Shown piece after piece: positions 1 through 64,000 of a stretch of 64,000 bases of DNA. A program made the translations under genes and the position numbers. How positions within the stretch are numbered: position 1 is the first letter of the stretch; every line of letters starts with the position of its first letter. Location of the stretch: NCBI RefSeq assembly GCF_900188485.1, contig NZ_FZPH01000001.1, forward strand, positions 186,001 to 250,000, written 5' to 3'. This stretch comes from Asanoa hainanensis (GTDB taxonomy: Bacteria; Actinomycetota; Actinomycetes; Mycobacteriales; Micromonosporaceae). The notes below the pieces were generated by a model. It was given only the letters and a program-made list of their open reading frames with translations, was not told where the DNA came from and searched no databases.

Positions 1-106
1 CTTCCTGGACGGCGTCCTCGGCCGCCGCGAAGTCAGCTCCGCGCCGGCCGAGGATCCCGATCACCGCGGGGGTGAGCGTCCGCAGCAGGGACTCGTCCAC
101 CGTCAT
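1..106 (-). CDS. ECF sigma factor, N-terminal fragment (ECF42/SigJ-like)
   Basis: Only the first 35 codons lie in the window; the gene continues past position 1. The start ATG overlaps the stop of the upstream DGPF gene as ATGA. The visible residues (MTVDESLLRTLTPAVIGI..., then ADFAAAEDAVQE) fit the start of sigma region 2 in the large ECF sigma factors with a C-terminal helical extension. That family is normally encoded next to a YCII/DGPF protein, as here, and a complete relative sits at 58328-59506. The assignment rests on this short stretch and on the neighbour, so the fine subgroup is inferred. Confidence 0.75.
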   Translation of the reverse strand, partial: MTVDESLLRTLTPAVIGILGRRGADFAAAEDAVQE

Positions 107-510
107 TCGGTGATGGTCGGCGGCTGGGTCAGGAACGGGCGGATCTCGAGCCACTCGTGGATCGGCTTGCCGCCCTTGCCCGGTGCGGCGGACAGCTCGC
201 CGGCCACTTCCAGGGCCCGCTCGTACGAGTCGACGTCGACCACCGACCAGCCGGCGATGAGGTCCTTGGTCTCCGCGAACGGTCCGTCGGTGATCGGCGG
301 CCGGCCCTCGCCGTCGTAGCGGACGAACGTGCCCTCGGGGGACAGCGCGTAGTGCTCGACGAACTCGCCGGTGGTCTCGAGCCGCTTGCCCCAGTCGACC
401 ATGTACTGGATGTGGTTGGAGATCTCCTCTGGCGTCCACTGGTCCATCGGCACGTCGTTGACCCCCTTCGGGGCGCCCCGGTAGTGCTTGAGCAGCAGGT
501 ACTTGGCCAT
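103..510 (-). CDS. YCII/DGPF-domain protein
   Basis: This 135-aa protein has the YCII-related fold, starting MAKYLLLKHYRGAP and carrying the DGPF motif (ITDGPFAETKDLIAGW). Such proteins are small cytosolic ferredoxin-like-fold proteins that accompany ECF42-type sigma factors; their biochemical role is not settled. The ATG at 510 was preferred over an in-frame upstream start because a strong GGAGGAG lies just before it. The stop overlaps the sigma factor start, so the two are co-transcribed. A second copy of this pairing is at 57981-59506. Confidence 0.88.
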   Translation of the reverse strand: MAKYLLLKHYRGAPKGVNDVPMDQWTPEEISNHIQYMVDWGKRLETTGEFVEHYALSPEGTFVRYDGEGRPPITDGPFAETKDLIAGWSVVDVDSYERALEVAGELSAAPGKGGKPIHEWLEIRPFLTQPPTITE

Positions 511-555
511 CTGTTGTGCTCCTCCGTCGTCGTACGGCCCCATTCTGGCCGTGTT

Positions 556-1080
556 CTAGCCCTGGGACGGAGCCGCCTGGCGGTTCTCGACATTCTTGCG
601 CGCCCGTTTCTGGATGAGTTCCTCGACCGCGCTGGGCAGGGTCGTCTCGAAGTCGATCAGCTTCGCCCAGGTCGGTGTCACGACGATCCGGACCATGCCG
701 TCGTAGAGGTCGCGGACCTCGGCCTCCCAGTGGACCCGTTGCTCGGGCGTCATCGTGTACGTGCCGTTCATCTGGAGGTACTCGTCGGGGATGCCCGCGA
801 CGACGTCGAGCTCCGCGCGGCCCCGGATCAGCAGGATCTTCGGCGGGTGCACCTCGGTGTCGATGGTGAGCGCGACGGCCGGGTTGGCCCGCAGGGCGTG
901 CAGCTTCGGAGCGTTGGTGCTCGTGCACATGACGACGTGGGTGCCGTTCCAGGTGAACCCGATCGGGATGGTGCGCGGGGTGCCGTCCTTGGCGACGTAC
1001 GCCAGGCGGGTCAGGTCGCGGTCCAGCAGCTCGCGGCTGAGCGGACGGTTCAGCACCTCGGTGACCTCGTGGGGTTGCAC
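556..1080 (-). CDS. PPOX-class (pyridoxamine oxidase-like) FMN/F420 split-barrel protein
   Basis: The 174-aa protein matches the pyridoxamine 5'-phosphate oxidase-like split barrel: a LLDRDLTRLAYVAKDGTPRTIPIGFTW strand pair, then TSTNAPKLHALRANPAVALTID, typical of the actinobacterial PPOX/F420-binding family. It is probably a cytosolic flavin- or F420-dependent reductase; the substrate cannot be read from sequence. The GTG at 1080 is chosen because AGGAGGA precedes it, while the frame extends about 57 further codons into AT-rich palindromic DNA that does not look coding. The promoter region (1081-1279) holds two perfect inverted repeats. Confidence 0.8.
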   Translation of the reverse strand: MQPHEVTEVLNRPLSRELLDRDLTRLAYVAKDGTPRTIPIGFTWNGTHVVMCTSTNAPKLHALRANPAVALTIDTEVHPPKILLIRGRAELDVVAGIPDEYLQMNGTYTMTPEQRVHWEAEVRDLYDGMVRIVVTPTWAKLIDFETTLPSAVEELIQKRARKNVENRQAAPSQG

Positions 1081-1177
1081 GGCTCGTTCCTCCTCGGACG
1101 GTGCGCGGCGCGGTGTCGGCCGCGGTTCAGCCCAGGGACGGACCTGCCCGGTCGTTCTCGACATCAGCTTTGCCGGT

Positions 1178-1211
1178 ATTACTGGATTACTGTTATCGGT
1201 AATCCAGTAAT
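1178..1211. promoter_or_regulatory. Perfect 13-bp inverted repeat (candidate operator)
   Basis: ATTACTGGATTAC (1178-1190) is followed by 8 nt and then its exact reverse complement (1199-1211). The repeat is AT-rich in very GC-rich surroundings and lies about 100-130 nt upstream of the PPOX gene start at 1080. It is probably a repressor site; the cognate regulator is not identifiable here. Confidence 0.6.
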
Positions 1212-1243
1212 CCTCTGAGCGTGGTCCAGCCGAAAAATCGGCG

Positions 1244-1269
1244 TACACCATAATGACCGTTATGGTGTA
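1244..1269. promoter_or_regulatory. Perfect 10-bp inverted repeat (second candidate operator)
   Basis: TACACCATAA (1244-1253) and TTATGGTGTA (1260-1269) are exact reverse complements separated by TGACCG. The element lies 33 bp beyond the first inverted repeat and 11 bp from the stop of the next gene. Its sequence differs from the first palindrome, so either two regulators act here or this is an AT-rich promoter/terminator hairpin. Confidence 0.55.
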
Positions 1270-1279
1270 ACGCCGGAAT

Positions 1280-1903
1280 TCAGCGGGTGATGTTGGTGGT
1301 GACCAGGCGTTCGAGCACAGCCAGCTGCTCCTCGGCCGGGCCGCCGGTGACCGCCAGGCAGAAGTTGTGCCCGTCCGGCCGGTAGACCTTCACGTACGTG
1401 GTCTCGCCGTCCCTGGTGAGCAGGAGCTGGCTGCCGTCGGGCGCCCAGTCGGACGGGACGTCGAGCACCCCCCCTGGTAGGCCCGCGACCCCGCCGTCGA
1501 CCACCATGACGACCCGCCAGACACCGCCGCCCGCAGCGGCCGCGTAGGCCGACCGGGTGCCCCCCGGGGGCAGTCCGACGAGCGCCGGCGCCCGCTTGAT
1601 CACCTCGGCCACGTCGCCGGCCGGGGCGAGACCCGGCGGGAGCCCGTTGAGCGTTGCCGCCGGTGATGCGCTGGCGGCAGGGGGAGACACCGGTGCCTCC
1701 GAGGTGCCGGGAAGAAGGAAGCCGACCGTCACCGCGGCCGCCACCGCCAGCGCCGCGGCCACGGTGGCCAACGTCGCCGCGCCCGGACGTGAGCGACGTT
1801 TCGGGCCGGACACGCGCGCGAGCACGTCGTCGGGGTCCAAGCCGAGCTCGTAACGCGAACCGGTCAGCTCGCGGCGTACGCGCTGCTCCAGGTCGTCGGT
1901 CAT
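1280..1903 (-). CDS. Membrane-anchored partner of a SigE-family sigma factor (unknown family)
   Basis: This 207-aa protein has an acidic/basic cytosolic N-terminus (MTDDLEQRVRRELTGSRYELGLDPDDVLARV), one transmembrane helix around residues 43-65, a Ser/Pro/Ala linker, and an extracytoplasmic domain of about 130 residues. Its ATG overlaps the stop of the upstream sigma factor (ATGA). Topology and position match single-pass proteins that follow SigE-family sigma genes, some of which act as anti-sigma factors. No zinc-binding HxxxCxxC motif is present, so an anti-sigma function is only inferred. Confidence 0.75.
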   Translation of the reverse strand: MTDDLEQRVRRELTGSRYELGLDPDDVLARVSGPKRRSRPGAATLATVAAALAVAAAVTVGFLLPGTSEAPVSPPAASASPAATLNGLPPGLAPAGDVAEVIKRAPALVGLPPGGTRSAYAAAAGGGVWRVVMVVDGGVAGLPGGVLDVPSDWAPDGSQLLLTRDGETTYVKVYRPDGHNFCLAVTGGPAEEQLAVLERLVTTNITR

Positions 1904-2394
1904 CGCCGGACCTCCACGTTCGGGTTGTCGTGCAGGGCCGCGCGTAGGGACCGCAGGGCCCGGTGGCGCAGCGCGCGCACCGCACCGGGACGGCGCCGCA
2001 ACTGGTGGCCGATGGTCACGTCGTCGACGTCGTCGAAGAAGGACAGGACGACGACCGCGCGCTGGACGGGCGACAGCGTCCGCAGCGCCCGGCGCAGGTC
2101 CACGCCGTCGTCGACCGAGCCGAACCCGTCGTCGGCGGGCAGGTCCTCGAACTCGGAACGGCGCAGGCGCCCCAGCCGCCGCAGGGTGCTGATGTGGGTG
2201 CGGACCATGGTGGTCTTGGCGTAGGCCAGCGGGCTGCCCGCCTCGTCGACGCGGGGCCAGGCCCGGGCGAGCCGGACCAGACTGTCCTGCACGAGGTCGG
2301 CGGCGTCCTCCCGGTGGCCGGTCAGCACGTAGGCGTAGCGGCCCAGCGCCGGGAGGTTGCCCCGGACGAACTCTTCGAACTGTTCCTGGCGCAT
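1900..2394 (-). CDS. SigE-family ECF RNA polymerase sigma factor
   Basis: The 164-aa protein contains sigma region 2 (EEFVRGNLPALGRYAYVLTGHREDAADLVQDSLVRLARAW) and region 4 with its helix-turn-helix (LSPVQRAVVVLSFFDDVDDVTIGHQLRRRPGAVRALRHRALRSL). It should direct RNA polymerase to a small regulon. The ATG at 2394 is chosen over an upstream GTG because GGAGGT lies 4 nt before it. It is translationally coupled to the membrane protein at 1280-1903. Confidence 0.9.
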   Translation of the reverse strand: MRQEQFEEFVRGNLPALGRYAYVLTGHREDAADLVQDSLVRLARAWPRVDEAGSPLAYAKTTMVRTHISTLRRLGRLRRSEFEDLPADDGFGSVDDGVDLRRALRTLSPVQRAVVVLSFFDDVDDVTIGHQLRRRPGAVRALRHRALRSLRAALHDNPNVEVRR

Positions 2395-2435
2395 CGGCAC
2401 CTCCACCTACTGATACGCCGCCACGAGCGTTCGCG

Positions 2436-2987
2436 TTACGCGCCGATCAGCACCGCGCCGGTCACCATGACCACGAAGACGATCGTGACCAGGACCTTGA
2501 TCTGGCGATGGTGGGCCAGCCATTGCCGGTCCCAGCCGCCCTCGGCGTCGTAACCCAGGTTCGCCAGCACCATCAGGCAGCGTCCCAGGCCGAAGCCGGC
2601 GCCGGCCACCACGGCCGCGACCGGCGAGGCGAGCAGGGCGATCGCCGCGACCAGGACGTACGGCAGGCCGGTGGGCAGATAGGTGCGCACGCCGGTGCCC
2701 ATCTCCACGCCGAACTGAAACGGGCCGAGGTGCCGGCCCAGCCGGAACACCGTCTCCGGGACCAGTCGCCGGTTCTCCGGCAGGCCGAACCGGAGCAGGC
2801 CGAGCTCTCGCGCGACCATCACCACGAGCCAGGCGGCCACCAGGGCCACGCGCAGCCACCACGGCATCGGCGCGCGCACCACCGAGCCCACCACCAGGAA
2901 CGCGGCGCTGATCAGCACGCCGCCGACCAGGAGACCGGCGCAGAACGCCAGAACGGGAGAGCCTCGCCAGACCGGCGAGCCCAGCAC
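2436..2987 (-). CDS. Multi-pass membrane protein, C-terminal part of an apparently split gene
   Basis: The frame encodes 183 aa with about four or five hydrophobic segments (VLAFCAGLLVGGVLISAAF, WWLRVALVAAWLVVMV, PYVLVAAIALLASPVAA, VLVTIVFVVMVTGAVLIG). The GTG at 2987 has no Shine-Dalgarno. The same frame is open upstream to a single TGA at 3006-3008 and continues beyond it as the two-helix peptide at 3006-3194, so the two pieces look like one 252-codon membrane protein with a stop at codon 63. It is the last gene of the mau-like operon. No family recognised. Confidence 0.6.
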   Translation of the reverse strand: MLGSPVWRGSPVLAFCAGLLVGGVLISAAFLVVGSVVRAPMPWWLRVALVAAWLVVMVARELGLLRFGLPENRRLVPETVFRLGRHLGPFQFGVEMGTGVRTYLPTGLPYVLVAAIALLASPVAAVVAGAGFGLGRCLMVLANLGYDAEGGWDRQWLAHHRQIKVLVTIVFVVMVTGAVLIGA

Positions 2988-3005
2988 AGAGGCTGAGTTG
3001 CGGCT

Positions 3006-3194
3006 TCAGGTGGAACCGCTGGCGGCGTACCCAGCCGCGATCGCGGCGAGCAGCCAGAAGGACAGGGTGGTCCACGTCGGACCGCCACCCAGGACCGCGG
3101 CCGCGGTGACGCCCGCGGCCAGCGCGCCGATCACGGACGCGATGAGCCGTGGGTGCCACAGCGACGCCAGCCCGGGCGAGCGGGTCGCATCCAA
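3006..3194 (-). CDS. Small two-helix membrane peptide, N-terminal part of the split gene
   Basis: From a TTG two bases after the stop of the TAT-exported protein, the frame gives 62 aa with two hydrophobic helices (LIASVIGALAAGVTAAAVLG and TTLSFWLLAAIAAGYAASG), ending at TGA 3006-3008. No ATG or GTG start is available in frame nearby and no Shine-Dalgarno is visible, so translation would depend on coupling. Either this is a genuine 62-aa membrane peptide or it is the N-terminus of the protein at 2436-2987 cut by a nonsense mutation or sequencing error. Confidence 0.5.
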   Translation of the reverse strand: MDATRSPGLASLWHPRLIASVIGALAAGVTAAAVLGGGPTWTTLSFWLLAAIAAGYAASGST

Positions 3195-3196
3195 GG

Positions 3197-3739
3197 TCAG
3201 TACCGGCAGATCGTGGTGTACGTGTACGACGACCCGCCGCCCGACACGGTCGTGCGCCCGTCCGAGCAACGCCACCAGGTGCCGCCCGCGGTCCACCGCC
3301 AGGCGTTCTTCTTGGTGCTCGTGCCGCACAGCGTGGAGATCGGCGTGTAGTAGTAGGTCACCGGCGAGTCGCGGACCGTGCCCGAGCGGTGCCAGCCCGA
3401 GGAGCAGTAGGTGCTGCCGCGGTAGTCGCCGCCGAAGCAGGCGGCCGCCGAGTTGACGTACGAGCCGACGTTGTCGCGCTGTTCGGCGTACCCGTTGGGG
3501 TAGGCGTCCTTGCAGTCGTTGCGGTCCCATCCGGTGAGCCCGCCCGGCCCGGTCTCGGCCCGGGCCCCCGGCGTCAACCGGCTGCTCCAGTCGGCCACGA
3601 CGGCGCCGACCGTGACGACGCCCAGGGTCATCGCCCGAAGCACCGTCCGCCGCGTCGGCGGGGTGGCGAAACCGGACAACGCCGCGGTGCGTGCGGCGCC
3701 GCTCGGCGCTTCGTCACGCAGTGGAATGTTCGCCAACAT
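3197..3739 (-). CDS. TAT-exported six-cysteine protein, faintly like methylamine dehydrogenase light chain
   Basis: This 180-aa protein has a long N-terminus, a twin-arginine signal (TRRTVLRAMTLGVVTVGAVV, Arg30-Arg31), a likely cleavage after ...TPGARA near residue 61, and a compact mature part of about 120 residues. The mature part carries Cys76, 101, 112, 138, 158 and 178 and is rich in Trp, Tyr, Gly and Ser (NAWRWTAGGTWWRC). Size, TAT export, paired cysteines, clustered tryptophans and MauD/MauE-like neighbours recall the TTQ-bearing light chain of methylamine dehydrogenase, but cysteines number six rather than twelve and the similarity is weak. The ATG at 3739 has AAGGGGA upstream and overlaps the preceding gene by 26 nt. 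Confidence 0.7.
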   Translation of the reverse strand: MLANIPLRDEAPSGAARTAALSGFATPPTRRTVLRAMTLGVVTVGAVVADWSSRLTPGARAETGPGGLTGWDRNDCKDAYPNGYAEQRDNVGSYVNSAAACFGGDYRGSTYCSSGWHRSGTVRDSPVTYYYTPISTLCGTSTKKNAWRWTAGGTWWRCSDGRTTVSGGGSSYTYTTICRY

Positions 3740-4241
3740 CGATACGTCCCCTTCGCAGAGTGGTCGACCATTCGCTGAGCACCCGGTCCACCTCGGCGGT
3801 GTCGACCGGCAGGACAAGTCGCTGCACGTCGCCCTCGGCCGACAGCAGCAGCAGGACCGGTGGTGACAGGTGACCGATCACCTGCCAGCTCTCCGGGTCG
3901 CTGACTACCGACAGGGCGCCGGTCGGCACGTCGGCCCAACTGTCGGCGGCCTCGTGGGTCAGGAGCGTGACGGGCACCTGCGCGGCGGCCGAGACACCGG
4001 CCGCGCGCAGCGCTGCCGCCACGCACAGCGGGCAGCCCGACTCACCGGCCAGGACGATCCGGGTGCCGACGCCGGCGAGATTGGGCATCCGGAGCGCGAC
4101 CCGGGTCGCCGCGAACTGCGCGGCGCTCTGATCGACCTGGCCGCGCAGCAGGCGCAGGTCACGGACGACCGAGCCGAGGGCGGCGAGCAGCAGCAACAAC
4201 GCCACCCAGGTGACGATGGCGACCGCGATCCACGGCTCCAC
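3714..4241 (-). CDS. MauD-like membrane-anchored thioredoxin-fold protein
   Basis: The 175-aa protein has one N-terminal membrane helix (residues 5-25), a short coiled stretch, then a thioredoxin-like domain with the redox motif CPLC (Cys70, Cys73) in RIVLAGESGCPLCVAAALRAAGV. A later strand, HLSPPVLLLLSAEGDVQRLVLP, sits where thioredoxins carry the cis-proline. MauD-type proteins help form disulfides in the exported light chain. The gene begins with GTG 3 nt after the preceding stop and overlaps the TAT protein gene, a natural substrate. The assignment to a MauD role is by motif and neighbourhood. Confidence 0.75.
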   Translation of the reverse strand: MEPWIAVAIVTWVALLLLLAALGSVVRDLRLLRGQVDQSAAQFAATRVALRMPNLAGVGTRIVLAGESGCPLCVAAALRAAGVSAAAQVPVTLLTHEAADSWADVPTGALSVVSDPESWQVIGHLSPPVLLLLSAEGDVQRLVLPVDTAEVDRVLSEWSTTLRRGRIDVGEHSTA

Positions 4242-4244
4242 CGG

Positions 4245-4967
4245 TCACTTCCCGCCGGCCGTGTCGGCCGCCCAGTCGACCTGGATCTCGTTCATCCAGG
4301 CCAGCAGGGCGTCGTCGGACAGGTCCGGCTCGGGTGTCAGGTGCACCTCGCTGACGCCGCGCGAGAAGCCCATCGTGAACAGGTAGTCGCTGATGCGGGA
4401 GGCCTTGTCGACCCCGCCCACCAGGCCGCGCCAGACCTCGCCGTGCCGCGTGGCCTGGCCCTGGTGAGCCGGGACATGGTGGCGCATGTGTGCCGGGCCG
4501 GGCACGGACACCAGGCCGCGGCCCGCCACCGCGATCGTCAGCAACTCGGAGAACTCGTTGAGCAGGGTGGCGTCGAGCGGCTTGACGACCATGCCGTCGG
4601 CCCGGTCCTCGATGGTCAGCGTGGAGAACAGGCTGATCACCGCCTCGCGTGCCGGCGGCGGCCCGCCGTAGACGGTCATCAGCTCGTGGTAGTCGCCGAT
4701 CAACGCGGCGGTCGCGCCGGCGCCGTCGATCTGCCGGGCGACGACCACCTCGCGGCCGTGCACCACGAACCGGTCGTGGACCACCGAGGCGGCAACGTAG
4801 GTGGACGCGAACTTCTGGAAGCCGCGCGAGCCGATCTGGAAGCCGCGGGCGAGCGAACCGCCGGCGTACCGGATCGACGCCGAGACGTTGGCGACGGTGG
4901 GGGTGTCCGCCAGATCCACCGTGACGCGGTTGCCGCTGGGCGAGCGCAGACGTAGACGCTGAGCCAT
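4245..4967 (-). CDS. Unknown 240-aa soluble protein, first gene of the mau-like operon
   Basis: I do not recognise this protein. It is 240 aa, has no signal peptide, no obvious membrane helix and no cysteine, and mixes short beta-rich stretches (RFVVHGREVVVARQIDG) with helices; a His-rich stretch (PAHMRHHVPAHQGQATRH) lies near residue 165. The ATG at 4967 is preceded by GGGGGAGGA. It is three bases from the MauD-like gene and so is co-transcribed with it. It occupies a place where mau clusters would carry other subunits, but it does not resemble the seven-bladed heavy chain. Confidence 0.8.
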   Translation of the reverse strand: MAQRLRLRSPSGNRVTVDLADTPTVANVSASIRYAGGSLARGFQIGSRGFQKFASTYVAASVVHDRFVVHGREVVVARQIDGAGATAALIGDYHELMTVYGGPPPAREAVISLFSTLTIEDRADGMVVKPLDATLLNEFSELLTIAVAGRGLVSVPGPAHMRHHVPAHQGQATRHGEVWRGLVGGVDKASRISDYLFTMGFSRGVSEVHLTPEPDLSDDALLAWMNEIQVDWAADTAGGK

Positions 4968-4990
4968 GAATCCTCCCCCGTGGGTAAAAT

Positions 4991-5068
4991 CATGTCTGTC
5001 CGCGGGTGACGCTATCGGTGAGCGCTCTCTCGCTCCATGCTTTTGCAGCATTAGTATCGACAGACATG
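4991..5068. promoter_or_regulatory. Divergent promoter region with 10-bp inverted repeat
   Basis: CATGTCTGTC (4991-5000) and its exact reverse complement GACAGACATG (5059-5068) flank the divergent promoters of the mau-like operon (minus) and the MauE-like gene (plus). The second copy contains the MauE ATG at 5066. A TAGTAT hexamer at 5052-5057 is placed for a leaderless start there. The symmetric arrangement suggests that one regulator controls both directions. Confidence 0.5.
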
Positions 5069-5572
5069 TACGTCGAGGTCGTGACGAGGACGGCCCTGCT
5101 GGTCGTGTTCGGCGTCGCCGCAGTCCAGAAAGGACGAAGTCAGGCGGCTTTCCTGGCCTTCGTTTCCGCGCTGCGGTCGTTCGGCCTCGGGGGTGCCGCC
5201 CGGCCCGTCGGATACGCGGTCGTCGCTGCCGAGACCGTGGCCGCGCTGCTGCTCGCGTGGCCGCACACAGTGACTGCCGGCTATCTTCTCGCCCTCGCGC
5301 TGCTGACCGTCTTCATGGCCGGCATCGTCCGCGCGTCCCGGTCGCCCACTCCCGTGGCCTGCCGGTGTTTCGGGTTCGGCGGCGGTCCGCTGGGCATCCG
5401 ACACCTGATCCGCAACGCCGTGCTCGGCGGGATGGCCGTCGTCGGCCTGCTGGCCGACCGCGGGCCCGTTGACGCGGGCGCCGCGCTGGCGGCCATCGGC
5501 GGTCTGTTCGTCGCACTCGTCGTGATCCGGTGGGACGACCTGGCCTATTTAATGTCGGCGACGCGGCGCTGA
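5066..5572 (+). CDS. MauE/DoxX-type redox membrane protein
   Basis: The 168-aa protein has four predicted membrane helices (residues 5-20, 47-65, 69-88 and one near the C-terminus) and the motif CRCFG (Cys99, Cys101), the conserved cysteine pair of MauE-like proteins. MauE acts in the membrane to support disulfide formation of the methylamine dehydrogenase light chain, together with MauD. The ATG at 5066 is chosen because a -10-like TAGTAT lies 9 nt before it and no Shine-Dalgarno is seen; a longer in-frame start at 5006 would add 20 residues. It is divergent from the MauD-like/TAT protein operon. Confidence 0.82.
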   Translation: MYVEVVTRTALLVVFGVAAVQKGRSQAAFLAFVSALRSFGLGGAARPVGYAVVAAETVAALLLAWPHTVTAGYLLALALLTVFMAGIVRASRSPTPVACRCFGFGGGPLGIRHLIRNAVLGGMAVVGLLADRGPVDAGAALAAIGGLFVALVVIRWDDLAYLMSATRR

Positions 5573-5593
5573 CCCTCTTCTAGGGTTGGGCCG

Positions 5594-6148
5594 GTGCACA
5601 CGGAAATGGGCGGCCGACCGACGCTCGTCCTGACGGTCGGCCTGCCCGGCACCGGGAAGACGACCCTGGCCAAGCGGCTCGCGGCGCAGCGGCGCATGGT
5701 GCGGTTCACGCCCGACGAGTGGATGGCGCCGCTGTTCCAGGACAGCGAGGCCGGCGGGCGGCGCGACATTCTCGAAGGCCGCATGATCTGGACCGCGCAC
5801 GAGGTGCTGCGCAGTGGGGCCTCGGTCGTCCTGGACTTCGGTTGCTGGTCGCCGGAGGAGCGCTACGCCATCCGGGCGATCGCGTCGCTCGCCGGTGCCT
5901 CGTTCGAGCTGAGCTACCTCGAGATCCCCGAGGCCGAACGCCGGTCGCGGGCCAGCCGTCGCTGGGACGAGAGGCCGGAGTCGACGTTCGCGATGACCGA
6001 CGCCGACCACGACCGGTTCCTGGAGCTGTTCCAGGCGCCTACGGCTGACGAGCTCTCGTACGGGCCGATGCCCGCTCCGCCGGCGGGATTCGACTCCTGG
6101 CCGCGGTGGGCCAGCTACCGGTGGCCGACCCTGCCGGAGTTGTCATGA
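5594..6148 (+). CDS. P-loop AAA/zeta-like kinase
   Basis: The 184-aa protein begins with a Walker A motif (GLPGTGKTTLAKRLA, about residues 17-31) and continues with a lid-like helical part (EERYAIRAIASLAG...EIPEAERRSRASRRWDERPES), resembling small-molecule kinases of the AAA_33/zeta-toxin-like group. The substrate cannot be predicted. The GTG start follows TAGGGT (5581-5586) with no Shine-Dalgarno, indicating a leaderless transcript. The stop overlaps the nucleotidyltransferase start as ATGA, so the two form an operon and may act on related substrates. Confidence 0.8.
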   Translation: MHTEMGGRPTLVLTVGLPGTGKTTLAKRLAAQRRMVRFTPDEWMAPLFQDSEAGGRRDILEGRMIWTAHEVLRSGASVVLDFGCWSPEERYAIRAIASLAGASFELSYLEIPEAERRSRASRRWDERPESTFAMTDADHDRFLELFQAPTADELSYGPMPAPPAGFDSWPRWASYRWPTLPELS

Positions 6149-6807
6149 CGTACGCCGACGTGCTGGCCCGCGCCGAAGCGGACCCGGACGTCGTCGGGGT
6201 GATCCTGACGGGGTCTCAGGCGCGGGGCACGGCCGGCCCGCACTCCGACTGGGACGTCCTTGTCGTCGTGCGCTCGCACGCTCCGCGGTGGACCACCTCG
6301 CTCACGCCGGCGCTCGACACGGCCGTGCTGACCGTCGCCGAGCTGGCCGACGTCTCCGACCGGTGGGCGCGGTACGCGTACCGTGGCGCGGTCGTGCTCC
6401 TCGACCGCGGTGGCATCGCCGAGCTCGTCCACGCCCAGGCCGCCCTGTCGCCGGACGAAGTGGACGCGTTCGTGCGGGCGGAGCTCGACGGCTACATCAA
6501 CTTCGTCTACCGGGCCGCGAAGAGCCGCCGCGACGGGCACCACGACCTGGCGCGGCTCGACGAGATCGAGGCCGGGCCCTGGTTCCTGTGGACGCTGTTC
6601 GCCATCTACGGGCGGGTCCGGCCCTACAACAAATACCTGCGCTGGGAGTTGGAACACCATCCGCTGCCGGCGCCGTGGACGTTCGAGCGCGTGACCGACC
6701 TGCCGTCGGCGCTGTTCGACGACCTGGAGCGGGTAGCCCGCGCACACGGCTACGGCGACGTCTACGACGCGTGGGACGACCTGTCGCTATTGCGTGCGGG
6801 TGATTAG
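6145..6807 (+). CDS. Nucleotidyltransferase-fold protein (aminoglycoside adenylyltransferase-like)
   Basis: The 220-aa protein carries the polymerase-beta-type nucleotidyltransferase signature GSQARGTAGPHSDWDVLVVV, with the two metal-binding aspartates of DWD, followed by a helical C-terminal domain (AELDGYINFVYRAAKSRRDGHHDLARLDE). Such enzymes transfer AMP or another nucleotide to small molecules, sometimes antibiotics; the target is unknown. It is coupled to the upstream kinase and its 3' end overlaps the convergent XRE gene by 21 bp. Confidence 0.82.
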   Translation: MTYADVLARAEADPDVVGVILTGSQARGTAGPHSDWDVLVVVRSHAPRWTTSLTPALDTAVLTVAELADVSDRWARYAYRGAVVLLDRGGIAELVHAQAALSPDEVDAFVRAELDGYINFVYRAAKSRRDGHHDLARLDEIEAGPWFLWTLFAIYGRVRPYNKYLRWELEHHPLPAPWTFERVTDLPSALFDDLERVARAHGYGDVYDAWDDLSLLRAGD

Positions 6808-7197
6808 GACGATCGTGTCGAGGATGCGGTGCCAGTCCAGGTCGGTCATCGGTCGGCCGGCGAGGGCACCGAGGGTGGCCATCGCGGTGAGCACGCGCTC
6901 GGGGTCTGGTGGTCGCTCGGCGGTAAACCGGGGTGAGCGGGCGAAGCGGACGAGTGAGTCGGGCAGTGCGGCGGTGGGTGCGCTGTCCGGGTCGCTTTCG
7001 CGCAGGTCGACCTGGAGGTCGGCGCCGAGGGCCGCGGCCAGGCCGGTGATCGCGGTCAAGGTCGGGTTGCCCCGGCCGTTCTCGAGGTTGGCGATGTAGG
7101 GGACCGACAGGCCGGCGTCCGCCGCGACCGACGCGATGGTGCGACCCGCCGCGGTGCGCCGTGCCCGCAGCCGCCGACCCAGTTCGACTATCTCCAC
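6787..7197 (-). CDS. XRE-family transcriptional regulator
   Basis: The 136-aa protein has a Cro/C1-type helix-turn-helix (LGRRLRARRTAAGRTIASVAADAGLSVPYIANLENGRGNPTLTAITGLAAALG, residues 6-58) and a short helical C-terminal domain. It is likely a dimeric repressor. The GTG at 7197 is 47 nt from the divergent MFS gene start, which suggests control of that transporter and of itself. Longer upstream starts would run into the MFS gene and are rejected. Confidence 0.85.
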   Translation of the reverse strand: MEIVELGRRLRARRTAAGRTIASVAADAGLSVPYIANLENGRGNPTLTAITGLAAALGADLQVDLRESDPDSAPTAALPDSLVRFARSPRFTAERPPDPERVLTAMATLGALAGRPMTDLDWHRILDTIVLITRTQ

Positions 7198-7244
7198 GGA
7201 AGCATCTTGCCATCTCGTGTCTTCTGAGAATAGTGTCCGCGGCC

Positions 7245-8420
7245 ATGGGACTGCTGCGGCGCAACCGCGACTTCCGCCGGTTGTACGCGGCGACGGCGAT
7301 CGACGGGTTCGGCTCGTGGTTGCTGGTCTTCGCGGCGCCGCTGCACGTGTACGCGGTGACCGGCTCGGCCCTGTCGACCGGTTTCGCGCTGGCGGTGCAG
7401 GCCGTGCCGGCGGTGCTGGTCGCGCCGTGGGCCGGAGTCGCGATCGACCGCTGGCCACGGGTGCGGGTGGTGGTGCTGGCGAACCTCGCGTGCGCCGGCG
7501 GGGTCGCGCTGATGCTGGCCGGGCCTGCCGGCTTCGTGTTCGTCGGGCTGTTCGTGGAGTCGGCCGCCGCCTGTTTCCTGCGGCCGGCGTTGCGTGCTTT
7601 GACCCCGTCGGTGGTGCCGGACCCGGCCGACCTGGCGACCGCGAACTCGTTGACGACGTTCACCGACAGCGCGTACCGGATGATCGGGCCTCCGTTGGGC
7701 ACCGCCCTGGTGGCGGCGGACTGGTTCCCGGCGGTGGTGCTGGTCGACCTAGGCTCCTACCTGGCTGCTGCCGCGCTGGTCGCCCGCCTGCGCGTGCCCT
7801 CCTTCGTTCCTGATGCGCGGGTGCGGATCAGGAACGGGTTCCGGGCGCTGGCCCGTACCCCCGTGCTGCGTGGTCTGGCCGTGTCGAGCTGTCTGTACTG
7901 GACGGTCAACGCGGCACTGACCGTGCTGTTGATCCCGTTCGCGGTCGAGCGGCTCGGCGGGTCCGGGCGGGTGGTCGGCTGGCTGATCGCCGCGCTGGGC
8001 GCCGGCTACCTGGTCGGTTCCGCGCTGGCCCGGCCGCTGATCCTGCGGTACGCGACGCGCACGGTGCTCTTCGTCGGCTACGCGGCCGTCGGCGGGTGCT
8101 TCGTCGTGGCGTTCACCGCGACGTCGGTGCCGCGGGCGTTGGTCGCGGTCGGGCTGAGCGGGATGCCGGGCGCGATCACCCAGATCGCCACGGGCCACCG
8201 GCTGCAGGTGTCCACGCCGGACGCCGTACTCGGCCGAGTGGCGGCGGCCTTCCACCTCTCCGACGCGGTGGCGGCGGTGGCCGGCGCGCTGCTGGCTCCA
8301 CCGTTGCTGGCCGCGGCAGGCCTGGCTCCGGCCCTGGTCATCCTGAGCGTCGCGGTCGCCGCAATCGGCCTGCTGCCACTGGCGTTGCTGACTCCCGCGG
8401 AGACGCGGCTCGCGCGATGA
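7245..8420 (+). CDS. MFS transporter (drug-efflux type)
   Basis: The 391-aa protein has about ten to twelve hydrophobic helices and begins with the MGLLRRNRDFRRLYAATAIDGFGSWLL motif typical of MFS_1/MFS_3 exporters in actinomycetes, with the loop PWAGVAIDRWPRVRVV after the second helix. It should export a small molecule with proton antiport. TAGTGT at 7231-7236 and the absence of a Shine-Dalgarno support a leaderless ATG at 7245. The divergent XRE regulator is the probable controller. Confidence 0.88.
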   Translation: MGLLRRNRDFRRLYAATAIDGFGSWLLVFAAPLHVYAVTGSALSTGFALAVQAVPAVLVAPWAGVAIDRWPRVRVVVLANLACAGGVALMLAGPAGFVFVGLFVESAAACFLRPALRALTPSVVPDPADLATANSLTTFTDSAYRMIGPPLGTALVAADWFPAVVLVDLGSYLAAAALVARLRVPSFVPDARVRIRNGFRALARTPVLRGLAVSSCLYWTVNAALTVLLIPFAVERLGGSGRVVGWLIAALGAGYLVGSALARPLILRYATRTVLFVGYAAVGGCFVVAFTATSVPRALVAVGLSGMPGAITQIATGHRLQVSTPDAVLGRVAAAFHLSDAVAAVAGALLAPPLLAAAGLAPALVILSVAVAAIGLLPLALLTPAETRLAR

Positions 8421-8427
8421 CTCCGCC

Positions 8428-9351
8428 TCAGCTCAGCGCGGCGTGGGCGTCGGCCATCGCCAGGTCTGCGTTGATCATTGCGCCCGCGTTGAGGCCGGCG
8501 GCTGCGCTGACGATGACCTGGGCGCGTAGGTCTGTGATGTTGCCGGCTACGTAGACGCCCGGGACCGAGGTCGCGCCGTTCGCGTCGGACTTGACCGCCG
8601 TGCCGACCTCGATGTCGCCCATCAGCACCGGGCCGGTTTCCACGCCCAGGTCGGTCAGCAGGTCGTCGCGGGCCGTCATCCGGGTCGGGACCACCCACAC
8701 GTCCGGGGTCAGGGTCGCGCCGCCGGCCAGGTGGGCCGTGCGGTCTGCGTCGACGGCGGTGACCCGGTCGTCGACCACCGTGATGCCGCGGGCGGCCAGC
8801 AGGGCCGCGTCCTGGCCGGTCGGGGCCGGCTGGCCGTTGAGGACGACCGTGATGTCGGCGCTCCACTGCCGCCAGAGCAGGGCCGGATGGGCGACCGCGG
8901 CGGTCGTGGCGATGATGCCGATCGCCTGGTCGCGGACCTCCCAACCGTGGCAGTACGGGCAGTGCAGCACGTCGCTGCCCAGCCGCCCGGCCAGGCCGTC
9001 GATGTCGGGCAGCTCGTCGGCCAGGCCCGTGGTCACCAGCAGCCGGCGTGCGGTGAACGTGCGGCCGTCGTCGAGGGTGACGGTGAAGCCGTCGTCGGTG
9101 GCCTTCGCGCCGGCCGCCGTACCCGTGGCGAAGCTGGCTCCGTAGCCCTCGACCTCGGCCCGGGCTATCGCGAGCAGCTCGGCCGGCGGGGTGCCGTCGC
9201 GGGTGAGGAAGTTGTGGACGTGGCCGGCGTTGGCGTTGCGCGGCGTGCCGTTGTCGACCACCAGGACGCCGCGCCGGGCGCGGGCCAGGGTGAGTGCGCC
9301 GGCGAGCCCCGCTGGGCCGCCGCCGACGATGATGACGTCAAAGGTTTCCAT
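8428..9351 (-). CDS. FAD-dependent disulfide oxidoreductase with CPYC active site (thioredoxin reductase/GliT-like)
   Basis: The 307-aa protein has an N-terminal FAD Rossmann motif (VIIVGGGPAGLAGALTLARA), the redox-active pair in HCPYCHGWEV (Cys131, Cys134) and a C-terminal FAD motif (GVYVAGNITD). The CxxCHGxE form is that of thioredoxin reductase-like enzymes such as the dithiol oxidases GliT and HlmI rather than classical TrxB (CATC). It may oxidise a dithiol metabolite or reduce an unknown partner. It is divergent from an XRE-cupin regulator with a palindromic operator between them. The ATG at 9351 is chosen; an in-frame GTG lies three codons upstream. Confidence 0.85.
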   Translation of the reverse strand: METFDVIIVGGGPAGLAGALTLARARRGVLVVDNGTPRNANAGHVHNFLTRDGTPPAELLAIARAEVEGYGASFATGTAAGAKATDDGFTVTLDDGRTFTARRLLVTTGLADELPDIDGLAGRLGSDVLHCPYCHGWEVRDQAIGIIATTAAVAHPALLWRQWSADITVVLNGQPAPTGQDAALLAARGITVVDDRVTAVDADRTAHLAGGATLTPDVWVVPTRMTARDDLLTDLGVETGPVLMGDIEVGTAVKSDANGATSVPGVYVAGNITDLRAQVIVSAAAGLNAGAMINADLAMADAHAALS

Positions 9352-9383
9352 GCCGGCCACGGTCCACCCTGCCCCCGAAAAGT

Positions 9384-9409
9384 GGCAACATTCGTTGCCG
9401 CTCTGGCAA
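9384..9409. promoter_or_regulatory. Inverted-repeat operator between disulfide oxidoreductase and XRE-cupin regulator
   Basis: GGCAAC (9384-9389) and GTTGCC (9394-9399) are exact reverse complements with a 4-nt spacer, and a third half-site TGGCAA (9404-9409) follows in direct orientation. The site fills the 68-bp divergent gap, so the XRE-cupin protein probably represses or activates both genes from here. Confidence 0.6.
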
Positions 9410-9419
9410 ATTCTCAGGC

Positions 9420-9995
9420 ATGGACCCTTCGAACGTGGGCGAACGGCTTCGGGCGCTGCGCAAGCAGCGCGGTGCCACCCTGGCCGAGCTGTCCGAGGAG
9501 ACCGGCATCTCGGTCAGCACCCTGTCGCGGCTCGAGTCCGGCGGCCGCCGCCCGACCCTGGAGCTGCTGCTGCCGCTGGCGAAGGCCCACCAGGTGCCGC
9601 TCGACGAGCTCGTCGGCGCGCCCGAGACCGGCGACCCGCGCGTACACGCCCGCCCGATCCGCCGGGGCGCGGTCACGTTCGTGCCGCTGAGCCGGCGGCC
9701 GGGCGGGATGCAGGCGTTCAAGCACATCCTCGGGGCCCGGTACGAGCCGACGATCGACCTGCAACGGCACGAGGGGTACGAGTGGTTCTACGTCCTGTCC
9801 GGCCGTGTGCGGCTGCGGCTCGGCGAGCACGACCTGACCCTGGTGGAGGGAGAGGTCGCGGAGTTCGACACCCGCACCCCGCACGCCATCAGCAACCCCT
9901 TCGACCAGCCGGCCGAACTGCTGAGCCTGTTCGGCCCGCAGGGCGAGCGGATGCACGTCCGGGCGCGGACTAAGGGTGCAGGGTCGCGCCCTTGA
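9420..9995 (+). CDS. XRE-family regulator with C-terminal cupin domain
   Basis: The 191-aa protein combines an N-terminal helix-turn-helix (VGERLRALRKQRGATLAELSEETGISVSTLSRLESGGRRPTLELLLPLAKAH, residues 6-58) with a C-terminal single-stranded beta-helix cupin (HEGYEWFYVLSGRVRLRLGEHDLTLVEGEVAEFDTRTPHAISNP, about 120-170). This architecture senses a small ligand through the cupin. It faces the disulfide oxidoreductase gene across a palindromic site. Its last 26 bp overlap the convergent DUF2000 gene. Confidence 0.9.
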   Translation: MDPSNVGERLRALRKQRGATLAELSEETGISVSTLSRLESGGRRPTLELLLPLAKAHQVPLDELVGAPETGDPRVHARPIRRGAVTFVPLSRRPGGMQAFKHILGARYEPTIDLQRHEGYEWFYVLSGRVRLRLGEHDLTLVEGEVAEFDTRTPHAISNPFDQPAELLSLFGPQGERMHVRARTKGAGSRP

Positions 9996-10380
9996 AAACC
10001 TTGTCGACGTCGTTTCGGGGGCCGTAGATCGCGATGCCGACCAGGTCGAGCTTGTCCGCGTGCACGGCGGCCACCGCCTCCCGGTTCGCGGCGTCGTGGC
10101 CGGTGGCGAACAGGTCCGCGGTGAAGATCGCCGGGGTCAGGCCACGGCGCAGCGCCCGCTCCCGGGCCGCGGTGAGCAGCGCGCCGTCGCCGGCGAAGAC
10201 CATCACCGGTTGGCGGAACATCGGCAGGTACGGGGTGTCGTCCGCGTCCGCGTACGGCTGGCCGATGGTTTCCGGTCTGGTGCCGGCGATCCCGCTGACC
10301 AGGAACGCGGTCACGTTGAGCCGCTGCCAGGTGGCCAGGTCGTCGCGGAGCAGCACGGCGATCTTCGTCTCGAACCTCAT
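9970..10380 (-). CDS. DUF2000-family protein
   Basis: The 136-aa protein matches DUF2000 by its opening (RFETKIAVLLRDDLATWQRLNVTAFLVSGIAG), the central PVMVFAGDGALLTAARERALRRGLTPAIFTADLF and the closing LVGIAIYGPRNDVDKVFKGATLHP. The fold is related to peptidyl-tRNA hydrolase-like proteins but no activity is established. The ATG at 10380 is chosen because the upstream part of the frame overlaps the divergent AraC gene. It is probably regulated by that AraC protein. Confidence 0.82.
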   Translation of the reverse strand: MRFETKIAVLLRDDLATWQRLNVTAFLVSGIAGTRPETIGQPYADADDTPYLPMFRQPVMVFAGDGALLTAARERALRRGLTPAIFTADLFATGHDAANREAVAAVHADKLDLVGIAIYGPRNDVDKVFKGATLHP

Positions 10381-10430
10381 GCCGCCCAGCGTCCCGCCAC
10401 CCGTGCCCGCCGGTCTTGTACGTTCCTGAC

Positions 10431-11255
10431 ATGGAGGGCCAGCGGCTGCGCGCCTGGCGCCCGGCCGTGCCGGGGGTCGCCGAGGTGCTGCACGCCCGGT
10501 TCGTAACGCACGCGTACCCGCCGCACACCCACGACGCCTGGACGCTGCTGGTCGTCGACGACGGCGCGATCCGGTACGACCTGGACCGCCACGGGCACGG
10601 CGCGGTGGCCGACCAGGTGACGCTGTTGCCGCCGCACGTGCCGCACGACGGTCGCGCCGCGACACCGGGCGGCTTCGTCAAACGGGTCGTGTACCTCGAC
10701 GCCGACGTGGTCGGGCGGGAGCTGACCGGTGCGGCGGTCGACCATCCGGCGCTCGCCGACCCGCTGCTGCGCCGGCGGGTGGCCGAGCTCCACCGGGTCC
10801 TCGACGGCGGGCCGGGCGAGGAGCTGCACGCGGAGAGCCGGCTGGCCCTGGTGGTGGACCGGCTCCGCGGCCACCTGGGTGGCCCGGTCCCGCGCGCGCC
10901 GCTGCCGCCGCGCCGACTGGCCCGGGACCTGCGCGACCTGCTGGACGCGCACGTGACCGAGGGCCTGACCCTGGAGGCCGCGGCGACCCGGCTCGGCGCC
11001 CATCCGACCCACCTGGTCCGAGCGTTCACGGCGGCGTTCGGGCTGCCGCCGCACGCGTACCTGGTCGGCCGCCGCGTCGACCGCGCCCGGGCCATGCTCC
11101 TGGCGGGCCAGCCGGCCGCCGCGGTGGCGGCGTCGGCCGGTTTCTACGACCAGGCGCACCTGACGCGTACGTTCCGTCGCTACCTCGGTACTACTCCCGC
11201 GAAGTTCGCGGGCGACGCGGCGCGCCGCACGGCCGGGCCGCCGCCGGCTGGCTAG
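10431..11255 (+). CDS. AraC-family transcriptional regulator
   Basis: The 274-aa protein has an N-terminal AraC-type cupin (HAYPPHTHDAWTLLVVDDGAIRYDLDRHGH) and two C-terminal helix-turn-helices (LEAAATRLGAHPTHLVRAFTAAFGLPPHAYLVGRRVDRARAMLLAG and AAVAASAGFYDQAHLTRTFRRYLGTTPAKF). TACGTT at 10419-10424 lies 7 nt before the ATG, so the mRNA is probably leaderless. It is divergent from the DUF2000 gene 50 bp away, its likely target. Confidence 0.92.
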   Translation: MEGQRLRAWRPAVPGVAEVLHARFVTHAYPPHTHDAWTLLVVDDGAIRYDLDRHGHGAVADQVTLLPPHVPHDGRAATPGGFVKRVVYLDADVVGRELTGAAVDHPALADPLLRRRVAELHRVLDGGPGEELHAESRLALVVDRLRGHLGGPVPRAPLPPRRLARDLRDLLDAHVTEGLTLEAAATRLGAHPTHLVRAFTAAFGLPPHAYLVGRRVDRARAMLLAGQPAAAVAASAGFYDQAHLTRTFRRYLGTTPAKFAGDAARRTAGPPPAG

Positions 11256-11264
11256 CGTCTGCGC

Positions 11265-12227
11265 GTGACCTCGCTCGTGCCGGCTGGCCGCAGTGTGCCG
11301 GCGCCGCGGTCCGGTGCGGGCGAGTTCACCGACGCGTGGCTGGCCAACCGGCGCCTCTCGGTGCACACGCGGGCGGCCTACAAACGCGACGTCGGCGGGT
11401 GGCTGGCCTGGTGCGGCGACCACGGTGTCGACCCACTCGCGGCGACGTTCCTGGACGTCAACGCGTACGCCCGCGAAGTCGAGGAAACCGCCGCCCCGAC
11501 CACGGTCGCCCGCAAGATGTCGGCGCTGTCGAGCTGGTACGACTTCCTCGTCAAACTCCGCGCCCTGGACGCCAACCCGGTCTCGGGCGCCGACCGCCCC
11601 CGCGTCGACCGCGACCACTCGGCCACCGTCGGCCTGGCCCCCGAGGAGGTCGACGCGCTGCTCCGCGCGGCCGCCGCCGCGACGGGCCCGACCGCCGCCC
11701 GCACCCGGGCCGCCCTGGCCCTGCTGGCCGACCTCGGGCTGCGCGTGGGCGAGCTGGTCTCGCTCGACGTGGCCGACCTGGGGGAGGAGCGCGGACATCG
11801 CAGCATCCGCTTCACCGGCAAGGGCGGCAAGCACCGCCGACGCGCCCTGACCCCCGGCACGGCGGCGGCCGTCGACACCTACCTGGCCGCCCGCGCCTCG
11901 GCGGCCGGTGTCCGTGCTGCCGACCTGACCGGCCCGCTCCTAGCCACGGCGTCCGGCGGCCGCCTGGACCGGCACGCGGTCTTCCGCCTGGTCCGCAAGG
12001 TCGCCCGCGACGCCGGCATCCCAGCCGCGGACCGGCTGTCGCCGCACTCCCTGCGCCACGCGTTCGCGACCACGGCCCGCGCGGAGGGTGTCGCCCTGGA
12101 GGACGTACAGGACGCCATGGGCCACGCGGACCCACGCACGACCCGCCGCTACGACCGCGACCGCCACAACCTGGACCGCGACCCGGCCTACGCGATCTGG
12201 GCCGCCCGAGCCCGCCGCACCCCGTAG
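11265..12227 (+). CDS. Tyrosine recombinase (phage integrase family)
   Basis: The 320-aa protein has an N-terminal SAM-like DNA-binding domain (FTDAWLANRRLSVHTRAAYKRDVGGWLAWC) and a C-terminal catalytic domain with the conserved residues: Arg in LGLRVGELVSL, Lys in GKGGKHRR, HSLRHAFATTA, His in MGHADPRTT and nucleophile Tyr in RRYDRDRHN. The size resembles XerC/XerD-type recombinases, but it stands alone with no excisionase or phage genes. The GTG at 11265 follows TAGCGT (11253-11258) at leaderless spacing. Downstream paired CATG palindromes (12491-12527) could be recombination or operator sites. Confidence 0.9.
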   Translation: MTSLVPAGRSVPAPRSGAGEFTDAWLANRRLSVHTRAAYKRDVGGWLAWCGDHGVDPLAATFLDVNAYAREVEETAAPTTVARKMSALSSWYDFLVKLRALDANPVSGADRPRVDRDHSATVGLAPEEVDALLRAAAAATGPTAARTRAALALLADLGLRVGELVSLDVADLGEERGHRSIRFTGKGGKHRRRALTPGTAAAVDTYLAARASAAGVRAADLTGPLLATASGGRLDRHAVFRLVRKVARDAGIPAADRLSPHSLRHAFATTARAEGVALEDVQDAMGHADPRTTRRYDRDRHNLDRDPAYAIWAARARRTP

Positions 12228-12565
12228 CTCAGGTAACGCGCGAGCCGCAGCCTTTGCGTGGGCCATACGCCCGCATCCCGTCGCTCCACCGTGCGGCGCC
12301 GCGCAACCCCGTCACGCTGGGCGGCGTCAACTGGAGTTTCTCGTCCGGCCGGTCCCATGTGCCCCGCGCCCGTCTCAGCTGCACCTCCTTCCTAACCGCA
12401 AATCCCCGCGTCCGGCTCGCGGTCTAGCTCTTCGCGTCGGCTGTGGACCCTGGGCGTGTCCCGCCGGGGGCGGGACGTTCGCGCGAACCCCACATGATTT
12501 CGCATGTGCGTACATGGAAGAACATGTCCGCTTCCGCGAGACACCACCGCCGGGCGCAGGCCCGC
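12228..12565. other. Non-coding gap after the recombinase, with hairpin and paired palindromes
   Basis: This 338-bp gap lies between the convergent recombinase and winged-helix genes. It holds a strong hairpin (8-bp arms GTCCCGCC/GGCGGGAC, 12458-12476, 3-nt loop), which may be a bidirectional terminator although no T-tract follows, and two tandem CATG palindromes at 12491-12527. No tRNA or credible coding frame is seen. Confidence 0.55.
12491..12527. repeat. Two tandem ACATG-N6-CATGT palindromes
   Basis: CACATG (12491-12496) with CATGTG (12503-12508), and ACATG (12512-12516) with CATGT (12523-12527), are both inverted repeats with a 6-nt spacer. Their centres are exactly 20 bp apart. This looks like a cooperative protein-binding site; its proximity to a solitary recombinase makes an attachment-site role possible but unproven. 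Confidence 0.45.
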
Positions 12566-13729
12566 CTAAGCCGATAGCTCCCGCTCCAGTGGCGTGCGGA
12601 ACTTGGGTTTGACCCGGGCGTCGCCGAGCCAGGCCTCCAGTTCGGACGCCGCGGTGGTGATGCGCTTCTTGGTGCCTGCCGGCACCTCTTCGAGTAGTCG
12701 GTGCACGACCTTGCCGTCCGGGCGTTGGGACCAGCCGCCGACCACCCGGCCGTCGACCCAGACCGTCGGGCCGGGGTTGCCCGAGCGGTCGAACAACGCC
12801 GGCGAATGCGGCCCCAGATACCATTCGCGGCCGACCCAGCCCATGATCGTCGGGTCGAGCGCCGGTAGCAGAGCCACCCACGGATCAGGCGACACGACCG
12901 GCTCGACGTCGTCGGCCAGCACCACCGCGGCCGTGCCGTCCTCCAGGGTCACCGACGCGACGTCGAGGCCCGCCAGGGCCGCCTTGACCTGGGCGCCCGT
13001 CCAGCCCGCCCACCACTTGAGGTCGGCGGGCGTGGCCGGGCCGAACCGGGCCAGCCACAACCGGGCCAGCTCGACCCGGGCCGCAGCCGCGTCGTGCTGG
13101 TGCAGGCCCCCGGGAACCCACGCGGACGCCGGCGCCCACTCGTACTGCGTCGACAGCCACGACCCCCGCGGCCGCCCCCGGACGATCAGGCCCTGCATGG
13201 ACAGCAGGTTGAGCACCCGCGACGTGATCGCCGGCGCGGCGCCATAGGGCTTGTCCTCGTCGATCGAGAGCTGCGTGCGTAGTCGGGGCTCGTCGGCGGA
13301 CAGCTGGGACGCGGTGGCGGAGCCGCGCGCGACCAGCGCGGCCAAGGTGGCCTGCTCGACGTCGCGTAGCCACGGGTCACCGCCGTCGTGGCCGGCCTCC
13401 GCCAGGTGTTTGAGCAGCAGCTTGCGCTGCACCACGGCGATCGCGTCGGTGCAGGCGGCCTGGACGACCGGGGCGTGCTCGACGGGCGCCACGAACATGG
13501 TGCGCCGCATGCCGAGCATCCGGATCAGCGTGCGGTCCGCGTACAACGCGTGCTCGAGGTCTTTGATGACCGGCGCGTGGAGCCGCGCCGCGGCGCCTAG
13601 GTAAACAGTGGCCGCGTCGGTGGCGTGCAGCACCACGAGGTCGCGGGTGACCTCGACCGGGTCGTGGGCGGGCGGACCCGCCAGGCGGTGCCGGATGCCC
13701 AGGCGGGCCCGGCGCTCGGTGTTGTCCAT
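12566..13729 (-). CDS. Winged-helix DNA-binding protein (AlkZ/YcaQ-like, HTH_42)
   Basis: The 387-aa protein matches the HTH_42/AlkZ-like family: N-terminal RRARLGIRHRLAGPPAHDPVEVTRDLVVLHATDAATVYLGAAAR, central GMRRTMFVAP, and C-terminal LLPALDPTIMGWVGREWYLGPHSPALFDRSGNPGPTVWVDGRVVGGW. Family members include DNA glycosylases that repair alkylated or crosslinked DNA, and AlkZ of Streptomyces unhooks azinomycin crosslinks. Whether this copy is a glycosylase is inferred from family only. It is divergent from an ArsR/MFS pair 100 bp away. The ATG at 13729 is taken as the start. Confidence 0.85.
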   Translation of the reverse strand: MDNTERRARLGIRHRLAGPPAHDPVEVTRDLVVLHATDAATVYLGAAARLHAPVIKDLEHALYADRTLIRMLGMRRTMFVAPVEHAPVVQAACTDAIAVVQRKLLLKHLAEAGHDGGDPWLRDVEQATLAALVARGSATASQLSADEPRLRTQLSIDEDKPYGAAPAITSRVLNLLSMQGLIVRGRPRGSWLSTQYEWAPASAWVPGGLHQHDAAAARVELARLWLARFGPATPADLKWWAGWTGAQVKAALAGLDVASVTLEDGTAAVVLADDVEPVVSPDPWVALLPALDPTIMGWVGREWYLGPHSPALFDRSGNPGPTVWVDGRVVGGWSQRPDGKVVHRLLEEVPAGTKKRITTAASELEAWLGDARVKPKFRTPLERELSA

Positions 13730-13780
13730 GCGTCGCGTCACGGCAGAAATCGTCGCACGACCCACCGACAAGAACCGGAT

Positions 13781-13824
13781 GCAAAGAGTCCCTTGCAAAG
13801 AAACCTTGGCAAAGATATCTTTGC
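13781..13824. promoter_or_regulatory. Phased GCAAAGA operator array upstream of the ArsR gene
   Basis: GCAAAGA occurs at 13781, 13795 and 13809, exactly 14 bp apart, and the third copy is part of a perfect 16-bp palindrome, GCAAAGATATCTTTGC (13809-13824), ending 4 nt before the ArsR ATG. The site covers the core promoter, so the ArsR protein probably represses its own operon and perhaps the divergent winged-helix gene. Confidence 0.72.
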
Positions 13825-13828
13825 ATAC

Positions 13829-14407
13829 ATGACAGAGCGCGAAGTCAATGTCGATGCCACAACGCTGCGCGGCCTGGCGCACCCCCTGCGCGTGCGGATC
13901 CTGGGCCTGCTGCGCGAGAATGGGCCGGCGACCGCGACGATGCTCGCCGAGCGGCTGGGCCAGTCGAGCGGAGCGACCAGCTACCACCTGCGGATCCTGG
14001 CCAACTACGGCTTCGTGGTCGACGACCCGGAGCGCAACGTCGGCCGCGAACGCTGGTGGAAGGCCGCACACCGGAGCACGCGCCTCGCCGACTCGGAGCT
14101 GCCACTTCCCGAGACGGAGGGCTACCTGCGCGCGGTCGCCGCCCAATATGCCGACCAGACCGTCCGCTTCCTCGACGAGATGGCATCGATGCCGCCGGAT
14201 TGGCGCGACGCGTTCACGATCAGCGACTGGCGGCTGCGGCTCACCCAGGCCGAGGCGATGGAGCTCAACGAGGCGATCTTCGCGCTGGCGGAGCGCTACC
14301 GGCGGGACGACCCCGACGTCGAGCACCCCGACGACGCGGAGAAGGTCCAGCTCCAAGTGCACATCCTGCCGTTCCCCGCCGCGCCAGAAGAAGGGGAGGA
14401 GCGGTGA
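13829..14407 (+). CDS. ArsR-family (helix-turn-helix) transcriptional regulator
   Basis: The 192-aa protein has an N-terminal winged helix (TTLRGLAHPLRVRILGLLRENGPATATMLAERLGQSSGATSYHLRILANYGFVVDD, residues 10-65) and a helical C-terminal domain, the layout of ArsR-like regulators that control efflux pumps. It is translationally coupled (GTGA) to the MFS transporter and sits directly behind a 16-bp palindrome. The metal-binding cysteines of true ArsR proteins are absent, so it likely senses an organic ligand. Confidence 0.88.
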   Translation: MTEREVNVDATTLRGLAHPLRVRILGLLRENGPATATMLAERLGQSSGATSYHLRILANYGFVVDDPERNVGRERWWKAAHRSTRLADSELPLPETEGYLRAVAAQYADQTVRFLDEMASMPPDWRDAFTISDWRLRLTQAEAMELNEAIFALAERYRRDDPDVEHPDDAEKVQLQVHILPFPAAPEEGEER

Positions 14408-15660
14408 GCAGCCGGCGCGCCCTCGTCGCCCTGCTGACCGCCGACACGATCTCGGCCGTCGGCACCCGGATGAGCGCGCTCGCTCTGCCCTGGTTCGTGC
14501 TGGTCAGCACCGGTTCGCCGAGCCGCGCGGGCATCGTCGCGTTCGTCGAGATGCTCCCGTACGTGCTCGCCGCCGGCGCCGGCGGCCCGTTGATCGACCG
14601 GATCGGCGGCCGCCGCTTCAGCATCGTCGCCGACGCCGTCAGCGCCCTGGCCATCGGCGCGATCCCGCTGCTGCACGACCGGATCGGCTTCGGTGGCCTG
14701 CTCGTGCTGGTCGGCATCGCCGGCGGCCTGCGGGGGTTCAGCGACACCGCCAAGGAAGCGGTCTTCCCCCGCGTCGCGCGGCAGTCCGGCATGGAGATGA
14801 CCCGCGCCGCCAGCCTGCAGGACGGCCTGCACCGGCTCGCCACCCTGCTCGGCGCCCCGGCCGGCGGTGCGCTGATCGCGGTGCTCGACGCGCCGACGGT
14901 CCTGCTGTTCGACGCCGGCACGTTCGCGGTCGCGGCCGTCCTGGTGCTCCTGCTGGTCCGCGTGCCACCGGCGGAAGCACCGGTCAAGGAGGAGTCCTAC
15001 ACGAAGGCGCTGCGGGCCGGCATCACCTTCGTGCGGCGGGACCGGTTGGCCGGGGCGATCATCGTGATGATGTTCGCGACCAACCTGTTCGACGCCGCGT
15101 ACAACTCGGTCCTGTTGCCGATGTGGGCTACGCTCGTCGGTTCGTCGGTCGTGCTCGGCCTGGCCAGCGGCTCGTTCGCGATCGGTGCGGTGCTGGGCAA
15201 CATCGTCTTTACCGCGTACGCGCCGCGGGCACCGCGCTGGGCCCTGTTCACCATCGGGTTCTTCGTCGGTGGCGCGCCACGTTTCCTCGCGGCCGGCTTC
15301 AGCGACGAGGTCTGGCTGCTGTACGCGGTGTCGTTCGCCGCCGGTGTCGGCCTCGCCGCGATCAACCCGATCATCGGCGCGGTTCTCTACGAGCGCATCC
15401 CGGAGCACATGATGGCCCGGGTCCAGGGCGTCCTGACGGCGGTGGCCTGGGCCGGCATCCCGCTCGGCGGGTTGCTCGGCGGTGCGGTGGCCGGCGCGGT
15501 GGGCCTGAAGGTAGCCCTGATCGCGACGGGGGTGCTCTACCTGGCGGTCACGTTGCTGCCGGTGGTGCGCCCGGTCTGGCGGGACCTCGACGTGCGACCC
15601 TCGCCGGCGGTGCCGTCACCGCGGCCGGCCGAAACTACAGCCGACCTCCAGTCGAGGTAG
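14404..15660 (+). CDS. MFS efflux transporter
   Basis: The 418-aa protein is an MFS_3-type exporter with about twelve helices (SSRRALVALLTADTISAVGTRMSALALPWFVL, then GGPLIDRIGGRRFSIVADAVSAL). The GTG start overlaps the ArsR stop, so the regulator and pump form one operon. The 3' end overlaps the convergent MerR gene by 124 bp, an unusually long antisense tail. Confidence 0.88.
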   Translation: MSSRRALVALLTADTISAVGTRMSALALPWFVLVSTGSPSRAGIVAFVEMLPYVLAAGAGGPLIDRIGGRRFSIVADAVSALAIGAIPLLHDRIGFGGLLVLVGIAGGLRGFSDTAKEAVFPRVARQSGMEMTRAASLQDGLHRLATLLGAPAGGALIAVLDAPTVLLFDAGTFAVAAVLVLLLVRVPPAEAPVKEESYTKALRAGITFVRRDRLAGAIIVMMFATNLFDAAYNSVLLPMWATLVGSSVVLGLASGSFAIGAVLGNIVFTAYAPRAPRWALFTIGFFVGGAPRFLAAGFSDEVWLLYAVSFAAGVGLAAINPIIGAVLYERIPEHMMARVQGVLTAVAWAGIPLGGLLGGAVAGAVGLKVALIATGVLYLAVTLLPVVRPVWRDLDVRPSPAVPSPRPAETTADLQSR

Positions 15661-16337
15661 GCGTTCAGCGCGGCCGCGCCGGCGAGCATGGCGCGGCCGC
15701 GGGCGTCGAGGCGGGCACGCCAGTCCCGCAGCATCGACTCCAGCGGCGCGACACCGCCGGCCGTGCGGACCTGGGCGATCAGCGGGGCGATCCGACCCAG
15801 TGGGTAGCCGCCCCGGCGGAGCTGATGGGTCAACAGCGCATCGCGTACGTCGGCCGGGCGGTAGATCCGGTAGCCGGTCCGCGGATCCCGGCGCGGCTGG
15901 ACCAGGCCGGCGTCCTCCCACTTGCGCAGGGTCGCCGGGCGGATGCCGAGCCGCCGCGACAGGGGGCCGACGAACGTGTCGCCACGCTCGGCGGCCGGGA
16001 CCGGTTCGAGGTCGTGGAGCGCGGCTTCGACGGCGCGCAGGGTCCGGCGGTCGTCGAGCAGTTGGGCGTGGCTCTCGTCGACGAGCGTGAGCGCGTCCGC
16101 GGTCGCGTGCCCGTTGATCGCCCGCATGATCTCGGTGGCGGTCTGGTTGCCGTGGCCGCGCACGAGGGCTAGGTAGGCGGCCAGGGCCAGGTCGTGGTCC
16201 CCGGTGTAGGTGCGGTAGCCGCTCGCGGTGCGCTCGGCCTCCGGCAGGATGCCGGCCGCCTCGTAGTTCCGGATCGCCTGGGTGGACCGGCCGTAGCGTC
16301 GGGCCAGGTCCACTGGCCTTTGAAGCTTTTCGCGCAC
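15537..16337 (-). CDS. TioE-type MerR regulator with two MerR helix-turn-helix domains
   Basis: The 266-aa protein carries two MerR DNA-binding domains in tandem: residues 5-70 (RPVDLARRYGRSTQAIRNYEAAGILPEAERTASGYRTY) and residues 118-185 (VGPLSRRLGIRPATLRKWEDAGLVQPRRDPRTGYRIYRPADV). This doubled architecture is that of the TioE family. It is divergent from an erythromycin-esterase-like gene 60 bp away, with inverted repeats in the gap, so it probably controls that gene. The C-terminal tail beyond residue 230 is low-complexity and overlaps the MFS gene. Confidence 0.85.
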   Translation of the reverse strand: MREKLQRPVDLARRYGRSTQAIRNYEAAGILPEAERTASGYRTYTGDHDLALAAYLALVRGHGNQTATEIMRAINGHATADALTLVDESHAQLLDDRRTLRAVEAALHDLEPVPAAERGDTFVGPLSRRLGIRPATLRKWEDAGLVQPRRDPRTGYRIYRPADVRDALLTHQLRRGGYPLGRIAPLIAQVRTAGGVAPLESMLRDWRARLDARGRAMLAGAAALNAYLDWRSAVVSAGRGDGTAGEGRTSRSRQTGRTTGSNVTAR

Positions 16338-16363
16338 CGCTCCGCCTGTCGTCGTGCGGAAGT

Positions 16364-16393
16364 CTCAACCAAAGGTTCAACGATACTGTTGAG
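16364..16393. promoter_or_regulatory. Inverted-repeat operator between TioE-type regulator and esterase gene
   Basis: CTCAAC (16364-16369) and GTTGAG (16388-16393) are exact reverse complements, with an internal TTCAAC half-site (16376-16381) and AACC-AAA-GGTT nested in the left part. A -10-like GATACT (16382-16387) lies inside. An operator overlapping the promoter core is how MerR proteins usually act. Confidence 0.58.
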
Positions 16394-16397
16394 TGGC

Positions 16398-17507
16398 ATG
16401 ACTGTGCTGAAGCTGCTGCCTGGACGACCGCGCATCCTCGGGCTCGGTGAGCCCACCCATGGCGAAGACGTGCTGCTCGACGTACGCAACGAGGTGTTCC
16501 GATCGCTCGTCGACGAGGGGTACCGGACCATCGCGATCGAGAGCGACTGCCTGATGGGCTTGGTCGTGGACGAGTACGTCACGACGGGGCGCGGGTCGTT
16601 GGACGAGGTGATGGCGCGCGGGTTCAGCCATGGTTGGGGTGCCTTCGGCGGCAATCGTGAGTTGGTGCGCTGGATGCGCGCGTACAACGAGGGTCGTTCG
16701 GCGGGTGAATGGGTGCGGTTCGCGGGGTTCGACGGGCCGCTGGAGATCGAGGCCGCCGCGAGCCCTCGGCCGGCGCTGGTCGCACTGCACTCCGCGCTGG
16801 CCGACCGGGTCGACGCCGATCTGCTCCCGTGCGACGCGGCGACGCTCGATCGGCTGCTCGGCTCTGATGATCTTTGGACGAATCGCGCCGCGATGATGGA
16901 TCCGGGTGCGTCGGTCGGGCGGGCGCGGCCGGAGCTTCGGGCGGTCGCCGACGATCTGGTGGCCTTGCTGGCGGAGCAGGCGCCCGTTTTCGCTCCTGAC
17001 GAGCTGGTCCACCTGTACGCGCGTACCGCTGTCGGACTCCTGCGGTATCACTTCTGGATGGCCGACTCGTCACCTGGCCGGCTGGCGCGGCTGGCGGGGG
17101 TGCGGGACGCGATGATGGCCGCGAACCTGCTCGCCCTCGGGGCGGTCGGCCCGGTGTTCGTCCATGCCCACAACAGCCACCTGCAGCGGGATCGCAGTGG
17201 GATGCGGATGGGTGGTCAGGAGCTGTCGTGGTGGGGCGCCGGGGCTCTCGTCAACGCCCGACTTGGGGCGGATTATGGGTTTGTGGCCACGGCGATCGGC
17301 ACGATCCGTGGTCGCGGGGTTCCGGTGCCGCCGCCGGAGACTCTCGAAGGCCGGTTGTACGCGCTGGCGGGTGACCGTTTTGTCGTCTCTCCTACGGAGC
17401 TGGTTGACGTGCGCGAGCCCCGGGTGTCGCCGTGGTTCGGCTACGCGCCGCTGTCTCCGGCCCACCTTTCCCAGATCGACGGGATCGTCTTCGTGAGAGA
17501 TGTGTAA
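16398..17507 (+). CDS. Erythromycin-esterase family hydrolase
   Basis: The 369-aa protein has the family signatures RILGLGEPTHGEDVLLDVRNEVFRSLVDEG (residues 12-41, with the catalytic-type His21 and Glu23), IAIESDCL, and FVHAHNSHLQRDR in the C-terminal half. Enzymes of this group hydrolyse macrolide lactones (EreA/EreB) or related esters, in the cytosol. Many actinomycete homologues are untested, so macrolide resistance is a possibility rather than a conclusion. Divergence from a TioE-type regulator suggests ligand-induced expression. Confidence 0.87.
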   Translation: MTVLKLLPGRPRILGLGEPTHGEDVLLDVRNEVFRSLVDEGYRTIAIESDCLMGLVVDEYVTTGRGSLDEVMARGFSHGWGAFGGNRELVRWMRAYNEGRSAGEWVRFAGFDGPLEIEAAASPRPALVALHSALADRVDADLLPCDAATLDRLLGSDDLWTNRAAMMDPGASVGRARPELRAVADDLVALLAEQAPVFAPDELVHLYARTAVGLLRYHFWMADSSPGRLARLAGVRDAMMAANLLALGAVGPVFVHAHNSHLQRDRSGMRMGGQELSWWGAGALVNARLGADYGFVATAIGTIRGRGVPVPPPETLEGRLYALAGDRFVVSPTELVDVREPRVSPWFGYAPLSPAHLSQIDGIVFVRDV

Positions 17508-17523
17508 TCGGCGCCACAGGCGG

Positions 17524-17549
17524 TGAACCTTCTTGCGGCCCGGTGGTAC
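17524..17549 (+). promoter_or_regulatory. ECF-type promoter (autoregulatory copy)
   Basis: TGAACC (17524-17529), 15 nt, then GGTAC (17545-17549) lie just upstream of the ECF sigma gene start at 17559. The same hexamer, spacing and pentamer recur at 19340-19365 before the ABC operon. AAC-type -35 elements are typical of ECF promoters. Confidence 0.68.
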
Positions 17550-17558
17550 TCACAAGCG

Positions 17559-18125
17559 ATGGACGAGTCCGACGAGGCGCTGGTGCGCCGCGTGGCGGGC
17601 GGCGACGAGCAGGCACTGGAGCAGCTCTACGCCCGCCACGCGGCGGTGTTGCTGCGCTATGCGGTGCAGCTGACCGCCGACCGGGGGCAGGCGGAGGAGG
17701 CGCTGCAGGACACGTTCGTCGGCGTGTGGCAGGGCGCGGCGGCCAGGTTCGCGGGCGGGTCGACCGTGCGGACGTGGCTGTTCGGCATCTGCCGCCGCCA
17801 GTCCGGCAAGCGCACCCGCTCCATGCCACCGCCGTCCCTGCCGTTGGACGCGGCCGCGTCGATCCCGAGCAATGTGGCCACGCCCGACGAGATCGCTCTG
17901 GCCAGGGCCGACGTCGCCGCGGTCGGTGGGGCGCTGGCGCGGCTGCCCGCGGGTCACCGCGAGGTGCTCCACCTGACGTTCGTCGCCGAGCTGCCCATGG
18001 CCGAGATCGCGACGCTGCTCGGCATCCCGCTGGGCACGGTCAAGAGCCGGCTGTTCATGGCCCGCGCCGCCCTGGCCAGGGCCCTACCCGTCGACCAGCT
18101 CACCGCGAAGGAGGCCGGCCGATGA
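17559..18125 (+). CDS. ECF-family RNA polymerase sigma factor
   Basis: The 188-aa protein has sigma region 2 (LVRRVAGGDEQALEQLYARHAAVLLRYAVQLTADRGQAEEALQDTFVGVWQGAARF) and region 4 (LARLPAGHREVLHLTFVAELPMAEIATLLGIPLGTVKSRLFMARAALARAL). It is coupled (ATGA) to a zinc-finger membrane protein that is its likely anti-sigma factor, and is preceded by a candidate promoter of its own regulon. Its other predicted target is the ABC exporter operon starting at 19374. Confidence 0.93.
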   Translation: MDESDEALVRRVAGGDEQALEQLYARHAAVLLRYAVQLTADRGQAEEALQDTFVGVWQGAAARFAGGSTVRTWLFGICRRQSGKRTRSMPPPSLPLDAAASIPSNVATPDEIALARADVAAVGGALARLPAGHREVLHLTFVAELPMAEIATLLGIPLGTVKSRLFMARAALARALPVDQLTAKEAGR

Positions 18126-19342
18126 CCCACCCCGTCGACCAGCTACCGGCCTATGCGGCCGGCACGCTCCCACCGCCCGAGGCGGCGGAGATCGCAGGCC
18201 ACCTCGTCGGTTGCGCATCGTGCCGCACCGACGCGGCGTCGTGGTCCACGTTGGCCACGGGGATACGCACGGCCACCCTCGCCGCAACCCCGCCGGACCC
18301 GCCACCGTTCGCGGCCGTCCGGGCCAGGCTGTCGGTGGGCACGCGACCGCCCGAGACGGTTGGATCCGAGCTCGACGTGGCCTCGTCGCCCGACGTGGTC
18401 GGGCCCGAGCAGGTCCCTTCGCCCGGGGCGCTGCCGTCGAACTGGGGTGCTGTTCGGTCTGATGCCGCGTTGTCGCCGTCGGACGGGCGCGCTGTCTGGG
18501 CTGGCTCCGGACCGTCGCCCGCGCATGACGCTCGGGCCTCGACGAGCGGGGAGAGCGTGCGATCGACCGGGCCAACTGTCCGAGGCAGTTCCGCGCTGTC
18601 AAACCACGATCAGATCGCCGCTCGCGAGTTCGTGCCGGCAGGCGAGGGCGCCTTGATCGTGCCTCGCTATCTCCCGACGAGCGCGCCGGCCCGGCGCTGG
18701 TTGGCGTCCGCGCGGGTCGCGTGGGGGCTGCTGGCGCGGCAGGTCCGGCTGATCGGGTGGCGGGTGTGGGCGATCGCGCTGGTGGTGATCGCGGCCGCCG
18801 CCGGCTACGCCGCGTCCGCACCGGCTGGGCGGGCCGGTGACCTGCTCGCGCTGGTCGTGCCCCTGGTGGCGGCGGTCTCGGTGGCCGCCGCGTGCAGCGC
18901 CGACGGTGAGGCCGCCGAGCTCGTCCGCGCCACGCCCACCTCGACCCGCGTACTCGTCCTCGCCCGCCTCACCCTCGTCTTGGCCGTGACCGTCGGTCTC
19001 GGCACGGCGGCCTCGCTCGCGATCGCCCTGCCGCGCGGCGACCTGCTGCTCGCGGAGCTGTTCGTGACCTGGTTCGGCCCGCTGGTGCCGCTATCCGCGA
19101 CGAGCTTCGCGCTGGCGGTGCTCTGGCGTTACGAGGCGGGCATCGCGGTGGTGATGGCCTGCTGGGTGCTGCGGCTGCTGGCACCGACCTCGATTCTGGA
19201 CCACGGCGTCGCACCGATCCTCGACGCGCTGTGGCGACCGGGCCTGCCGCTGGTGCTCGGCGCCGTCGTGGTCGCGGTCGCGACGGTGGCCCTCGCACCG
19301 CTGGCCGGCCGGCATCGCGCAATTCCCGCCGTTCTCCGATGA
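18122..19342 (+). CDS. Zinc-finger anti-sigma factor fused to a multi-pass membrane domain
   Basis: The 406-aa protein starts with a zinc-finger anti-sigma module (QLPAYAAGTLPPPEAAEIAGHLVGCASCRTDAASW), with the HxxxCxxC motif around residues 27-34. A long Ser/Pro/Gly-rich linker (about residues 70-190) follows, then roughly six hydrophobic helices from residue 215 to the end. The membrane half resembles ABC-2-type permease-like domains, so it may both hold the sigma factor at the membrane and sense or belong to the exporter encoded next. The long linker is unusual. Confidence 0.82.
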   Translation: MTHPVDQLPAYAAGTLPPPEAAEIAGHLVGCASCRTDAASWSTLATGIRTATLAATPPDPPPFAAVRARLSVGTRPPETVGSELDVASSPDVVGPEQVPSPGALPSNWGAVRSDAALSPSDGRAVWAGSGPSPAHDARASTSGESVRSTGPTVRGSSALSNHDQIAAREFVPAGEGALIVPRYLPTSAPARRWLASARVAWGLLARQVRLIGWRVWAIALVVIAAAAGYAASAPAGRAGDLLALVVPLVAAVSVAAACSADGEAAELVRATPTSTRVLVLARLTLVLAVTVGLGTAASLAIALPRGDLLLAELFVTWFGPLVPLSATSFALAVLWRYEAGIAVVMACWVLRLLAPTSILDHGVAPILDALWRPGLPLVLGAVVVAVATVALAPLAGRHRAIPAVLR

Positions 19343-19365
19343 ACCTTTCCCACCCCACCCGGTAC
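19340..19365 (+). promoter_or_regulatory. ECF-type promoter of the ABC exporter operon
   Basis: TGAACC (19340-19345), 15 nt, GGTAC (19361-19365): identical elements and spacing to 17524-17549. The GTG at 19374 follows 8 nt after GGTAC, so the transcript is probably leaderless. The -35 overlaps the stop region of the anti-sigma gene. Confidence 0.68.
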
Positions 19366-19373
19366 CCATCACC

Positions 19374-20060
19374 GTGACCCTCACCATCTGGCTCCACGAG
19401 GCCCGCCGCGCGGGCCCGGCGGCGTTGCTGGCCCCGCCCGCCGCCCTGCTCTTCGCGGCCGCGATCGCCGTGTTCATCCGGGCCACCAACGGCAGCCGCG
19501 CCCAGGCACAGACGCTGCTGCTGGCCGGGCTCGAGGCGATCACGCCGCTCGCGGTCGCGATGGTCGCCCTGACCATCGTCACCCGCGAGAGCTGCCGCGA
19601 GCTGCACCTGTCGCTGCCGACCCCACACCTGGCCACCATCGGCCGCCGGCTCGGCGTTCTCGGCGCGGTCGCCGCCGTGCTCTGCCTCGCCTACGCCGCC
19701 GTGGTGGCGCTGGCCGGTTACCGCACCGGCTCCAGCGGCGTGGCGGCCCTGCTGGTGTGGGCGGCGCCGACGCTCTGGCTGGCCGGGTTCGCGGCGCTGG
19801 TCGCGGCGGCGACCCGCAGCACGGTGCTGGCCAGCAGCGCCGTCGCCCTGGTGTGGCTGGCCGAGCAGGTCTGGGCGTCGGCGTTCGTGGGCAGTCCGCT
19901 GCTGCGCCCGCTGTTCCTGTTCTTCACCAGCCGGGTCGGCGACGGTCCGGGCTGGGCCGCGAACCGGGTCGGTCTGCTCGCCGGCGGCCTGTTGTTCCTG
20001 GCGGTCACCGCCGCTGTCCTGAGCAAGCCCGAACGACTGCTCTCCGAGGAGGACGCGTGA
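19374..20060 (+). CDS. ABC-2-type membrane protein
   Basis: The 228-aa protein has six likely membrane helices (AALLAPPAALLFAAAIAVFI, LEAITPLAVAMVALTIV, LGVLGAVAAVLCLAYAAVVALAG, AALLVWAAPTLWLAGFAALVAAAT and others). It has no motif beyond its hydrophobic profile but sits in an operon with a second permease (GTGA overlap) and an ABC ATPase. It is probably one of two permease subunits of an exporter, driven by the ECF promoter at 19340. Confidence 0.78.
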   Translation: MTLTIWLHEARRAGPAALLAPPAALLFAAAIAVFIRATNGSRAQAQTLLLAGLEAITPLAVAMVALTIVTRESCRELHLSLPTPHLATIGRRLGVLGAVAAVLCLAYAAVVALAGYRTGSSGVAALLVWAAPTLWLAGFAALVAAATRSTVLASSAVALVWLAEQVWASAFVGSPLLRPLFLFFTSRVGDGPGWAANRVGLLAGGLLFLAVTAAVLSKPERLLSEEDA

Positions 20061-20869
20061 CCGCGCTGCTGGCGGTGGCCCGCTACGAGTTCCGCATGCA
20101 GGCCCGCAAACGCTCACTGTGGATCGCCGCGACCCTGCTCGGCGGCGCGCTGATCGTGCTCCAGGGCGACCGCGGCCCGCGCAGCCTCCCGGTCGGCACG
20201 CCGGCGCGGGAGGTGATGGGCACCTGGGCGTTGCTGTTCGCGATCCTGATGCCGCTGGCCTACGGCATGCTGCTCGCCGACCGGCTGGTTCGCGACCGCA
20301 AGCTCCGCGTCGAGCCGCTGCTGGAAAGCCTGCCGCACGCACCGGCCACCCGGCTGGCGGGCAAATACCTCGGCGGCATCGGCGCGTGTGCCCTACCGGG
20401 CCTGGCGGCCCTGCTGCTGGCGGCGATCACCGAGCTACCAAAGCGGCACGACCCGGCCCTGATCGGGTGGGCGCTGGTCGCGTTCGTGGTGGTCACGCTT
20501 CCCGGGATCGCGATGGTGGCGGGCTTCGCCCTGGTGTGCCCGGTCATCGTCTCGGTGCCGCTATTCCGGGTCCTGTTCGTCGGCTACTGGTTCTGGGGCA
20601 ACATGCTCGCGCCAGACTTCCTGCCCTCGCTGACCGGCACGCTGCTGACCCCGATCGGCGACTACGGCGCGACCTGGCTGCTGGCCAACGGCCACACCGC
20701 CCTGTTCGCCGGCACTCCAGGCTTCCTGTCCTTCCTCCGCCCGGACCCGTCCGCCGCGACCGCGGCCCTCAGCGTGGCCGTCGTGGTGCTGTGCGGGCTG
20801 ATCCCGCTCGCCGCCGCGGCGGTCGTCGCACACCGCAGCACCCGCCAGACCTGGCCGTCGAAGGCCTGA
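20057..20869 (+). CDS. ABC-2-type transporter permease
   Basis: The 270-aa protein opens with the permease signature LLAVARYEFRMQARKRSLWIAATLLGGALIVL and has about six helices with the loop ADRLVRDRKLRVEPLLESLPHAPATRLAGKYLGG, typical of ABC-2 exporter permeases. It is translationally coupled to the preceding membrane protein and followed by its ATPase 11 bp later. Confidence 0.85.
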   Translation: MTALLAVARYEFRMQARKRSLWIAATLLGGALIVLQGDRGPRSLPVGTPAREVMGTWALLFAILMPLAYGMLLADRLVRDRKLRVEPLLESLPHAPATRLAGKYLGGIGACALPGLAALLLAAITELPKRHDPALIGWALVAFVVVTLPGIAMVAGFALVCPVIVSVPLFRVLFVGYWFWGNMLAPDFLPSLTGTLLTPIGDYGATWLLANGHTALFAGTPGFLSFLRPDPSAATAALSVAVVVLCGLIPLAAAAVVAHRSTRQTWPSKA

Positions 20870-20880
20870 GAGGACCCATC

Positions 20881-21759
20881 GTGCACATCGAAATCGCTGA
20901 CCTGCGGCGCCGCTTCGGCCGGGTGACCGCCCTCGACGGTGTCGACCTGACGGTGGCCGGCGGGATGTTCGGCCTGCTCGGCACCAACGGCGCGGGCAAG
21001 ACCACCCTCATGCGGATCCTGGCCGGCGTGCTGCCGGCCACGTCGGGCCGCGTCATCGCCGGCGGCCACGACCTCTCGACCCGCGCCGGCCGGGTAGCGG
21101 TCCAACGCCGCCTCGGCTACCTACCCCAGGACCTGGGCCTCTACCCGGACCTGACGCCGACGGAGTTCCTCGACTACGTGGGTCTGCTCAAAGGCCTCGA
21201 CGACCGCGCGGCCCGCCGACGCCAGGCCGCCGAGCTGCTCGACCTGGTCGGCCTGTCCGACGTGGCCGGCCGCAAGCTCAAGGGCTTCTCGGGCGGCATG
21301 CGCCGCCGGGTCGGCATAGCGCAGGCACTGCTCGGCGACCCGGCCCTGCTCATCGTCGACGAGCCAACCGTCGGCCTCGACCCCGAGGAGCGGATCCGCT
21401 TCCGCACCCTGCTATCCAGCCTGGCCGACGCCCGCACGGTCCTGCTCAGCACCCACATCGTCGAAGACGTGGCCCAAACCTGCCGCCAAACAGCCGTCCT
21501 AGCCGGCGGCCGCGTCGCCTTCACCGGCGCGGTCACCGACCTGACGGCCCGCGCCGAGGGCGTCACCTGGGAGATCGTCACCCCCGGCCCGCCACCCACC
21601 GACGGCGTCGTGGTCTCGGCGATCGCCCGCACCGACGGCACCCACTACCGCGTCGTCAGCCCCCAACCACCAGCCCCCGACGCCGTCCTGGTCACCCCAT
21701 CACTCGAGGAGGGCTATGTCGCTTTGATGCGCTCAGCAGCGCCAGCACCAGTGGGCTGA
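20881..21759 (+). CDS. ABC transporter ATP-binding protein
   Basis: The 292-aa protein has Walker A (GLLGTNGAGKTTLMRIL), Q-loop (LGYLPQDLGLYPDLT), signature (FSGGMRRRVGIAQALL), Walker B (LLIVDEPTVGLDPEER) and the switch histidine (STHIVEDV). It is a drug/lipid-exporter type (ABC-2-associated) ATPase. GAGAGGA precedes the GTG. With the two permeases it completes the ECF-regulated exporter. Confidence 0.94.
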   Translation: MHIEIADLRRRFGRVTALDGVDLTVAGGMFGLLGTNGAGKTTLMRILAGVLPATSGRVIAGGHDLSTRAGRVAVQRRLGYLPQDLGLYPDLTPTEFLDYVGLLKGLDDRAARRRQAAELLDLVGLSDVAGRKLKGFSGGMRRRVGIAQALLGDPALLIVDEPTVGLDPEERIRFRTLLSSLADARTVLLSTHIVEDVAQTCRQTAVLAGGRVAFTGAVTDLTARAEGVTWEIVTPGPPPTDGVVVSAIARTDGTHYRVVSPQPPAPDAVLVTPSLEEGYVALMRSAAPAPVG

Positions 21760-22194
21760 CCGGCCAGCCAACGGCCCCGCAACGCGGTGGCCGGTCGGAC
21801 GGTCGTCGCCCGCATCGCGATCGGCGCCAACGCCGCCCCGCGCAAGCCGCTCGCTGCGCGGCGCGAGCTCGGTGACCTGGCTTTATCGGCCGGTGGCGAC
21901 CCGTAGCGGCCGGCTCGCAGCGGCGGACATCGTTCGCGTCGGGAACGCTGCCTGCGCTGCCTCGGTGACGCCGCTGGCTGGGCGGTAGGACTGATTCGGA
22001 GCGACCGGACGCCCTCCCATCCGCGCCGAGCCGTAGTCCCGCCACGCAACGGCCGCGCAGGCGGGTTGGGGTCTGCCTCTGGGCGAGCCCGGAAGCGCTT
22101 GGTGGAGAGCGCTAGGCCCCGCCGGCCATGCCGGGCGGCCGTCCAACGTGCGGGGTAACCGCTGCGGTCGCCGACGCTGGTTTCGGGCGCCGGG
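21760..22194. other. 435-bp gap without a recognisable gene
   Basis: Several open frames cross this GC-rich stretch on both strands, but none has a start signal, a family resemblance or a preferred frame. The two flanking genes are convergent. I see no strong hairpin, tRNA or repeat here. Confidence 0.5.
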
Positions 22195-23931
22195 TCAGCC
22201 GTTGGCGAGCAGCACGACCAATACGGTCGTGGCGATCGCGACCAGCGCGCTGAGGGTCACCACCCAGGCGAGCCCGGCGCGGCCCGAGGTCAGACGTGGG
22301 GCGGCCCGCGGGTGACCAGGGGCGGCGGGATCCCCGCTGTAGCCGGTCGCGGGGCTGGCCGGAGCCGGGTACCCGACGGCCTGACCGGGTCCGACGTAGC
22401 TCGGCGCAGGCCCCACGGGCACGGTCAGATCCGCCGCGTCCTGGCCAGAGAGCGACTCGCTCGACGCGCGCTGCCCGGGCACCGCGTAGCCGGGCGTGGT
22501 CGGTCCAGCCGTCGGCGACACCGGCCAGTCGGACGCGGGTACGACCCCGCCGGGCACCTGCTGCCCGGGCATCGCGGAACCGTGCCCTGTGGGCCCGGGC
22601 ATCGGGGAACCGTGCCCGGTGGGCCCGGCTGTCGGTGACACCGGCCAGTCGGATCCGGGTCCGACGCCGCTGGGTCCGTGCTGCCCGGGCATCGGGTAGC
22701 CAGGTGCGCCGGGCCCAGCCGTCGGTGATACCGGCCAGTCGGATGCGGGCCCGACCCCACCGGGCCCGTGCACCGGGTAGCCGGGGGCGGTCGGTCCGGC
22801 GGACGGTGAGACCGGCCAATCGGACGCCGGCCCGAACCCGCCCGGTCCCCGCTGCGCCGGCACCCGGGGTGCGGCGTCCGCGCTGACCGCGCCCTGGGCC
22901 ACCACCGTCTCCGGCTGCTCCAGCGCCGTCGGGGCGATGCCCAGTTCCTGGTGGATCAGCCGGGCCACCAACGGCATTCGGCTCGAGCCACCCACCAGGA
23001 AGATCCCGACCAGCTCGTCCTCGGACAGGCGGGCGTCGGCGATCGTGCGGGCCAGGCAGTCGACCGTCCGGGCCAGCATCGGTCGGGACAGCCGCTCCAG
23101 CTCGTCGCGGGTGACGTGGGCCGCCACCTCCAGCACCGGCAAGTGGACGTCCGCCGACGACGTGCGGGACAGGGCTTCCTTCATGCCGCGCACGTCGTCG
23201 TACAGCAGCGCCCGCTGGCGGCGCGCCGCCGTGTCCGCCGGGGTCAGCAGGCCGTTCCACACGGCGGTCCGCGACGACGAGTAGCCCTCGCCCAGGTGTT
23301 CCACCAGCGCCTGGTCGAGGTCCAGGCCGCCGACGTCCGGCAACCCGCTGGCGGAGAGCACCTCGAAACCGGCGGGGGAGCGCCGCACCACCGCGGCGTC
23401 GAACGTGCCGGCTCCCAGGTCGTACACCGCCAGCGCCGCACCCTCCGGCACCGACGCGCGCAGCACCGCGGTGAAGTAACGCGCAGCCGCGACCGGTTCC
23501 GGCAGCAGGGTCGGGTTGTCGGGCAGGCCCGCGAGCGACGCCGCGTCGACCAGGACCGAGCGGCGCTGCGCCGACCAGCCGGCCGGGTGGGTGAGCACCA
23601 CCGAGTACGCCTCGCCCGCCCAGCGCCGGGCCTCTTCCGCCACCCGGGTCAGCACGGCGCCCACCAGCGACGACACCGGGACCGTCCGCGTGCCCAGCAG
23701 CACCGAGCCCTCGTCGACCCGGCGTTTCGGGTTCGGCTCGAAGCGGGCCGGGTCCAACCGGGCCGCCCGCACCGCGTCCGAGCCCGCCACCAGCCGGCCC
23801 GACTCGTCCAGGAAAACCGCGGACGGCAGCAGCGGTGAGCCGTCGAACAGCAGCGGTCGGGGCGGCGCGTCATCGACGGCGACCACCGCCACCGTGTGGG
23901 ACGTACCGAAATCGATGCCCACCGCCCGCAT
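22195..23931 (-). CDS. Hsp70-family protein with repeat linker and C-terminal membrane anchor
   Basis: Residues 1-350 form an Hsp70/actin-fold ATPase: phosphate-1 motif VGIDFGTSHTVAVV, phosphate-2 LAVYDLGAGTFDAAVV and adenosine motif IFLVGGSSRMPLVARLI. There is no substrate-binding domain. Instead, residues about 385-505 are a Pro/Gly-rich linker with four copies of SDWPVSPTAGP, and residues 553-575 form a membrane helix (VVTLSALVAIATTVLVVLL). The ATPase would face the cytosol tethered by the linker. Truncated membrane-linked Hsp70s occur in actinomycetes, role unknown. Confidence 0.87.
   Translation of the reverse strand: MRAVGIDFGTSHTVAVVAVDDAPPRPLLFDGSPLLPSAVFLDESGRLVAGSDAVRAARLDPARFEPNPKRRVDEGSVLLGTRTVPVSSLVGAVLTRVAEEARRWAGEAYSVVLTHPAGWSAQRRSVLVDAASLAGLPDNPTLLPEPVAAARYFTAVLRASVPEGAALAVYDLGAGTFDAAVVRRSPAGFEVLSASGLPDVGGLDLDQALVEHLGEGYSSSRTAVWNGLLTPADTAARRQRALLYDDVRGMKEALSRTSSADVHLPVLEVAAHVTRDELERLSRPMLARTVDCLARTIADARLSEDELVGIFLVGGSSRMPLVARLIHQELGIAPTALEQPETVVAQGAVSADAAPRVPAQRGPGGFGPASDWPVSPSAGPTAPGYPVHGPGGVGPASDWPVSPTAGPGAPGYPMPGQHGPSGVGPGSDWPVSPTAGPTGHGSPMPGPTGHGSAMPGQQVPGGVVPASDWPVSPTAGPTTPGYAVPGQRASSESLSGQDAADLTVPVGPAPSYVGPGQAVGYPAPASPATGYSGDPAAPGHPRAAPRLTSGRAGLAWVVTLSALVAIATTVLVVLLANG
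22480..22860 (-). repeat. Coding tandem repeat in the Hsp70 linker
   Basis: Four copies of a unit encoding (A/G)SDWPVSP(T/S)AGP lie at roughly 22511, 22631, 22721 and 22803, at irregular spacings of about 120, 90 and 80 bp. Two adjacent GPTGHGS units sit inside the longest interval. Copies differ at third positions, so the repeat is old or under selection for protein sequence. Confidence 0.75.
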
Positions 23932-23974
23932 GGCCGACACCCTATCGTCGGTTCGGCCCGGCATACTCCGTCGC

Positions 23975-24733
23975 GTGCACCCGTACCTTGACGCGCCCAC
24001 GCCGATCGCGTTCGCCCACCGGGGCGGCGCCGCCGACGGCGACGAGAACACCGCCGAGGCGTTCGCTCGTGCTGTCGGGCTCGGCTACCGCTACGTCGAG
24101 ACCGACGTGCACGGCACGCGCGACGGCGTCGCGGTCGTCTTCCACGACTCTGACCTGCGCAGACTGACCGGCCAACCAGGGCAGATCCGCAACCTGACGA
24201 TCAAGGACCTGGAGACGGTACGCGTCGCGGGGTCGGCCGCCGTACCCCGGCTGGACGATGTCCTGGCGGCGTGGCCGCAGGTCCGGTTCAACATCGACGT
24301 AAAGGCGACACCGGGCATCGAGCCCACCGTCCAGACCGTCAAGGACGCCAAAGCACAAGACCGCGTCCTGCTCGCCAGCTTCAGCGACACGAGACTGGCC
24401 CAGATCCGCAAGCTGGCGGGCCCCGAGATCGCCACCTCGCTCGGCATGCGCGGCGTGACCAGGCTGTGGCTGGCCTCCCGACGCAACAAACAGATCAAGA
24501 TGCACCCCTCGGTGGTCGCCGCCCAGGTGCCACCCCGCTACGGGCGGCTGACCGTTGTCGATCCGCGTTTCGTCGCGTACACCCACCGGCTCGGCCTGCA
24601 GGTCCATGTCTGGACGATCGACGATCCCGAGCCGATGCACCACTTACTTGATCTCGGCGTGGATGGCATCATGACCGATCGCGTCGACGTGTTGCGCGAC
24701 GTCTACATCGCCCGTGGCCTCTGGCCCGCCTGA
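23975..24733 (+). CDS. Glycerophosphodiester phosphodiesterase family protein
   Basis: The 252-aa protein has the GDPD TIM-barrel motifs: AFAHRGGAADGDENTAEAFARAV with His and Glu/Asn, YVETDVHGTRDGVAVVFHDSDLRRLTGQPG, and late VHVWTIDDPEPMHHLLDLGVDGIMTDRVD. It should hydrolyse glycerophosphodiesters to glycerol-3-phosphate and an alcohol. No signal peptide is present, so it is cytosolic. CATACT (23962-23967) lies 8 nt before the GTG, fitting a leaderless transcript. Confidence 0.92.
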   Translation: MHPYLDAPTPIAFAHRGGAADGDENTAEAFARAVGLGYRYVETDVHGTRDGVAVVFHDSDLRRLTGQPGQIRNLTIKDLETVRVAGSAAVPRLDDVLAAWPQVRFNIDVKATPGIEPTVQTVKDAKAQDRVLLASFSDTRLAQIRKLAGPEIATSLGMRGVTRLWLASRRNKQIKMHPSVVAAQVPPRYGRLTVVDPRFVAYTHRLGLQVHVWTIDDPEPMHHLLDLGVDGIMTDRVDVLRDVYIARGLWPA

Positions 24734-24753
24734 CCACCCCCGAGGATCATCCG

Positions 24754-26154
24754 ATGGCCGAGGTCACCGCCGCCACACCTGTCGACGCCGCGCCGCCGCC
24801 GAGCACCAAGCGGGAACGCACCGGCTGGTACATGTACGACTGGGCCAACTCGGCCTTCCAGACCACGGTCATCACGGTCTTCCTCGGCCCGTTCCTCACG
24901 ACCGTCACGGAGCTCGCCGCCGGTTGCGCGCTCGGCGCCGACGAGTGCGACGGCCGCGTCAGTCCACTGGGGATCGGGATCGCGGCCGGCTCCTTCTACC
25001 CGTACCTCATCTCGCTCTCGGTCCTGCTCCAGGTCTTCGTGCTGCCGATCGTGGGCGCCGTCGCCGACCGCACGCCGCGCAAGAAGTGGCTGCTGGCCGG
25101 CTTCGCGTTCCTGGGCGCGCTCGCGACGATCCTGTTCGCGTTCGTCACCGGCGACCGCTACCTGCTCGGCGGCGCGCTGTTCCTGGTCGCCAACATCTCG
25201 TTCGGCGCCGCGTTCGTGGTCAACAACTCGTTCCTGCCGCAACTGGCGAACCCCGACGACCGGGACAAGGTGTCCAGCCGGGGTTGGGCGCTCGGCTACC
25301 TCGGCGGCGGCCTGCTGCTGCTGCTGAACCTGGTCGCGGTGACGCTGCTCAGCGAGGACGGCAACGACCAACGCACGATGGACCTCGCCCGCTGGTCGAT
25401 CGTGTCGGCCGGCGTGTGGTGGGCGCTGTTCACGGTGCTGCCGCTGCTCTGGCTGCGCGACCGGCCCGTCGTGGTCAACCCCGACACCCCGGCGCGGCGC
25501 GGCAACGTGCTCACCGACGGGTTCCGCCAGCTCGGCGGCACGATCCGCCACCTGAAGGCGTACCCGTTGACGCTGTTCTTCCTGCTCGCCTTCCTGGTGT
25601 TCAACGACGGCATCCAGACGGTGATCACGCTGGCCAGCCAGTACGGCACCGAGGAGCTCAAGCTCGAGCAGAACACCTTGATCATCACGATCCTGATCGT
25701 GCAGTTCCTGGCGTTCGGTGGTGCCCTCGCGCTCGGCCGGCTCGCGGAGCGGATCGGCGCGTGGAAGACCGTGCTGCTCAGCCTGATCCTGTGGACCGGC
25801 GTGATCATCGCCGCGTTCTGGCTGCCGGCGGAGGAGCCGCTGCCGTTCATGATCCTCGGGGCGTGCATCGGCATCGTGCTCGGCGGCAGCCAGGCGCTGA
25901 GTCGGTCGCTGTTCAGCCAGATGATTCCTGAGGGCAAAGAGGGCGAATACTACGGCTTCTACGAAATCAGCGACAAGGGTACGAGTTGGCTCGGCCCGCT
26001 GGCCTTCGGTTTGGTGTTCCAGCTCACCAACTCGTACCGCGTCGGCATCGTGTCGTTGGTGTTCTTCTTCGTCGTGGGCTTCTTCCTGCTGCTGGCGGTG
26101 CCTGTCCGCCGGGCGATCGTGGCCGCGGGGAACACGCCGCCGCGCGTGCTGTGA
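24754..26154 (+). CDS. UMF1-family MFS transporter (Atg22-like)
   Basis: The 466-aa protein begins TGWYMYDWANSAFQTTVITVFLGPFLT, the hallmark of the UMF1/Atg22-like transporters, and has about twelve helices with GGSQALSRSLFSQMIPEGKEGEYYGFYEISDKGTSWLGPL in the second half. Substrates of bacterial members are unknown; Atg22 exports amino acids from the yeast vacuole. It starts 20 nt after the GDPD gene and is probably co-transcribed. Confidence 0.92.
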   Translation: MAEVTAATPVDAAPPPSTKRERTGWYMYDWANSAFQTTVITVFLGPFLTTVTELAAGCALGADECDGRVSPLGIGIAAGSFYPYLISLSVLLQVFVLPIVGAVADRTPRKKWLLAGFAFLGALATILFAFVTGDRYLLGGALFLVANISFGAAFVVNNSFLPQLANPDDRDKVSSRGWALGYLGGGLLLLLNLVAVTLLSEDGNDQRTMDLARWSIVSAGVWWALFTVLPLLWLRDRPVVVNPDTPARRGNVLTDGFRQLGGTIRHLKAYPLTLFFLLAFLVFNDGIQTVITLASQYGTEELKLEQNTLIITILIVQFLAFGGALALGRLAERIGAWKTVLLSLILWTGVIIAAFWLPAEEPLPFMILGACIGIVLGGSQALSRSLFSQMIPEGKEGEYYGFYEISDKGTSWLGPLAFGLVFQLTNSYRVGIVSLVFFFVVGFFLLLAVPVRRAIVAAGNTPPRVL

Positions 26155-26167
26155 GCGGACTTCGCGT

Positions 26168-26190
26168 ATCCGGCAGTTAGGCTGCCGGAT
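26168..26190 (+). promoter_or_regulatory. Perfect 9-bp hairpin/operator overlapping the thymidine kinase promoter
   Basis: ATCCGGCAG (26168-26176) and CTGCCGGAT (26182-26190) are exact reverse complements with loop TTAGG. The -10-like TAGGCT (26178-26183) lies in the loop and the GTG start is 2 nt after the repeat. It may terminate the upstream UMF1 transcript or act as an operator; there is no T-tract. Confidence 0.55.
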
Positions 26191-26191
26191 C

Positions 26192-26896
26192 GTGACCGAC
26201 GACCTCGCACTGGCCGGCTCCGCCCTGGCCAGCACCTGCCACGCCGCCGGCGACGGGCGGTTGCGCCACGGCGCCGCCCTCAAGTTCTTCTGGGGGCCGA
26301 TGGACTGCGGCAAGTCGACGATGGCGCTGCAGATGAACTACAACCACGCCCGGCAGGGGCGGCGCGGCCTGGTGCTGACCCGGATCGACCGGTCTCTCGG
26401 CCCGCAGGTGACCACGCGGATCGGGTTGGCCCACGACGCGATCGAGGTGACCGACGACCTCGATCTGGTCGCCCTGGTGCGCTCCAAGTGGGCCGACGGG
26501 ATCGGTGTCGACTATCTGATCTGCGACGAGGCCTGCTTCTACGGCGAGCACCACATCGAGCAACTGGTGGAGCTCGTCGACTGCTACGACGTGGACGTGT
26601 TCGCGTTCGGGCTGGCCAGCGACTTCCGTTCGGTGCTGTTCCCGGCCGCCCGGCGGCTGTTCGAGCTGGCCGACTCGGTCGAGCGGATCCAGGTCGAGGT
26701 GCTGTGCTGGTGCGGGCGGCCCGGCACGTTGAACGCGCGGGTCGTCAACGGGGTCGTGGCCCGCTCGGGCGAGCAGGTGGTCATCGGCGACACCGCTTCC
26801 GACGCCGACGTCCGTTATCAGGTGTTGTGTCGGCGGCACTTCATGGCTGGTGACCTGGGCGCGGCGTTGCCGCAACAGGCGCTGCCGGGCATGTGA
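26192..26896 (+). CDS. tdk: Thymidine kinase
   Basis: The 234-aa protein has a P-loop GPMDCGKSTMAL (residues 35-46), a Walker B-like YLICDEACFY, the lid region DVDVFAFGLASDFRSVLFPAARRLFELAD, and a zinc site CWCGRPG...CRRHF. These are the type II thymidine kinase motifs; the enzyme phosphorylates thymidine for salvage. The N-terminal 25 residues are an extra extension. The GTG start has leaderless spacing from TAGGCT. Confidence 0.93.
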   Translation: MTDDLALAGSALASTCHAAGDGRLRHGAALKFFWGPMDCGKSTMALQMNYNHARQGRRGLVLTRIDRSLGPQVTTRIGLAHDAIEVTDDLDLVALVRSKWADGIGVDYLICDEACFYGEHHIEQLVELVDCYDVDVFAFGLASDFRSVLFPAARRLFELADSVERIQVEVLCWCGRPGTLNARVVNGVVARSGEQVVIGDTASDADVRYQVLCRRHFMAGDLGAALPQQALPGM

Positions 26897-26951
26897 GAAA
26901 TTCTTCGCGCGTACGCGAACCAAAACGGTCCCTCATTCCGATGAAGAGGAT

Positions 26952-27359
26952 GTGAGACCACCACCGACCGACGCCGACCTGTTGGCCCACGTCGCCGCCG
27001 GCGACCGGGCCGCCTTCGAGGCGTTCTACCGGCGACACGCCGCCTGGCTGGTGCTGCGACTGCGGCACCGGTGCCCCGACGACGGGCTCGTCGACGAGGT
27101 GGTGCAGGAGACGTTCCTCGACCTGTGGCGTGGCGCGGCCCGGTTCCACGCGTCGTCCTCTGCTGATGTCGCCGGCTGGCTGTGGCGGGTCGGGCCGCGG
27201 CGACTGGTCGACGCGCTCCGCAAACGCCAGTCCCGGCACCGGCTCGGCCGCCTGTTGGCCCGGTTCCGCCACGGCGACGCGCCTTCGGCCGAGGAGCAGG
27301 TGCTGCTCGGCGTCGAGCACGGCGACCTGTCCGGCAGCCTGGCCTCGCTCACGCCAACG
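26952..27359 (+). pseudogene. ECF sigma factor remnant lacking region 4
   Basis: From a GTG with GAAGAGGA upstream, the frame encodes an intact sigma region 2 (LLAHVAAGDRAAFEAFYRRHAAWLVLRLRHRCPDDGLVDEVVQETFLDLWRGAARF) and the start of the linker (SAEEQVLLGVEHGDLSGSLASL). The next expected segment, the region 4 helix-turn-helix, is missing: the frame turns into Arg/Gly-rich sequence with no homology. A deletion has probably joined it to the remains of a downstream gene. It cannot be a functional sigma factor as it stands. Confidence 0.7.
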
Positions 27360-27523
27360 TCGGATGCGCGTCATGACTGCGGGTCGGGACCTCGCGGATC
27401 GGCAACCGGAACTGGCTCACGCCACGGTCGGACGGGCGTCGTGACCGCCGGCGGCCGACCTCGCGGCCCGGCACGGGGGCCGGGGATGGTGGTGGGCGGG
27501 CAGCGGTCGCCGGGGCGGCGACT

Positions 27524-28141
27524 GTGCCGGTGCTGCGGGCGGCCCGGTGGACGCCGGTGCTGGCCGCGTTGCTGGTCGGATACGCCATGGTGGGCGTCCC
27601 GGCCGTGGTGTCCGGGCCGTCGGACCCCGCGACCGTCGTCATCCTGCTGCGGCTGGCGATGCTGTGCGCGGGTCTCGGCGTCGGGTTCCTGTTCGACGAC
27701 CCGGCGCGGCCGACGACCTCGACCTCGCCCACACCAGCATGGCTACCCCTGGCCCTGCGGGTCGCGGGCGGCGGCATCCTGCTCGCCGGCTGATGGTGGG
27801 GCACCCTCGCCACCGCGGCCGAGGCCGCTGGGGCGCCGTTGCCCCGGCGCGACCTGACCCTGGAAGCGACCGCCGTGGTGGTGGCGGTGCTCGCGGTGGC
27901 GGCACTCATCTGGCGCCGGTCGGCCCGACGCGGAGTCGGCCTGATCGCCGCGCCGACCTTCCTGGCCGTCGCCTTCCTGGTGGGATTGCTGCCGGACCGG
28001 GTGGCGCTGCTGGTACCCCTCAACGACGCGGTCTGGGCCGCCGCCCACGACCGCTGGACCGTCACCCTGGTCGCTGCCTCCGCTATCGCACTCGCCGCGT
28101 CTACCTGGTCCGGCCCAGCCAAAGCCCGGTTCACCGTCTAG
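27524..28141 (+). pseudogene. Membrane protein gene interrupted by an in-frame TGA
   Basis: Two open frames, 27524-27793 and 27794-28141, are in the same register and separated only by a TGA at 27791-27793. Together they encode about 205 residues with five or six helices (WTPVLAALLVGYAMVGVPAVV, VVILLRLAMLCAGLGVGFLF, AVVVAVLAVAALIW, LIAAPTFLAVAFLVGLL, VTLVAASAIALAAS). The residue after the stop is Trp (WWGTLATAAEAAG), so TGG to TGA is a likely change. It resembles the permease-like partner expected near an ECF/ABC locus and lies beside the truncated sigma factor, so the locus is decaying. Confidence 0.65.
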
Positions 28142-28288
28142 CACCAGCCTCTGGCGGCGGCCCACGTTGGAGGGGGGCTCGGCCGGCGGGGTAGGCCGGG
28201 TCGGCAAACTCCGACCGTGCGGGCTCAAGCGGCGGGTCGGTCGTTGACCGCTGGCCGAGGGAAGCGGTTAGCAGGTCGGAGCCTCGGG

Positions 28289-28753
28289 TCAGCGCCACGG
28301 CTCCTCGGGAGTGCCCCGACTGTTGTGGTGGGCCAGCAGCGTCGACAGGAGGTCGGTCAACCGCGCGCGGTCCTCGAGCGACAGCGGCTCCAGTAGCCGC
28401 TCCTGGGTTTCGGCCAGTTGTTTCTCCAGGCGCCGCAGTTGGCGTTTGCCCTCCGCTGTCATGGAGATGACGTTGCGGCGGCGGTCGGAGGGGTCTGGGG
28501 CCCGTTCTACCAGGCCTTCGTCGGCCAGTTCGTTGATCGTCGCGACCATGTCGCTCACGTGGATGCCGCTGCGGCGGCCCAGCGTCGCCTGGCTGGCCGG
28601 GCCGTGCTCGGCCAGTGTCGCCAGTAACCGGTAGTGGTAGCCGCGCGCTCCGACGGACGCGAATCCGTCCGACACCAACCTCTGCGCGTGGCCGGCGGTC
28701 TGGGTGAGCAGCCAGCTCGGCAAGCCCTCCCACCGAGCGGACGGGGTCTCCAT
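28289..28753 (-). CDS. MarR-family transcriptional regulator
   Basis: The 154-aa protein has the MarR winged helix (YHYRLLATLAEHGPASQATLGRRSGIHVSDMVATINELADEGLVERAPDPSDRRRNVISMTAEGKRQL, residues 40-105) flanked by dimerisation helices. It is divergent from an epoxide hydrolase gene, with a perfect 11-bp-armed palindrome 15 bp upstream of its start and a further half-site near the hydrolase start. It is probably a ligand-responsive repressor of both. Confidence 0.92.
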   Translation of the reverse strand: METPSARWEGLPSWLLTQTAGHAQRLVSDGFASVGARGYHYRLLATLAEHGPASQATLGRRSGIHVSDMVATINELADEGLVERAPDPSDRRRNVISMTAEGKRQLRRLEKQLAETQERLLEPLSLEDRARLTDLLSTLLAHHNSRGTPEEPWR

Positions 28754-28767
28754 GTGACGAGCCTATC

Positions 28768-28834
28768 CGATCGTTGGTCGCACCAACGATCGTGCTACCG
28801 TTTGGAGGACAAACGTTTACCGCACCAACGATCG
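28768..28834. promoter_or_regulatory. MarR operator in the divergent promoter
   Basis: CGATCGTTGGT (28768-28778) and ACCAACGATCG (28782-28792) are perfect reverse complements with a 3-nt spacer, and a second ACCAACGATCG occurs at 28824-28834, 12 nt before the epoxide hydrolase ATG. A different inverted repeat (CGTTTG/CAAACG) lies between them. The repeated half-site strongly suggests MarR binding. Confidence 0.75.
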
Positions 28835-28845
28835 GAGCCACCGCC

Positions 28846-29958
28846 ATGATCAAGCCATTCCACATCCACGTTCCCCAGGCCGACCTCGACGACCTGGCCG
28901 ACCGGCTCGCCCGGACCCGCTGGCCCAACGAGGTCGCCGACGCGGGAGAGGACTACGGCTTCCCGCTCAAACGGCTCCAGGAACTGGCCGAATACTGGCG
29001 CACCGGCTACGACTGGCGCGCCCACGAGGCCAAGCTCAACGAGCTTCCGCACTTCACCACCGAGATCGACGGCCAGAACATCCACTTCGTCCACGTCCGG
29101 TCCGCGAAACCCGACGCGCTCGCGCTGGTCCTGACCCACGGCTGGCCCGGGTCGTTCCTCGAATTCCTCGACGTCATCGAGCCGCTGTCCAAGGACTTCC
29201 ACCTCGTGATCCCGTCGATCCCGGGGTTCGGTTTCTCCGGGCCGACCAAGGAGCGGGGCTGGGACATCGTGCGGGTCGCGCAGGCGTGGGCCGAGCTGAT
29301 GAGCCGGCTGGGCTACGAACGCTACGGCGCACAGGGCGGCGACTTCGGTTCCGGCATCTCGACCGCGCTCGGCGCCGTGGCACCCGACCGCGTCGTCGGC
29401 GTGCACGTCAACTACCTGCCGACCCGACCGGTCCCCGGCGTCGAGGTGTCCGAAGCGGACGAAGCCCGCCTCGACAACATCCGGCAGCTGATGGCCAACC
29501 GCCCGCCGTACCAGGCGCTGCAAGCCCTCACCCCGCAGACGATCGGCTACGCCCTCACCGACTCGCCCGTCGGTCAGCTCGCCTGGATCGCCGAGCGGTT
29601 CGCCCAGTGGACCGACCAGCCCGTCAGCGACGACCGGATGCTCACCAACATCTCCCTGTACTGGCTGACCGCGACCGCCGCCTCCTCGGCCCGGCTCTCC
29701 CGCGAGACCCCGCGGGCGAACCTGCCCTGCCCGGTGCCACTCGGCGTCGCCGTCTTCGCGCACGACATCACCCAGTCGGTGCGGCCGCTGGCCGAGCGCC
29801 TCTACGACATCCGACACTGGTCGGAGTTCGACCGCGGCGGCCACTTCGCCGCGATGGAGGTCCCGGACCTGCTCGCCGCGGACGTCCGAGCCTTCTTCGC
29901 GAGCCGTCAGGCGGAAGCCAGCACCGGCAGCAGCGCGGTCAGCGTCGAGACCGTGTAG
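28846..29958 (+). CDS. Epoxide hydrolase (EHN-type alpha/beta hydrolase)
   Basis: The 370-aa protein has the N-terminal EHN segment (FHIHVPQADLDDLADRLARTRWPNEV), oxyanion motif HGWPGSFLEF, nucleophile aspartate in YGAQGGDFGSG, and a C-terminal histidine in FDRGGHFAAMEVPD. It resembles microsomal/juvenile hormone epoxide hydrolase-like enzymes that open epoxides to diols. A paralogue with its own regulator is at 60507-61625. Its tail overlaps the convergent HAD gene by 52 bp. Confidence 0.92.
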   Translation: MIKPFHIHVPQADLDDLADRLARTRWPNEVADAGEDYGFPLKRLQELAEYWRTGYDWRAHEAKLNELPHFTTEIDGQNIHFVHVRSAKPDALALVLTHGWPGSFLEFLDVIEPLSKDFHLVIPSIPGFGFSGPTKERGWDIVRVAQAWAELMSRLGYERYGAQGGDFGSGISTALGAVAPDRVVGVHVNYLPTRPVPGVEVSEADEARLDNIRQLMANRPPYQALQALTPQTIGYALTDSPVGQLAWIAERFAQWTDQPVSDDRMLTNISLYWLTATAASSARLSRETPRANLPCPVPLGVAVFAHDITQSVRPLAERLYDIRHWSEFDRGGHFAAMEVPDLLAADVRAFFASRQAEASTGSSAVSVETV

Positions 29959-30566
29959 GTGGCGGTCAACCGCCCCGGCAGGCGCCGGCCGTGGCGGTTG
30001 ACCCACGCCGTGTCGATGCCCAGCGCGCCGGCTCCCGCGATGTCCGACGCCGGGCTGTCACCGACGTGCAGGACGTCGGCGGCTTCCAGCCCGAGCCGCC
30101 GCAACGCCAGTTCGAAAGGCTCAGGACGCGGCTTGTACGCGCGTGCGTCCTCACTGGTCACCACCGACGCCACGCTGATGCCGTGGTGGTCGAGCACCGC
30201 CGTCAGCGGGTCCCGGTCGGCGTCGGACACGAGGCAGACCGGCACGTCGACGCCGGCCAGGAACGGCACGCTGTCAGCGAACAGCCACGGCCGCTCCGAC
30301 GGCCGACGCAGCCGCGCGGGATCCACGCTCACCCCGAAATGGGCCGCCGTTGACGCGAGCGCGTCGAGGTTCAAGTCCACCAGGCGCCGAAAGTCCGCAC
30401 CGTACGCCGCGGACGCCAACTCCCAGACCCGCGCCGTCCACTCCCGCGCGACCACCTCGGGGGAGACGCCGGCCGACAGGGCGACCTGCGACGCCGCCGA
30501 GACCTCCCACGTCGCGTCGTCGTGCACGAGCGTGCCGTACACATCGAGCAGTACAGCTTTGTACAC
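29907..30566 (-). CDS. HAD-family hydrolase
   Basis: The 219-aa protein has HAD motif I ([10 protein letters not shown]), motif II near CLVSDADRD, the conserved lysine in [12 protein letters not shown] and motif [30 protein letters not shown]. Motif I reads DVYGT rather than the usual DxDGT, as in the haloacid dehalogenase/epoxide-type branch. The substrate is unknown; small phosphorylated metabolites or haloacids are possible. Confidence 0.88.
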
Positions 30567-30696
30567 GCCGCCGATCGTAGCCACCTGCCGTCCGGCGAGC
30601 CGCGCGTGCCTTCCGGCGCTGTTGCGTGGTCGCGCGCCCGCGCGGTCGGTTAACGTCGGGCCAACCCGTTCCCCGCCCCGCGAAGGAGCCGCATCC

Positions 30697-32387
<1,691 letters not shown>

Positions 32388-32391
<4 letters not shown>

Positions 32392-33014
32392 GCGGACGGC
32401 GGTCCCCAGAAGCGGGCCAGAGCCGCTGTCGCCGGGTCCTCTGACCCCAACAGCGTCTCCCAGCCCGACGACGCCGGGTCGAGGCCCGCATAAGCGGCCA
32501 GGTCGGTCGGCTCCGGCACATCCGACGGCATCAGGTCGGCCGGGCCCAGCGTGCCGAGGGTGGCCGGGTCCGTCCACGGTGCGCCGTCGACCGGCTCCGG
32601 CAGGTCGGCGCCCAGGTCGAGGGCGGCCGGGAACTCGTGGGTGGGCCAGAGCGCGTCCGTGTACGCGGACACGTCCGGGTCGAGGCCGAACAGCCCGGTG
32701 GCGTCCAGCGGCGCAGGTGTGTCGTCGGCGTCGAGCGCGTCGAGGCCCGCCGCCCAGTCGTGCTGCTCGCTGACCAGGGCGTGCGGAGCGAAGGGATCGT
32801 CAGCGCCGCTGTCGTCGTCCCACTCCTGGTGGTCGTCGTGCGTGGCCAGATGGTGGTCGCCGAGCTCCACGCCGAACGGGTCGGTGTCGGCGCCGCTGTC
32901 GAACTCCGGCTCCTCGTACCCGCCGTGCTCGTCATGCGACCCATGATCTTCGAGATGGTCCCCGTGGTCCCCATGATCAGCGTGCCCGTCGTCCCAGGTC
33001 CAGTGGTCACTCAT
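32388..33014 (-). CDS. Asp/His-rich acidic protein of the dynamin operon
   Basis: The 208-aa protein has no recognised domain. Its first 70 residues are rich in Asp, His and Glu ([22 protein letters not shown]...), a composition that could bind metal ions. The rest is acidic, Ala/Pro/Leu-rich and likely disordered. It overlaps the dynamin-like gene (ATGA) and is the last gene of the operon. By position it resembles the small partner proteins found next to IniA/IniC-type dynamins, but no sequence match to IniB is claimed. Confidence 0.75.
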
Positions 33015-34861
33015 GCCTGCTCCTGGTCGTCGGTGGTGGTCGGTGCGGGTGAGAGGGTGCGGGCGCGGACCAGCACCGTGTCGACCTGCTTGATGCGGGA
33101 GCGGATCGCCTCGCGTTCGGCGGCGACGCCGGCCCGCCGCCGGGCCCGTTCGGCCTTGTCGTCGGCGAGCGCCTTGTCGATCTCGGCGATGTGCGCGTCG
33201 AGCTGGGCCAGCCGCCGCTCGATCGCGTCGTCGAGCGACAGCGTCAGCGCGTACTGCAGGTCCGTGAACCGGTGCATGATCTCGTCGGAGAGGGCGGCGC
33301 GGGCCTCGCTGAGCACGTCGCGCAGCCACAGCCGGGCCTGGGCCCGGTCGCTCTGCGCCCGCCGCCGGTAGAGGATGAACGCCCCCGCCGCCAGCCCCAG
33401 CCCGAGGCCGGCGACCGGCACCAGCAGCCCGCCGCCGAGCAGCGCGCTGGCGCCGAGCGCGGACGCACCGGCCATCGCGCCGCGGCCGGCCATGAACGCC
33501 ATCCCGCCCGCCGACATCGCGATCATCATGTTGTCGGTGCCGGTGTCCCGCGGCGGCCGGCTGGTCAGCGCGTGCCGCAGCGTGGCGTTGAGCCGGGCCA
33601 GCACGAACTGGAGCTCGTCGGCGCCGAACACCTGCGCGAGGACCTTCTCGGCGACCTTGCGGAACAGGTGCTCCAGGTCCTGCGACAGCCGCACCGACAG
33701 GGCCTGCAGCGCCGTGTCCAGGTCGCTGGGCAGCGCCTTGAGCTCGTCGCTCTTGGCCTTGTCGATCCGGGTGAGCAGCTCGTCCTGGAGCTCGGCGACG
33801 TACGTGCGCAGCTTGCCGGTCGCCTCCACCCGCGCCCGCTGCGTCTCGGTGTTAAGCGTCAGCGACCACTGCCGCGACTCGGTCCGCTTGCGCGCGGCCA
33901 GGGCGGAACGGTCGGCGCGGGCCTTGGCGACGTCGGCCGGGTCTGGGTCGGTGGCGGTGAGCCGTTCGCCGGCCCGCAGGTCGAGCCGGACGAGCTCGCT
34001 GCGCACCGCCCGCAGCAGGTTGGCCTGCCGCAGCAGGTGTCCCTTGCCGGCCAGCTCGATCAGGGCGTGCTGCAGCGGCGCGATCCGCGACTCGCGGACG
34101 AGCTCGGTGCCGGCCTCGCCGGGCATGGTCATCGACAGTTGGGCGAGCCGCGCCGACACGGGGAACCAGGGTGCCTGCGCGAACCGGGGCGCGTGGGTCT
34201 GGAGCTGCGCGCGGTCGTCGGAGAGGATGGTCCGCCAGCCCGGGTACGCGTCGGTCTTGGTCAGCGCGAACACCACCACGTTGACGCGCTTGCTGGCCTC
34301 GATCAGGAACTCGAGCTCGGGGCGGGTGAACGGCCCGGACGCGTCGACCACGAACAGCAGGGCGCCGGCCTGCGCGGCGGCGTCGAGGGCGACCTCGGCG
34401 TGCAGCGGGTCGAGCCCGCCGGTGCCGGGAGTGTCGACCAGGCTGAGGTATTGCAACAGCGGCGCCGAGTGGGTGACCTCGATCCGGCGCGGCGGCCGGG
34501 TGTCGTCGGGGAGCTGCCCGAGGACGGTCGCCCAGTCCCGCAACTGCCCGAGCTCCAAGGGTACGGGCTGGGCGCGGTCGGGCAGCCACGCCTGCGCGCC
34601 GGGCGGGCTGCCGGGCACGAACTCCAGGTAGGTGGCGGTCGCGACGGCCGCGTCGACCGGCGACAGGTCCGGCACGCCGATCAGCGCGTTGACCAGGGAG
34701 CTCTTCCCACGCTTGGTCTCGCCGACGACGACGACCGACGGCCGGGTGACCGCGCGGCGGCGCAGCGCCTCGATGTCGGCGGCCGCGTCGGCGTCGGCCC
34801 GGCGCAGGAACGCGAGCGACCCGTCGACGGCCTCGCCGAGCAACGTACCCAGGTCGGTCAT
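33011..34861 (-). CDS. Dynamin-like GTPase with membrane-inserting segment (IniA/DynA-like)
   Basis: The 616-aa protein has a GTPase domain with P-loop GETKRGKSS (residues 47-55), DTPG near residue 157 (LSLVDTPGTGG) and ALTKTDAY as the specificity motif. A long helical stalk with repeated coiled segments follows. Around residues 445-500 is a hydrophobic Gly/Ala-rich region (MMIAMSAGGMAFMAGRGAMAG...LLVPVAGLGLGLAAGAFILYRRR) that can insert into the membrane. It is coupled by ATGA to a second dynamin-like gene. Paired dynamins act in membrane remodelling or division-septum stability in actinobacteria. Confidence 0.88.
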   Translation of the reverse strand: MTDLGTLLGEAVDGSLAFLRRADADAAADIEALRRRAVTRPSVVVVGETKRGKSSLVNALIGVPDLSPVDAAVATATYLEFVPGSPPGAQAWLPDRAQPVPLELGQLRDWATVLGQLPDDTRPPRRIEVTHSAPLLQYLSLVDTPGTGGLDPLHAEVALDAAAQAGALLFVVDASGPFTRPELEFLIEASKRVNVVVFALTKTDAYPGWRTILSDDRAQLQTHAPRFAQAPWFPVSARLAQLSMTMPGEAGTELVRESRIAPLQHALIELAGKGHLLRQANLLRAVRSELVRLDLRAGERLTATDPDPADVAKARADRSALAARKRTESRQWSLTLNTETQRARVEATGKLRTYVAELQDELLTRIDKAKSDELKALPSDLDTALQALSVRLSQDLEHLFRKVAEKVLAQVFGADELQFVLARLNATLRHALTSRPPRDTGTDNMMIAMSAGGMAFMAGRGAMAGASALGASALLGGGLLVPVAGLGLGLAAGAFILYRRRAQSDRAQARLWLRDVLSEARAALSDEIMHRFTDLQYALTLSLDDAIERRLAQLDAHIAEIDKALADDKAERARRRAGVAAEREAIRSRIKQVDTVLVRARTLSPAPTTTDDQEQA

Positions 34862-36378
34862 GTCGCGACCTCCGCCCGCAGCCGCTGCGAGAGCAGGTGG
34901 AAGCCGCGGTGCACGACCAGCGCCACCCGGGACTGGGCGGGCGTCGCGCCGGCGACCGCGAAGACCCGCCAGCGGGCGGCGGCGGCCAGGGCGGCCTCGC
35001 GCAGCTCGTCGGCGCCGGCCGTCGGCAGGCTCAGGATCCACTGCGGGTCCTGCGACAGGGCGAGCCGGGTCAGCTCCTGTTCCATCGGGGCGGGCAGCTC
35101 GACGGTGCCGCCGCTGACCTGCTGGGCGACCTCGAGCAGCCGCAGCCGATGGTATTCGGGGCGTTGCAGCACCCGCTCGATCGCGTCCCGGAGCACCTCC
35201 CGGTCGGGAATGGTGTCGGCGTGCCCGGCGGTCTTCTCCAGCGTGGACAGCGCCCAGCCGGCCTTGATCGCGTCGGTGCGCCACCGGAACGCGTGGTCGA
35301 GGGTGTGCCTCAGCCGTGGGAACCCGGACGCCTGGTAGAGCATCCGGACCAGGTCACCGCTGCCGAGGGTGGGGTGCGCGGCGAGCTGCGCGAGGGAGAA
35401 GCCGATCCCGTACAGGTCGAGCAGGGTCAGCAGCCGTTGGCGGTGCTCGCGGGGCACGGGTGCGGGCCGGGACACGAACAGGTCAACGGATGCGAGCAGC
35501 AGCGTACGGTCGGCCAGCGGCATCGCGGACAGCACCCGCAGGGCTTCGCAGTCGGCCGCGGTGAGCCGCCCGGCCTCGGTCGTCTCGGCCAGCAGCCCGA
35601 CCACCGGCACGACCCCGGAGACCACCCGGCGCAGCGCCTTGCCCTGGTCGTCGGCCAGGCTCTCGGCGACCGGCCACGGGTCGGCGGCGCCGTCGACGAG
35701 CTTGTCGGCCTTGTTGAACAGCCCCACCGAGTTGATCGGGTTGCTGGCCAGCCGCGCCGACACGGACCGGAACGCCTCCAGGGCGGCCACGTCGTCGTCC
35801 CGGACCGCCTGGGTGAACACGTACACGATGGCCTCGGCCCCGGAGATCGCCCCCGCGGAGTCGGCGTCAAGCCCTTCGTCGATCGGCGCGGTGTTGTCCT
35901 CGAAGAGGAAGCGGCGCGCGCCGGCGCTGACGGAGGCGTTGGTCGACGAGAGCCCGGGCGTGTCGACGACGGTCAGGTCACGCAGGTTCGCGCTGGTCAG
36001 GGCAACATCGACATAGGCGACCTCAGCCGCGGGTACGCCGAGGCGTTGCGGGATCATCCCGGTCTCGTCCAATGGCAGGCTGACCCGGCTGCCGTCGCGC
36101 CGCACGACGTCGACCCGGTCGGCCGTCCCGTACCGGAACTGGGTGACCACGCGCGTGCACTCGCCGACCTCGGTCGGGGCGACCCGCCGCCCGATCAGCG
36201 CGTTGACCAGGGTCGACTTGCCGGCCTTGAGCCGCCCGGCGATCGCGACCCGCAGCGGCTCGTCGAGCCGTTGCCGCACCCGCCGCACCTGGACGCGGGC
36301 GGCGTCGGAGGTGAGCTGGGGCCCGACCTCGTCGCACAGCCCGGCGACCACCTGCCGCAGCGCGATGGGTGCCGTCAC
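34858..36378 (-). CDS. Dynamin-like GTPase (IniC/DynB-like partner)
   Basis: The 506-aa protein has P-loop GRLKAGKST (residues 48-56), TVVDTPGLSS and the NKAD base-specificity motif (GLFNKADKLV). It is shorter than its neighbour and lacks a clear hydrophobic insertion, like the IniC-type member of two-dynamin operons. The GTG at 36378 is the first gene of a three-gene operon, with a 15-bp palindrome 32 nt upstream. The two GTPases probably form a heteromeric assembly at the membrane. Confidence 0.87.
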   Translation of the reverse strand: MTAPIALRQVVAGLCDEVGPQLTSDAARVQVRRVRQRLDEPLRVAIAGRLKAGKSTLVNALIGRRVAPTEVGECTRVVTQFRYGTADRVDVVRRDGSRVSLPLDETGMIPQRLGVPAAEVAYVDVALTSANLRDLTVVDTPGLSSTNASVSAGARRFLFEDNTAPIDEGLDADSAGAISGAEAIVYVFTQAVRDDDVAALEAFRSVSARLASNPINSVGLFNKADKLVDGAADPWPVAESLADDQGKALRRVVSGVVPVVGLLAETTEAGRLTAADCEALRVLSAMPLADRTLLLASVDLFVSRPAPVPREHRQRLLTLLDLYGIGFSLAQLAAHPTLGSGDLVRMLYQASGFPRLRHTLDHAFRWRTDAIKAGWALSTLEKTAGHADTIPDREVLRDAIERVLQRPEYHRLRLLEVAQQVSGGTVELPAPMEQELTRLALSQDPQWILSLPTAGADELREAALAAAARWRVFAVAGATPAQSRVALVVHRGFHLLSQRLRAEVAT

Positions 36379-36409
36379 GCCGGGACACTCCCCTGCAAAC
36401 CGCCCTTAT

Positions 36410-36424
36410 CGGGCATGATGCCCG
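36410..36424. promoter_or_regulatory. 15-bp palindrome upstream of the dynamin operon
   Basis: CGGGCAT (36410-36416), one base, and ATGCCCG (36418-36424) form a near-perfect palindrome 32-46 nt upstream of the GTG at 36378. The position suits an operator in the 5' region of the dynamin operon. Confidence 0.45.
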
Positions 36425-36538
36425 TGCTGGGGTCGTCAGGTCGCGGGGCGTCGGCGACAATGACGGTGGCCCGGCGGGGGTGCGCGGTCATCTTGGCGTG
36501 GTCCTCCTGGCTGGGTCGGCTAGACCAACACTACGAAT

Positions 36539-36557
36539 ATCCTGCCGGCGGCAGGAT
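36539..36557. promoter_or_regulatory. 8-bp-armed inverted repeat upstream of the LAL regulator
   Basis: ATCCTGCC (36539-36546) and GGCAGGAT (36550-36557) are exact reverse complements with a 3-nt spacer, 59-77 nt upstream of the LuxR-type gene at 36616. It is a candidate operator; the binding protein is unknown and could be the LAL protein itself. Confidence 0.45.
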
Positions 36558-36615
36558 CCCATGTTCGTGCCACCGGGGCTCGCGTCCATCAGCGGCCCCG
36601 AGAGTCGGAGGATGA

Positions 36616-39600
36616 GTGCCGCACGCACCGGGCACCGGCGTCGCCGACCGTGCCGCCGGCGAACCGGCGGACGCGGCGCCCGACGACGTGGTCGCGCGGG
36701 CCAGCGCCCTGCTGGCCAGGCCCGGCCTGGTCGTCCTGACCGGGGCACCCGGCGCCGGCCGCAGCACGGCGTTGCGGGACCTGGCGGCCGCGTTCCGCGG
36801 CCCGGTCTTCGCCGGCGGCGGCCTCTCGATGCTCCAGGACGTGCCGGCACTGGCCCTGTCCCGCGCGGTCCGGGTCCGCCTGCCGGCCCACGACACGGCG
36901 CTGCTCGCCGAGGCCGTGCGCTCGCGGGTCCGGTCCGGCCTGCTTGTCGTCGACGACCTGCAGTGGGCCGACCCGGCGACGGTCGCGGCGGTCGCCGCGC
37001 TGGCCGCGCACACCCGGGTCGCGGTCGCCCTGCGCACCCCACACCGGCTGCCCGCCGAGTCGGTGGCCGCGCTGCGGGCCGCGTCGGCGGGGTGGCTGGC
37101 CGTGCCGCCGCTGTCGGTCTCCGCGGCCACCGACCTGGCCCGGCGGGTCGCGCCCGCGCTCGGTGATGCCGCGTTGGCCGAGGTGGTCCGGCGGGCCGGG
37201 GGTGTTCCGCTCGCGGTGACGGCCCTGGCCCGGCACGCGGCCGCCGGCCGACCCGCCGCCGCGGATCGCGGCGCTGAGGTGACCGGCGCGCTGCCGGTCG
37301 TGGTGCCGGCGACGCCGGAGGTGGACCAGGTCGCGTACGCGGTCGCCGAGGCCCTCGCGGACCTGACCCGCCCGGCCCGCACAGCGATGGCGGCCCTGGG
37401 CCTGCTCGGCCGCCCAGCGTGCCCGACCGTCCTGGGCGCGGGCGTGGCGGAGCTACGCGAGGCAGGCCTGGTCATCACCGTGTCAGCGCCGGCCGGCGCG
37501 CCGTCCGAGCCCGGCGCCTCGGCGCCGATCGAGGGAAATCCGGACAGCGGCGCCGCCGGGGCACCCGCACCACCTGGCCCGGGTCCGGCGGTGCCCGCCG
37601 ACGGAAGCCTCGACCCCGGCCGATCCACCGGGGATACGGATCCCGCGCTCTCCAGCGGTCGTTCGCCGCTGACCGACGGCGAGAGCCCGGACTCCGGCGG
37701 ATCCGCCGAGGTCATCGCACCGGCCGGTCAGAGTCTGGCGTTGCCAGACGATGGACGCTCGGACCCCGCGGGCGTCAACGCGGCCGGCGTGCCCGCGGTG
37801 GTGCCGACCGACATAAGCGCGGACCTCGACCGGTCTTCGCGTGCTGCAACCGTGTCGACGGTTGCCGGAGCGGGGGCTGTGGTGACCGCCGACAGCCTCC
37901 GAGACTCTCAGCCGATCCCGCCCGCGATTGGCGTGGCAGGGGCGGGTGATCGACGCCCGGACGACGGCGGATCTGCTGGGTCCGCCGCTCCCGTCTCGGA
38001 GCCTGCCGTCCCGGACCTGGTGGCGCCGACCGAGCGAAGCCCTGGCAACGGCACCGCTGCCGATGCGGTCGCGCCGGAGGTGGAGGGTGAGTTGGTCGCA
38101 CCGGCGTCGCCCTATGTGGCCGAGGTGGCGGCCGGGATGTTGGATCCCGCCTCGCGGGTGGCGTTGCATCGCCGGCTTGCCGAGCTGACCCCGGACCGGG
38201 AGGCGGCCCGGCATCTCGCCGCAGCCGGTGACGACGCAGGTGCGGCCGCGCGGGCGTTGGCCGCGGTCGCGCGGGCCGGCACCGCCGGTGAGCGGGCCGA
38301 GTTGTTGCTGCTCGCCTGCGACCTGCCCGGCGTGCGCCCCACTGACGCGACCCGGACCGCCGCCGCGGCCGCCGCTTTGGCCGCCGGTCGGCCTCGCGAC
38401 GCGGTGCGCGTGCTTGCCTCCGGCGGGCCGGTCGGCGTCGACGCCGCCGTGCTGCGGGCCGAGGCGCTGCTCCAGATCGGTGACCTCGCGGGGGCGCGGG
38501 CCGCGGCGGCGCCCGTGCCCGACGACGCACCCGCGTCCGTGCGGGCGGCTCGGGACCGGGTGCTGCTGCTGGCGCGGCTCGCGACCGACCCCGCCGGTGC
38601 GCTCGACGTCGCGGCCGGGCACGGTGCCACCCCGGAGCACGCCGGGCTGCGGGCGGCGGTCGCCGCGGTGCGGGCCGCCGGGCGGGTGCCGGGCTGGGAG
38701 TACGGGCTCGCGTCCGCGGCCGAGGCCGCCGCCGCTGCCGGCGACCTGCTCTCGACGCGGTGGAGTGCCTGGCTGCTCGTCGAGACATTGGCCGCCGACG
38801 GGCGGCTCGCCGAGGCCGCCACCACCGCACAGCGGGCTGCGGCGGCGTGTGCGAGCGACCTCGCGTACAGCTGGCAGGCCCGGTTCCTGGCCGCTGCCTT
38901 GTGGTGCGAGGCGCTGCGTGGCGACCCGGCCGGGACGCCGGCCGACGACGTGGTGCGCCGCGCCGCCGACCTCAACGACCGGACGGTGCCGACGTTGGCG
39001 CGGGCGTACGCGGTCGCCGCGGCCAGCCTCGTCGAGGCCGACGGTGGCCTGCTCGCACCCGCGCGGGCCCGGCTCGCGGCGGCCGCGCCCGCACCGGCCG
39101 CCGCCGCCCTGCTGGACTGGGTCGGTCGGGAGGCCGCCTGGCTCGACGGGCAGCCCGACCGGGCCGCCGCCCCGGACGGCACCGCCGCGCCGCCGTTGGT
39201 CGACGGGCTGCGGCGGATCACCGCGCGCTGGGCCGCGTACGACGCCGGTGTGGTCGACGAACCGGACCCGGCGGAACTCGATGCGACGGACCGCGCGTCC
39301 GCCGGGCTGCCCGCGGTACGCGAGACCCTCGCGGCGTGGTCGGGTACGGGCGGGTTCGACCTGGCGGCGGAGGCGTGGCACGACCTGGTGGTGCGCGAGG
39401 AGGTGCGCTGCCTGCTGGCGGCCGGCCTGCACGAGACGGACCCGGAGCGTGCGGTGGCCGCGCTGCTGGCCGCCGAGTCGCTGGCGGAGTCGGCGGGCCT
39501 GGTGGTGCTGCTCGGCCGGGCCCGGCGGGCGTTGCGGCGCCACGCGGTGCGGCGGGAGACCCGTGGCCCGCGGGCCGGCTCCGACCTGACCGACCGGGAA

Positions 39601-39768
39601 CGCGACGTGCTGCGCCTGGTCGCCCGCGGCGAACCGAGCCGCCGGGTCGCCGGCCAGCTCGGCATCTCGGCCGAGACGGTGGAGACCCACATCCGAGCCG
39701 GGATGCGCAAGCTCGGCGCCCGCACCCGCACCGCGGCCGCCGCGATGGCGTTGGAGCAACTGCGATGA
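36616..39768 (+). CDS. LAL-type LuxR-family regulator with degenerate P-loop and low-complexity insertion
   Basis: The 1050-aa protein has an N-terminal ATPase domain: Walker A-like GAPGAGRST (residues 43-51), where the usual lysine is arginine, and Walker B LLVVDDLQWAD (about 109-119). Helical repeats occupy the middle, and a LuxR helix-turn-helix is at the C-terminus (LTDRERDVLRLVARGEPSRRVAGQLGISAETVETHIRAGMRKLGAR). About 200 residues (roughly 290-490) of acidic, Pro/Ser/Gly-rich sequence interrupt the region between AGLVITV and the segment ending RVALHRRLAEL, which are contiguous in typical LAL proteins. GGAGGATGA precedes the GTG. Confidence 0.88.
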   Translation: MPHAPGTGVADRAAGEPADAAPDDVVARASALLARPGLVVLTGAPGAGRSTALRDLAAAFRGPVFAGGGLSMLQDVPALALSRAVRVRLPAHDTALLAEAVRSRVRSGLLVVDDLQWADPATVAAVAALAAHTRVAVALRTPHRLPAESVAALRAASAGWLAVPPLSVSAATDLARRVAPALGDAALAEVVRRAGGVPLAVTALARHAAAGRPAAADRGAEVTGALPVVVPATPEVDQVAYAVAEALADLTRPARTAMAALGLLGRPACPTVLGAGVAELREAGLVITVSAPAGAPSEPGASAPIEGNPDSGAAGAPAPPGPGPAVPADGSLDPGRSTGDTDPALSSGRSPLTDGESPDSGGSAEVIAPAGQSLALPDDGRSDPAGVNAAGVPAVVPTDISADLDRSSRAATVSTVAGAGAVVTADSLRDSQPIPPAIGVAGAGDRRPDDGGSAGSAAPVSEPAVPDLVAPTERSPGNGTAADAVAPEVEGELVAPASPYVAEVAAGMLDPASRVALHRRLAELTPDREAARHLAAAGDDAGAAARALAAVARAGTAGERAELLLLACDLPGVRPTDATRTAAAAAALAAGRPRDAVRVLASGGPVGVDAAVLRAEALLQIGDLAGARAAAAPVPDDAPASVRAARDRVLLLARLATDPAGALDVAAGHGATPEHAGLRAAVAAVRAAGRVPGWEYGLASAAEAAAAAGDLLSTRWSAWLLVETLAADGRLAEAATTAQRAAAACASDLAYSWQARFLAAALWCEALRGDPAGTPADDVVRRAADLNDRTVPTLARAYAVAAASLVEADGGLLAPARARLAAAAPAPAAAALLDWVGREAAWLDGQPDRAAAPDGTAAPPLVDGLRRITARWAAYDAGVVDEPDPAELDATDRASAGLPAVRETLAAWSGTGGFDLAAEAWHDLVVREEVRCLLAAGLHETDPERAVAALLAAESLAESAGLVVLLGRARRALRRHAVRRETRGPRAGSDLTDRERDVLRLVARGEPSRRVAGQLGISAETVETHIRAGMRKLGARTRTAAAAMALEQLR

Positions 39769-39781
39769 CCGGGGTGGGGCC

Positions 39782-40309
39782 GTGACCGACGTTGACCAGC
39801 CCCGCTACGTGCTGCCGAACGCCGGCGACGCGACCACCGTGTTGCGCCGCCTGGCCCGGTCCGGCTGGACGACCCGGGAGGGCTTCGCCCTCACCGAGCA
39901 GTCCTGGGACCTGACCGGCAACCGGCTGCTGCTGTTCGGCCGCGTACCCGACCGCGAGACCGTCCGCCTCGTCGTCCTCGCCGCGGCCCGCGGCGCCGGC
40001 GTGGTCGCGATCACCGACGCCACCGGCGACATCGGCCGCTCGCTGCTGGCCGACCTGACCAGGCTCGGCCCGGTCCACCGCGACGCCGGCGGCGCCGACC
40101 TGGGCCCGGCCGAGTCCGGCGACCTGCTGCCGGAGCAGCGCGCCCTGCTCGACCGCCTGGCCGGCGGCGAGACCATCGCGGCCGCGGCGGCGGCCGAGTT
40201 CCTGTCGCTGCGGACGGCCAACCGCCGCATCGCCCAGGCCCGCGAAGCCCTCGGCGTCCGCACCACCCGCGAGGCCGTCCTGGCCTACCTGAACCAACGC
40301 GGCAGCTGA
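39782..40309 (+). CDS. Small LuxR/HTH-type regulator
   Basis: The 175-aa protein has a C-terminal LuxR-like helix-turn-helix (LLPEQRALLDRLAGGETIAAAAAAEFLSLRTANRRIAQAREALGVRTTREAVLAYL, residues 117-170). An N-terminal domain of alternating strands and helices without a known family name (VPDRETVRLVVLAAARGAGVVAITDATGD) precedes it. It starts 13 bp after the LAL regulator and is probably co-transcribed, perhaps as a partner that lacks the ATPase. Confidence 0.75.
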   Translation: MTDVDQPRYVLPNAGDATTVLRRLARSGWTTREGFALTEQSWDLTGNRLLLFGRVPDRETVRLVVLAAARGAGVVAITDATGDIGRSLLADLTRLGPVHRDAGGADLGPAESGDLLPEQRALLDRLAGGETIAAAAAAEFLSLRTANRRIAQAREALGVRTTREAVLAYLNQRGS

Positions 40310-40328
40310 GCCAATACGGCACCCGAGC

Positions 40329-40440
40329 TGACGCGGCAGCCAGACCAGCACGGAGCCTGACCTTGACGCGGCAGCCAGACCAGCACGGAGCCTGAGCTTG
40401 ACGCGGCGAGCCGGCCAGCGTGGCGCCCAAGCTGACGCAG
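40329..40440 (+). repeat. 35-bp tandem repeat downstream of the LuxR-type genes
   Basis: Units starting TGACGCGGC occur at 40329, 40364 and 40399 (period 35), with a further degenerate TGACGCAGC start at 40433. The first two units are almost identical; the third has diverged. The remaining part of this gap (40441-40638) shows no gene, only GC-rich sequence leading into the promoter of the next gene. Confidence 0.75.
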
Positions 40441-40638
40441 CCGGTCCGTCGTACGACCGCGTGGGCTGGCCGGTCACCGCCGACTGCTCGGTGGCCGGCG
40501 GACCGGGACAGGACTCGTGGCTGGTGCAGGTGGGCGCTTGTTGCGTGCACCAGCGCTGGCGGTGGCCGACCCGCTGGGCCTGTTCCGTGGCGCAACGACG
40601 GCGCGGAAGTGTCGGGGGTGGACGCTAAGGTGCGGCGC

Positions 40639-41163
40639 ATGCGATCGCTGACTGCCGCCATTGCCGACCACGACGACGCCGCCGGTTTCCTGGCCTGGCC
40701 CGGTGACTTCGAGCTCGACCGGAAAGACCATGTCGAGGAGGTCCACCTGGCATCGGGGGCGACCCTCGAAGGCTTCGCGGGCGACGGGGCCGGTGGCACG
40801 TTCTTCTTCTGCGGCGATGGTGGCGAGGAACGCCCGGTCCTCTACGCCGACTCGGAAGGCGGCGCGGCCCTGGTCGCGATCGGCCTCGAGCAATTGCTGC
40901 AGCTGCTGCTGGTCGCGCCGTGGTGGCGGGACTGCCAGGCGTTCACCGAGGAGGAGAGCCGGGAGCTGGCCGCCGAATACCTGGAGGACATGCCCGACCT
41001 GACCGACCGCCGCGACCGGGCAGCAGCGGCACTCGGGATCGAGCTACCGACCGAGGCCGAGGTCCTGACCCGACTACACCGAGTCGCAACGGAAGCGGGC
41101 GACGACTTCGTCCTGGTCTACACACCGGAGGGCAACGAGTACGAACGCCTGATCACCGCCTGA
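40639..41163 (+). CDS. SMI1/KNR4-like (SUKH-type) hypothetical protein
   Basis: The 174-aa acidic protein lacks signal or membrane segments. Its order of strands and helices (FELDRKDHVEEVHLASGATLEGFAGDGAGGTFFFCGDGGEERPVLYADSEGGAALVAIGLEQLLQLLL) recalls SMI1/KNR4-type folds, which occur in immunity and adaptor proteins, but the match is only suggestive. TAAGGT (40626-40631) precedes the ATG at leaderless spacing. No toxin-like partner gene is adjacent. Confidence 0.65.
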   Translation: MRSLTAAIADHDDAAGFLAWPGDFELDRKDHVEEVHLASGATLEGFAGDGAGGTFFFCGDGGEERPVLYADSEGGAALVAIGLEQLLQLLLVAPWWRDCQAFTEEESRELAAEYLEDMPDLTDRRDRAAAALGIELPTEAEVLTRLHRVATEAGDDFVLVYTPEGNEYERLITA

Positions 41164-41312
41164 GCCAGGCCGCCGAGCCAGCCCGGCACGCCTGTCGCCG
41201 CGCCCACGGCTTCGACCCGGATGGCAAGACAGCGTCAGGCGGGCGAGACGCGCTCTTGTGGTCGAGAAACAGACCGGTCTGCCGGCCAGGTCGGGTCAAC
41301 GAACCTCGCTCC

Positions 41313-41412
41313 GGTCGTTGGGCGGCGGGACAGGTCCGCGGACCTGGTCGGCTCGGCGGAGCTTGCTCAGGTCGTTGGGCGGCGGCGGTAGCGGCGCGAC
41401 AGGTCCGCGGGT
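41313..41412. repeat. Partial duplication of the acyltransferase 3' end
   Basis: GGTCGTTGGGCGGCGG at 41370-41385, inside the end of the acyltransferase gene, recurs at 41313-41328 just downstream of its stop; each copy is followed by GACAGGTCCGCGG after a variable gap. The copies lie in the same orientation about 57 bp apart. A local slippage or duplication of the last codons is the likely origin. Confidence 0.55.
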
Positions 41413-42164
41413 CTCGTTGGGTCCACGTAGCGTGGGCCGCCCATTTCGTCCTGGCGGATTTCCGCGAGGGTGTCCGTCAGGCCTTCGATGATCCGTTCGG
41501 TGGCGCGCTGCGCCGCGCCTGGGACGCCCGGGACCAGGTCGGACAGGTCGATCGGGGTGCCGAAGTGGACTTTGATCGTGGGGCGGCGCCAGGCTGAGCG
41601 GGCCAGGCCCGCCAGGACGCTGCGGAGGGACGCCGCGTACGGGATCACCTCGTGGGAGCCCCACTGGGCTACCGGGACGACCGGGGCGCCGCTGGCGAAG
41701 GCCAGCCGGGCTGTGCCCGTGCGGCCGCGTTCGGGCCACATCGTCGGGTCCAGGCCGATGCGGCCCTCGGGGTAGACCATCACCACCGACTCGCGGACCG
41801 CGTCGACGGCGACCCCGAGCGCGTCGCTGACGTTGGCCTCGCGGCGGTCGACGCGGATGTGGCCGCTGGAGCGCATCGCCCAGCCGACGATCGGCGCCCG
41901 GAACAGGCCGCCCGTGGCCATGATGCGCGGCGCGATGCGGCGTACGCGGGTCGCGGCGGTCAGCACGATCGGGTCGAACGGGCTGATGTGGTTGGCCGCC
42001 AGGATCAGCGGGCCGTGCCGCAGCGGGTCGGGGACGTCTCCGCTGACCTCGAGCTTGGCCAGCAGGGCGATCGCCGCCCGGGCGGTCAGCTGCAGGGCCA
42101 GCCAGAAGCGCGGCGCCTGCCAGGTGGCGGCCGGCGGCGTGCTCGACACGGTCTCCGCTTCCAT
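41367..42164 (-). CDS. 1-acyl-sn-glycerol-3-phosphate acyltransferase (PlsC family)
   Basis: The 265-aa protein has the PlsC acyltransferase motifs NHISPFDPIVL (NHxxxxD) and MVYPEGRIGLDPTMWPERGRTGTARLAF (PEGR), with an N-terminal hydrophobic segment that can anchor it in the membrane. It transfers an acyl group to lysophosphatidic acid or a related lipid. The ATG at 42164 is chosen; a GTG seven codons upstream is possible. The 13-bp palindrome ATCAAC-A-GTTGAT overlaps the start region. Confidence 0.88.
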   Translation of the reverse strand: MEAETVSSTPPAATWQAPRFWLALQLTARAAIALLAKLEVSGDVPDPLRHGPLILAANHISPFDPIVLTAATRVRRIAPRIMATGGLFRAPIVGWAMRSSGHIRVDRREANVSDALGVAVDAVRESVVMVYPEGRIGLDPTMWPERGRTGTARLAFASGAPVVPVAQWGSHEVIPYAASLRSVLAGLARSAWRRPTIKVHFGTPIDLSDLVPGVPGAAQRATERIIEGLTDTLAEIRQDEMGGPRYVDPTRPADLSRRYRRRPTT

Positions 42165-42200
42165 CAACAGTTGATCGTGCCACACCTGGCGATCATGGGA

Positions 42201-42677
42201 TCAGCGGTCGAAGCTCCGTACGCCCTCGCCCGGTCGCCACAGCTCGATGACGAGCTTGTCGGCCGCCGGGGACAGGCCCGTGTAGACGGCCTCGGACAGG
42301 TCGAGGCGGAACAGGTGCATGCTGTCGGGTGATCCGTCGGCGATCACGGCCCAGAAGCGGTCGAGGTCGGTGACCTCCTCGGCGACGCCGCTCAGCTTGG
42401 CCTCGCCGGGCCACGACGCCGGGTCGCCGCCCGGGTCGACGGGTGCGGAGTGCAGCGCGAAGCGCGGGTCGCGCAGCAGGTCCTGGGCCTTGCGGGCCTG
42501 CCACATGCTGCCGAGCCAGACGTCGTCGCCGGCGAAGATGGTCTCGGTGCCGCTGATCCGGGGCGCGCCGTCGCGGCGGAGGGTGGCCAGGGTCTTGTGG
42601 GTGTTGGCGTCGAACGCCGCCTTCACCCGCACCGCCAGCTCCGGGGCCTCCGCCGCGAAGCGCGCCCACGTGGTCAT
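42201..42677 (-). CDS. PPOX-class pyridoxamine oxidase-like protein
   Basis: The 158-aa protein is of the split-barrel PPOX type: FDANTHKTLATLRRDGAPRISGTETIFAGDDVWLGSMWQARKAQDLLRDPRFALHSAPV. It probably binds FMN or F420; the substrate is unknown. The ATG at 42677 lies one base after the stop of the preceding gene, so the two are co-transcribed. A different member of this fold is at 556-1080. Confidence 0.85.
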   Translation of the reverse strand: MTTWARFAAEAPELAVRVKAAFDANTHKTLATLRRDGAPRISGTETIFAGDDVWLGSMWQARKAQDLLRDPRFALHSAPVDPGGDPASWPGEAKLSGVAEEVTDLDRFWAVIADGSPDSMHLFRLDLSEAVYTGLSPAADKLVIELWRPGEGVRSFDR

Positions 42678-42678
42678 C

Positions 42679-43419
42679 TCAGCCGACGTCGCGTAGCTCG
42701 GCCAGCCGCGCCTCGATCTCGGCGAGCTCGGCGCGTAGCTTCTCGGCCTGCGTCTCGGCCTCGGCCCGCTCGGAGGCCATGATCTGCTCGACGGCCTCGT
42801 GCACGCCGGGGACGTCGACCAGCGCGACCATCTTGAGCGCCTCGGCCGGGCGGATCGTGTAGGGCTTGGCCAGGCTCTTGGTGCCCTGCGCGGCCGCGAC
42901 CGTCCACTCGCCGTCGGCGTAGGCCAGCGTCACCGTCAGCCCCGCCGGACCCTTCGGCTTGGCCACCTTCGCGGCCCGCTTGGCCGGGCGCGGCGCCTCG
43001 GCGGTCGGCTCCTCCACCGTGGACGTCGTCACTGTGCTCTCCTCACGTGGTGCCGGAACAGGGGCTTTGGAAACAGGCGGCAGCAGCCCAGGCCCGGGCG
43101 GGGCCTCGTCGACCGGCGCCACCGGCTTGGCGGCGGCAGCCTTGGCCGCCGCGGCCGTCGACCGGGCGGCCGCACGCCGGGGGGCGACGGCCAGGTCGGT
43201 GGGGGAGAACGGCAGCTCGTCGCGGCCGAAGCGGACCACCACGAACTCGTCGGACACGTCCGGGTCGGTCAGCTCGATCACCTGGCCGGTCTGGCCCTCG
43301 ATCTGGCCCGCCGACGCCGTGAACACCACCTTGGGCTTGCGGCCGGCGGCCAGGCCGTCGCGGATCGACGACAGCTCGTCGGTGGAAAGACCGCGGACAG
43401 CGGTGCGCGCGGCGGCCAT
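42679..43419 (-). CDS. Actinobacterial hypothetical protein (possibly DUF6319)
   Basis: The 246-aa protein starts ARTAVRGLSTDELSSIRDGLAAGRKPKVVFTASAGQIEGQTGQVIELTDP, followed by a Pro/Ala-rich linker (about 80-150). A C-terminal part holds GLTVTLAYADGEWTVAAAQGTKSLAKPYTIRPAEALKMVALVDVPG and a coiled coil (ASERAEAETQAEKLRAELAEIEARLAELR). The layout resembles actinobacterial proteins annotated DUF6319; I am not certain of the match. It has no signal peptide. Confidence 0.75.
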   Translation of the reverse strand: MAAARTAVRGLSTDELSSIRDGLAAGRKPKVVFTASAGQIEGQTGQVIELTDPDVSDEFVVVRFGRDELPFSPTDLAVAPRRAAARSTAAAAKAAAAKPVAPVDEAPPGPGLLPPVSKAPVPAPREESTVTTSTVEEPTAEAPRPAKRAAKVAKPKGPAGLTVTLAYADGEWTVAAAQGTKSLAKPYTIRPAEALKMVALVDVPGVHEAVEQIMASERAEAETQAEKLRAELAEIEARLAELRDVG

Positions 43420-43509
43420 CAGGGAACCCCTCTCATCCGTACACCTGTTTGATTGTGTGCAGGCTCTTCATATCAGGAGGCTCCGACAAAACCGAACGCG
43501 GCACGCCGC

Positions 43510-44349
43510 TCACGCCGACCAGACCGCCGTGACCCTGGCCGCCTCCGTCGCCGCCTGCTCCCGACCGGCCCGGGCGGACGGCGCCCGCGCCGCCGGATCC
43601 AGCACGTTGCGCCCGATCGCCCGCCGCGCCGCCGCGTCCGGGGTGACCACCACCACCGAGGCTCCGGCGCGGCGCAGCGTCGCGAGCTGCCGGTCGAGCC
43701 GGTGGTGCCGGCCCAGCGCGCGAGCGATCGGCGCCAGCAGCACCACCCGGTCACAGCCGGCGGCCAGGTCGACGTTGGTCGCCGACCGCACGCCGCCGTC
43801 GACGTACCGCCGTCCGTCGATCGTCACCGGTGGCCAGACGCCCGGCACGGCGCAGCTCGCACCGACCGCGTCGACGATGTCGACCCCGGACTCGCGGGTG
43901 AACACGGCGGTCTGGCCGCTGCCGGCGTCCACGGCCACGATCCGCAGGTCCCGCTCCGGCCACGTGGCCGCGGGAAGGCGCGCCGCGATCGCCGCCCGGC
44001 GCCGGTCCTCCGGCATCGTCGGGGCCCGCAACGCCATCGCGCCGACCCGCGCGGCGGCCCGCTCGGCGGTTCGGGACGTCGCCGCCGCCCAGACCCACGA
44101 CGCCAGCGGACCGAAGCCGAGCTTGGCCGGCGTCCCGGTCTCCGGCGGAGCCAGCTGAGAGGCGTACAGGTCCGGCACGGGCACACCCGAGGCGATGCTC
44201 GTGCCGACGAACGACCCGGCCGACGTGCCGATCACCAGGTCCGCGGCCGCCAGGTCGATCCCGGCGTCGGCGAGCCCGGCCAGCATGCCGAACTCCCACG
44301 CGATCCCGGTGACGCCGCCACCGCCGCACACCAAGGCCCTGCCACCCAT
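43510..44349 (-). CDS. Patatin-like phospholipase
   Basis: The 279-aa protein has the patatin motifs: oxyanion GGGGVTGIAWEFG near the N-terminus, nucleophile GTSAGS (about residues 42-47) and catalytic DGGVRS (about 175-180). It is expected to be an intracellular serine lipase with a Ser-Asp dyad. GGAGGTG precedes the ATG at 44349. The 240 bp upstream are non-coding and include the terminator of the neighbouring gene. Confidence 0.9.
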   Translation of the reverse strand: MGGRALVCGGGGVTGIAWEFGMLAGLADAGIDLAAADLVIGTSAGSFVGTSIASGVPVPDLYASQLAPPETGTPAKLGFGPLASWVWAAATSRTAERAAARVGAMALRAPTMPEDRRRAAIAARLPAATWPERDLRIVAVDAGSGQTAVFTRESGVDIVDAVGASCAVPGVWPPVTIDGRRYVDGGVRSATNVDLAAGCDRVVLLAPIARALGRHHRLDRQLATLRRAGASVVVVTPDAAARRAIGRNVLDPAARAPSARAGREQAATEAARVTAVWSA

Positions 44350-44541
44350 GCGCACCTCCGGGAGAAAGTGCACCCAGCGTACGGCCCGGACCCGGCGAGT
44401 CGACAATGGATGATCCCCACTGTCGAACGCACATTCGCGCACGCCAATGCCAACGATTGAGAACGCCAATAGGTTGCGGCGAACGACCCACCCCGGGCGT
44501 TTACCGCCGTCGATGCCTGCGGCGGTACTCCTCCGGCAGGT

Positions 44542-44567
44542 ACGTGGCCCCGCTCGAGAGGGGCCAC
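44542..44567 (-). terminator. Hairpin downstream of the maleylpyruvate isomerase-family gene
   Basis: CGTGGCCCC (44542-44550) and GGGGCCACG (44559-44567) are exact reverse complements around an 8-nt loop containing CTCGAG, 22 bp past the stop of the gene at 44589. It is a strong GC hairpin without a T-tract, as is usual for actinomycete terminators. Confidence 0.65.
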
Positions 44568-44588
44568 GGCCGGACGCCGCCGGGGATC

Positions 44589-45248
44589 TTAGCCGACGGT
44601 CAGCGGGCGCAGTCCCAGAGCGGCGAGCCTGGCCCCGTCGTCGTCCGAGACGGGATGGCGGCCGGTCGCCATGCGCAACACTGCCGCGTCGTCGCCGCCG
44701 AGTGTGGCGACCGCGTCCGCCCAGCCCTGACCGAACAGCGTCGGCAGGAGGTGCTCGGTGGCCCCTGCGGTGAGCCACGGTGGGCGTTCCAGGGCGTCGG
44801 CGACGTCCAGGCCGTGCACGGCCGTCTCGAACAGGCGGGTGAGGAGGAAGTCGGACAGGAGCATGGCGTCGCCGTGTCGGGTCAGCACGACCCGGTCCGC
44901 CGGTTCCCGACGGCAAACCTCGACCACCTCGTCCGCGGCGCGGCGCAGGTCGCCGGCCGGGTCGGAGACGCCACCCCGGTCGTGGGCGGTCCGGACCCGG
45001 TCCGCGTTCGCGGCCGCGCTGAACCGCTCGTCGGCGCGGTAGTAGCCGGTCGTGGTCGTGTCGGCCCGGTCCGGCGCGGGCGCGGCCACCATGTCCGGCA
45101 CGCGGCCCAGCACGGTGACGACGTGGCCGACGACGTCGCGGACGCACCACGGCGTGCACCGGGTCGGCCGGTCCCAGTCCACCTCGGACAGCGCCGCGGC
45201 GAACGCGTGGGCCTCGTCGTGGAAAGCGGTCAACGCGGGGGAGTCCAT
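44589..45248 (-). CDS. Maleylpyruvate isomerase-family mycothiol-dependent enzyme
   Basis: The 219-aa protein matches the DinB-like metal-binding family: ALTAFHDEAHAFAAALSEVDWDRPTRCTPWCVRDVVGHVVTVLGRVPDM, with conserved Trp-Cys-Val-Arg-Asp and His48, and a later histidine in FETAVHGLDVADAL. Such proteins use mycothiol in isomerisation or detoxification, in the cytosol. It is a single gene followed by a clear hairpin. Confidence 0.85.
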   Translation of the reverse strand: MDSPALTAFHDEAHAFAAALSEVDWDRPTRCTPWCVRDVVGHVVTVLGRVPDMVAAPAPDRADTTTTGYYRADERFSAAANADRVRTAHDRGGVSDPAGDLRRAADEVVEVCRREPADRVVLTRHGDAMLLSDFLLTRLFETAVHGLDVADALERPPWLTAGATEHLLPTLFGQGWADAVATLGGDDAAVLRMATGRHPVSDDDGARLAALGLRPLTVG

Positions 45249-45305
45249 CCCACGCAGGTTAATTGATCATGGCTAGGGCAGGGGAGAGGGCTATGGTTTC
45301 CCCGC

Positions 45306-45788
45306 ATGAGGAGGGGGCCGGAGGAGATGGACGCGTTGATTCGGGTGGCCGACGACGGGGTCCTCGGGCGGGGGCGCACCGAGGACTTTCCGATGGTGGC
45401 CGCGCAGGCTCTGGCACGCGGTGTCGACTTACCGGCGTTGCGGGAGCTGGCCGGACTCGGGCGCGATGACGTGCGGGACGCCGCGGACCTGTTCGAGCGG
45501 GCGATGACGGAGCTCGGTCACCCGCTGCGGGAGGGGGACGCGATCCGGTGGGCGCGGATCCGGGAGGCGGCCACGAGCCTGCTGGAGAAACGCACCGCCC
45601 CACCCAACGCGGCCGGGGAGATCGCCGAGCTGCTGCGTACCCTCGATGATCCCGACGGGCGGACCGAGGACTTCGCGTGGCACCTGCACGTCCTGTCCGT
45701 GATCTGGGAGGACCATCCCGCCGACCGGCCGGACACGGTCGCCACCATCAAGTCCACTGTGTCCGAAATCATCGGATATCGCCGCTAG
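45306..45788 (+). CDS. Hypothetical protein, unrecognised
   Basis: The 160-aa soluble, mainly helical protein has no motif I recognise (DFPMVAAQALARGVDLPALRELAGLGRDDVRDAADLFERAMTELG; FAWHLHVLSVIWEDHPADRPDTVATIKSTVSEIIGYRR). The ATG at 45306 has TATGGT (45292-45297) at leaderless spacing; an internal ATG at 45327 is preceded by a tightly spaced GGAGGAG and is an alternative. It converges on the GNAT gene with a 20-bp overlap. Confidence 0.78.
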   Translation: MRRGPEEMDALIRVADDGVLGRGRTEDFPMVAAQALARGVDLPALRELAGLGRDDVRDAADLFERAMTELGHPLREGDAIRWARIREAATSLLEKRTAPPNAAGEIAELLRTLDDPDGRTEDFAWHLHVLSVIWEDHPADRPDTVATIKSTVSEIIGYRR

Positions 45789-46212
45789 GTCGGGCCAGGT
45801 ATGCCGTCTTCGCGTCCGGGTCGAAGCCGCACGCTCGGTAGAAGGCGTGTGTGGCGGGGGTGCGGGATCCGGTCATCAGCATCGCCTTGTAGCAGCCGGC
45901 GTCCCACGCCGCCTGGAGGGTCCCGGCCATGATCTGGCGGCCGAGCCCGGTGCCGCGCAGGGAGGCGTCGACGACGACGTTCTCGACGACCGCGTACGGG
46001 GCGCCGCCGCGGGTCAGGTTCGGGATCACGTTCAGGTAGGTCGTCGCGACGACGACGCCGGAGACTTCGAGCACGAACAGGTCGAGCCCGGGCGTCGCCA
46101 GGATCCGCCGGAACGTCTCCGCGGCGTCAACCGGCGGCGGGTCCGCGGGGTGCAGCTGCTGATAGAGACCCAGGATCGCCGGGAGGTCGCCCTCCCGTGC
46201 CACACGGAACAT
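45769..46212 (-). CDS. GNAT-family N-acetyltransferase
   Basis: The 147-aa protein has the GNAT core: LDLFVLEVSGVVVATTYLNVIPN, YAVVENVVVDASLRGTGLGRQIMAGTLQAAWDAGCYKAMLMTGSR and the acetyl-CoA binding GxGxGR-like RGTGLGR, ending ATHAFYRACGFDPDAKTAYLAR. It transfers an acetyl group to an unknown amine. A CATAAT hexamer on the minus strand (46235-46230) is a plausible -10. The start ATG at 46212 is preferred over a TTG further upstream. Confidence 0.9.
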   Translation of the reverse strand: MFRVAREGDLPAILGLYQQLHPADPPPVDAAETFRRILATPGLDLFVLEVSGVVVATTYLNVIPNLTRGGAPYAVVENVVVDASLRGTGLGRQIMAGTLQAAWDAGCYKAMLMTGSRTPATHAFYRACGFDPDAKTAYLARPSGDIR

Positions 46213-46310
46213 GCCAGGACACCCCACCAATTATGAGTTGTTCGATAATGCACATTATGTAAACCTGCACCGGAAACGCGAGGTGTCCTCTCGATCTAGG
46301 ATCCTCACCC

Positions 46311-46883
46311 ATGGACGTCGACCGCTTCTGGGCACTGCTCGCCGAGTCCGCCACCGGCGCGCGCGGCCGCGACGCGCGAGAGGCCTTCTTGCGCGAGCAC
46401 CTGCTCCGGGCTGACCGCGCCGACCTCCTCGACTTCGTCGCGCACCTCTCCGCGACCCGCGAGCCGGCCAACACCTACCGCCTGTGGCACGCCGCCGACT
46501 TCTTCTACGAGGGCTACTGCAGCGGTGACAGCTTCCACTACTTCCAGATGTGGCTCGTCGGTCTCGGCCGCGACGCCTACGACGCCGCGGTCGCCGACCC
46601 CGACAGCCTCGCCGCGCACCCCGCGGTGCAACGACTCGCCGCCCTGCCGCAGCCCTGGGCCGACGACGACTACCCGGAGTGGGAAACGCTGGAGTACGTC
46701 GCGGTCAATGTCGGCAACGAACGGCCTGACGTCGACGGCGACGTTCGTGATGTGCTCACCGAGGAACGCGGTATCCACCTGCGGTTCGACCCGCACCCCG
46801 TCGACGTCGAGTGGCGCCAACCGGACATGGCGCGCGCCTACCCGCGCATGACGGCGTTGTGCGGTCCCCTGCCCCACTCATGA
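46311..46883 (+). CDS. DUF4240-family protein
   Basis: The 190-aa protein opens MDVDRFWALLAESATGARGRDAREAFLREHLL and contains NTYRLWHAADFFYEGYCSGDSFHYFQMWLVGLGRDAYDAAVADPDSL, the core of DUF4240 proteins, which are of unknown function. TAGGAT (46297-46302) lies 9 nt before the ATG, fitting a leaderless transcript. It converges on the exonuclease-family gene with a 6-bp overlap. Confidence 0.82.
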   Translation: MDVDRFWALLAESATGARGRDAREAFLREHLLRADRADLLDFVAHLSATREPANTYRLWHAADFFYEGYCSGDSFHYFQMWLVGLGRDAYDAAVADPDSLAAHPAVQRLAALPQPWADDDYPEWETLEYVAVNVGNERPDVDGDVRDVLTEERGIHLRFDPHPVDVEWRQPDMARAYPRMTALCGPLPHS

Positions 46884-47675
46884 TCCATTAAGGGACAGGT
46901 CCACGACCAGGGGCCGGTGGTCCGAGACAGCGACCTGCGGAGTCGCCGCTGACACCGTGTGCGGCCATCTGCCCCACCCGCGTGGGTCCGCGAGCACGTG
47001 ATCGAGCTGGACCCGCGGGCCCGACGACGGGAACGTCGGCAGCCGGCCCAGCGGACGCCACCCCGACGCGACCGAAGCCGGCCCCGCCGGCAGGTTCAGG
47101 TCACCGAGCAGAACCCGCGGCGCCGGGTACGTGCGGAGCAGCCGGACCACCTGGCGAAGCTGCCACAGGTTCCAGCCGGGTACGAACGACAGGTGCGTCG
47201 CACCCACCGTCACGTCACCCCACGGTGTGTCCAGGACCGCGACCACCAGCGCGCGCGGCTCGTCGCGCAGCAGCATCGGCCGGCCCCGGCCGCCCGGCCC
47301 CAGTGCGTAGATCGGCCCCGGCACCGGCGACGGCGAGAGCCGCAGCGTCCGCCACGACCGCACCGGATACCGGCTCACCAGGCCGATGCCGTAGTTGGGC
47401 TCGTCGGCCCCGTCGTCGTCGAAGGACAGTGGACGGTACGTCTCCCCCGGCGTCCCCACCACCGCCGCCACGAACCGGTGGGCGACCGCCCCGGACGCCT
47501 CGGCCGCGACCGCCGTCAGGTCGAGCGAGCCCGAGCGTGGCTGGAGGCGGTCGACCTCCTGCAGGGCGAGCACGTCGGCGTCGATCGTCGCCACCGCTTC
47601 CGCGAACCGGGTCCGGTCGACGATTCCGTCGTCGATGGACCTGCCATGGAGCACGTTGAAGGTCGCCAGGCGCAC
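46878..47675 (-). CDS. Endonuclease/exonuclease/phosphatase family protein
   Basis: The 265-aa protein has the family motifs RLATFNVLHG, ADVLALQEVDRL (metal-binding Glu), GATHLSFVPG, VLLGDLNLPAG and SDHRPLVVDL. Proteins of this fold hydrolyse phosphodiester or phosphomonoester bonds; no signal peptide suggests a cytosolic role. TAGGGT on the minus strand (47687-47682) is 7 nt before the GTG, so the transcript is probably leaderless. Confidence 0.92.
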   Translation of the reverse strand: MRLATFNVLHGRSIDDGIVDRTRFAEAVATIDADVLALQEVDRLQPRSGSLDLTAVAAEASGAVAHRFVAAVVGTPGETYRPLSFDDDGADEPNYGIGLVSRYPVRSWRTLRLSPSPVPGPIYALGPGGRGRPMLLRDEPRALVVAVLDTPWGDVTVGATHLSFVPGWNLWQLRQVVRLLRTYPAPRVLLGDLNLPAGPASVASGWRPLGRLPTFPSSGPRVQLDHVLADPRGWGRWPHTVSAATPQVAVSDHRPLVVDLSLNGS

Positions 47676-47712
47676 CTATGCACCCTACGGGGTCGTGTGA
47701 CAGGGTTGCCGC

Positions 47713-47802
47713 GTGATCTTCAAGCTCCTGGTCTGCGCCGCGCTCGTGTTCATCCTGATCGGCATGGCGGGCATCTACCTGCGTCGTTCCCGTGACCGCT
47801 GA
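47713..47802 (+). CDS. Small single-pass membrane peptide (29 aa)
   Basis: From the GTG at 47713 the frame encodes 29 residues: a hydrophobic helix (IFKLLVCAALVFILIGMAGIY) followed by basic LRRSRDR. Such micropeptides are common in actinomycete intergenic regions and are often missed. No Shine-Dalgarno is obvious and function is unknown. It lies between the exonuclease-family gene and the siderophore operon and could also be chance. Confidence 0.45.
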   Translation: MIFKLLVCAALVFILIGMAGIYLRRSRDR

Positions 47803-47840
47803 CACGTGCGACACCTGCGACACGCGTGCGCCCTGGGATA

Positions 47841-47859
47841 AAAGGTAAGGCTGCCCTTA
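47841..47859. promoter_or_regulatory. Iron box (IdeR/DmdR-type operator)
   Basis: The 19-bp site AAAGGTAAGGCTGCCCTTA matches the actinobacterial iron-box consensus TTAGGTTAGGCTAACCTAA at 13 of 19 positions, and at most of the rest by A/T exchange. It overlaps the spacer before a TAGGCT -10 (47861-47866) and lies just upstream of the siderophore synthetase start. Iron-loaded IdeR/DmdR would block transcription here. Confidence 0.82.
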
Positions 47860-47866
47860 GTAGGCT

Positions 47867-49297
47867 GTGGGGGTGAGTGGCACGACGGCGGAGCCCCTCG
47901 GCGGGCCCGACCCGTCGACCACCGCGCGATGGCTGGAAAGCCACCGCCCCGACCTGCACCCCGCCTACCTGCGCGAGCTGCCCGCGGCCCGTGCCGCGAT
48001 CCGGCACCGCCTGGTCACCGCGATCGCCCGCGAGCACCTGCGGACGCCGTCCCAAACCAGTCAAGATCCAGCCGAGATCCTGCGCGCGGCAGGCCACGAA
48101 AGCTTCGCCGCCGAGGTCGACAACAGCGTCGCCAACCTCGCCCTAGCCCAGGCCACCCAGCCGCGCCCCGACGGCGGCCCCCCGGCCCTCACGAGGCCGA
48201 CCCCACCGCACTGGGAGCAGCTCGTCGTCGACGGCCACCCGCTGCACCCCGGCTGCCGCACCCGCACCGGCATGACCACCGCGGACGTCCTCGCGTACGC
48301 GCCCGAGCACCGCACCGTCGTCGACCTCGTCCAGGTCGCCGTGCCCGAGCACCGCTGGCACACCACCGGCGCGGGCCTGCCGCCGCTGCTGCACCTGCAC
48401 CCCTGGCAGGCCGCCCGGATCGACGACGCGGACCTGCGCCGCGTCGGCACCCGCCGAGCACGGCCGCTGATGTCGCTGCGCACCCTGGCCCCGCTCGACG
48501 ACCCGACCGTGCACCTCAAGACCGCGATCGACGCCCAGCTCACCAGCGCCGTGCGCACCGTCTCCCCGGCCGCCGTCGAAAACGGACCGAACCTGACCGC
48601 ATTACTGCAGGACCTGACCCAAAACCTCACGATCCTGCGCGAGTACGCCGCCGGCGCCGTCCTCACCGACGGCCGCCCCGACCGCCGCCTCTCCGTCCTC
48701 CACCGCCAGGCACCACCACCGGAGGCCATCCCCGTCGGAGCCCTGTCCGCGCCGTCACCGGCCGACGGTGCGCCCCTCGCCCGCGAAGCCGTCCGCCTCG
48801 CCTACAACGGCGACCCAAGAACGTTCCTGGCCGACCTGACCCGCCTGCTCGTACGAGGCCCCCTGGAGCTCCTCGACCGCGGTATCGGCCTCGAAGCGCA
48901 CGGCCAGAACACCCTCGTCACCCTCCACCACGGACGCCCGGCCACCCTCTACTACCGCGACGTCGGCGGCATCCGCGTCGACCCGAAACGCCTCGAGCAC
49001 ACCGGCGTCACCCCGCCGCCCCTGCACGGCGACCTGACCGCCACCGACCCCGACGAGCCCGAGACGACCGTCCTGGCCGCCCTCACCGTCGTCTTCGGAC
49101 AGCTCGTCGGCACCCTCGCCGGCGCCACCGACACCGACCCCGCCCACCTGTGGGCCGCCGTCGCCCGCACGGCCGGCGACCTGCTCACCCACCGCGACAC
49201 CCTGCCGATCAAAGCCACCACCACCATGCGCCTGGCCGCGGACCCCCTGGAGCCCCGCTGGGCGTACGTGCCGAACCCGCTCCTGGAGCACCGGTGA
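47867..49297 (+). CDS. NIS siderophore synthetase (IucA/IucC family), first copy
   Basis: The 476-aa protein has the canonical NIS motifs: VDGHPLHPGCRTRTGM (the GHPxHP...R motif), LHLHPWQAARI, HLKTAIDAQLTSAVRTVSPAAVENGPNLTALL and GIGLEAHGQNTLVTLHHGRPATLYYRDVGGIRV. It adenylates a carboxylate, usually citrate-derived, and couples it to an amine or alcohol. It is shorter than the usual 580-620 aa. Starts at GTG 47867 or 47873 are both possible; the latter fits leaderless spacing. It is the first gene of an iron-box-controlled operon. Confidence 0.92.
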   Translation: MGVSGTTAEPLGGPDPSTTARWLESHRPDLHPAYLRELPAARAAIRHRLVTAIAREHLRTPSQTSQDPAEILRAAGHESFAAEVDNSVANLALAQATQPRPDGGPPALTRPTPPHWEQLVVDGHPLHPGCRTRTGMTTADVLAYAPEHRTVVDLVQVAVPEHRWHTTGAGLPPLLHLHPWQAARIDDADLRRVGTRRARPLMSLRTLAPLDDPTVHLKTAIDAQLTSAVRTVSPAAVENGPNLTALLQDLTQNLTILREYAAGAVLTDGRPDRRLSVLHRQAPPPEAIPVGALSAPSPADGAPLAREAVRLAYNGDPRTFLADLTRLLVRGPLELLDRGIGLEAHGQNTLVTLHHGRPATLYYRDVGGIRVDPKRLEHTGVTPPPLHGDLTATDPDEPETTVLAALTVVFGQLVGTLAGATDTDPAHLWAAVARTAGDLLTHRDTLPIKATTTMRLAADPLEPRWAYVPNPLLEHR

Positions 49298-50886
49298 ACA
49301 GCGATCTCGACCACGCCGCCAGGCACACCGCGCAACGCCTGAACCGGGTCGCGCCCGCGCTCGTCGGGCCGTTCCGCGACGCCCTCCCGCACGCCGCCGC
49401 CGTTGTCGGCCGGCGCCTCGCGGGCGCCCTCTACCGGGAGGACATCGGCGACGCCCGCGACCGGTTCGCCGGCCTCGGCCGCCGCCACGGCTTCGACCGC
49501 CTCGAGGTCGACAAGCTCGACGACCTGCCCGCCGGGCCCGCCGCCCTGCTCCCACCGGGCCTGCCCGGCGCCGGGAACCTCGCCGAGGAGCTCACCGACG
49601 CCACCGTCAACCTCGCCCTCGCGTACGCCCGGGTGCGGCCGCCCGACCCCGGCGCCGACCCCGACGCCCGCGCCCTGGCCTACGAGCGCCTCGCGATCGA
49701 CGGACACAACCTGCACCCGTGCGGCCGCACCCGCCTGGGCTGGGACACCGCCGACACCCTCCGCCACGACGTCGAAGCCGGCACGACCACGGTCGCGTTC
49801 GTCGCCGTACACCCGGACCTGCACGTCGGAGACGACCTCGGCGCCACCCTCGCCGACCTGTACGACGACGCACCGCGCGGCCACCACGTCATACCCGTGC
49901 ACCAGTGGCAGCGCGACACCGTCCTGCGCCACCGCTACCGGGAGCTCTACGAAGAGGGCCTGCTCCGCGACGTCGACGGCACTCTGGCCGCCGCGCCCAC
50001 CGCCGCCGTCCGCACCCTGCTGCTCCCACCGGCCCGCGACGGGCACCGCCGCTACCTGAAGCTGTCCCTCGACATCCAGGTCACCTCGACCCGCCGCAGC
50101 ATCTCCACCGCCAGCACCCGCAACGGCCCGGCGATCTCCGCGCTCCTGCACAAGCTGCTGGCAGAGGACCCGACCGTCCTGCTGCTCGCCGAGACCGCCG
50201 GCACCGCGATCAGCCCCGGCACCGGACGGGACGGCTCGGCCATCCTCCGTGACGGCCTCGACGGCCACCTGGCGGACAACGAGACCGCCATCCCGGGAGG
50301 CGGCCTCACCGCCGGGGACACCCTCGAAAGGCTCGTCGAACCCGGAGCGGGCAACGCCCTCCGCTTCGTCGGCGACTACGCCCGCCTGCTCCTGCCACCC
50401 GTGGTCACCCTCGCCGCCCGCCACGGCATCGCCCTCGAAGCCCACCTCCAGAACTGCCTGCCGACCTTCGTCGACGGCCGCCCGCACCGGATCGTCTTCC
50501 GCGACTTCGCCGGCCTGCGCATGTACCTGCCGCGCCTCGCCGACCCGCCACCCCTGTGGCCCGGCTCCGTCATCGCCACCGACGACGTCGACGTCATGCG
50601 CGCCAAGCTCGGCTACACCGCCCTGCAAGCCCACCTCGGCGAGCTCGTCGTGCGCCTCACCGAATCCCACGACCTCGACGAGGACCGCGCCTGGCGGGCC
50701 ATCCGCGACGCCCTCGACGAGGCGTACGAGCCGCTGCTGTCCGACCCGGCCAGCGCCGCCGCGGCCCGCGCCGACCACGCCGCCCTGACCGCACCCACCG
50801 CCGCGCACAAAGCACTCGTCCGGATGCGGCTCGCCGGCCACGGCGACCGCTACGTCCCGGTGCACAATCCGCTACATGATCCCTGA
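49294..50886 (+). CDS. NIS siderophore synthetase (IucA/IucC family), second copy
   Basis: The 530-aa protein has IDGHNLHPCGRTRLGW, IPVHQWQRDTVL, KLSLDIQVTSTRRSISTASTRNGPAIS, GIALEAHLQNCLPTFVDGRPHRIVFRDFAG and VRMRLAGHGDRYVPVHNPL, all standard NIS signatures. It is coupled to the first synthetase by GTGA, so the pair probably perform two sequential condensations of one siderophore. It differs from the first in the GHPxHP motif (GHNLHP). Confidence 0.92.
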   Translation: MNSDLDHAARHTAQRLNRVAPALVGPFRDALPHAAAVVGRRLAGALYREDIGDARDRFAGLGRRHGFDRLEVDKLDDLPAGPAALLPPGLPGAGNLAEELTDATVNLALAYARVRPPDPGADPDARALAYERLAIDGHNLHPCGRTRLGWDTADTLRHDVEAGTTTVAFVAVHPDLHVGDDLGATLADLYDDAPRGHHVIPVHQWQRDTVLRHRYRELYEEGLLRDVDGTLAAAPTAAVRTLLLPPARDGHRRYLKLSLDIQVTSTRRSISTASTRNGPAISALLHKLLAEDPTVLLLAETAGTAISPGTGRDGSAILRDGLDGHLADNETAIPGGGLTAGDTLERLVEPGAGNALRFVGDYARLLLPPVVTLAARHGIALEAHLQNCLPTFVDGRPHRIVFRDFAGLRMYLPRLADPPPLWPGSVIATDDVDVMRAKLGYTALQAHLGELVVRLTESHDLDEDRAWRAIRDALDEAYEPLLSDPASAAAARADHAALTAPTAAHKALVRMRLAGHGDRYVPVHNPLHDP

Positions 50887-52012
50887 CCGGGTCGCGGCGG
50901 CCCTGCGCGAAGCCCAGCGGCCCGTCTGCGCCTACGTCTACGACCCGGCCGTCGCCACCGACCGGATCACCGCCCTGCGCGAAGCCCTCCCGGCAGGCAC
51001 CCGCGTCCTCTACGCCGTCAAAGCCAACAGCAACCCCGACCTCGTACGCGAGATCGCCCGACACGCCGACGGCCTCGACGTCGCCTCCGGCGGAGAGCTG
51101 GCCCTGGCCCGCGACACCCACGCCAAGGAGATCGCGTTCGCCGGACCCGCCAAGACCGACGCCGAGCTCGCCGCCGCCGTCGACGCCCACGCGATGATCC
51201 ACGTCGAGAGCGCCCACGAGCTGCGCCGCCTCGCCCACATCGCGGGCGGACGACCCACCCGGGTCGCCCTGCGGGTCAACCGGGCCGCCGACACCCCCAG
51301 CGGCACCCACCGCATGACCGGCACACCCACCCCGTTCGGGATCGCCGAAGAAGACCTCGACACACTGCCCCGCGACCTGCCGATCAGCGGCTTCCACCTC
51401 CACGCCGTCTCCAACAACCTCGACGCCGCCGCCCACGCCGCGTTCATCGACGACGCCGTCACCTGGTCCGTCGCGACCGCGCGCCGCCTCGGCATCGACC
51501 TGACCTACGTCAACGCCGGCGGCGGCTTCGGCATCGACTACACCGGCGACACCACCTTCGACCTGAGCCGCCTCCGCGTCAGAAACCCACCGGAAGGGGT
51601 CACCCTCGCGGTGGAGCCGGGCCGCTGGATCGCCGCCGACACCGGCTGGTACGCCGCCGAAGTCATCGACCTCAAACGCAACCACGGCCGCTGGTTCGCC
51701 GTCCTCCGCGGCGGCACCCACCACTTCCGGCTACCCGCCGCCTGGGGCTACAGCCACCCCTTCACCGTGCTGCCCGTCGACGACTGGCCCCACCCGTACC
51801 CCCGCCCGGAGGTATCGAACGTGGACATCGACGCCACCGGAGAGCTCTGCACCCCCCGCGACGTCCTCACCCGCGGCCAACACGTCGACCACCTGCGCGT
51901 CGGCGACGTGCTCGTCTTCGCCCGCACCGGCGCCTACGGGTGGGACATCTCCCACCACGACTTCCTCACCCACCCGTACCCGGAGGTGACGGTCCTGAGC
52001 CCCGTGGGTTAG
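50876..52012 (+). CDS. PLP-dependent decarboxylase (group IV, SbnH/PvsE-like)
   Basis: The 378-aa protein is an alanine-racemase-fold PLP enzyme: RVLYAVKANSNPDLVREI contains the PLP lysine (Lys49), followed by GLDVASGGELALARD, VNAGGGFGIDY, and the C-terminal GELCTPRDVLTRGQHVDHLRVGDVLVFARTGAYGWDISHHDF carrying the catalytic Cys. Relatives make diamines for staphyloferrin B (SbnH) and vibrioferrin (PvsE). It overlaps the second synthetase by 11 nt, so it is in the same operon and probably supplies or modifies the amine building block. Confidence 0.92.
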   Translation: MIPDRVAAALREAQRPVCAYVYDPAVATDRITALREALPAGTRVLYAVKANSNPDLVREIARHADGLDVASGGELALARDTHAKEIAFAGPAKTDAELAAAVDAHAMIHVESAHELRRLAHIAGGRPTRVALRVNRAADTPSGTHRMTGTPTPFGIAEEDLDTLPRDLPISGFHLHAVSNNLDAAAHAAFIDDAVTWSVATARRLGIDLTYVNAGGGFGIDYTGDTTFDLSRLRVRNPPEGVTLAVEPGRWIAADTGWYAAEVIDLKRNHGRWFAVLRGGTHHFRLPAAWGYSHPFTVLPVDDWPHPYPRPEVSNVDIDATGELCTPRDVLTRGQHVDHLRVGDVLVFARTGAYGWDISHHDFLTHPYPEVTVLSPVG

Positions 52013-52021
52013 CGTCGCCCC

Positions 52022-52819
52022 GTGACGCCAACCATCCTGCGCTCCGGCCGCCACGTCCACACCGGACGCCGCCTCGGCCAGGTGATCGGCCGCAAACCCA
52101 CCGGCGTCACCGCCGGCCAGTGGAACACCGCCGCCAACGTCGTCGTCCACTACCTCGTCACCGACCCCGACACCGACCGGCCCGAGTTCGCCCTGCTCTT
52201 CACCCCCGCCGCGGACACCAAGGTCGCCCGCATGACCACCGCCGTCTGCGACGCCGTCGGCCTGCCCCTGCTGCGGATCACCTCACCGACCCTCAGCGCC
52301 GCCGAGAACGGCACCCAGATCATCGGCTACATCCTCGACGCCCGGGCCTACGGCGCCGACGCCGACTTCGGCGGCTACCGCGACATCGTCGGCCGCCTCC
52401 CCGACGGCCGCACCGGCTACGTCAACGACCTCTCGTCCGTCGCCCGCGCCACCGCCGTCGACGCGTACGCCGCCCGCCAGCTCTTCGACCCCATCATCCG
52501 CGGCATCCGCGTCCACTGGACCGGCGGACCCGCCGAAGGCTGGGCCTGGCTCCAACTCCACGAAGGCGGCTACGTCTTCGAACGCGTCCAGCTCGAAGAG
52601 CACCGCACCACCTGCGGCGTGCCCGCCGACCGGCTCGCCGAAGACCTCGCCGGCGCCGCCATCGGCCAACGCCTCAAACTGCGCCACAGCGCCCAGCCGG
52701 ACCTCGTCGACCTCGCGACCATCGAGGCCCGGCTCCGGGAGCTGTCCGCACGCCGCGACGACCTCGTCGACGGCTTCCCCTACGAACACCTGCTCGCCGA
52801 CCAGCCCGCCGCCCGGTAG
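52022..52819 (+). CDS. Unknown protein next to the siderophore operon (DUF2726-like segment)
   Basis: The 265-aa protein is not recognised with confidence. Residues about 45-90 (PEFALLFTPAADTKVARMTTAVCDAVGLPLLRITSPTL) have the strand-helix-PLLRI shape of DUF2726/restriction-endonuclease-like domains, but the usual catalytic Asp/Glu-x-Lys residues are not clear. The C-terminus is helical. TAGCGT (52010-52015) sits at leaderless spacing from the GTG, so it has its own promoter despite following the decarboxylase by 9 bp. No exporter or receptor gene follows. Confidence 0.75.
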   Translation: MTPTILRSGRHVHTGRRLGQVIGRKPTGVTAGQWNTAANVVVHYLVTDPDTDRPEFALLFTPAADTKVARMTTAVCDAVGLPLLRITSPTLSAAENGTQIIGYILDARAYGADADFGGYRDIVGRLPDGRTGYVNDLSSVARATAVDAYAARQLFDPIIRGIRVHWTGGPAEGWAWLQLHEGGYVFERVQLEEHRTTCGVPADRLAEDLAGAAIGQRLKLRHSAQPDLVDLATIEARLRELSARRDDLVDGFPYEHLLADQPAAR

Positions 52820-52835
52820 AACGGCGCCCGTCGGC

Positions 52836-54914
52836 TCAGCCCGCCGCCCGATAGGCCGTGCCCATCGGTGTCAACTGGCCGCTCTCCTTGTAGAGGCCCG
52901 TGTGGCTGTCACCCGTCGACGGCAGGCCGAACCACGAGTAGCGCTCCACGTACGACAGGCCCTCGAGCATGTCCGTCGCACCGTTGATGAACGCCACCTG
53001 CTGCGCGTCCGTCGGATAGTGCGCACCCGACCCGTCGAACCGGATCAGGGCGAACTCCGTCAACCAGATCGGCAGCCCGTACTTCGCGTGCACCTGCTGG
53101 ATGTAGCCCTTCAGCTGCCCCACGGCCGCCGACGAGAAGTCACCCCCGTACCAGTGCAGGGTGATGAAGTCGACCCGGTAGCCCTTGTCCTTCGCCCCCT
53201 TCATGAACGTGTCCAGCCACTTGCCCGAGTCAGCCGCGCCGAACGCCACCGACGGGCTGCCCAACCGCATCCCCGTCGCCTGCAGCTTCGGCCACAGCTC
53301 CAACGCCTTCGCCGGCGTCATGTTGGCCTGCTCGGCCATATCCGGCTCGTTGAACCCCAGCAGCGTGTCACCCTCCCGCTTCGCCTGCGCGAGAGTCGAG
53401 TCCGTCGCGTTCGCCGTGCCCCAGATCATCGGCACGAACTCGACACCCGACGCCGGCATCCGGTCGTTGTTGGCGCCCCAGTTGTAGTACCACGAGGCTC
53501 CGACAGCTTTCAGGCCCGCGCTCACCTTCGGGAAGTCCCAGACCGCCGCACCCTTCTTCTTCGTCGTCCCGGTCGGCGGCAACGGCGCCTTCGCCGGCTT
53601 CTTCACGGGCGGCTTCGCGGTGGGCGAGACCGTCGCCGACGGCACGGCCGTCGGACTCGGCGTCGCATCAGGGGATACGAGCGGCGACGCGCTGACGCTC
53701 ACCGGAGGCAACACCGCCGCGGCGGGCACCGCGTCCCCGTTGTTCCGGACCACGCCGAACGTGACCACCGCCGCCGTCGCCACCGCGACCGTCGCGACCG
53801 CGGCCGCCACCGGCTTGCTGATCAGGAACCCCTTCACCAACCAGCCCGCACTCTTGGCGGCAGTGCTCGCGGCCCCCACGGCACCGGAGCCGCCTGCCCC
53901 CGTGGCAGCGGCCCCCACACCCGTCGAGGCGGCGCCGCCGCCCAGGCCCGGCATCGCCGCCGTCGCGGCCGCCTCGGCACCCCAAGCACCCGCGGCGGTG
54001 CTCCCGGCGCCCGCGGCGGTGCCTCCCGCTCCGGCTGTCCCGGCACCGGTCCAGGCGGCCGCACCGCCGGTCGCGGCCGTCCAGCCCGCGCCACCGATCG
54101 CACCGCCCACCGCACCACCGGCGGCACTGATCGAAGCCGCCACCAGGCCCGCGGCCGGCGCGACCAGGCCGATGCCCGCCAGCAACCGCTCCGCCGCCAC
54201 AAGCTGCTCCGACGCCGGCCCGCAGTACGCGCACTCCCGGATGTGCCGGGCCAGCCGCTTGCGCCACAACGCGTCCGGATGCCCGGACCAGCCCACCAGA
54301 ACCCCGACGAGCTCCGGGCAGCGCGGACGACTCGACAACGCCCGCACCACCGTCCGGGCCGTGTCGAGGGTCGCCTTCATCCGCTGGACACGTACCGCCG
54401 CGTGCTGGTTCGTCACCCCCAACGACTGCGCCAGCTCGTCCCGGGTCAGCTCGCCGGAGGTCTCCAGCCACCACAGCGACAGCAGCTCCTGGTCGTCCTG
54501 GTCGAGCCACCTGGTCGCCTCGACGACCTCACGCCGCTGACCGGACAGCTCCAGCCGAAGAATCGTCAGGTTCGCGAAGTCCGCCGCCGGGTCCGTCACG
54601 TCGTCGGTGCCGGGGTAGCCGAACTGACCGGCCTGCCGCGCGCGATAGGGGTCCGCCTGCCGGTCCCGCACCTGCCGCACCGCGATCGCGACCAGCCACG
54701 CGCGGAAGCTCGCCGGGTCGCGCAGCCCCCGCAGCCCCGTGACACAGCGCAGCATCGTCTCCTGCACCACGTCGTCGACGTCGGCGTGCCCGTCGAGCGC
54801 GCGTCCGACGACGTTGTAGACCAGCGGTAGGTATTCCGCCACGAGCCGTTCGACCGCCCGCGGATCACCGTCCTGAGCGGCGAGCACCAACGCCCGCTCG
54901 TACCCTTCGCGCAT
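52836..54914 (-). CDS. ECF sigma factor-zinc finger-TM-GH128 glycoside hydrolase fusion
   Basis: One 692-aa polypeptide joins a sigma factor to an extracellular enzyme. Residues 5-58 are sigma region 2 and 125-185 region 4 with its HTH (ELTRDELAQSLGVTNQHAAVRVQRM). His224-Cys228-Cys231 form an HxxxCxxC zinc finger, 250-355 is Gly/Ala-rich, 368-389 a membrane helix, 400-455 a Pro/Thr/Lys linker. Residues 457-692 form a GH128-type (Asl1) beta-glucanase with the two acid residues Glu523 (LGFNEPD) and Glu620 (WLTEFAL). The sigma part would be cytosolic and the hydrolase outside. GGAGAGG precedes the ATG at 54914. Confidence 0.9.
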   Translation of the reverse strand: MREGYERALVLAAQDGDPRAVERLVAEYLPLVYNVVGRALDGHADVDDVVQETMLRCVTGLRGLRDPASFRAWLVAIAVRQVRDRQADPYRARQAGQFGYPGTDDVTDPAADFANLTILRLELSGQRREVVEATRWLDQDDQELLSLWWLETSGELTRDELAQSLGVTNQHAAVRVQRMKATLDTARTVVRALSSRPRCPELVGVLVGWSGHPDALWRKRLARHIRECAYCGPASEQLVAAERLLAGIGLVAPAAGLVAASISAAGGAVGGAIGGAGWTAATGGAAAWTGAGTAGAGGTAAGAGSTAAGAWGAEAAATAAMPGLGGGAASTGVGAAATGAGGSGAVGAASTAAKSAGWLVKGFLISKPVAAAVATVAVATAAVVTFGVVRNNGDAVPAAAVLPPVSVSASPLVSPDATPSPTAVPSATVSPTAKPPVKKPAKAPLPPTGTTKKKGAAVWDFPKVSAGLKAVGASWYYNWGANNDRMPASGVEFVPMIWGTANATDSTLAQAKREGDTLLGFNEPDMAEQANMTPAKALELWPKLQATGMRLGSPSVAFGAADSGKWLDTFMKGAKDKGYRVDFITLHWYGGDFSSAAVGQLKGYIQQVHAKYGLPIWLTEFALIRFDGSGAHYPTDAQQVAFINGATDMLEGLSYVERYSWFGLPSTGDSHTGLYKESGQLTPMGTAYRAAG

Positions 54915-55054
54915 CGCACCTCTCCTTGAAGCCGCCCCATCGTGGCGCACAGGAGACGACCGGGGCGACGGCGGGATAACACAATTAAGGGATCCCTAGG
55001 ACTTCCGCGACCGTGCGTAGCGCCATCGGCGCTGGCTTGTCATCGCGACTGGCC

Positions 55055-55081
55055 GCACACCCTGTAAGGCGTCCTAGGATG
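55055..55081. repeat. 27-bp motif, copy 1 (near arginase stop)
   Basis: This stretch, containing CACACCCTG, TAAGGC and the core CCTAGGAT, is identical at 25 of 27 positions to 56788-56814. It lies 141-167 nt upstream of the sigma-GH128 fusion start and includes the stop codon of the arginase-family gene. It may be a promoter or operator for the fusion. Confidence 0.65.
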
Positions 55082-55940
55082 CGAGGTTGGCGATCAGGTC
55101 GGCCCGGATGGCGGCGTCCTGGTCGGAGGCCGCCGGATGCCAGGGGCAGGCCACGTCGAGCGCCACGACCCGACCGGTCGCCATGACCCGCCGGACGGCC
55201 GCGAGCACGGCCTCCGTAGAAGGGCCGTGCGGCGCCGGGAAGAGCAGCCCGGGCAGCTCAGCGGCGTCGATCACGTCCACATCGACGTGCAACACCAACG
55301 GCCCGTCCGGCAGGTCAGCCGCGTCGGCACCCGGCCTCCACGGACGGGCCGGGGCGGCTCCGGCCGCCAGCGTCCGCGGACCGGCCAGCGGCAAGGCTGT
55401 GTCCGGCATGCGCGGGCGAGCCACGGCGTCGACGACGACCCGGGCGGGACCGTCGGTGGCCAGGTAGGTGGCCTCGGCCGGGTCGAGGTCGCGGGCGTCC
55501 ACGAGGAGCGCCTGGTCCGTTGTGAGCGGCCGCAGGCCGAGCGGGACGGCGACCAGGTCGGCGTGCGCCCCCAGGAGCAGCCGCAGCGACAGGCCGCCGA
55601 GGTAGCCGGAGGTCGTGGTCTCCAAAGTGTGCACGTCGCCGTGGGCGTCGAACCAGACGACGCCGGCGTCGATCCCGGCCCGCTGCACGCCGGCGACGGT
55701 GCCGAGGGCGACCAGGCAGTCGCCGGAGACCACAGTCGGGATCGCGCCCGCGCTGACCTCGGCTGCCACCCTGTCCGCCACGGCGCTGTGCAACGCGGTG
55801 AGCCGGTTCCAGACGGTGCCGTCGGGCAGGACCGGCTCAAGGGTCTGCGCGCCCTCCGGGACCGGGAGATGCCCGTCGGCGAGCCGCTCGTCCTGGTGGA
55901 AGGGAACGTGGAGGGTCGGCACGCGGTGCGGCCTACCCAC
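55074..55940 (-). CDS. Arginase/agmatinase-family (ureohydrolase) protein
   Basis: The 288-aa protein has the manganese motifs of the ureohydrolase fold: SGDCLVALG (in place of GGDHS), VVWFDAHGDVHT (DAHxD) and VLHVDVDVID (DxD). It should hydrolyse a guanidino compound, but the first motif lacks its usual His (GDC), so metal binding or specificity may differ. The GTG at 55940 overlaps the preceding gene by 8 nt, indicating an operon with the 96-aa protein. Confidence 0.85.
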   Translation of the reverse strand: MGRPHRVPTLHVPFHQDERLADGHLPVPEGAQTLEPVLPDGTVWNRLTALHSAVADRVAAEVSAGAIPTVVSGDCLVALGTVAGVQRAGIDAGVVWFDAHGDVHTLETTTSGYLGGLSLRLLLGAHADLVAVPLGLRPLTTDQALLVDARDLDPAEATYLATDGPARVVVDAVARPRMPDTALPLAGPRTLAAGAAPARPWRPGADAADLPDGPLVLHVDVDVIDAAELPGLLFPAPHGPSTEAVLAAVRRVMATGRVVALDVACPWHPAASDQDAAIRADLIANLAS

Positions 55941-56223
55941 GACTCACTTCCCAGCGGCGCACGCGCTCGCGGGCCTTGTCGAGGTAGCCATGACCGCGGA
56001 CTGTTCCTCTGCCGCGTTCCTCGGCGAGGTACCGCTGCTCGGCGCCGAGGAGGGCCAACAGCGGATCCGGCCCGTGCATGAACCGCGGCCACACCACAGC
56101 GCCGGCCGGCCCGACAAAGTCGACGCGGTGCGCGTCACCGTCGCGACTCACGAGAAACGCCAGCCCGTCCTCGGCGACGAGAGCCCGCGCTTCCAACGCC
56201 AGCGGATGCTCGTCGATGTCCAC
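55933..56223 (-). CDS. Small hypothetical protein (96 aa)
   Basis: The 96-aa protein begins DIDEHPLALEARALVAEDGLAFLVSRDGDAHRVDFVGPAGAVVWPRFMHGPDPLLALLGAEQRYLAEERG. It is soluble and has no recognised domain. It overlaps the arginase gene and lies 11 bp downstream of the deformylase gene, so it is co-expressed with both. The start is GTG at 56223. Confidence 0.78.
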   Translation of the reverse strand: MDIDEHPLALEARALVAEDGLAFLVSRDGDAHRVDFVGPAGAVVWPRFMHGPDPLLALLGAEQRYLAEERGRGTVRGHGYLDKARERVRRWEVSRG

Positions 56224-56234
56224 AGGACCAGACT

Positions 56235-56738
56235 TTACGTAATGCGGCGGGCCCAGGGGGTCGCGCGGATCTCGCGAAGCGCCTCGCGGCGGGTCTGACC
56301 CTTGAGGCCGTCCACGTACAGGCGACCGTCGAGGTGGTCCGTCTCGTGCTGCAACGCCCGGGCCAGGAACCCCGTGCCCGACACCGTCAGCGGCTCGCCG
56401 TGCTGGTCGAAGCCCGTCACCGTCGCGTGCAGGGCCCGCGGGGTCGGGAAGAACAGCTCCGGAATGGACAGGCAGCCCTCGTCGCCGTCCTGGAGCTCCT
56501 CCGACACCGTGAGGGTCGGATTGACCACATGCCCGCGCTGGCCGTCGGCGTCGTAGACGAACACGCGCGCGCTGACGCCGATCTGGTTGGCGGCGACGCC
56601 GGCCCGGCCGGGCTCGCCCAGCAGCGTGTCCATCAGGTCGGTGACCAGGGAACGCAGCTCCGCGTCGAAGGAACGGACCGGATCACACTCGGCGCGCAGC
56701 ACCGCGTCCCCGATGAGCCGGATCGGCCGGATGGTCAT
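56235..56738 (-). CDS. def: Peptide deformylase
   Basis: The 167-aa protein has all three deformylase motifs: GVAANQIG (residues 47-54), EGCLSIP with the metal-binding cysteine (87-93), and HETDHLDG with HExxH-type residues (130-137; HETDH). It removes the N-formyl group from nascent proteins. The full-size housekeeping-type enzyme is the first gene of a small operon. Copy 2 of the 27-bp motif lies 50-76 nt upstream of the ATG. Confidence 0.95.
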   Translation of the reverse strand: MTIRPIRLIGDAVLRAECDPVRSFDAELRSLVTDLMDTLLGEPGRAGVAANQIGVSARVFVYDADGQRGHVVNPTLTVSEELQDGDEGCLSIPELFFPTPRALHATVTGFDQHGEPLTVSGTGFLARALQHETDHLDGRLYVDGLKGQTRREALREIRATPWARRIT

Positions 56739-56787
56739 GCGCCGAACCCTATCCCCTCCCCCGCCGCCGGTTGATCTCTGTACCAGG

Positions 56788-56814
56788 GCACACCCTCTAA
56801 GGCATCCTAGGATG
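56788..56814. repeat. 27-bp motif, copy 2 (upstream of deformylase)
   Basis: This differs from 55055-55081 at only two positions and contains the 10-bp palindrome ATCCTAGGAT (56804-56813). It lies between the divergent deformylase (minus) and histidine phosphatase (plus) genes, so it may be a shared operator. Confidence 0.65.
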
Positions 56815-56851
56815 ATGATTCGGTCGCCGCGCCAAGCCGGGAAACGGTTGG

Positions 56852-57433
56852 ATGGACGGCATGGCGGAGATCGTCCTGGTCCGGCACGGGCAGACCGAGT
56901 GGAGCCTGACCGGGAAACACACCTCGTACACCGACGTCGAGCTGACCCCCGACGGTGAGCGACAGGCCCGCGAGATCGGCGAGCGACTCGCCGGCCGCTC
57001 CTTCGCCGCGGTGATCAGCAGTCCGCGGCTGCGGGCGGTACGCACCGCGGAGCTCGCCGGACTCGACGTCACCGAGCTCGACGACGACCTGGCCGAGTGG
57101 AACTACGGCCGGTACGAGGGGATCACCTCGGCCGAGATCCACGAGAACCACGACCCGAAGTGGTCGCTGTGGACCGACGGCGCACCCGGCGGTGAGCAAC
57201 CCGAGCAGGTCGGCGCCCGGGTCGACCGGGTGATCGCCAAGGCGGCCAAGCTGCTCGACCAGGGTGACGTGGCACTGGTCGCACACGGCCACCTGCTGCG
57301 GGTCGTCGGCGCCCGGTGGATCGGGCTCGGCCCCGACGGCGGCGGCCTGCTCAAGCTGGACACCGCGACCCTGTCCGAGCTCGGGTTCGAGCACGGACAG
57401 CGCGTCATCCAGCAGTGGAACTCGGGTCGCTGA
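56852..57433 (+). CDS. Histidine phosphatase-family protein
   Basis: The 193-aa protein has the RHG motif LVRHGQTEWSLTGKHTSYTDVELTPDGERQA, the second arginine in SSPRLRAVRTAEL, catalytic acid in LAEWNYGRYEG and the second histidine in VALVAHGHLLR. It is a cofactor-independent phosphatase/phosphoglycerate mutase-like enzyme; the substrate is unknown. A second ATG at 56861 is an alternative start. Its 3' end overlaps the convergent Lrp gene by 29 bp. Confidence 0.92.
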   Translation: MDGMAEIVLVRHGQTEWSLTGKHTSYTDVELTPDGERQAREIGERLAGRSFAAVISSPRLRAVRTAELAGLDVTELDDDLAEWNYGRYEGITSAEIHENHDPKWSLWTDGAPGGEQPEQVGARVDRVIAKAAKLLDQGDVALVAHGHLLRVVGARWIGLGPDGGGLLKLDTATLSELGFEHGQRVIQQWNSGR

Positions 57434-57875
57434 GGGACACCTTCGGGACCCGGCCCTCGTACGGCGTCGACAGCACGACGGTCGTGCGGTGCGTGACGTT
57501 GGCCGCCGTCCGGATCTCCTGCAGCACCCGCTCCAGGTCGGCCGGGCCCGCCACCCGCACCAGCAGCAGGTAGAAGTCGTCGCCGGCGACCGAGTAGCAC
57601 GACTCGATCTCCGGGATGTGCGCGAGCCGCTCCGGGGCGTCGTCGGGCTGCGACGGGTCGAACGGCCGGATCGCCACGAACGCCGCCAGGGGCAGGTCGA
57701 TCGCGTCGTACGCCACCTTGGCGGTGTAGCCCTTGATCACGCCGCGCTGCTCCAGCCGGCGGACGCGCTGGTGCACCGCCGACACCGACAGCCCCACCCG
57801 TTCCGCGAGGTCGGTGTAGGACAGCCGGCCGTCGGCGGTCAGGGCTGCGACGATGGCGCGGTCAATGTCCTCCAC
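57405..57875 (-). CDS. Lrp/AsnC-family transcriptional regulator
   Basis: The 156-aa protein has an N-terminal helix-turn-helix (DRAIVAALTADGRLSYTDLAERVGLSVSAVHQRVRRLEQRGVIKGYTA) and a C-terminal RAM/Lrp domain (ESCYSVAGDDFYLLLVRVAGPADLERVLQEIRTAANVTHRTTVVLST). It likely responds to an amino acid. TATTTT on the minus strand (57888-57883) and the GTG at 57875 have leaderless spacing. Confidence 0.93.
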   Translation of the reverse strand: MEDIDRAIVAALTADGRLSYTDLAERVGLSVSAVHQRVRRLEQRGVIKGYTAKVAYDAIDLPLAAFVAIRPFDPSQPDDAPERLAHIPEIESCYSVAGDDFYLLLVRVAGPADLERVLQEIRTAANVTHRTTVVLSTPYEGRVPKVSLSDPSSTAG

Positions 57876-57980
57876 GGCAGAGAAAATACCGGCCGGCGAG
57901 CGCGACGGCGATGTCGATCCCGCCATGGTGCCGTTCGTCATCCTCCGACACAGTCCGTACGAAGCCGGAAAGGCGAGCAG

Positions 57981-58331
57981 ATGCGCTACGTGATGATGAT
58001 TTGCGGACCCGAGTCCAACTGGACCGGGCCAGGGATCGACGAGCTGATGGCGACCGTCGAGAGCTGGTGGGAGAAGTGGCACGCCGAGGGCGTGGTCGTG
58101 CAGGGCGGCGCCGAGCTCCAGCCGGTCAGCACCGCCAAGACGGTGCGGCGGGGCGCTGACGGGAAGGCCGTGGTCACCGACGGCCCGTACATCGAGCTCA
58201 AGGACGTGGTCGGCGGGTTCGTCCTGCTGGAGGCCGACACGATCGAGGACGCGGTCGCCGTGGCCGCGACCTGGCCCGGCATCGAGGCGGTCGGCGACCA
58301 GGTCGAGGTCCGCCCGACCACCGGCCGCTAG
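57981..58331 (+). CDS. YCII/DGPF-domain protein (ECF42 partner)
   Basis: The 116-aa protein opens MRYVMMICGPESNWTGPG and carries VVTDGPYIELKDVVGGFVLLEADTIEDAVAVAATWP, the DGPF-type signature. It is convergent with, and overlaps by 4 nt, the large ECF sigma gene at 58328-59506. The pairing of DGPF proteins with this sigma group is known, although here the two genes point toward each other rather than forming an operon. The ATG at 57981 follows AAAGGCGAG. Confidence 0.88.
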   Translation: MRYVMMICGPESNWTGPGIDELMATVESWWEKWHAEGVVVQGGAELQPVSTAKTVRRGADGKAVVTDGPYIELKDVVGGFVLLEADTIEDAVAVAATWPGIEAVGDQVEVRPTTGR

Positions 58332-59506
58332 CCCTCCAGCGCGGCGAGGCGGCGGCGCAGCAGGTCCCGTTCGGCGTCGTTGGTGGCCAACGCCAGCGCG
58401 CGCCGGCTGGCCTCCGCCGCCTCGCCGGTGCGGCCCAGCTTGACCAGCAGGTCGGCCCGGGTCGCGTGCCACATCCGATAGCCGGAGAGGCGTCCTGAGA
58501 GGGCGTCGACCTCGGCGAGGGCCACGGACGGCCCGTCGACGAACCCGGTCGCCACCGCCCGGCCCAACGCCGCGACCGGCGACGGACGCAGCGCGAGCAG
58601 CCGGTCGTAGTGGCCGCGCACCGCCGCCCAGTCGGTGTCCGCGTAGGACGGCGCCAGCGCGTGCTGGACCGCGATCGCCGCCTGGAGCTGGTACGGCCCG
58701 GGAGCGCCGAGGGCCACCGCCTGCCCGAGCCGGCGTACCCCCGCGAGGATCATGGACCGGTCCCATCGCGACCGGTCCTGGTCGGCGAGCAGCACCAGGC
58801 GGCCGGCGGCGTCGACCCGGGTCGCGGCCCGGGCCTCGTGCAGGGTGAGCAGGGCGGCGAGGCCGGCCGCCTCGGGCTCGCCGGGCATCAGGTCGGCGAG
58901 CTGGCCGGCCAGCTCGAGGCCCTCGCGGGCCAGGTCCCGCCGGACGGCGTCGTAGCCCTGGTTGAACACCAGGTACACGGTGGCCAGCACGGCCGGCAAC
59001 CGGTCAGGCCGCTCGTCGGGCCCCGGCACCGTGAAGGAGGCGCCGCGCAGGGCCCGCTTGGCCCGCACGAGCCGCTGGGCCATCGTGGCGGTCGGCACGA
59101 GGTACGCGGCCGCGATCTCGTCGGTGGCCAGCCCGCTGACCGCGGACAAGGTCAGCGCCACCTGGGACGGCTCGCTCAGGGTCGGGTGGCAGCAGGCGAA
59201 GATCATGGCGAGCCGGTCGTCGCCGGTCGGTGCGGCCGGCGGGTCGAGGTCCAGGGCCTTGGCTCGGCCGGTGGCCTCGCGGCGCAGCACGTCGAGGGCC
59301 TTGCGCCAGGCGGTGGTGACGAGCCAGCCGGCGAGGTTGTCCGGCACACCATCGACCGGCCAGCGCCGCAACGCCTCCCCGACGGCGTCCTGCAAGGCCT
59401 CCTCGGCCCGGTCGAGGTCGCCGCCGAGCCGCCGCGCGAGGACGGCCCGCATGCCGGGAGCGTCGGTCCGCCAGACCGCGTCCAGAGCGGCGACCGCGTC
59501 AGCCAC
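58328..59506 (-). CDS. ECF42-type RNA polymerase sigma factor with C-terminal extension
   Basis: The 392-aa protein has sigma regions 2 and 4 in its first 160 residues (AEEALQDAVGEALRRWPVDGVPDNLAGWLVTTAWRKALDVLRRE; VALTLSAVSGLATDEIAAAYLVPTATMAQRLVRAKRAL). A C-terminal helical/TPR-like domain of about 200 residues (ADLMPGEPEAAGLAALLTLHEARAATRVDAAGRLVLL...) follows, the hallmark of the ECF42/DUF6596 group. These sigma factors have no classical anti-sigma; the extension is thought to regulate. It is co-transcribed with the upstream YafY-type regulator (8-bp overlap). Confidence 0.93.
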   Translation of the reverse strand: MADAVAALDAVWRTDAPGMRAVLARRLGGDLDRAEEALQDAVGEALRRWPVDGVPDNLAGWLVTTAWRKALDVLRREATGRAKALDLDPPAAPTGDDRLAMIFACCHPTLSEPSQVALTLSAVSGLATDEIAAAYLVPTATMAQRLVRAKRALRGASFTVPGPDERPDRLPAVLATVYLVFNQGYDAVRRDLAREGLELAGQLADLMPGEPEAAGLAALLTLHEARAATRVDAAGRLVLLADQDRSRWDRSMILAGVRRLGQAVALGAPGPYQLQAAIAVQHALAPSYADTDWAAVRGHYDRLLALRPSPVAALGRAVATGFVDGPSVALAEVDALSGRLSGYRMWHATRADLLVKLGRTGEAAEASRRALALATNDAERDLLRRRLAALEG

Positions 59507-60443
59507 GAGCCGCCGCCGCCCGGGAGGCCCGCCCGCCGAGCTCGGCCAGGTGCGCGATCAGCTCAGGCGGCTCGTGGACCTCGAACTCGCAGCCCAGGGT
59601 GAGCAGCCGCCACGCCAGGTATTCCAGGGTGTCGGCGTGCCCGCGCAGCAGGCAGCGGTCCGGACCGAGCGGGGTCAGGTCGCCGATGCGGCCCGCGAGC
59701 CGGGACGCCGGCGCGTGCAGGGTCGCCACCGCCTCGTACACGGGGGCAAACTCGGTCAGGGACGCGGTCACGAAGGCCGCGGCGTCCCGGGAAGGGAGGT
59801 CGCGCGGCGCGAACCGCACCCCGGTCGGCTGCGGCGGCGCGAGCCGGTCGACCCGGAAGACCCGCCAGTCGGCGCGGTCGAGGTCGTAGGCGACCAGGTA
59901 CCAGCGGCGGCCCGCCGACACGAGCTTGTGCGGGTCCGCGTGCCGCTCAAGAGAGGTGCCGTCATGCCGGGTGTACGCGAACCGCAGCCGCTCCCGCCCG
60001 GTGATCGCGGTGGCCAGCGACGCCAGCACGGACGGGTCGGCCGCCGGCTGCCCCCAGGTGAGCAGCGGTTCCGTGGCCCGGCCGAGGGCGCCGACCCGCT
60101 GGCGCAGCCGGGCCGGCAGCACCTGCTCGAGCTTGGCCAGGGCCCGCACGGAGGCCTCCTCGACGCCGGCGGCCGCGTGCGCGCGCAGCCCGACCGCGAT
60201 CGCCACCGCCTCCTCGTCGTCGAGCAGCAGCGGCGGCATGGCCTTGCCCGCCACGAGCCGGTAGCCGCCGACCGCGCCCATCGTCGCGTGCACCGGGTAG
60301 CCCAGGTCGCGGAGCTTGTCGACGTCGCGGCGGATGGTGCGCAGGCTGACCCCGAGCCGGCCGGCGAGCTCGCTGCCCGGCCACTCGCGCGGGGTCTGCA
60401 GCAGCGACAGCAGGCTCAGCAGCCGCGCGGGGGTGTTCGACAT
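59499..60443 (-). CDS. YafY/WYL-domain transcriptional regulator
   Basis: The 314-aa protein has an N-terminal HTH (LLSLLSLLQTPREWPGSELAGRLGVSLRTIRRDVDKLRDLGYPVHATMGAVGGYRLVAG) and a WYL-type domain (RERLRFAYTRHDGTSLERHADPHKLVSAGRRWYLVAYDLDRADWRVFRVDRL), with a C-terminal WCX-like extension. It is a probable effector-binding regulator. It is divergent from an epoxide hydrolase gene, with inverted repeats between, and upstream of the ECF42 gene in the same operon. Confidence 0.92.
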   Translation of the reverse strand: MSNTPARLLSLLSLLQTPREWPGSELAGRLGVSLRTIRRDVDKLRDLGYPVHATMGAVGGYRLVAGKAMPPLLLDDEEAVAIAVGLRAHAAAGVEEASVRALAKLEQVLPARLRQRVGALGRATEPLLTWGQPAADPSVLASLATAITGRERLRFAYTRHDGTSLERHADPHKLVSAGRRWYLVAYDLDRADWRVFRVDRLAPPQPTGVRFAPRDLPSRDAAAFVTASLTEFAPVYEAVATLHAPASRLAGRIGDLTPLGPDRCLLRGHADTLEYLAWRLLTLGCEFEVHEPPELIAHLAELGGRASRAAAARG

Positions 60444-60458
60444 GGCCCCCAGAATGCC

Positions 60459-60491
60459 AGCCATGTGTGACATCAGCTGACCTACATGGCT
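60459..60491. promoter_or_regulatory. Inverted repeats between YafY-type regulator and epoxide hydrolase
   Basis: AGCCATGT (60459-60466) and ACATGGCT (60484-60491) are exact reverse complements, with the palindrome TCAGCTGA (60473-60480) inside. The site lies 15 nt from the regulator start and 15 nt from the hydrolase start, so it probably controls both. Confidence 0.6.
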
Positions 60492-60506
60492 TCTAGCGTG
60501 GTCCGC

Positions 60507-61625
60507 ATGACGCCTTTCCGGATCGACATCCCCGACGCCGACCTCGACGACCTGCGCGACCGCCTGGTCCGCGCCCGCTGGCCCCGCCAGCTTCCGGGTG
60601 ACGGCTGGAGCCGCGGCGTCCCCGTCGACTATTTGCGTGACCTGGCCGGCCACTGGGCCACGACGTACGACTGGCGGGCGCACGAGGCCCGCCTCAACGA
60701 GTTCCCGCAGTTCGTCACGGAGCTCGACGGGCTGGCGGTGCACTTCCTGCACGTGCGCTCCCGCGCAGAGGACGAACTGCCCCTGCTGCTTACGCACGGC
60801 TGGCCGAACTCGTTCGTGGAGTTCACCGACCTGATCGGGCTGCTGACCGACCCGGCCGCCGACATGCCCTTCCACGTCGTCGTGCCGTCGGTGCCCGGCT
60901 TCGGGTTCTCGGAGGCGGCGCCAGAGATGACGGTCGAGCGCGTCGCCCGGATGTGGGCGACCCTGATGGACCGGCTCGGCTACACCCGCTATGGCACCCA
61001 GGGCGGCGACCTCGGCGCCTACGTCGCGCCCGAGGTCGCCAAGGTCGCACCCGAGCACGTGGTCGGCGTGCACATCGACGGCGGCTTCGGCTTCCCGACG
61101 GCGGCCGACGTGCCGGGCATGGACGAGGCCGAACGGGCCGAGTGGGACCAGATGCAGCAGTGGATGGGCGGCGGCAACGACCATCACGCGCTGCTGCGCA
61201 CCGCCCCGCAGACCATGGCGTACGCGTGGAACGACTCCCCGGTCGGCCTGCTGGCCTGGCTGACCCACAAGTTCAAGGAGTTCGCGTTCCTGGCCGAGAC
61301 CCCCGACCAGGTCATCGACCGGGATCTGATGCTGACCAACGCGAGCCTGTGGTGGTTCACCGGCACGGCGGGGTCGTCGTCGTGGCCGATGTACGAGCGC
61401 GTCACGCTGGCCCCCGACGGCGGTTTCGCCTGGCCCAAGGGCCAGAAGAAGGTCCCCTCCGGCGTGTACGGCGGCGGCTCGCCGCTGATGCGTCGCCTCG
61501 CCGAGCGGGACAACACGATCGTGCACTGGCCGGAGGGGAACCCGGGCAACCACTTCGTGGCGATGGAGCAGCCGCGCGCACACGCGGCCGACATCCGGGC
61601 GTTCTTCTCAGCCTTTCGCGAGTGA
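60507..61625 (+). CDS. Epoxide hydrolase (second paralogue)
   Basis: The 372-aa protein resembles the one at 28846-29958: EHN start FRIDIPDADLDDLRDRLVRARWP, oxyanion HGWPNSFVEF, nucleophile aspartate in YGTQGGDLGAYV and C-terminal histidine in GNHFVAMEQP. It should hydrolyse epoxides. TAGCGT (60494-60499) is 8 nt from the ATG, so the transcript is probably leaderless. A WYL-type regulator instead of MarR controls this copy. The tail overlaps the acyl-CoA dehydrogenase gene by 18 bp. Confidence 0.92.
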   Translation: MTPFRIDIPDADLDDLRDRLVRARWPRQLPGDGWSRGVPVDYLRDLAGHWATTYDWRAHEARLNEFPQFVTELDGLAVHFLHVRSRAEDELPLLLTHGWPNSFVEFTDLIGLLTDPAADMPFHVVVPSVPGFGFSEAAPEMTVERVARMWATLMDRLGYTRYGTQGGDLGAYVAPEVAKVAPEHVVGVHIDGGFGFPTAADVPGMDEAERAEWDQMQQWMGGGNDHHALLRTAPQTMAYAWNDSPVGLLAWLTHKFKEFAFLAETPDQVIDRDLMLTNASLWWFTGTAGSSSWPMYERVTLAPDGGFAWPKGQKKVPSGVYGGGSPLMRRLAERDNTIVHWPEGNPGNHFVAMEQPRAHAADIRAFFSAFRE

Positions 61626-62750
61626 CCGGGCCACGACCATCCGCTGGATCTGGTTCGTACCCTCGACGATCTGGAGCACCTTCGCCTCGCGCATGTAGCG
61701 CTCGACCGGGTGGTCCGCGACGTAGCCGTACCCGCCGAGGACCTGGACCGCGTCGGTGGTCACCTTCATCGCGACGTCGGTGGCGAACAGCTTGGCCTTG
61801 GCGGCCTCGACGGAGTAGGGCCGGCCGTGGTCGCGCAGCCGGGCCGCCGACAGGGTCAGCGCGCGGGCCGCGGACACCTGGGTGGCCATGTCGGCGAGCA
61901 TGAAGCCGAGGCCCTGGAACTCGATGATCGGCGAGCCGAACTGCTCGCGCTCGCGGGCGTACTCCGTCGCGTAGTCGAGAGCCGCCTGGGCCAGCCCGAC
62001 GGCGCAGGCGGCGATGCCGAGCCGGCCGGAGTCGAGGGCCCGCAACGCGATGCCGAACCCGGTGCCTTCGTCGCCGACGAGCCGGTCGGCGGGCACGCGG
62101 ACGCCGTCGAACGCGATCTGTGAGATCGGCGAGGCGTGCAGGCCCATCGTGCGCTCCGGCGCCTGCGGCACGATCCCCGGCGTGTTGGCGTCGACCAGCA
62201 GGCAGGAGATGCCGCCGGCGCCGGGGCCACCCGTGCGGGCGAACACGTTGAAGAAGTCGGCGTCGTGCGCGTGGGTGATCCACGCCTTGGTGCCGTCGAC
62301 CACGTACGCGTCGCCGTCGCGGACCGCCTTCGTGCTCAGCGACGCCGCGTCGGAGCCACCCTGCGGCTCGGAGAGGCAGTAGGCGCCCAGCAGCTCGCCG
62401 CCGAGCATGTCGGGCAACAGCTTGCGCTGCTGCTCGCTGCCGGAGCTGGCCACCGGATAGCAGGCCAGGGTGTGCACGCTGACGGCCTCGGCGGCGACCA
62501 GCCAGCGCGACGCGAGGATCTCCAGGACCTGGAGATACACCTCGTACGGCTGCCCGCCGCCACCGACCTCCTCGGGGTACGGCAGGCCGAGCAGCCCGGC
62601 GCGGCCCAGGGTGCGGACCAGCTCGCGCGGGAACTCCTTGCGCGCCTCGTATTCCGCCGCCCGGGGCGCGAGCTCGCGGTCGGCCAGCTCGGTGGCGAGG
62701 TCCAGGAGATCTCCGGCTTCCTCGGTGGGCAGGATGCGGTCGATGGTCAT
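61608..62750 (-). CDS. Acyl-CoA dehydrogenase
   Basis: The 380-aa protein has the full acyl-CoA dehydrogenase set: AYCLSEPQGGSDAASLSTKAVRDGDAYVVDGTKAWITHA (flavin/substrate signature), GIALRALDSGRLGIAACAVGLAQAALDYATEYAREREQFGSPI and QVLGGYGYVADHPVERYMREAKVLQIVEGTNQIQRMVV with the catalytic-type Glu in EGTNQ. It oxidises an acyl-CoA thioester with FAD. It overlaps the M24 peptidase gene (ATGA), which suggests a shared catabolic operon. Confidence 0.94.
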   Translation of the reverse strand: MTIDRILPTEEAGDLLDLATELADRELAPRAAEYEARKEFPRELVRTLGRAGLLGLPYPEEVGGGGQPYEVYLQVLEILASRWLVAAEAVSVHTLACYPVASSGSEQQRKLLPDMLGGELLGAYCLSEPQGGSDAASLSTKAVRDGDAYVVDGTKAWITHAHDADFFNVFARTGGPGAGGISCLLVDANTPGIVPQAPERTMGLHASPISQIAFDGVRVPADRLVGDEGTGFGIALRALDSGRLGIAACAVGLAQAALDYATEYAREREQFGSPIIEFQGLGFMLADMATQVSAARALTLSAARLRDHGRPYSVEAAKAKLFATDVAMKVTTDAVQVLGGYGYVADHPVERYMREAKVLQIVEGTNQIQRMVVARSLAKG

Positions 62751-63850
62751 AGTTCGGCCAACTCCGTGGGTGTGGTGTTAAGGACGTCTACGCCCCCGTC
62801 GGTGCAGACGACGATGTCTTCGATGCGGGCGCCGTGCCGGCCCGCGAGGTAGATGCCCGGCTCGATCGAGAACGCCATGCCGGGCTCCAGGGGCCGGTCG
62901 TTGCCGGCCACGATGTACGGCTCCTCGTGCCCGTCGAGGCCGATGCCGTGCCCGGTGCGGTGCAGGAACGCGGGCCCGTAGCCGGCGTCGGCGATCACGT
63001 CGCGGGCCGCCGCGTCGACCTGGGCACAGGTGACACCGGGACGCACGGCGGCGACCGCCGCGCGCTGGGCGGTGTGCAGCACCGCGTACCAGGCGGCCAC
63101 GTCGGCCGGCGGTGCACCGACCACATAGGTGCGGGTCGAGTCGGAGCAGTAGCCGGACGGCATCGTGCCGCCGATGTCGACCACCACGGGCTCGCCGGCC
63201 CGGATCACCCGGTCGGAGAGGGCGTGGTGGGGGCTCGCGCCGTTGGGCCCGGACGCGACGATCACGAAGTCGACGGTGGCGTGCCCGGACTCGATGATCG
63301 CCTCGGCGATGTCGGCGCCGACCTGGCGCTCGGTGCGGCCCGGCAGCAGCCACTCGGCCATCCGGGCGTGCACGGTGTCGATCGCCGCTCCGGCGGCGCG
63401 CAGTGCCTCGACCTCGGCGGGCGACTTGCGCATCCGCAGCTCGTCGAGGATCTCGCCGGCCAGGCGCTGCTCGGCGGTCGGGAGGGCGGCGCGGAGGCCG
63501 AGGACGTGGGCGGCCCACATGCGGTCGCTGAGTGCTAGGACACTCAGCGGCCCGTCGAGGGCCTCGACCACGAGGGGGTACGGGCTGTCGCCGTCCTGGT
63601 GGTCGACGATCTTGAGGTGTTGGGTCGCCACCTCGGCCGCGGGCCGCTCCAACGTCGGCACCACCAGGGTCGGCTCGCCCCGGGCCGGCAGCACCAGGCA
63701 GGTCAGGCGCTCCTGGGCGTGCGCGTCGTAGCCGGTCAGGTAGCGCAGGTCGGAGCCGGGCGTGACGAGCAGCGCGTCGAGGCCGACGGCCGCGGTCGCA
63801 CGCTGGGCGGCCACGAGCCGCTCGGGTGGGTACAGCTCCGCGTTGAGCAC
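62747..63850 (-). CDS. M24-family Xaa-Pro aminopeptidase-like protein
   Basis: The 367-aa protein has the N-terminal creatinase-like domain (LDALLVTPGSDLRYLTGYDAHAQERLTCLVLP) and the C-terminal pita-bread domain with the five metal ligands: VVDIGGTMPSGYCSDSTRTYVVG, HRTGHGIGLDGHEEPYI, SIEPGIYL and ARIEDIVV. It is either an Xaa-Pro peptidase or a related C-N hydrolase. The GTG at 63850 is 9 nt from a preceding partial gene, and the gene is coupled to the acyl-CoA dehydrogenase. Confidence 0.92.
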   Translation of the reverse strand: MLNAELYPPERLVAAQRATAAVGLDALLVTPGSDLRYLTGYDAHAQERLTCLVLPARGEPTLVVPTLERPAAEVATQHLKIVDHQDGDSPYPLVVEALDGPLSVLALSDRMWAAHVLGLRAALPTAEQRLAGEILDELRMRKSPAEVEALRAAGAAIDTVHARMAEWLLPGRTERQVGADIAEAIIESGHATVDFVIVASGPNGASPHHALSDRVIRAGEPVVVDIGGTMPSGYCSDSTRTYVVGAPPADVAAWYAVLHTAQRAAVAAVRPGVTCAQVDAAARDVIADAGYGPAFLHRTGHGIGLDGHEEPYIVAGNDRPLEPGMAFSIEPGIYLAGRHGARIEDIVVCTDGGVDVLNTTPTELAEL

Positions 63851-63859
63851 GCCTCAAGC

Positions 63860-64000
63860 TTAACGGTCGTTCGGGCCGAGCCCCGCACCGTTCAGCCCGC
63901 GCGCCGCGGCCCGGGCGCGTCCGACATGTGACAGCACGTCCGTGCTGTCCACCCACTGGTCGACGGCACCGGTCCTGGGTTGCCACGGCGTGAGCGCGTC
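63860..64000 (-). CDS. C-terminal fragment of a gene entering from the right edge
   Basis: The minus-strand frame is open from the window edge to TAA at 63860-63862 and gives 46 residues (DALTPWQPRTGAVDQWVDST, then DVLSHVGRARAAARGL, ending LGPNDR). It reads like the natural end of a protein and its stop lies 9 nt before the M24 peptidase start, as in an operon. The family cannot be told from this fragment. Confidence 0.6.
   Translation of the reverse strand, partial: DALTPWQPRTGAVDQWVDSTDVLSHVGRARAAARGLNGAGLGPNDR

Follow-up and report, generated by a model that had tools for sequence, protein, structure and literature searches.

The gene described here lies on the minus strand of a 64,000-nucleotide stretch of DNA from the soil bacterium Asanoa hainanensis (the whole of that stretch is referred to as the window) and encodes a polypeptide in which an ECF sigma domain is joined to a predicted GH128 glycoside hydrolase domain through an anti-sigma-like zinc-binding segment, a predicted membrane helix and a Pro/Ser/Thr-rich linker (Table 1). 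The host genome has a size of 8.64 Mb. An initial annotation, made from the DNA letters, had placed this gene at 52836 to 54914; those coordinates are correct, and the strand, left unstated there, is minus. The gene is one unbroken frame of 692 codons, in which GC content at third codon positions is 0.83–0.94 across six blocks of 115 codons. In five of these blocks it exceeds that of the other two codon positions; the block at aa 231–345, rich in Ala and Gly, is non-discriminating by codon-position GC. A GTG at 54950 was considered as an upstream start and rejected, as ATG 54914 is the one with a ribosome-binding site; this GTG would hardly be part of the transcript because it starts two bases past a -10-like element (54952). 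A scan of positions 52700–55100 for sigma-70 promoters and terminators found none of either. Convergent with the fusion gene within the window are siderophore IucA/IucC and decarboxylase genes, and an arginase-family gene lies upstream of it; no glucan gene was found among the six window ORFs scanned, one of which was without a match.

Table 1. Features of the fusion gene and its upstream region (window coordinates; aa, residues of the 692-aa protein)
Feature	Location	Strand	Basis or remark
Bipartite motif TGTTATCC-N15-CGTCTCC	54952..54981	minus	Ends 37 nt before ATG
RBS-like GGAGAGG	54919..54925	minus	Sequence reading; identical upstream in 6 Asanoa
Complete fused gene, 692 aa	54914-52836	minus	ATG 54914, stop 52838-52836
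ECF sigma domain, regions 2 and 4	aa 20-183 = 54366..54857	minus	Pfam, NCBIfam, structure model
Anti-sigma-like zinc-binding segment	aa 191-262 = 54129..54344	minus	Bounds set by us
HxxxCxxC	aa 224-231 = 54222-54245	minus	Residues H224, C228, C231
First hydrophobic stretch	aa 244-262 = 54129..54185	minus	Mean KD 2.09; probably no membrane span
Predicted membrane helix	aa 371-389 = 53748..53804	minus	Mean KD 2.23
Pro/Ser/Thr-rich linker	aa 393-452 = 53559..53738	minus	Fast evolving
GH128 subgroup-I endo-beta-1,3-glucanase domain (predicted)	aa 453-692 = 52839..53558	minus	Pfam, structure match
Glu523 = AmGH128_I E102	53346..53348	minus	Alignment and structure
Glu620 = AmGH128_I E199	53055..53057	minus	Alignment and structure

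Conservation of the Fusion and Its Outside Domains

The fused frame is present, with no internal stops, in all six Asanoa genomes (in two of them the match came as two pieces of one open frame, which was aligned whole) and in 23 further named loci of other genera; it is therefore not a product of chance. The locus of A. ishikariensis is 96% identical over the sigma part. Given the single frame, its third-position GC pattern and its retention in 6/6 Asanoa genomes, a frameshift between the two halves or another artefact is rejected and the single polypeptide of the initial annotation stands.

To sample the family we scanned a collection of species genomes with the sigma part, which gave at least 598 pattern matches and among them at least 402 relatives. 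The best 80 of these relatives, together with P0001 and five Asanoa paralogues, make up a set of 86 proteins, in which Pfam identifies Sigma70_r2 in 86, CAP in 34, GH128 in 26 and AbfB in seven; CAP labels assigned by exclusion number 35, including L170 from outside the 86-protein set. A right-handed beta-helix (L178) is a further outside domain, and some members carry an unnamed C-terminal domain that matched no Pfam model in the three members tested and no NCBIfam model in the one tested, and whose profile matched no PDB sequence. Five family members are encoded in Actinoplanes philippinensis. A quick tree was built from 95 sigma domains; 26 of its 92 inner branches are weak, and eight cut rows are omitted from the labels. 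On it the GH128 types fall into two clusters (two changes) and the full set of labels requires ten changes. It thus seems that one sigma chassis has been joined to various domains on the outside.

Sigma and Anti-Sigma Part

The N-terminal part matches Sigma70_r2 at aa 24–85 (Pfam, E 1.2e-12) and the sigma70-ECF model TIGR02937 at aa 20–183 (NCBIfam, E 9e-20, above its cut-off). Region 4, which has no separate Pfam score, lies inside the NCBIfam match and is helical in the structure model, so that both sigma regions named in the initial annotation are recovered, as is its zinc finger: the HxxxCxxC motif is kept in 87/87 uncut rows of the family sample. Among the weaker Foldseek matches of the model, at E values of about 5e-4 to 2e-3 and interspersed with other glycosidases, are CnrH, SigW-RsiW, AlgU-MucA and RpoE-RseA, ECF sigma factors whose structures were determined together with anti-sigma factors.

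Membrane Topology

The initial annotation gave the protein one membrane helix; a span is indeed predicted at the second hydrophobic stretch, but all six Asanoa proteins have two such stretches. Were both to cross the membrane, the GH128 domain would be cytoplasmic and hence no external sensor. This arrangement finds some favor in the mean KD of the two stretches in the A. hainanensis protein (Table 1), in the 87 uncut rows, where a mean KD of at least 1.9 is reached by 35 first and 51 second stretches, in the unnamed-domain type, where it is reached by the first stretch in 8/9 and by the second in 1/9, and in the one to two helices given for ECF48, ECF52, and ECF53 proteins (PMC8999054). Within the GH128 type, however, the first stretch reaches 1.9 in 6/29 rows, all of them Asanoa, stays below it in the other 23 and is charged in 16/29, whereas the second stretch reaches 1.9 in 16/29 and is never charged. 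The net charge over the 87 rows averages +3.9 for the 20 residues that precede the second stretch and -0.85 for the 15 that follow it, and is greater before than after in 83 rows, equal in two and less in two; it is greater before in 29/29 GH128-type rows. In addition, the stalk behind the second stretch is Pro/Ser/Thr-rich in the three rows measured. (These topology and type counts omit eight rows cut by contig ends.) We regard two spans as very improbable, and for the GH128 type we favor one membrane span with the sigma domain inside and the GH128 domain outside on a Pro/Ser/Thr stalk, the orientation that the initial annotation had proposed and with which the charge bias agrees. Neither a cleavage site nor a self-cleaving domain was recognized in the protein.

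The GH128 Domain

The C-terminal domain matches Glyco_hydro_cc (PF11790) at aa 472–688 with an E value of 2e-55 in Pfam, which bears out its earlier assignment to GH128. An AlphaFold model built from a 29-row alignment has a mean pLDDT of 66, with values below 50 at aa 94–124 and 248–460 and mostly above 70 in the sigma, zinc-binding and GH parts. The best solved relative of the domain is AmGH128_I from Amycolatopsis mediterranei (6uaq), with which the model shares 56% identity at an rmsd of 1.7 A and a TM score of 0.92 by target length. PDB titles describe the solved subgroup-I member of GH128 as an endo-beta-1,3-glucanase and subgroup VII as binding-only; the domain of the fusion best matches subgroup I.

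The two glutamates that the initial annotation took to be catalytic are both in place. E523 and E620 align with residues that were mutated in AmGH128_I entries (E102A in 6uat; E199A/Q in 6uas/6ufl) and, together with N522, H587, W475, W479, W588, and F662, are invariant in 29/29 GH128-type rows, which were first chosen by a NEPD pattern that includes E523 (in the 86-protein set, Pfam, applied without this pattern, gives the same count, 26/86). Position 558 is aromatic in 27/29 rows and by our reading of the alignment corresponds to Y137 of AmGH128_I, given as the +2 subsite of that enzyme (PMC10956234). Over 15 Asanoa pairs, the GH128 domain has a mean amino acid identity of 0.94 and a dN/dS of 0.15, as compared with 0.89 and 0.17 for the sigma domain and 0.71 and 0.78 for the Pro/Ser/Thr linker. 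The GH128 domain is thus under purifying selection and is the best-kept part of the protein. It probably still cuts beta-1,3-glucan; our caution about catalysis is owed mainly to the GH10 sensor domain of RsgI6, which is nearly inactive and yet binds, and for the same reason intact glutamates are no proof that signaling is enzymatic.

A Promoter-Like Motif Upstream of Family Genes

The upstream regions of the fusion gene in the six Asanoa genomes share TGTTATCC-N15-SGTCTCC, which ends 37 nt before the ATG. With mismatches allowed, TGTTATCC-N14/15-CGTCTCC precedes 64 of 84 sampled distinct family genes versus 94 of 8400 Markov-resampled controls, and the strict form precedes 40/84 versus 0/8400; these counts omit the duplicates L004 and L007, with which the numbers are 66/86 versus 35/4300 shuffles. 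Among 53 clear cases, 36 have a spacer of 14 and 17 have one of 15. By outside domain, the motif is found before 29/29 GH128-type, 21/34 CAP-labeled and 8/9 unnamed-domain members. The 20 genes of the 84 without it comprise 13 CAP-labeled, three cut by contig ends, two AbfB, one propeller-like and one of the unnamed-domain type, and a near form, GATCTCC, was seen by eye in some of them. The motif is missing in 5/5 Asanoa AbfB paralogues. In 10/10 genes of the S. griseus clade TGTTATCC stands in the opposite orientation, and in the one gene of that clade inspected (L050) it faces a divergent open frame. This promoter-like motif emerged from the present analysis.

In the A. hainanensis genome the strict motif has a single occurrence, at the fusion gene. 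A shorter form, searched in the six Asanoa genomes, occurs at the fusion gene in each and at one extra site, G000:C38:6282, which is antisense inside an open reading frame and was taken as chance. A search of the six genomes allowing one mismatch produced no further convincing gene: the sites L154–L158 were rejected, having no convincing downstream gene in the ORF listing, and one one-mismatch site was also found with the reversed control pattern. In Asanoa the motif therefore convincingly marks only the fusion gene, and autoregulation is probable.

Other Genes behind the Motif

Because no further convincing motif gene was found in the six Asanoa genomes, the case for a glucan regulon draws on other genera. 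A search of 23 genomes from GH128-type relatives gave 38 motif hits, spread over 19 genomes, versus none for the reversed pattern in the same 23. We read 30 of the 38 sites and found that they precede 14 sigma genes of the same family as the fusion, five genes for DUF1996 proteins, five for SARP-type regulators, two for GH16-lectin proteins, and one for an alginate-lyase-like protein, the remaining three sites being unclear. Ten of the downstream proteins were examined with Pfam, and four of the five SARP-type regulators were recognized by their resemblance to L122. The GH16-lectin proteins belong to Actinoplanes palleronii and A. siamensis and have signal-peptide-like starts. This connection concerns 2/23 genomes, and the NCBIfam matches to several GH16 equivalogs (including beta-glycanases and a carrageenase) all lie far below their cut-offs; the two genes lend modest support to the link with glucan use that had been proposed for the fusion. 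A literature search for sigma factors associated with DUF1996 found nothing related.

Relation to Known Systems

Some ECF52 and ECF53 proteins have already been described as carrying predicted GH catalytic domains (PMC10766802, with reference to Huang 2015 and Pinto 2019), and the architecture as such is therefore not new; in the literature searched we found no title on a GH128-fused sigma factor, which is a weak negative. The groups listed with a zinc finger, a membrane helix and a regulatory extension are ECF48, ECF52, and ECF53 (PMC8999054), and proteolytic release or activation is expected or proposed for this type (PMC8999054, PMC5826349). The fusion has the zinc finger and the one or two membrane helices in its C-terminal extension that the former source lists for these groups. 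The initial annotation had drawn comparisons with ECF53 and ECF56. The fusion shares with ECF53 an actinobacterial ECF sigma domain, a zinc finger, a membrane helix and a long C-terminal extension; however, extensions of up to 400 residues are given for ECF48, ECF52, and ECF53 (PMC8999054), whereas approximately 500 residues follow the sigma domain in the fusion, and we therefore do not file it as ECF53. The comparison with ECF56 fails: SigG1 of that group is described as having a SnoaL_2 domain rather than a carbohydrate domain (PMC7730460), and no SnoaL match is present among the seven Pfam families that match the fusion protein up to an E value of 1.

SCO4117 of Streptomyces coelicolor, an ECF52 member, has the same order of sigma domain, zinc finger, helix, Pro-rich stalk and carbohydrate domain (PMC5826349, PMC8999054), but it carries a CBM instead of an enzyme and its published motif, CSGYN-17-SRHA, is unlike that of the fusion. 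Membership in ECF52 is rejected, and the fusion is regarded as a distant relative, because its identity to the NPCBM-bearing S. griseus protein L181, the presumed SCO4117 orthologue, is 26% over the sigma-ZAS part versus 48–96% for the aligned relatives. SigI6/RsgI6 of Clostridium thermocellum likewise couples an extracellular glycoside hydrolase sensor, in this case a GH10 domain, to an autoregulated sigma factor (PMC4711584); SigI6 targets are reported to include hydrolases of the same kind of polysaccharide, and the sister sensors include CBM42 (PMC4711584, PMC12203970). That system, however, consists of two proteins, uses another sigma family and has a self-cleaving periplasmic domain, whereas the fusion is one chain in which no such domain was recognized. 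AmGH128_I (6uaq) has the same GH128 subgroup-I fold and both glutamates, but in a solved chain of 263 residues without a sigma part.

A Model for Signaling by the Fusion and Its Alternatives

We judge it fairly probable that the fusion combines a whole transmembrane signaling route in one protein: a glucanase domain, probably still active, would detect beta-1,3-glucan, and proteolysis would then set the sigma factor free. Until then, a single membrane helix and the protein's own zinc-binding anti-sigma segment would keep the ECF sigma domain at the inner membrane face, with the GH128 domain outside on the disordered Pro/Ser/Thr stalk. The glucan could come, for example, from a fungal wall; the GH128 domain would sense it and probably cut it as well, and contact with glucan would expose the stalk or juxtamembrane region to proteolysis, freeing the sigma domain. 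We infer sensing and release from what is described for SCO4117 (PMC5826349, PMC8999054) and RsgI (PMC12203970), and since by this analogy a protease step is needed, the earlier proposal that glucan binding or cleavage could directly release the transcription factor is too strong. The freed sigma domain would then transcribe from TGTTATCC-N14/15-CGTCTCC promoters, those of its own gene first, which would amount to positive feedback and would also yield more surface glucanase; in Actinoplanes-type genomes, GH16, DUF1996 and SARP-type regulator genes would be transcribed as well.

An alternative that we hold to be possible, if doubtful, is a binding-only sensor, in which fold and cleft are kept, the signal arises from glucan binding and cleavage is slow or irrelevant. 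The GH10 domain of RsgI6 sets a precedent, as it is reported to have very low activity and yet to bind xylan and cellulose (PMC4711584), and the AbfB or CAP domains that occupy the same slot in other family members fit a binding role. A sensor that only binds, however, would not need both glutamates, whereas the pair and the surrounding aromatic residues are invariant in all GH128-type rows; moreover, a solved endo-beta-1,3-glucanase shares 56% identity with the domain. Slightly less probable, in our view, is that the protein senses a polysaccharide of the organism's own envelope or spore coat during development rather than a foreign glucan. Development in Streptomyces is reported to be controlled by SCO4117, which shares the plan of the fusion (PMC5826349), and the matrix polysaccharide of the Actinoplanes missouriensis sporangium is described as being cut by the organism's own glycoside hydrolases (PMC12691653). 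The activity of the solved subgroup-I enzyme, an endo-beta-1,3-glucanase, speaks against this reading, as do the two motif sites that precede GH16 proteins. We also know of no beta-1,3-glucan in actinomycete walls.

What computation shows is the fusion and its conservation, the active-site residues, the charge bias and the motif with its placement; that the motif is read by the fusion's own sigma domain is part of the model, as are the ligand, catalysis and proteolytic release. Were the motif read by another sigma factor or regulator there would be no autoregulation, an unlikely reading to which we give less credence than to either of the preceding two. It would accommodate the Asanoa AbfB paralogues, 5/5 of which are without the motif, and the genes of the S. 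griseus clade, 10/10 of which have it pointing away from the sigma gene, but it sits poorly with the presence of the motif before every GH128-type member, across several genera, and before most of the CAP-labeled and unnamed-domain members.

A bolder version, which we put forward tentatively and consider rather doubtful, holds that glucan turnover by the tethered GH128 domain, beyond binding, is what liberates the sigma factor, and that this factor acts chiefly on its own gene. It would make the fusion part of a plug-in family, in which one sigma, anti-sigma and membrane chassis carries CAP, AbfB, beta-helix or unnamed domains or, in two distinct groups on the sigma tree, GH128, many of them behind one promoter code. 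If the model is true, fungal-type beta-1,3-glucan would be read by one polypeptide that is receptor, enzyme, anti-sigma factor and sigma factor at once. The motif opens the system to direct reporter tests, and since the outside domains are exchangeable, the sigma chassis may lend itself to building transmembrane sensors from a single protein.

Outside domains on the sigma chassis

The sigma/anti-sigma zinc-binding/membrane chassis carries outside domains of several kinds. Among the 86 family members scanned with Pfam (the best 80 of at least 402 relatives, the 692-aa protein and five Asanoa paralogues), a CAP (cysteine-rich secretory protein) domain was found in 34 and an AbfB domain in seven. 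Sigma-zinc finger-membrane paralogues with AbfB in place of GH128 are encoded in five of the six Asanoa genomes, and the TGTTATCC motif was absent from the upstream regions checked for these five genes. In Actinoplanes philippinensis, the sigma part is fused to a right-handed beta-helix outside domain. The same chassis also bears a well-conserved C-terminal outside domain of about 180 aa that gave no match to Pfam (three members), NCBIfam (one member) or PDB (domain profile).

Genes near the sigma gene and behind its motif

Convergent with the sigma gene are genes for an IucA/IucC siderophore synthetase with an FhuF domain and then a PLP-dependent decarboxylase; in the ORF called there, an extended N-terminal portion matched no family in the scan of six window ORFs. 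In five Actinoplanes-type genomes, DUF1996 proteins with a hydrophobic stretch in their N-terminal part are encoded immediately downstream of the sigma motif (TGTTATCC-N14/15-CGTCTCC), and SARP/BTAD-type regulators, assigned by Pfam for L122 and by likeness for the other four loci, lie downstream of similar copies in five Actinoplanes-type genomes.

Loci and coordinates of the features described
Feature	Locus or position	Remark
AbfB paralogue	L002: 1156-2550	A. hainanensis genome itself; AbfB demonstrated individually
Further AbfB-type paralogues	L011, L012, L014, L015	Other Asanoa genomes
CAP-type examples	L042, L047 and others within L031-L110	L042 and L047 demonstrated individually
Beta-helix fusion	L178: 1387-3543	
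Carriers of unmatched ~180-aa domain	L040, L065, L066, L072, L080, L090, L105, L108, L110, L167	C-terminal
Siderophore synthetase/decarboxylase	window 47929-52012 (+)	
DUF1996 proteins behind motif	L120, L130, L139, L140, L142	
SARP/BTAD-type regulators behind motif	L122, L133, L141, L145, L147
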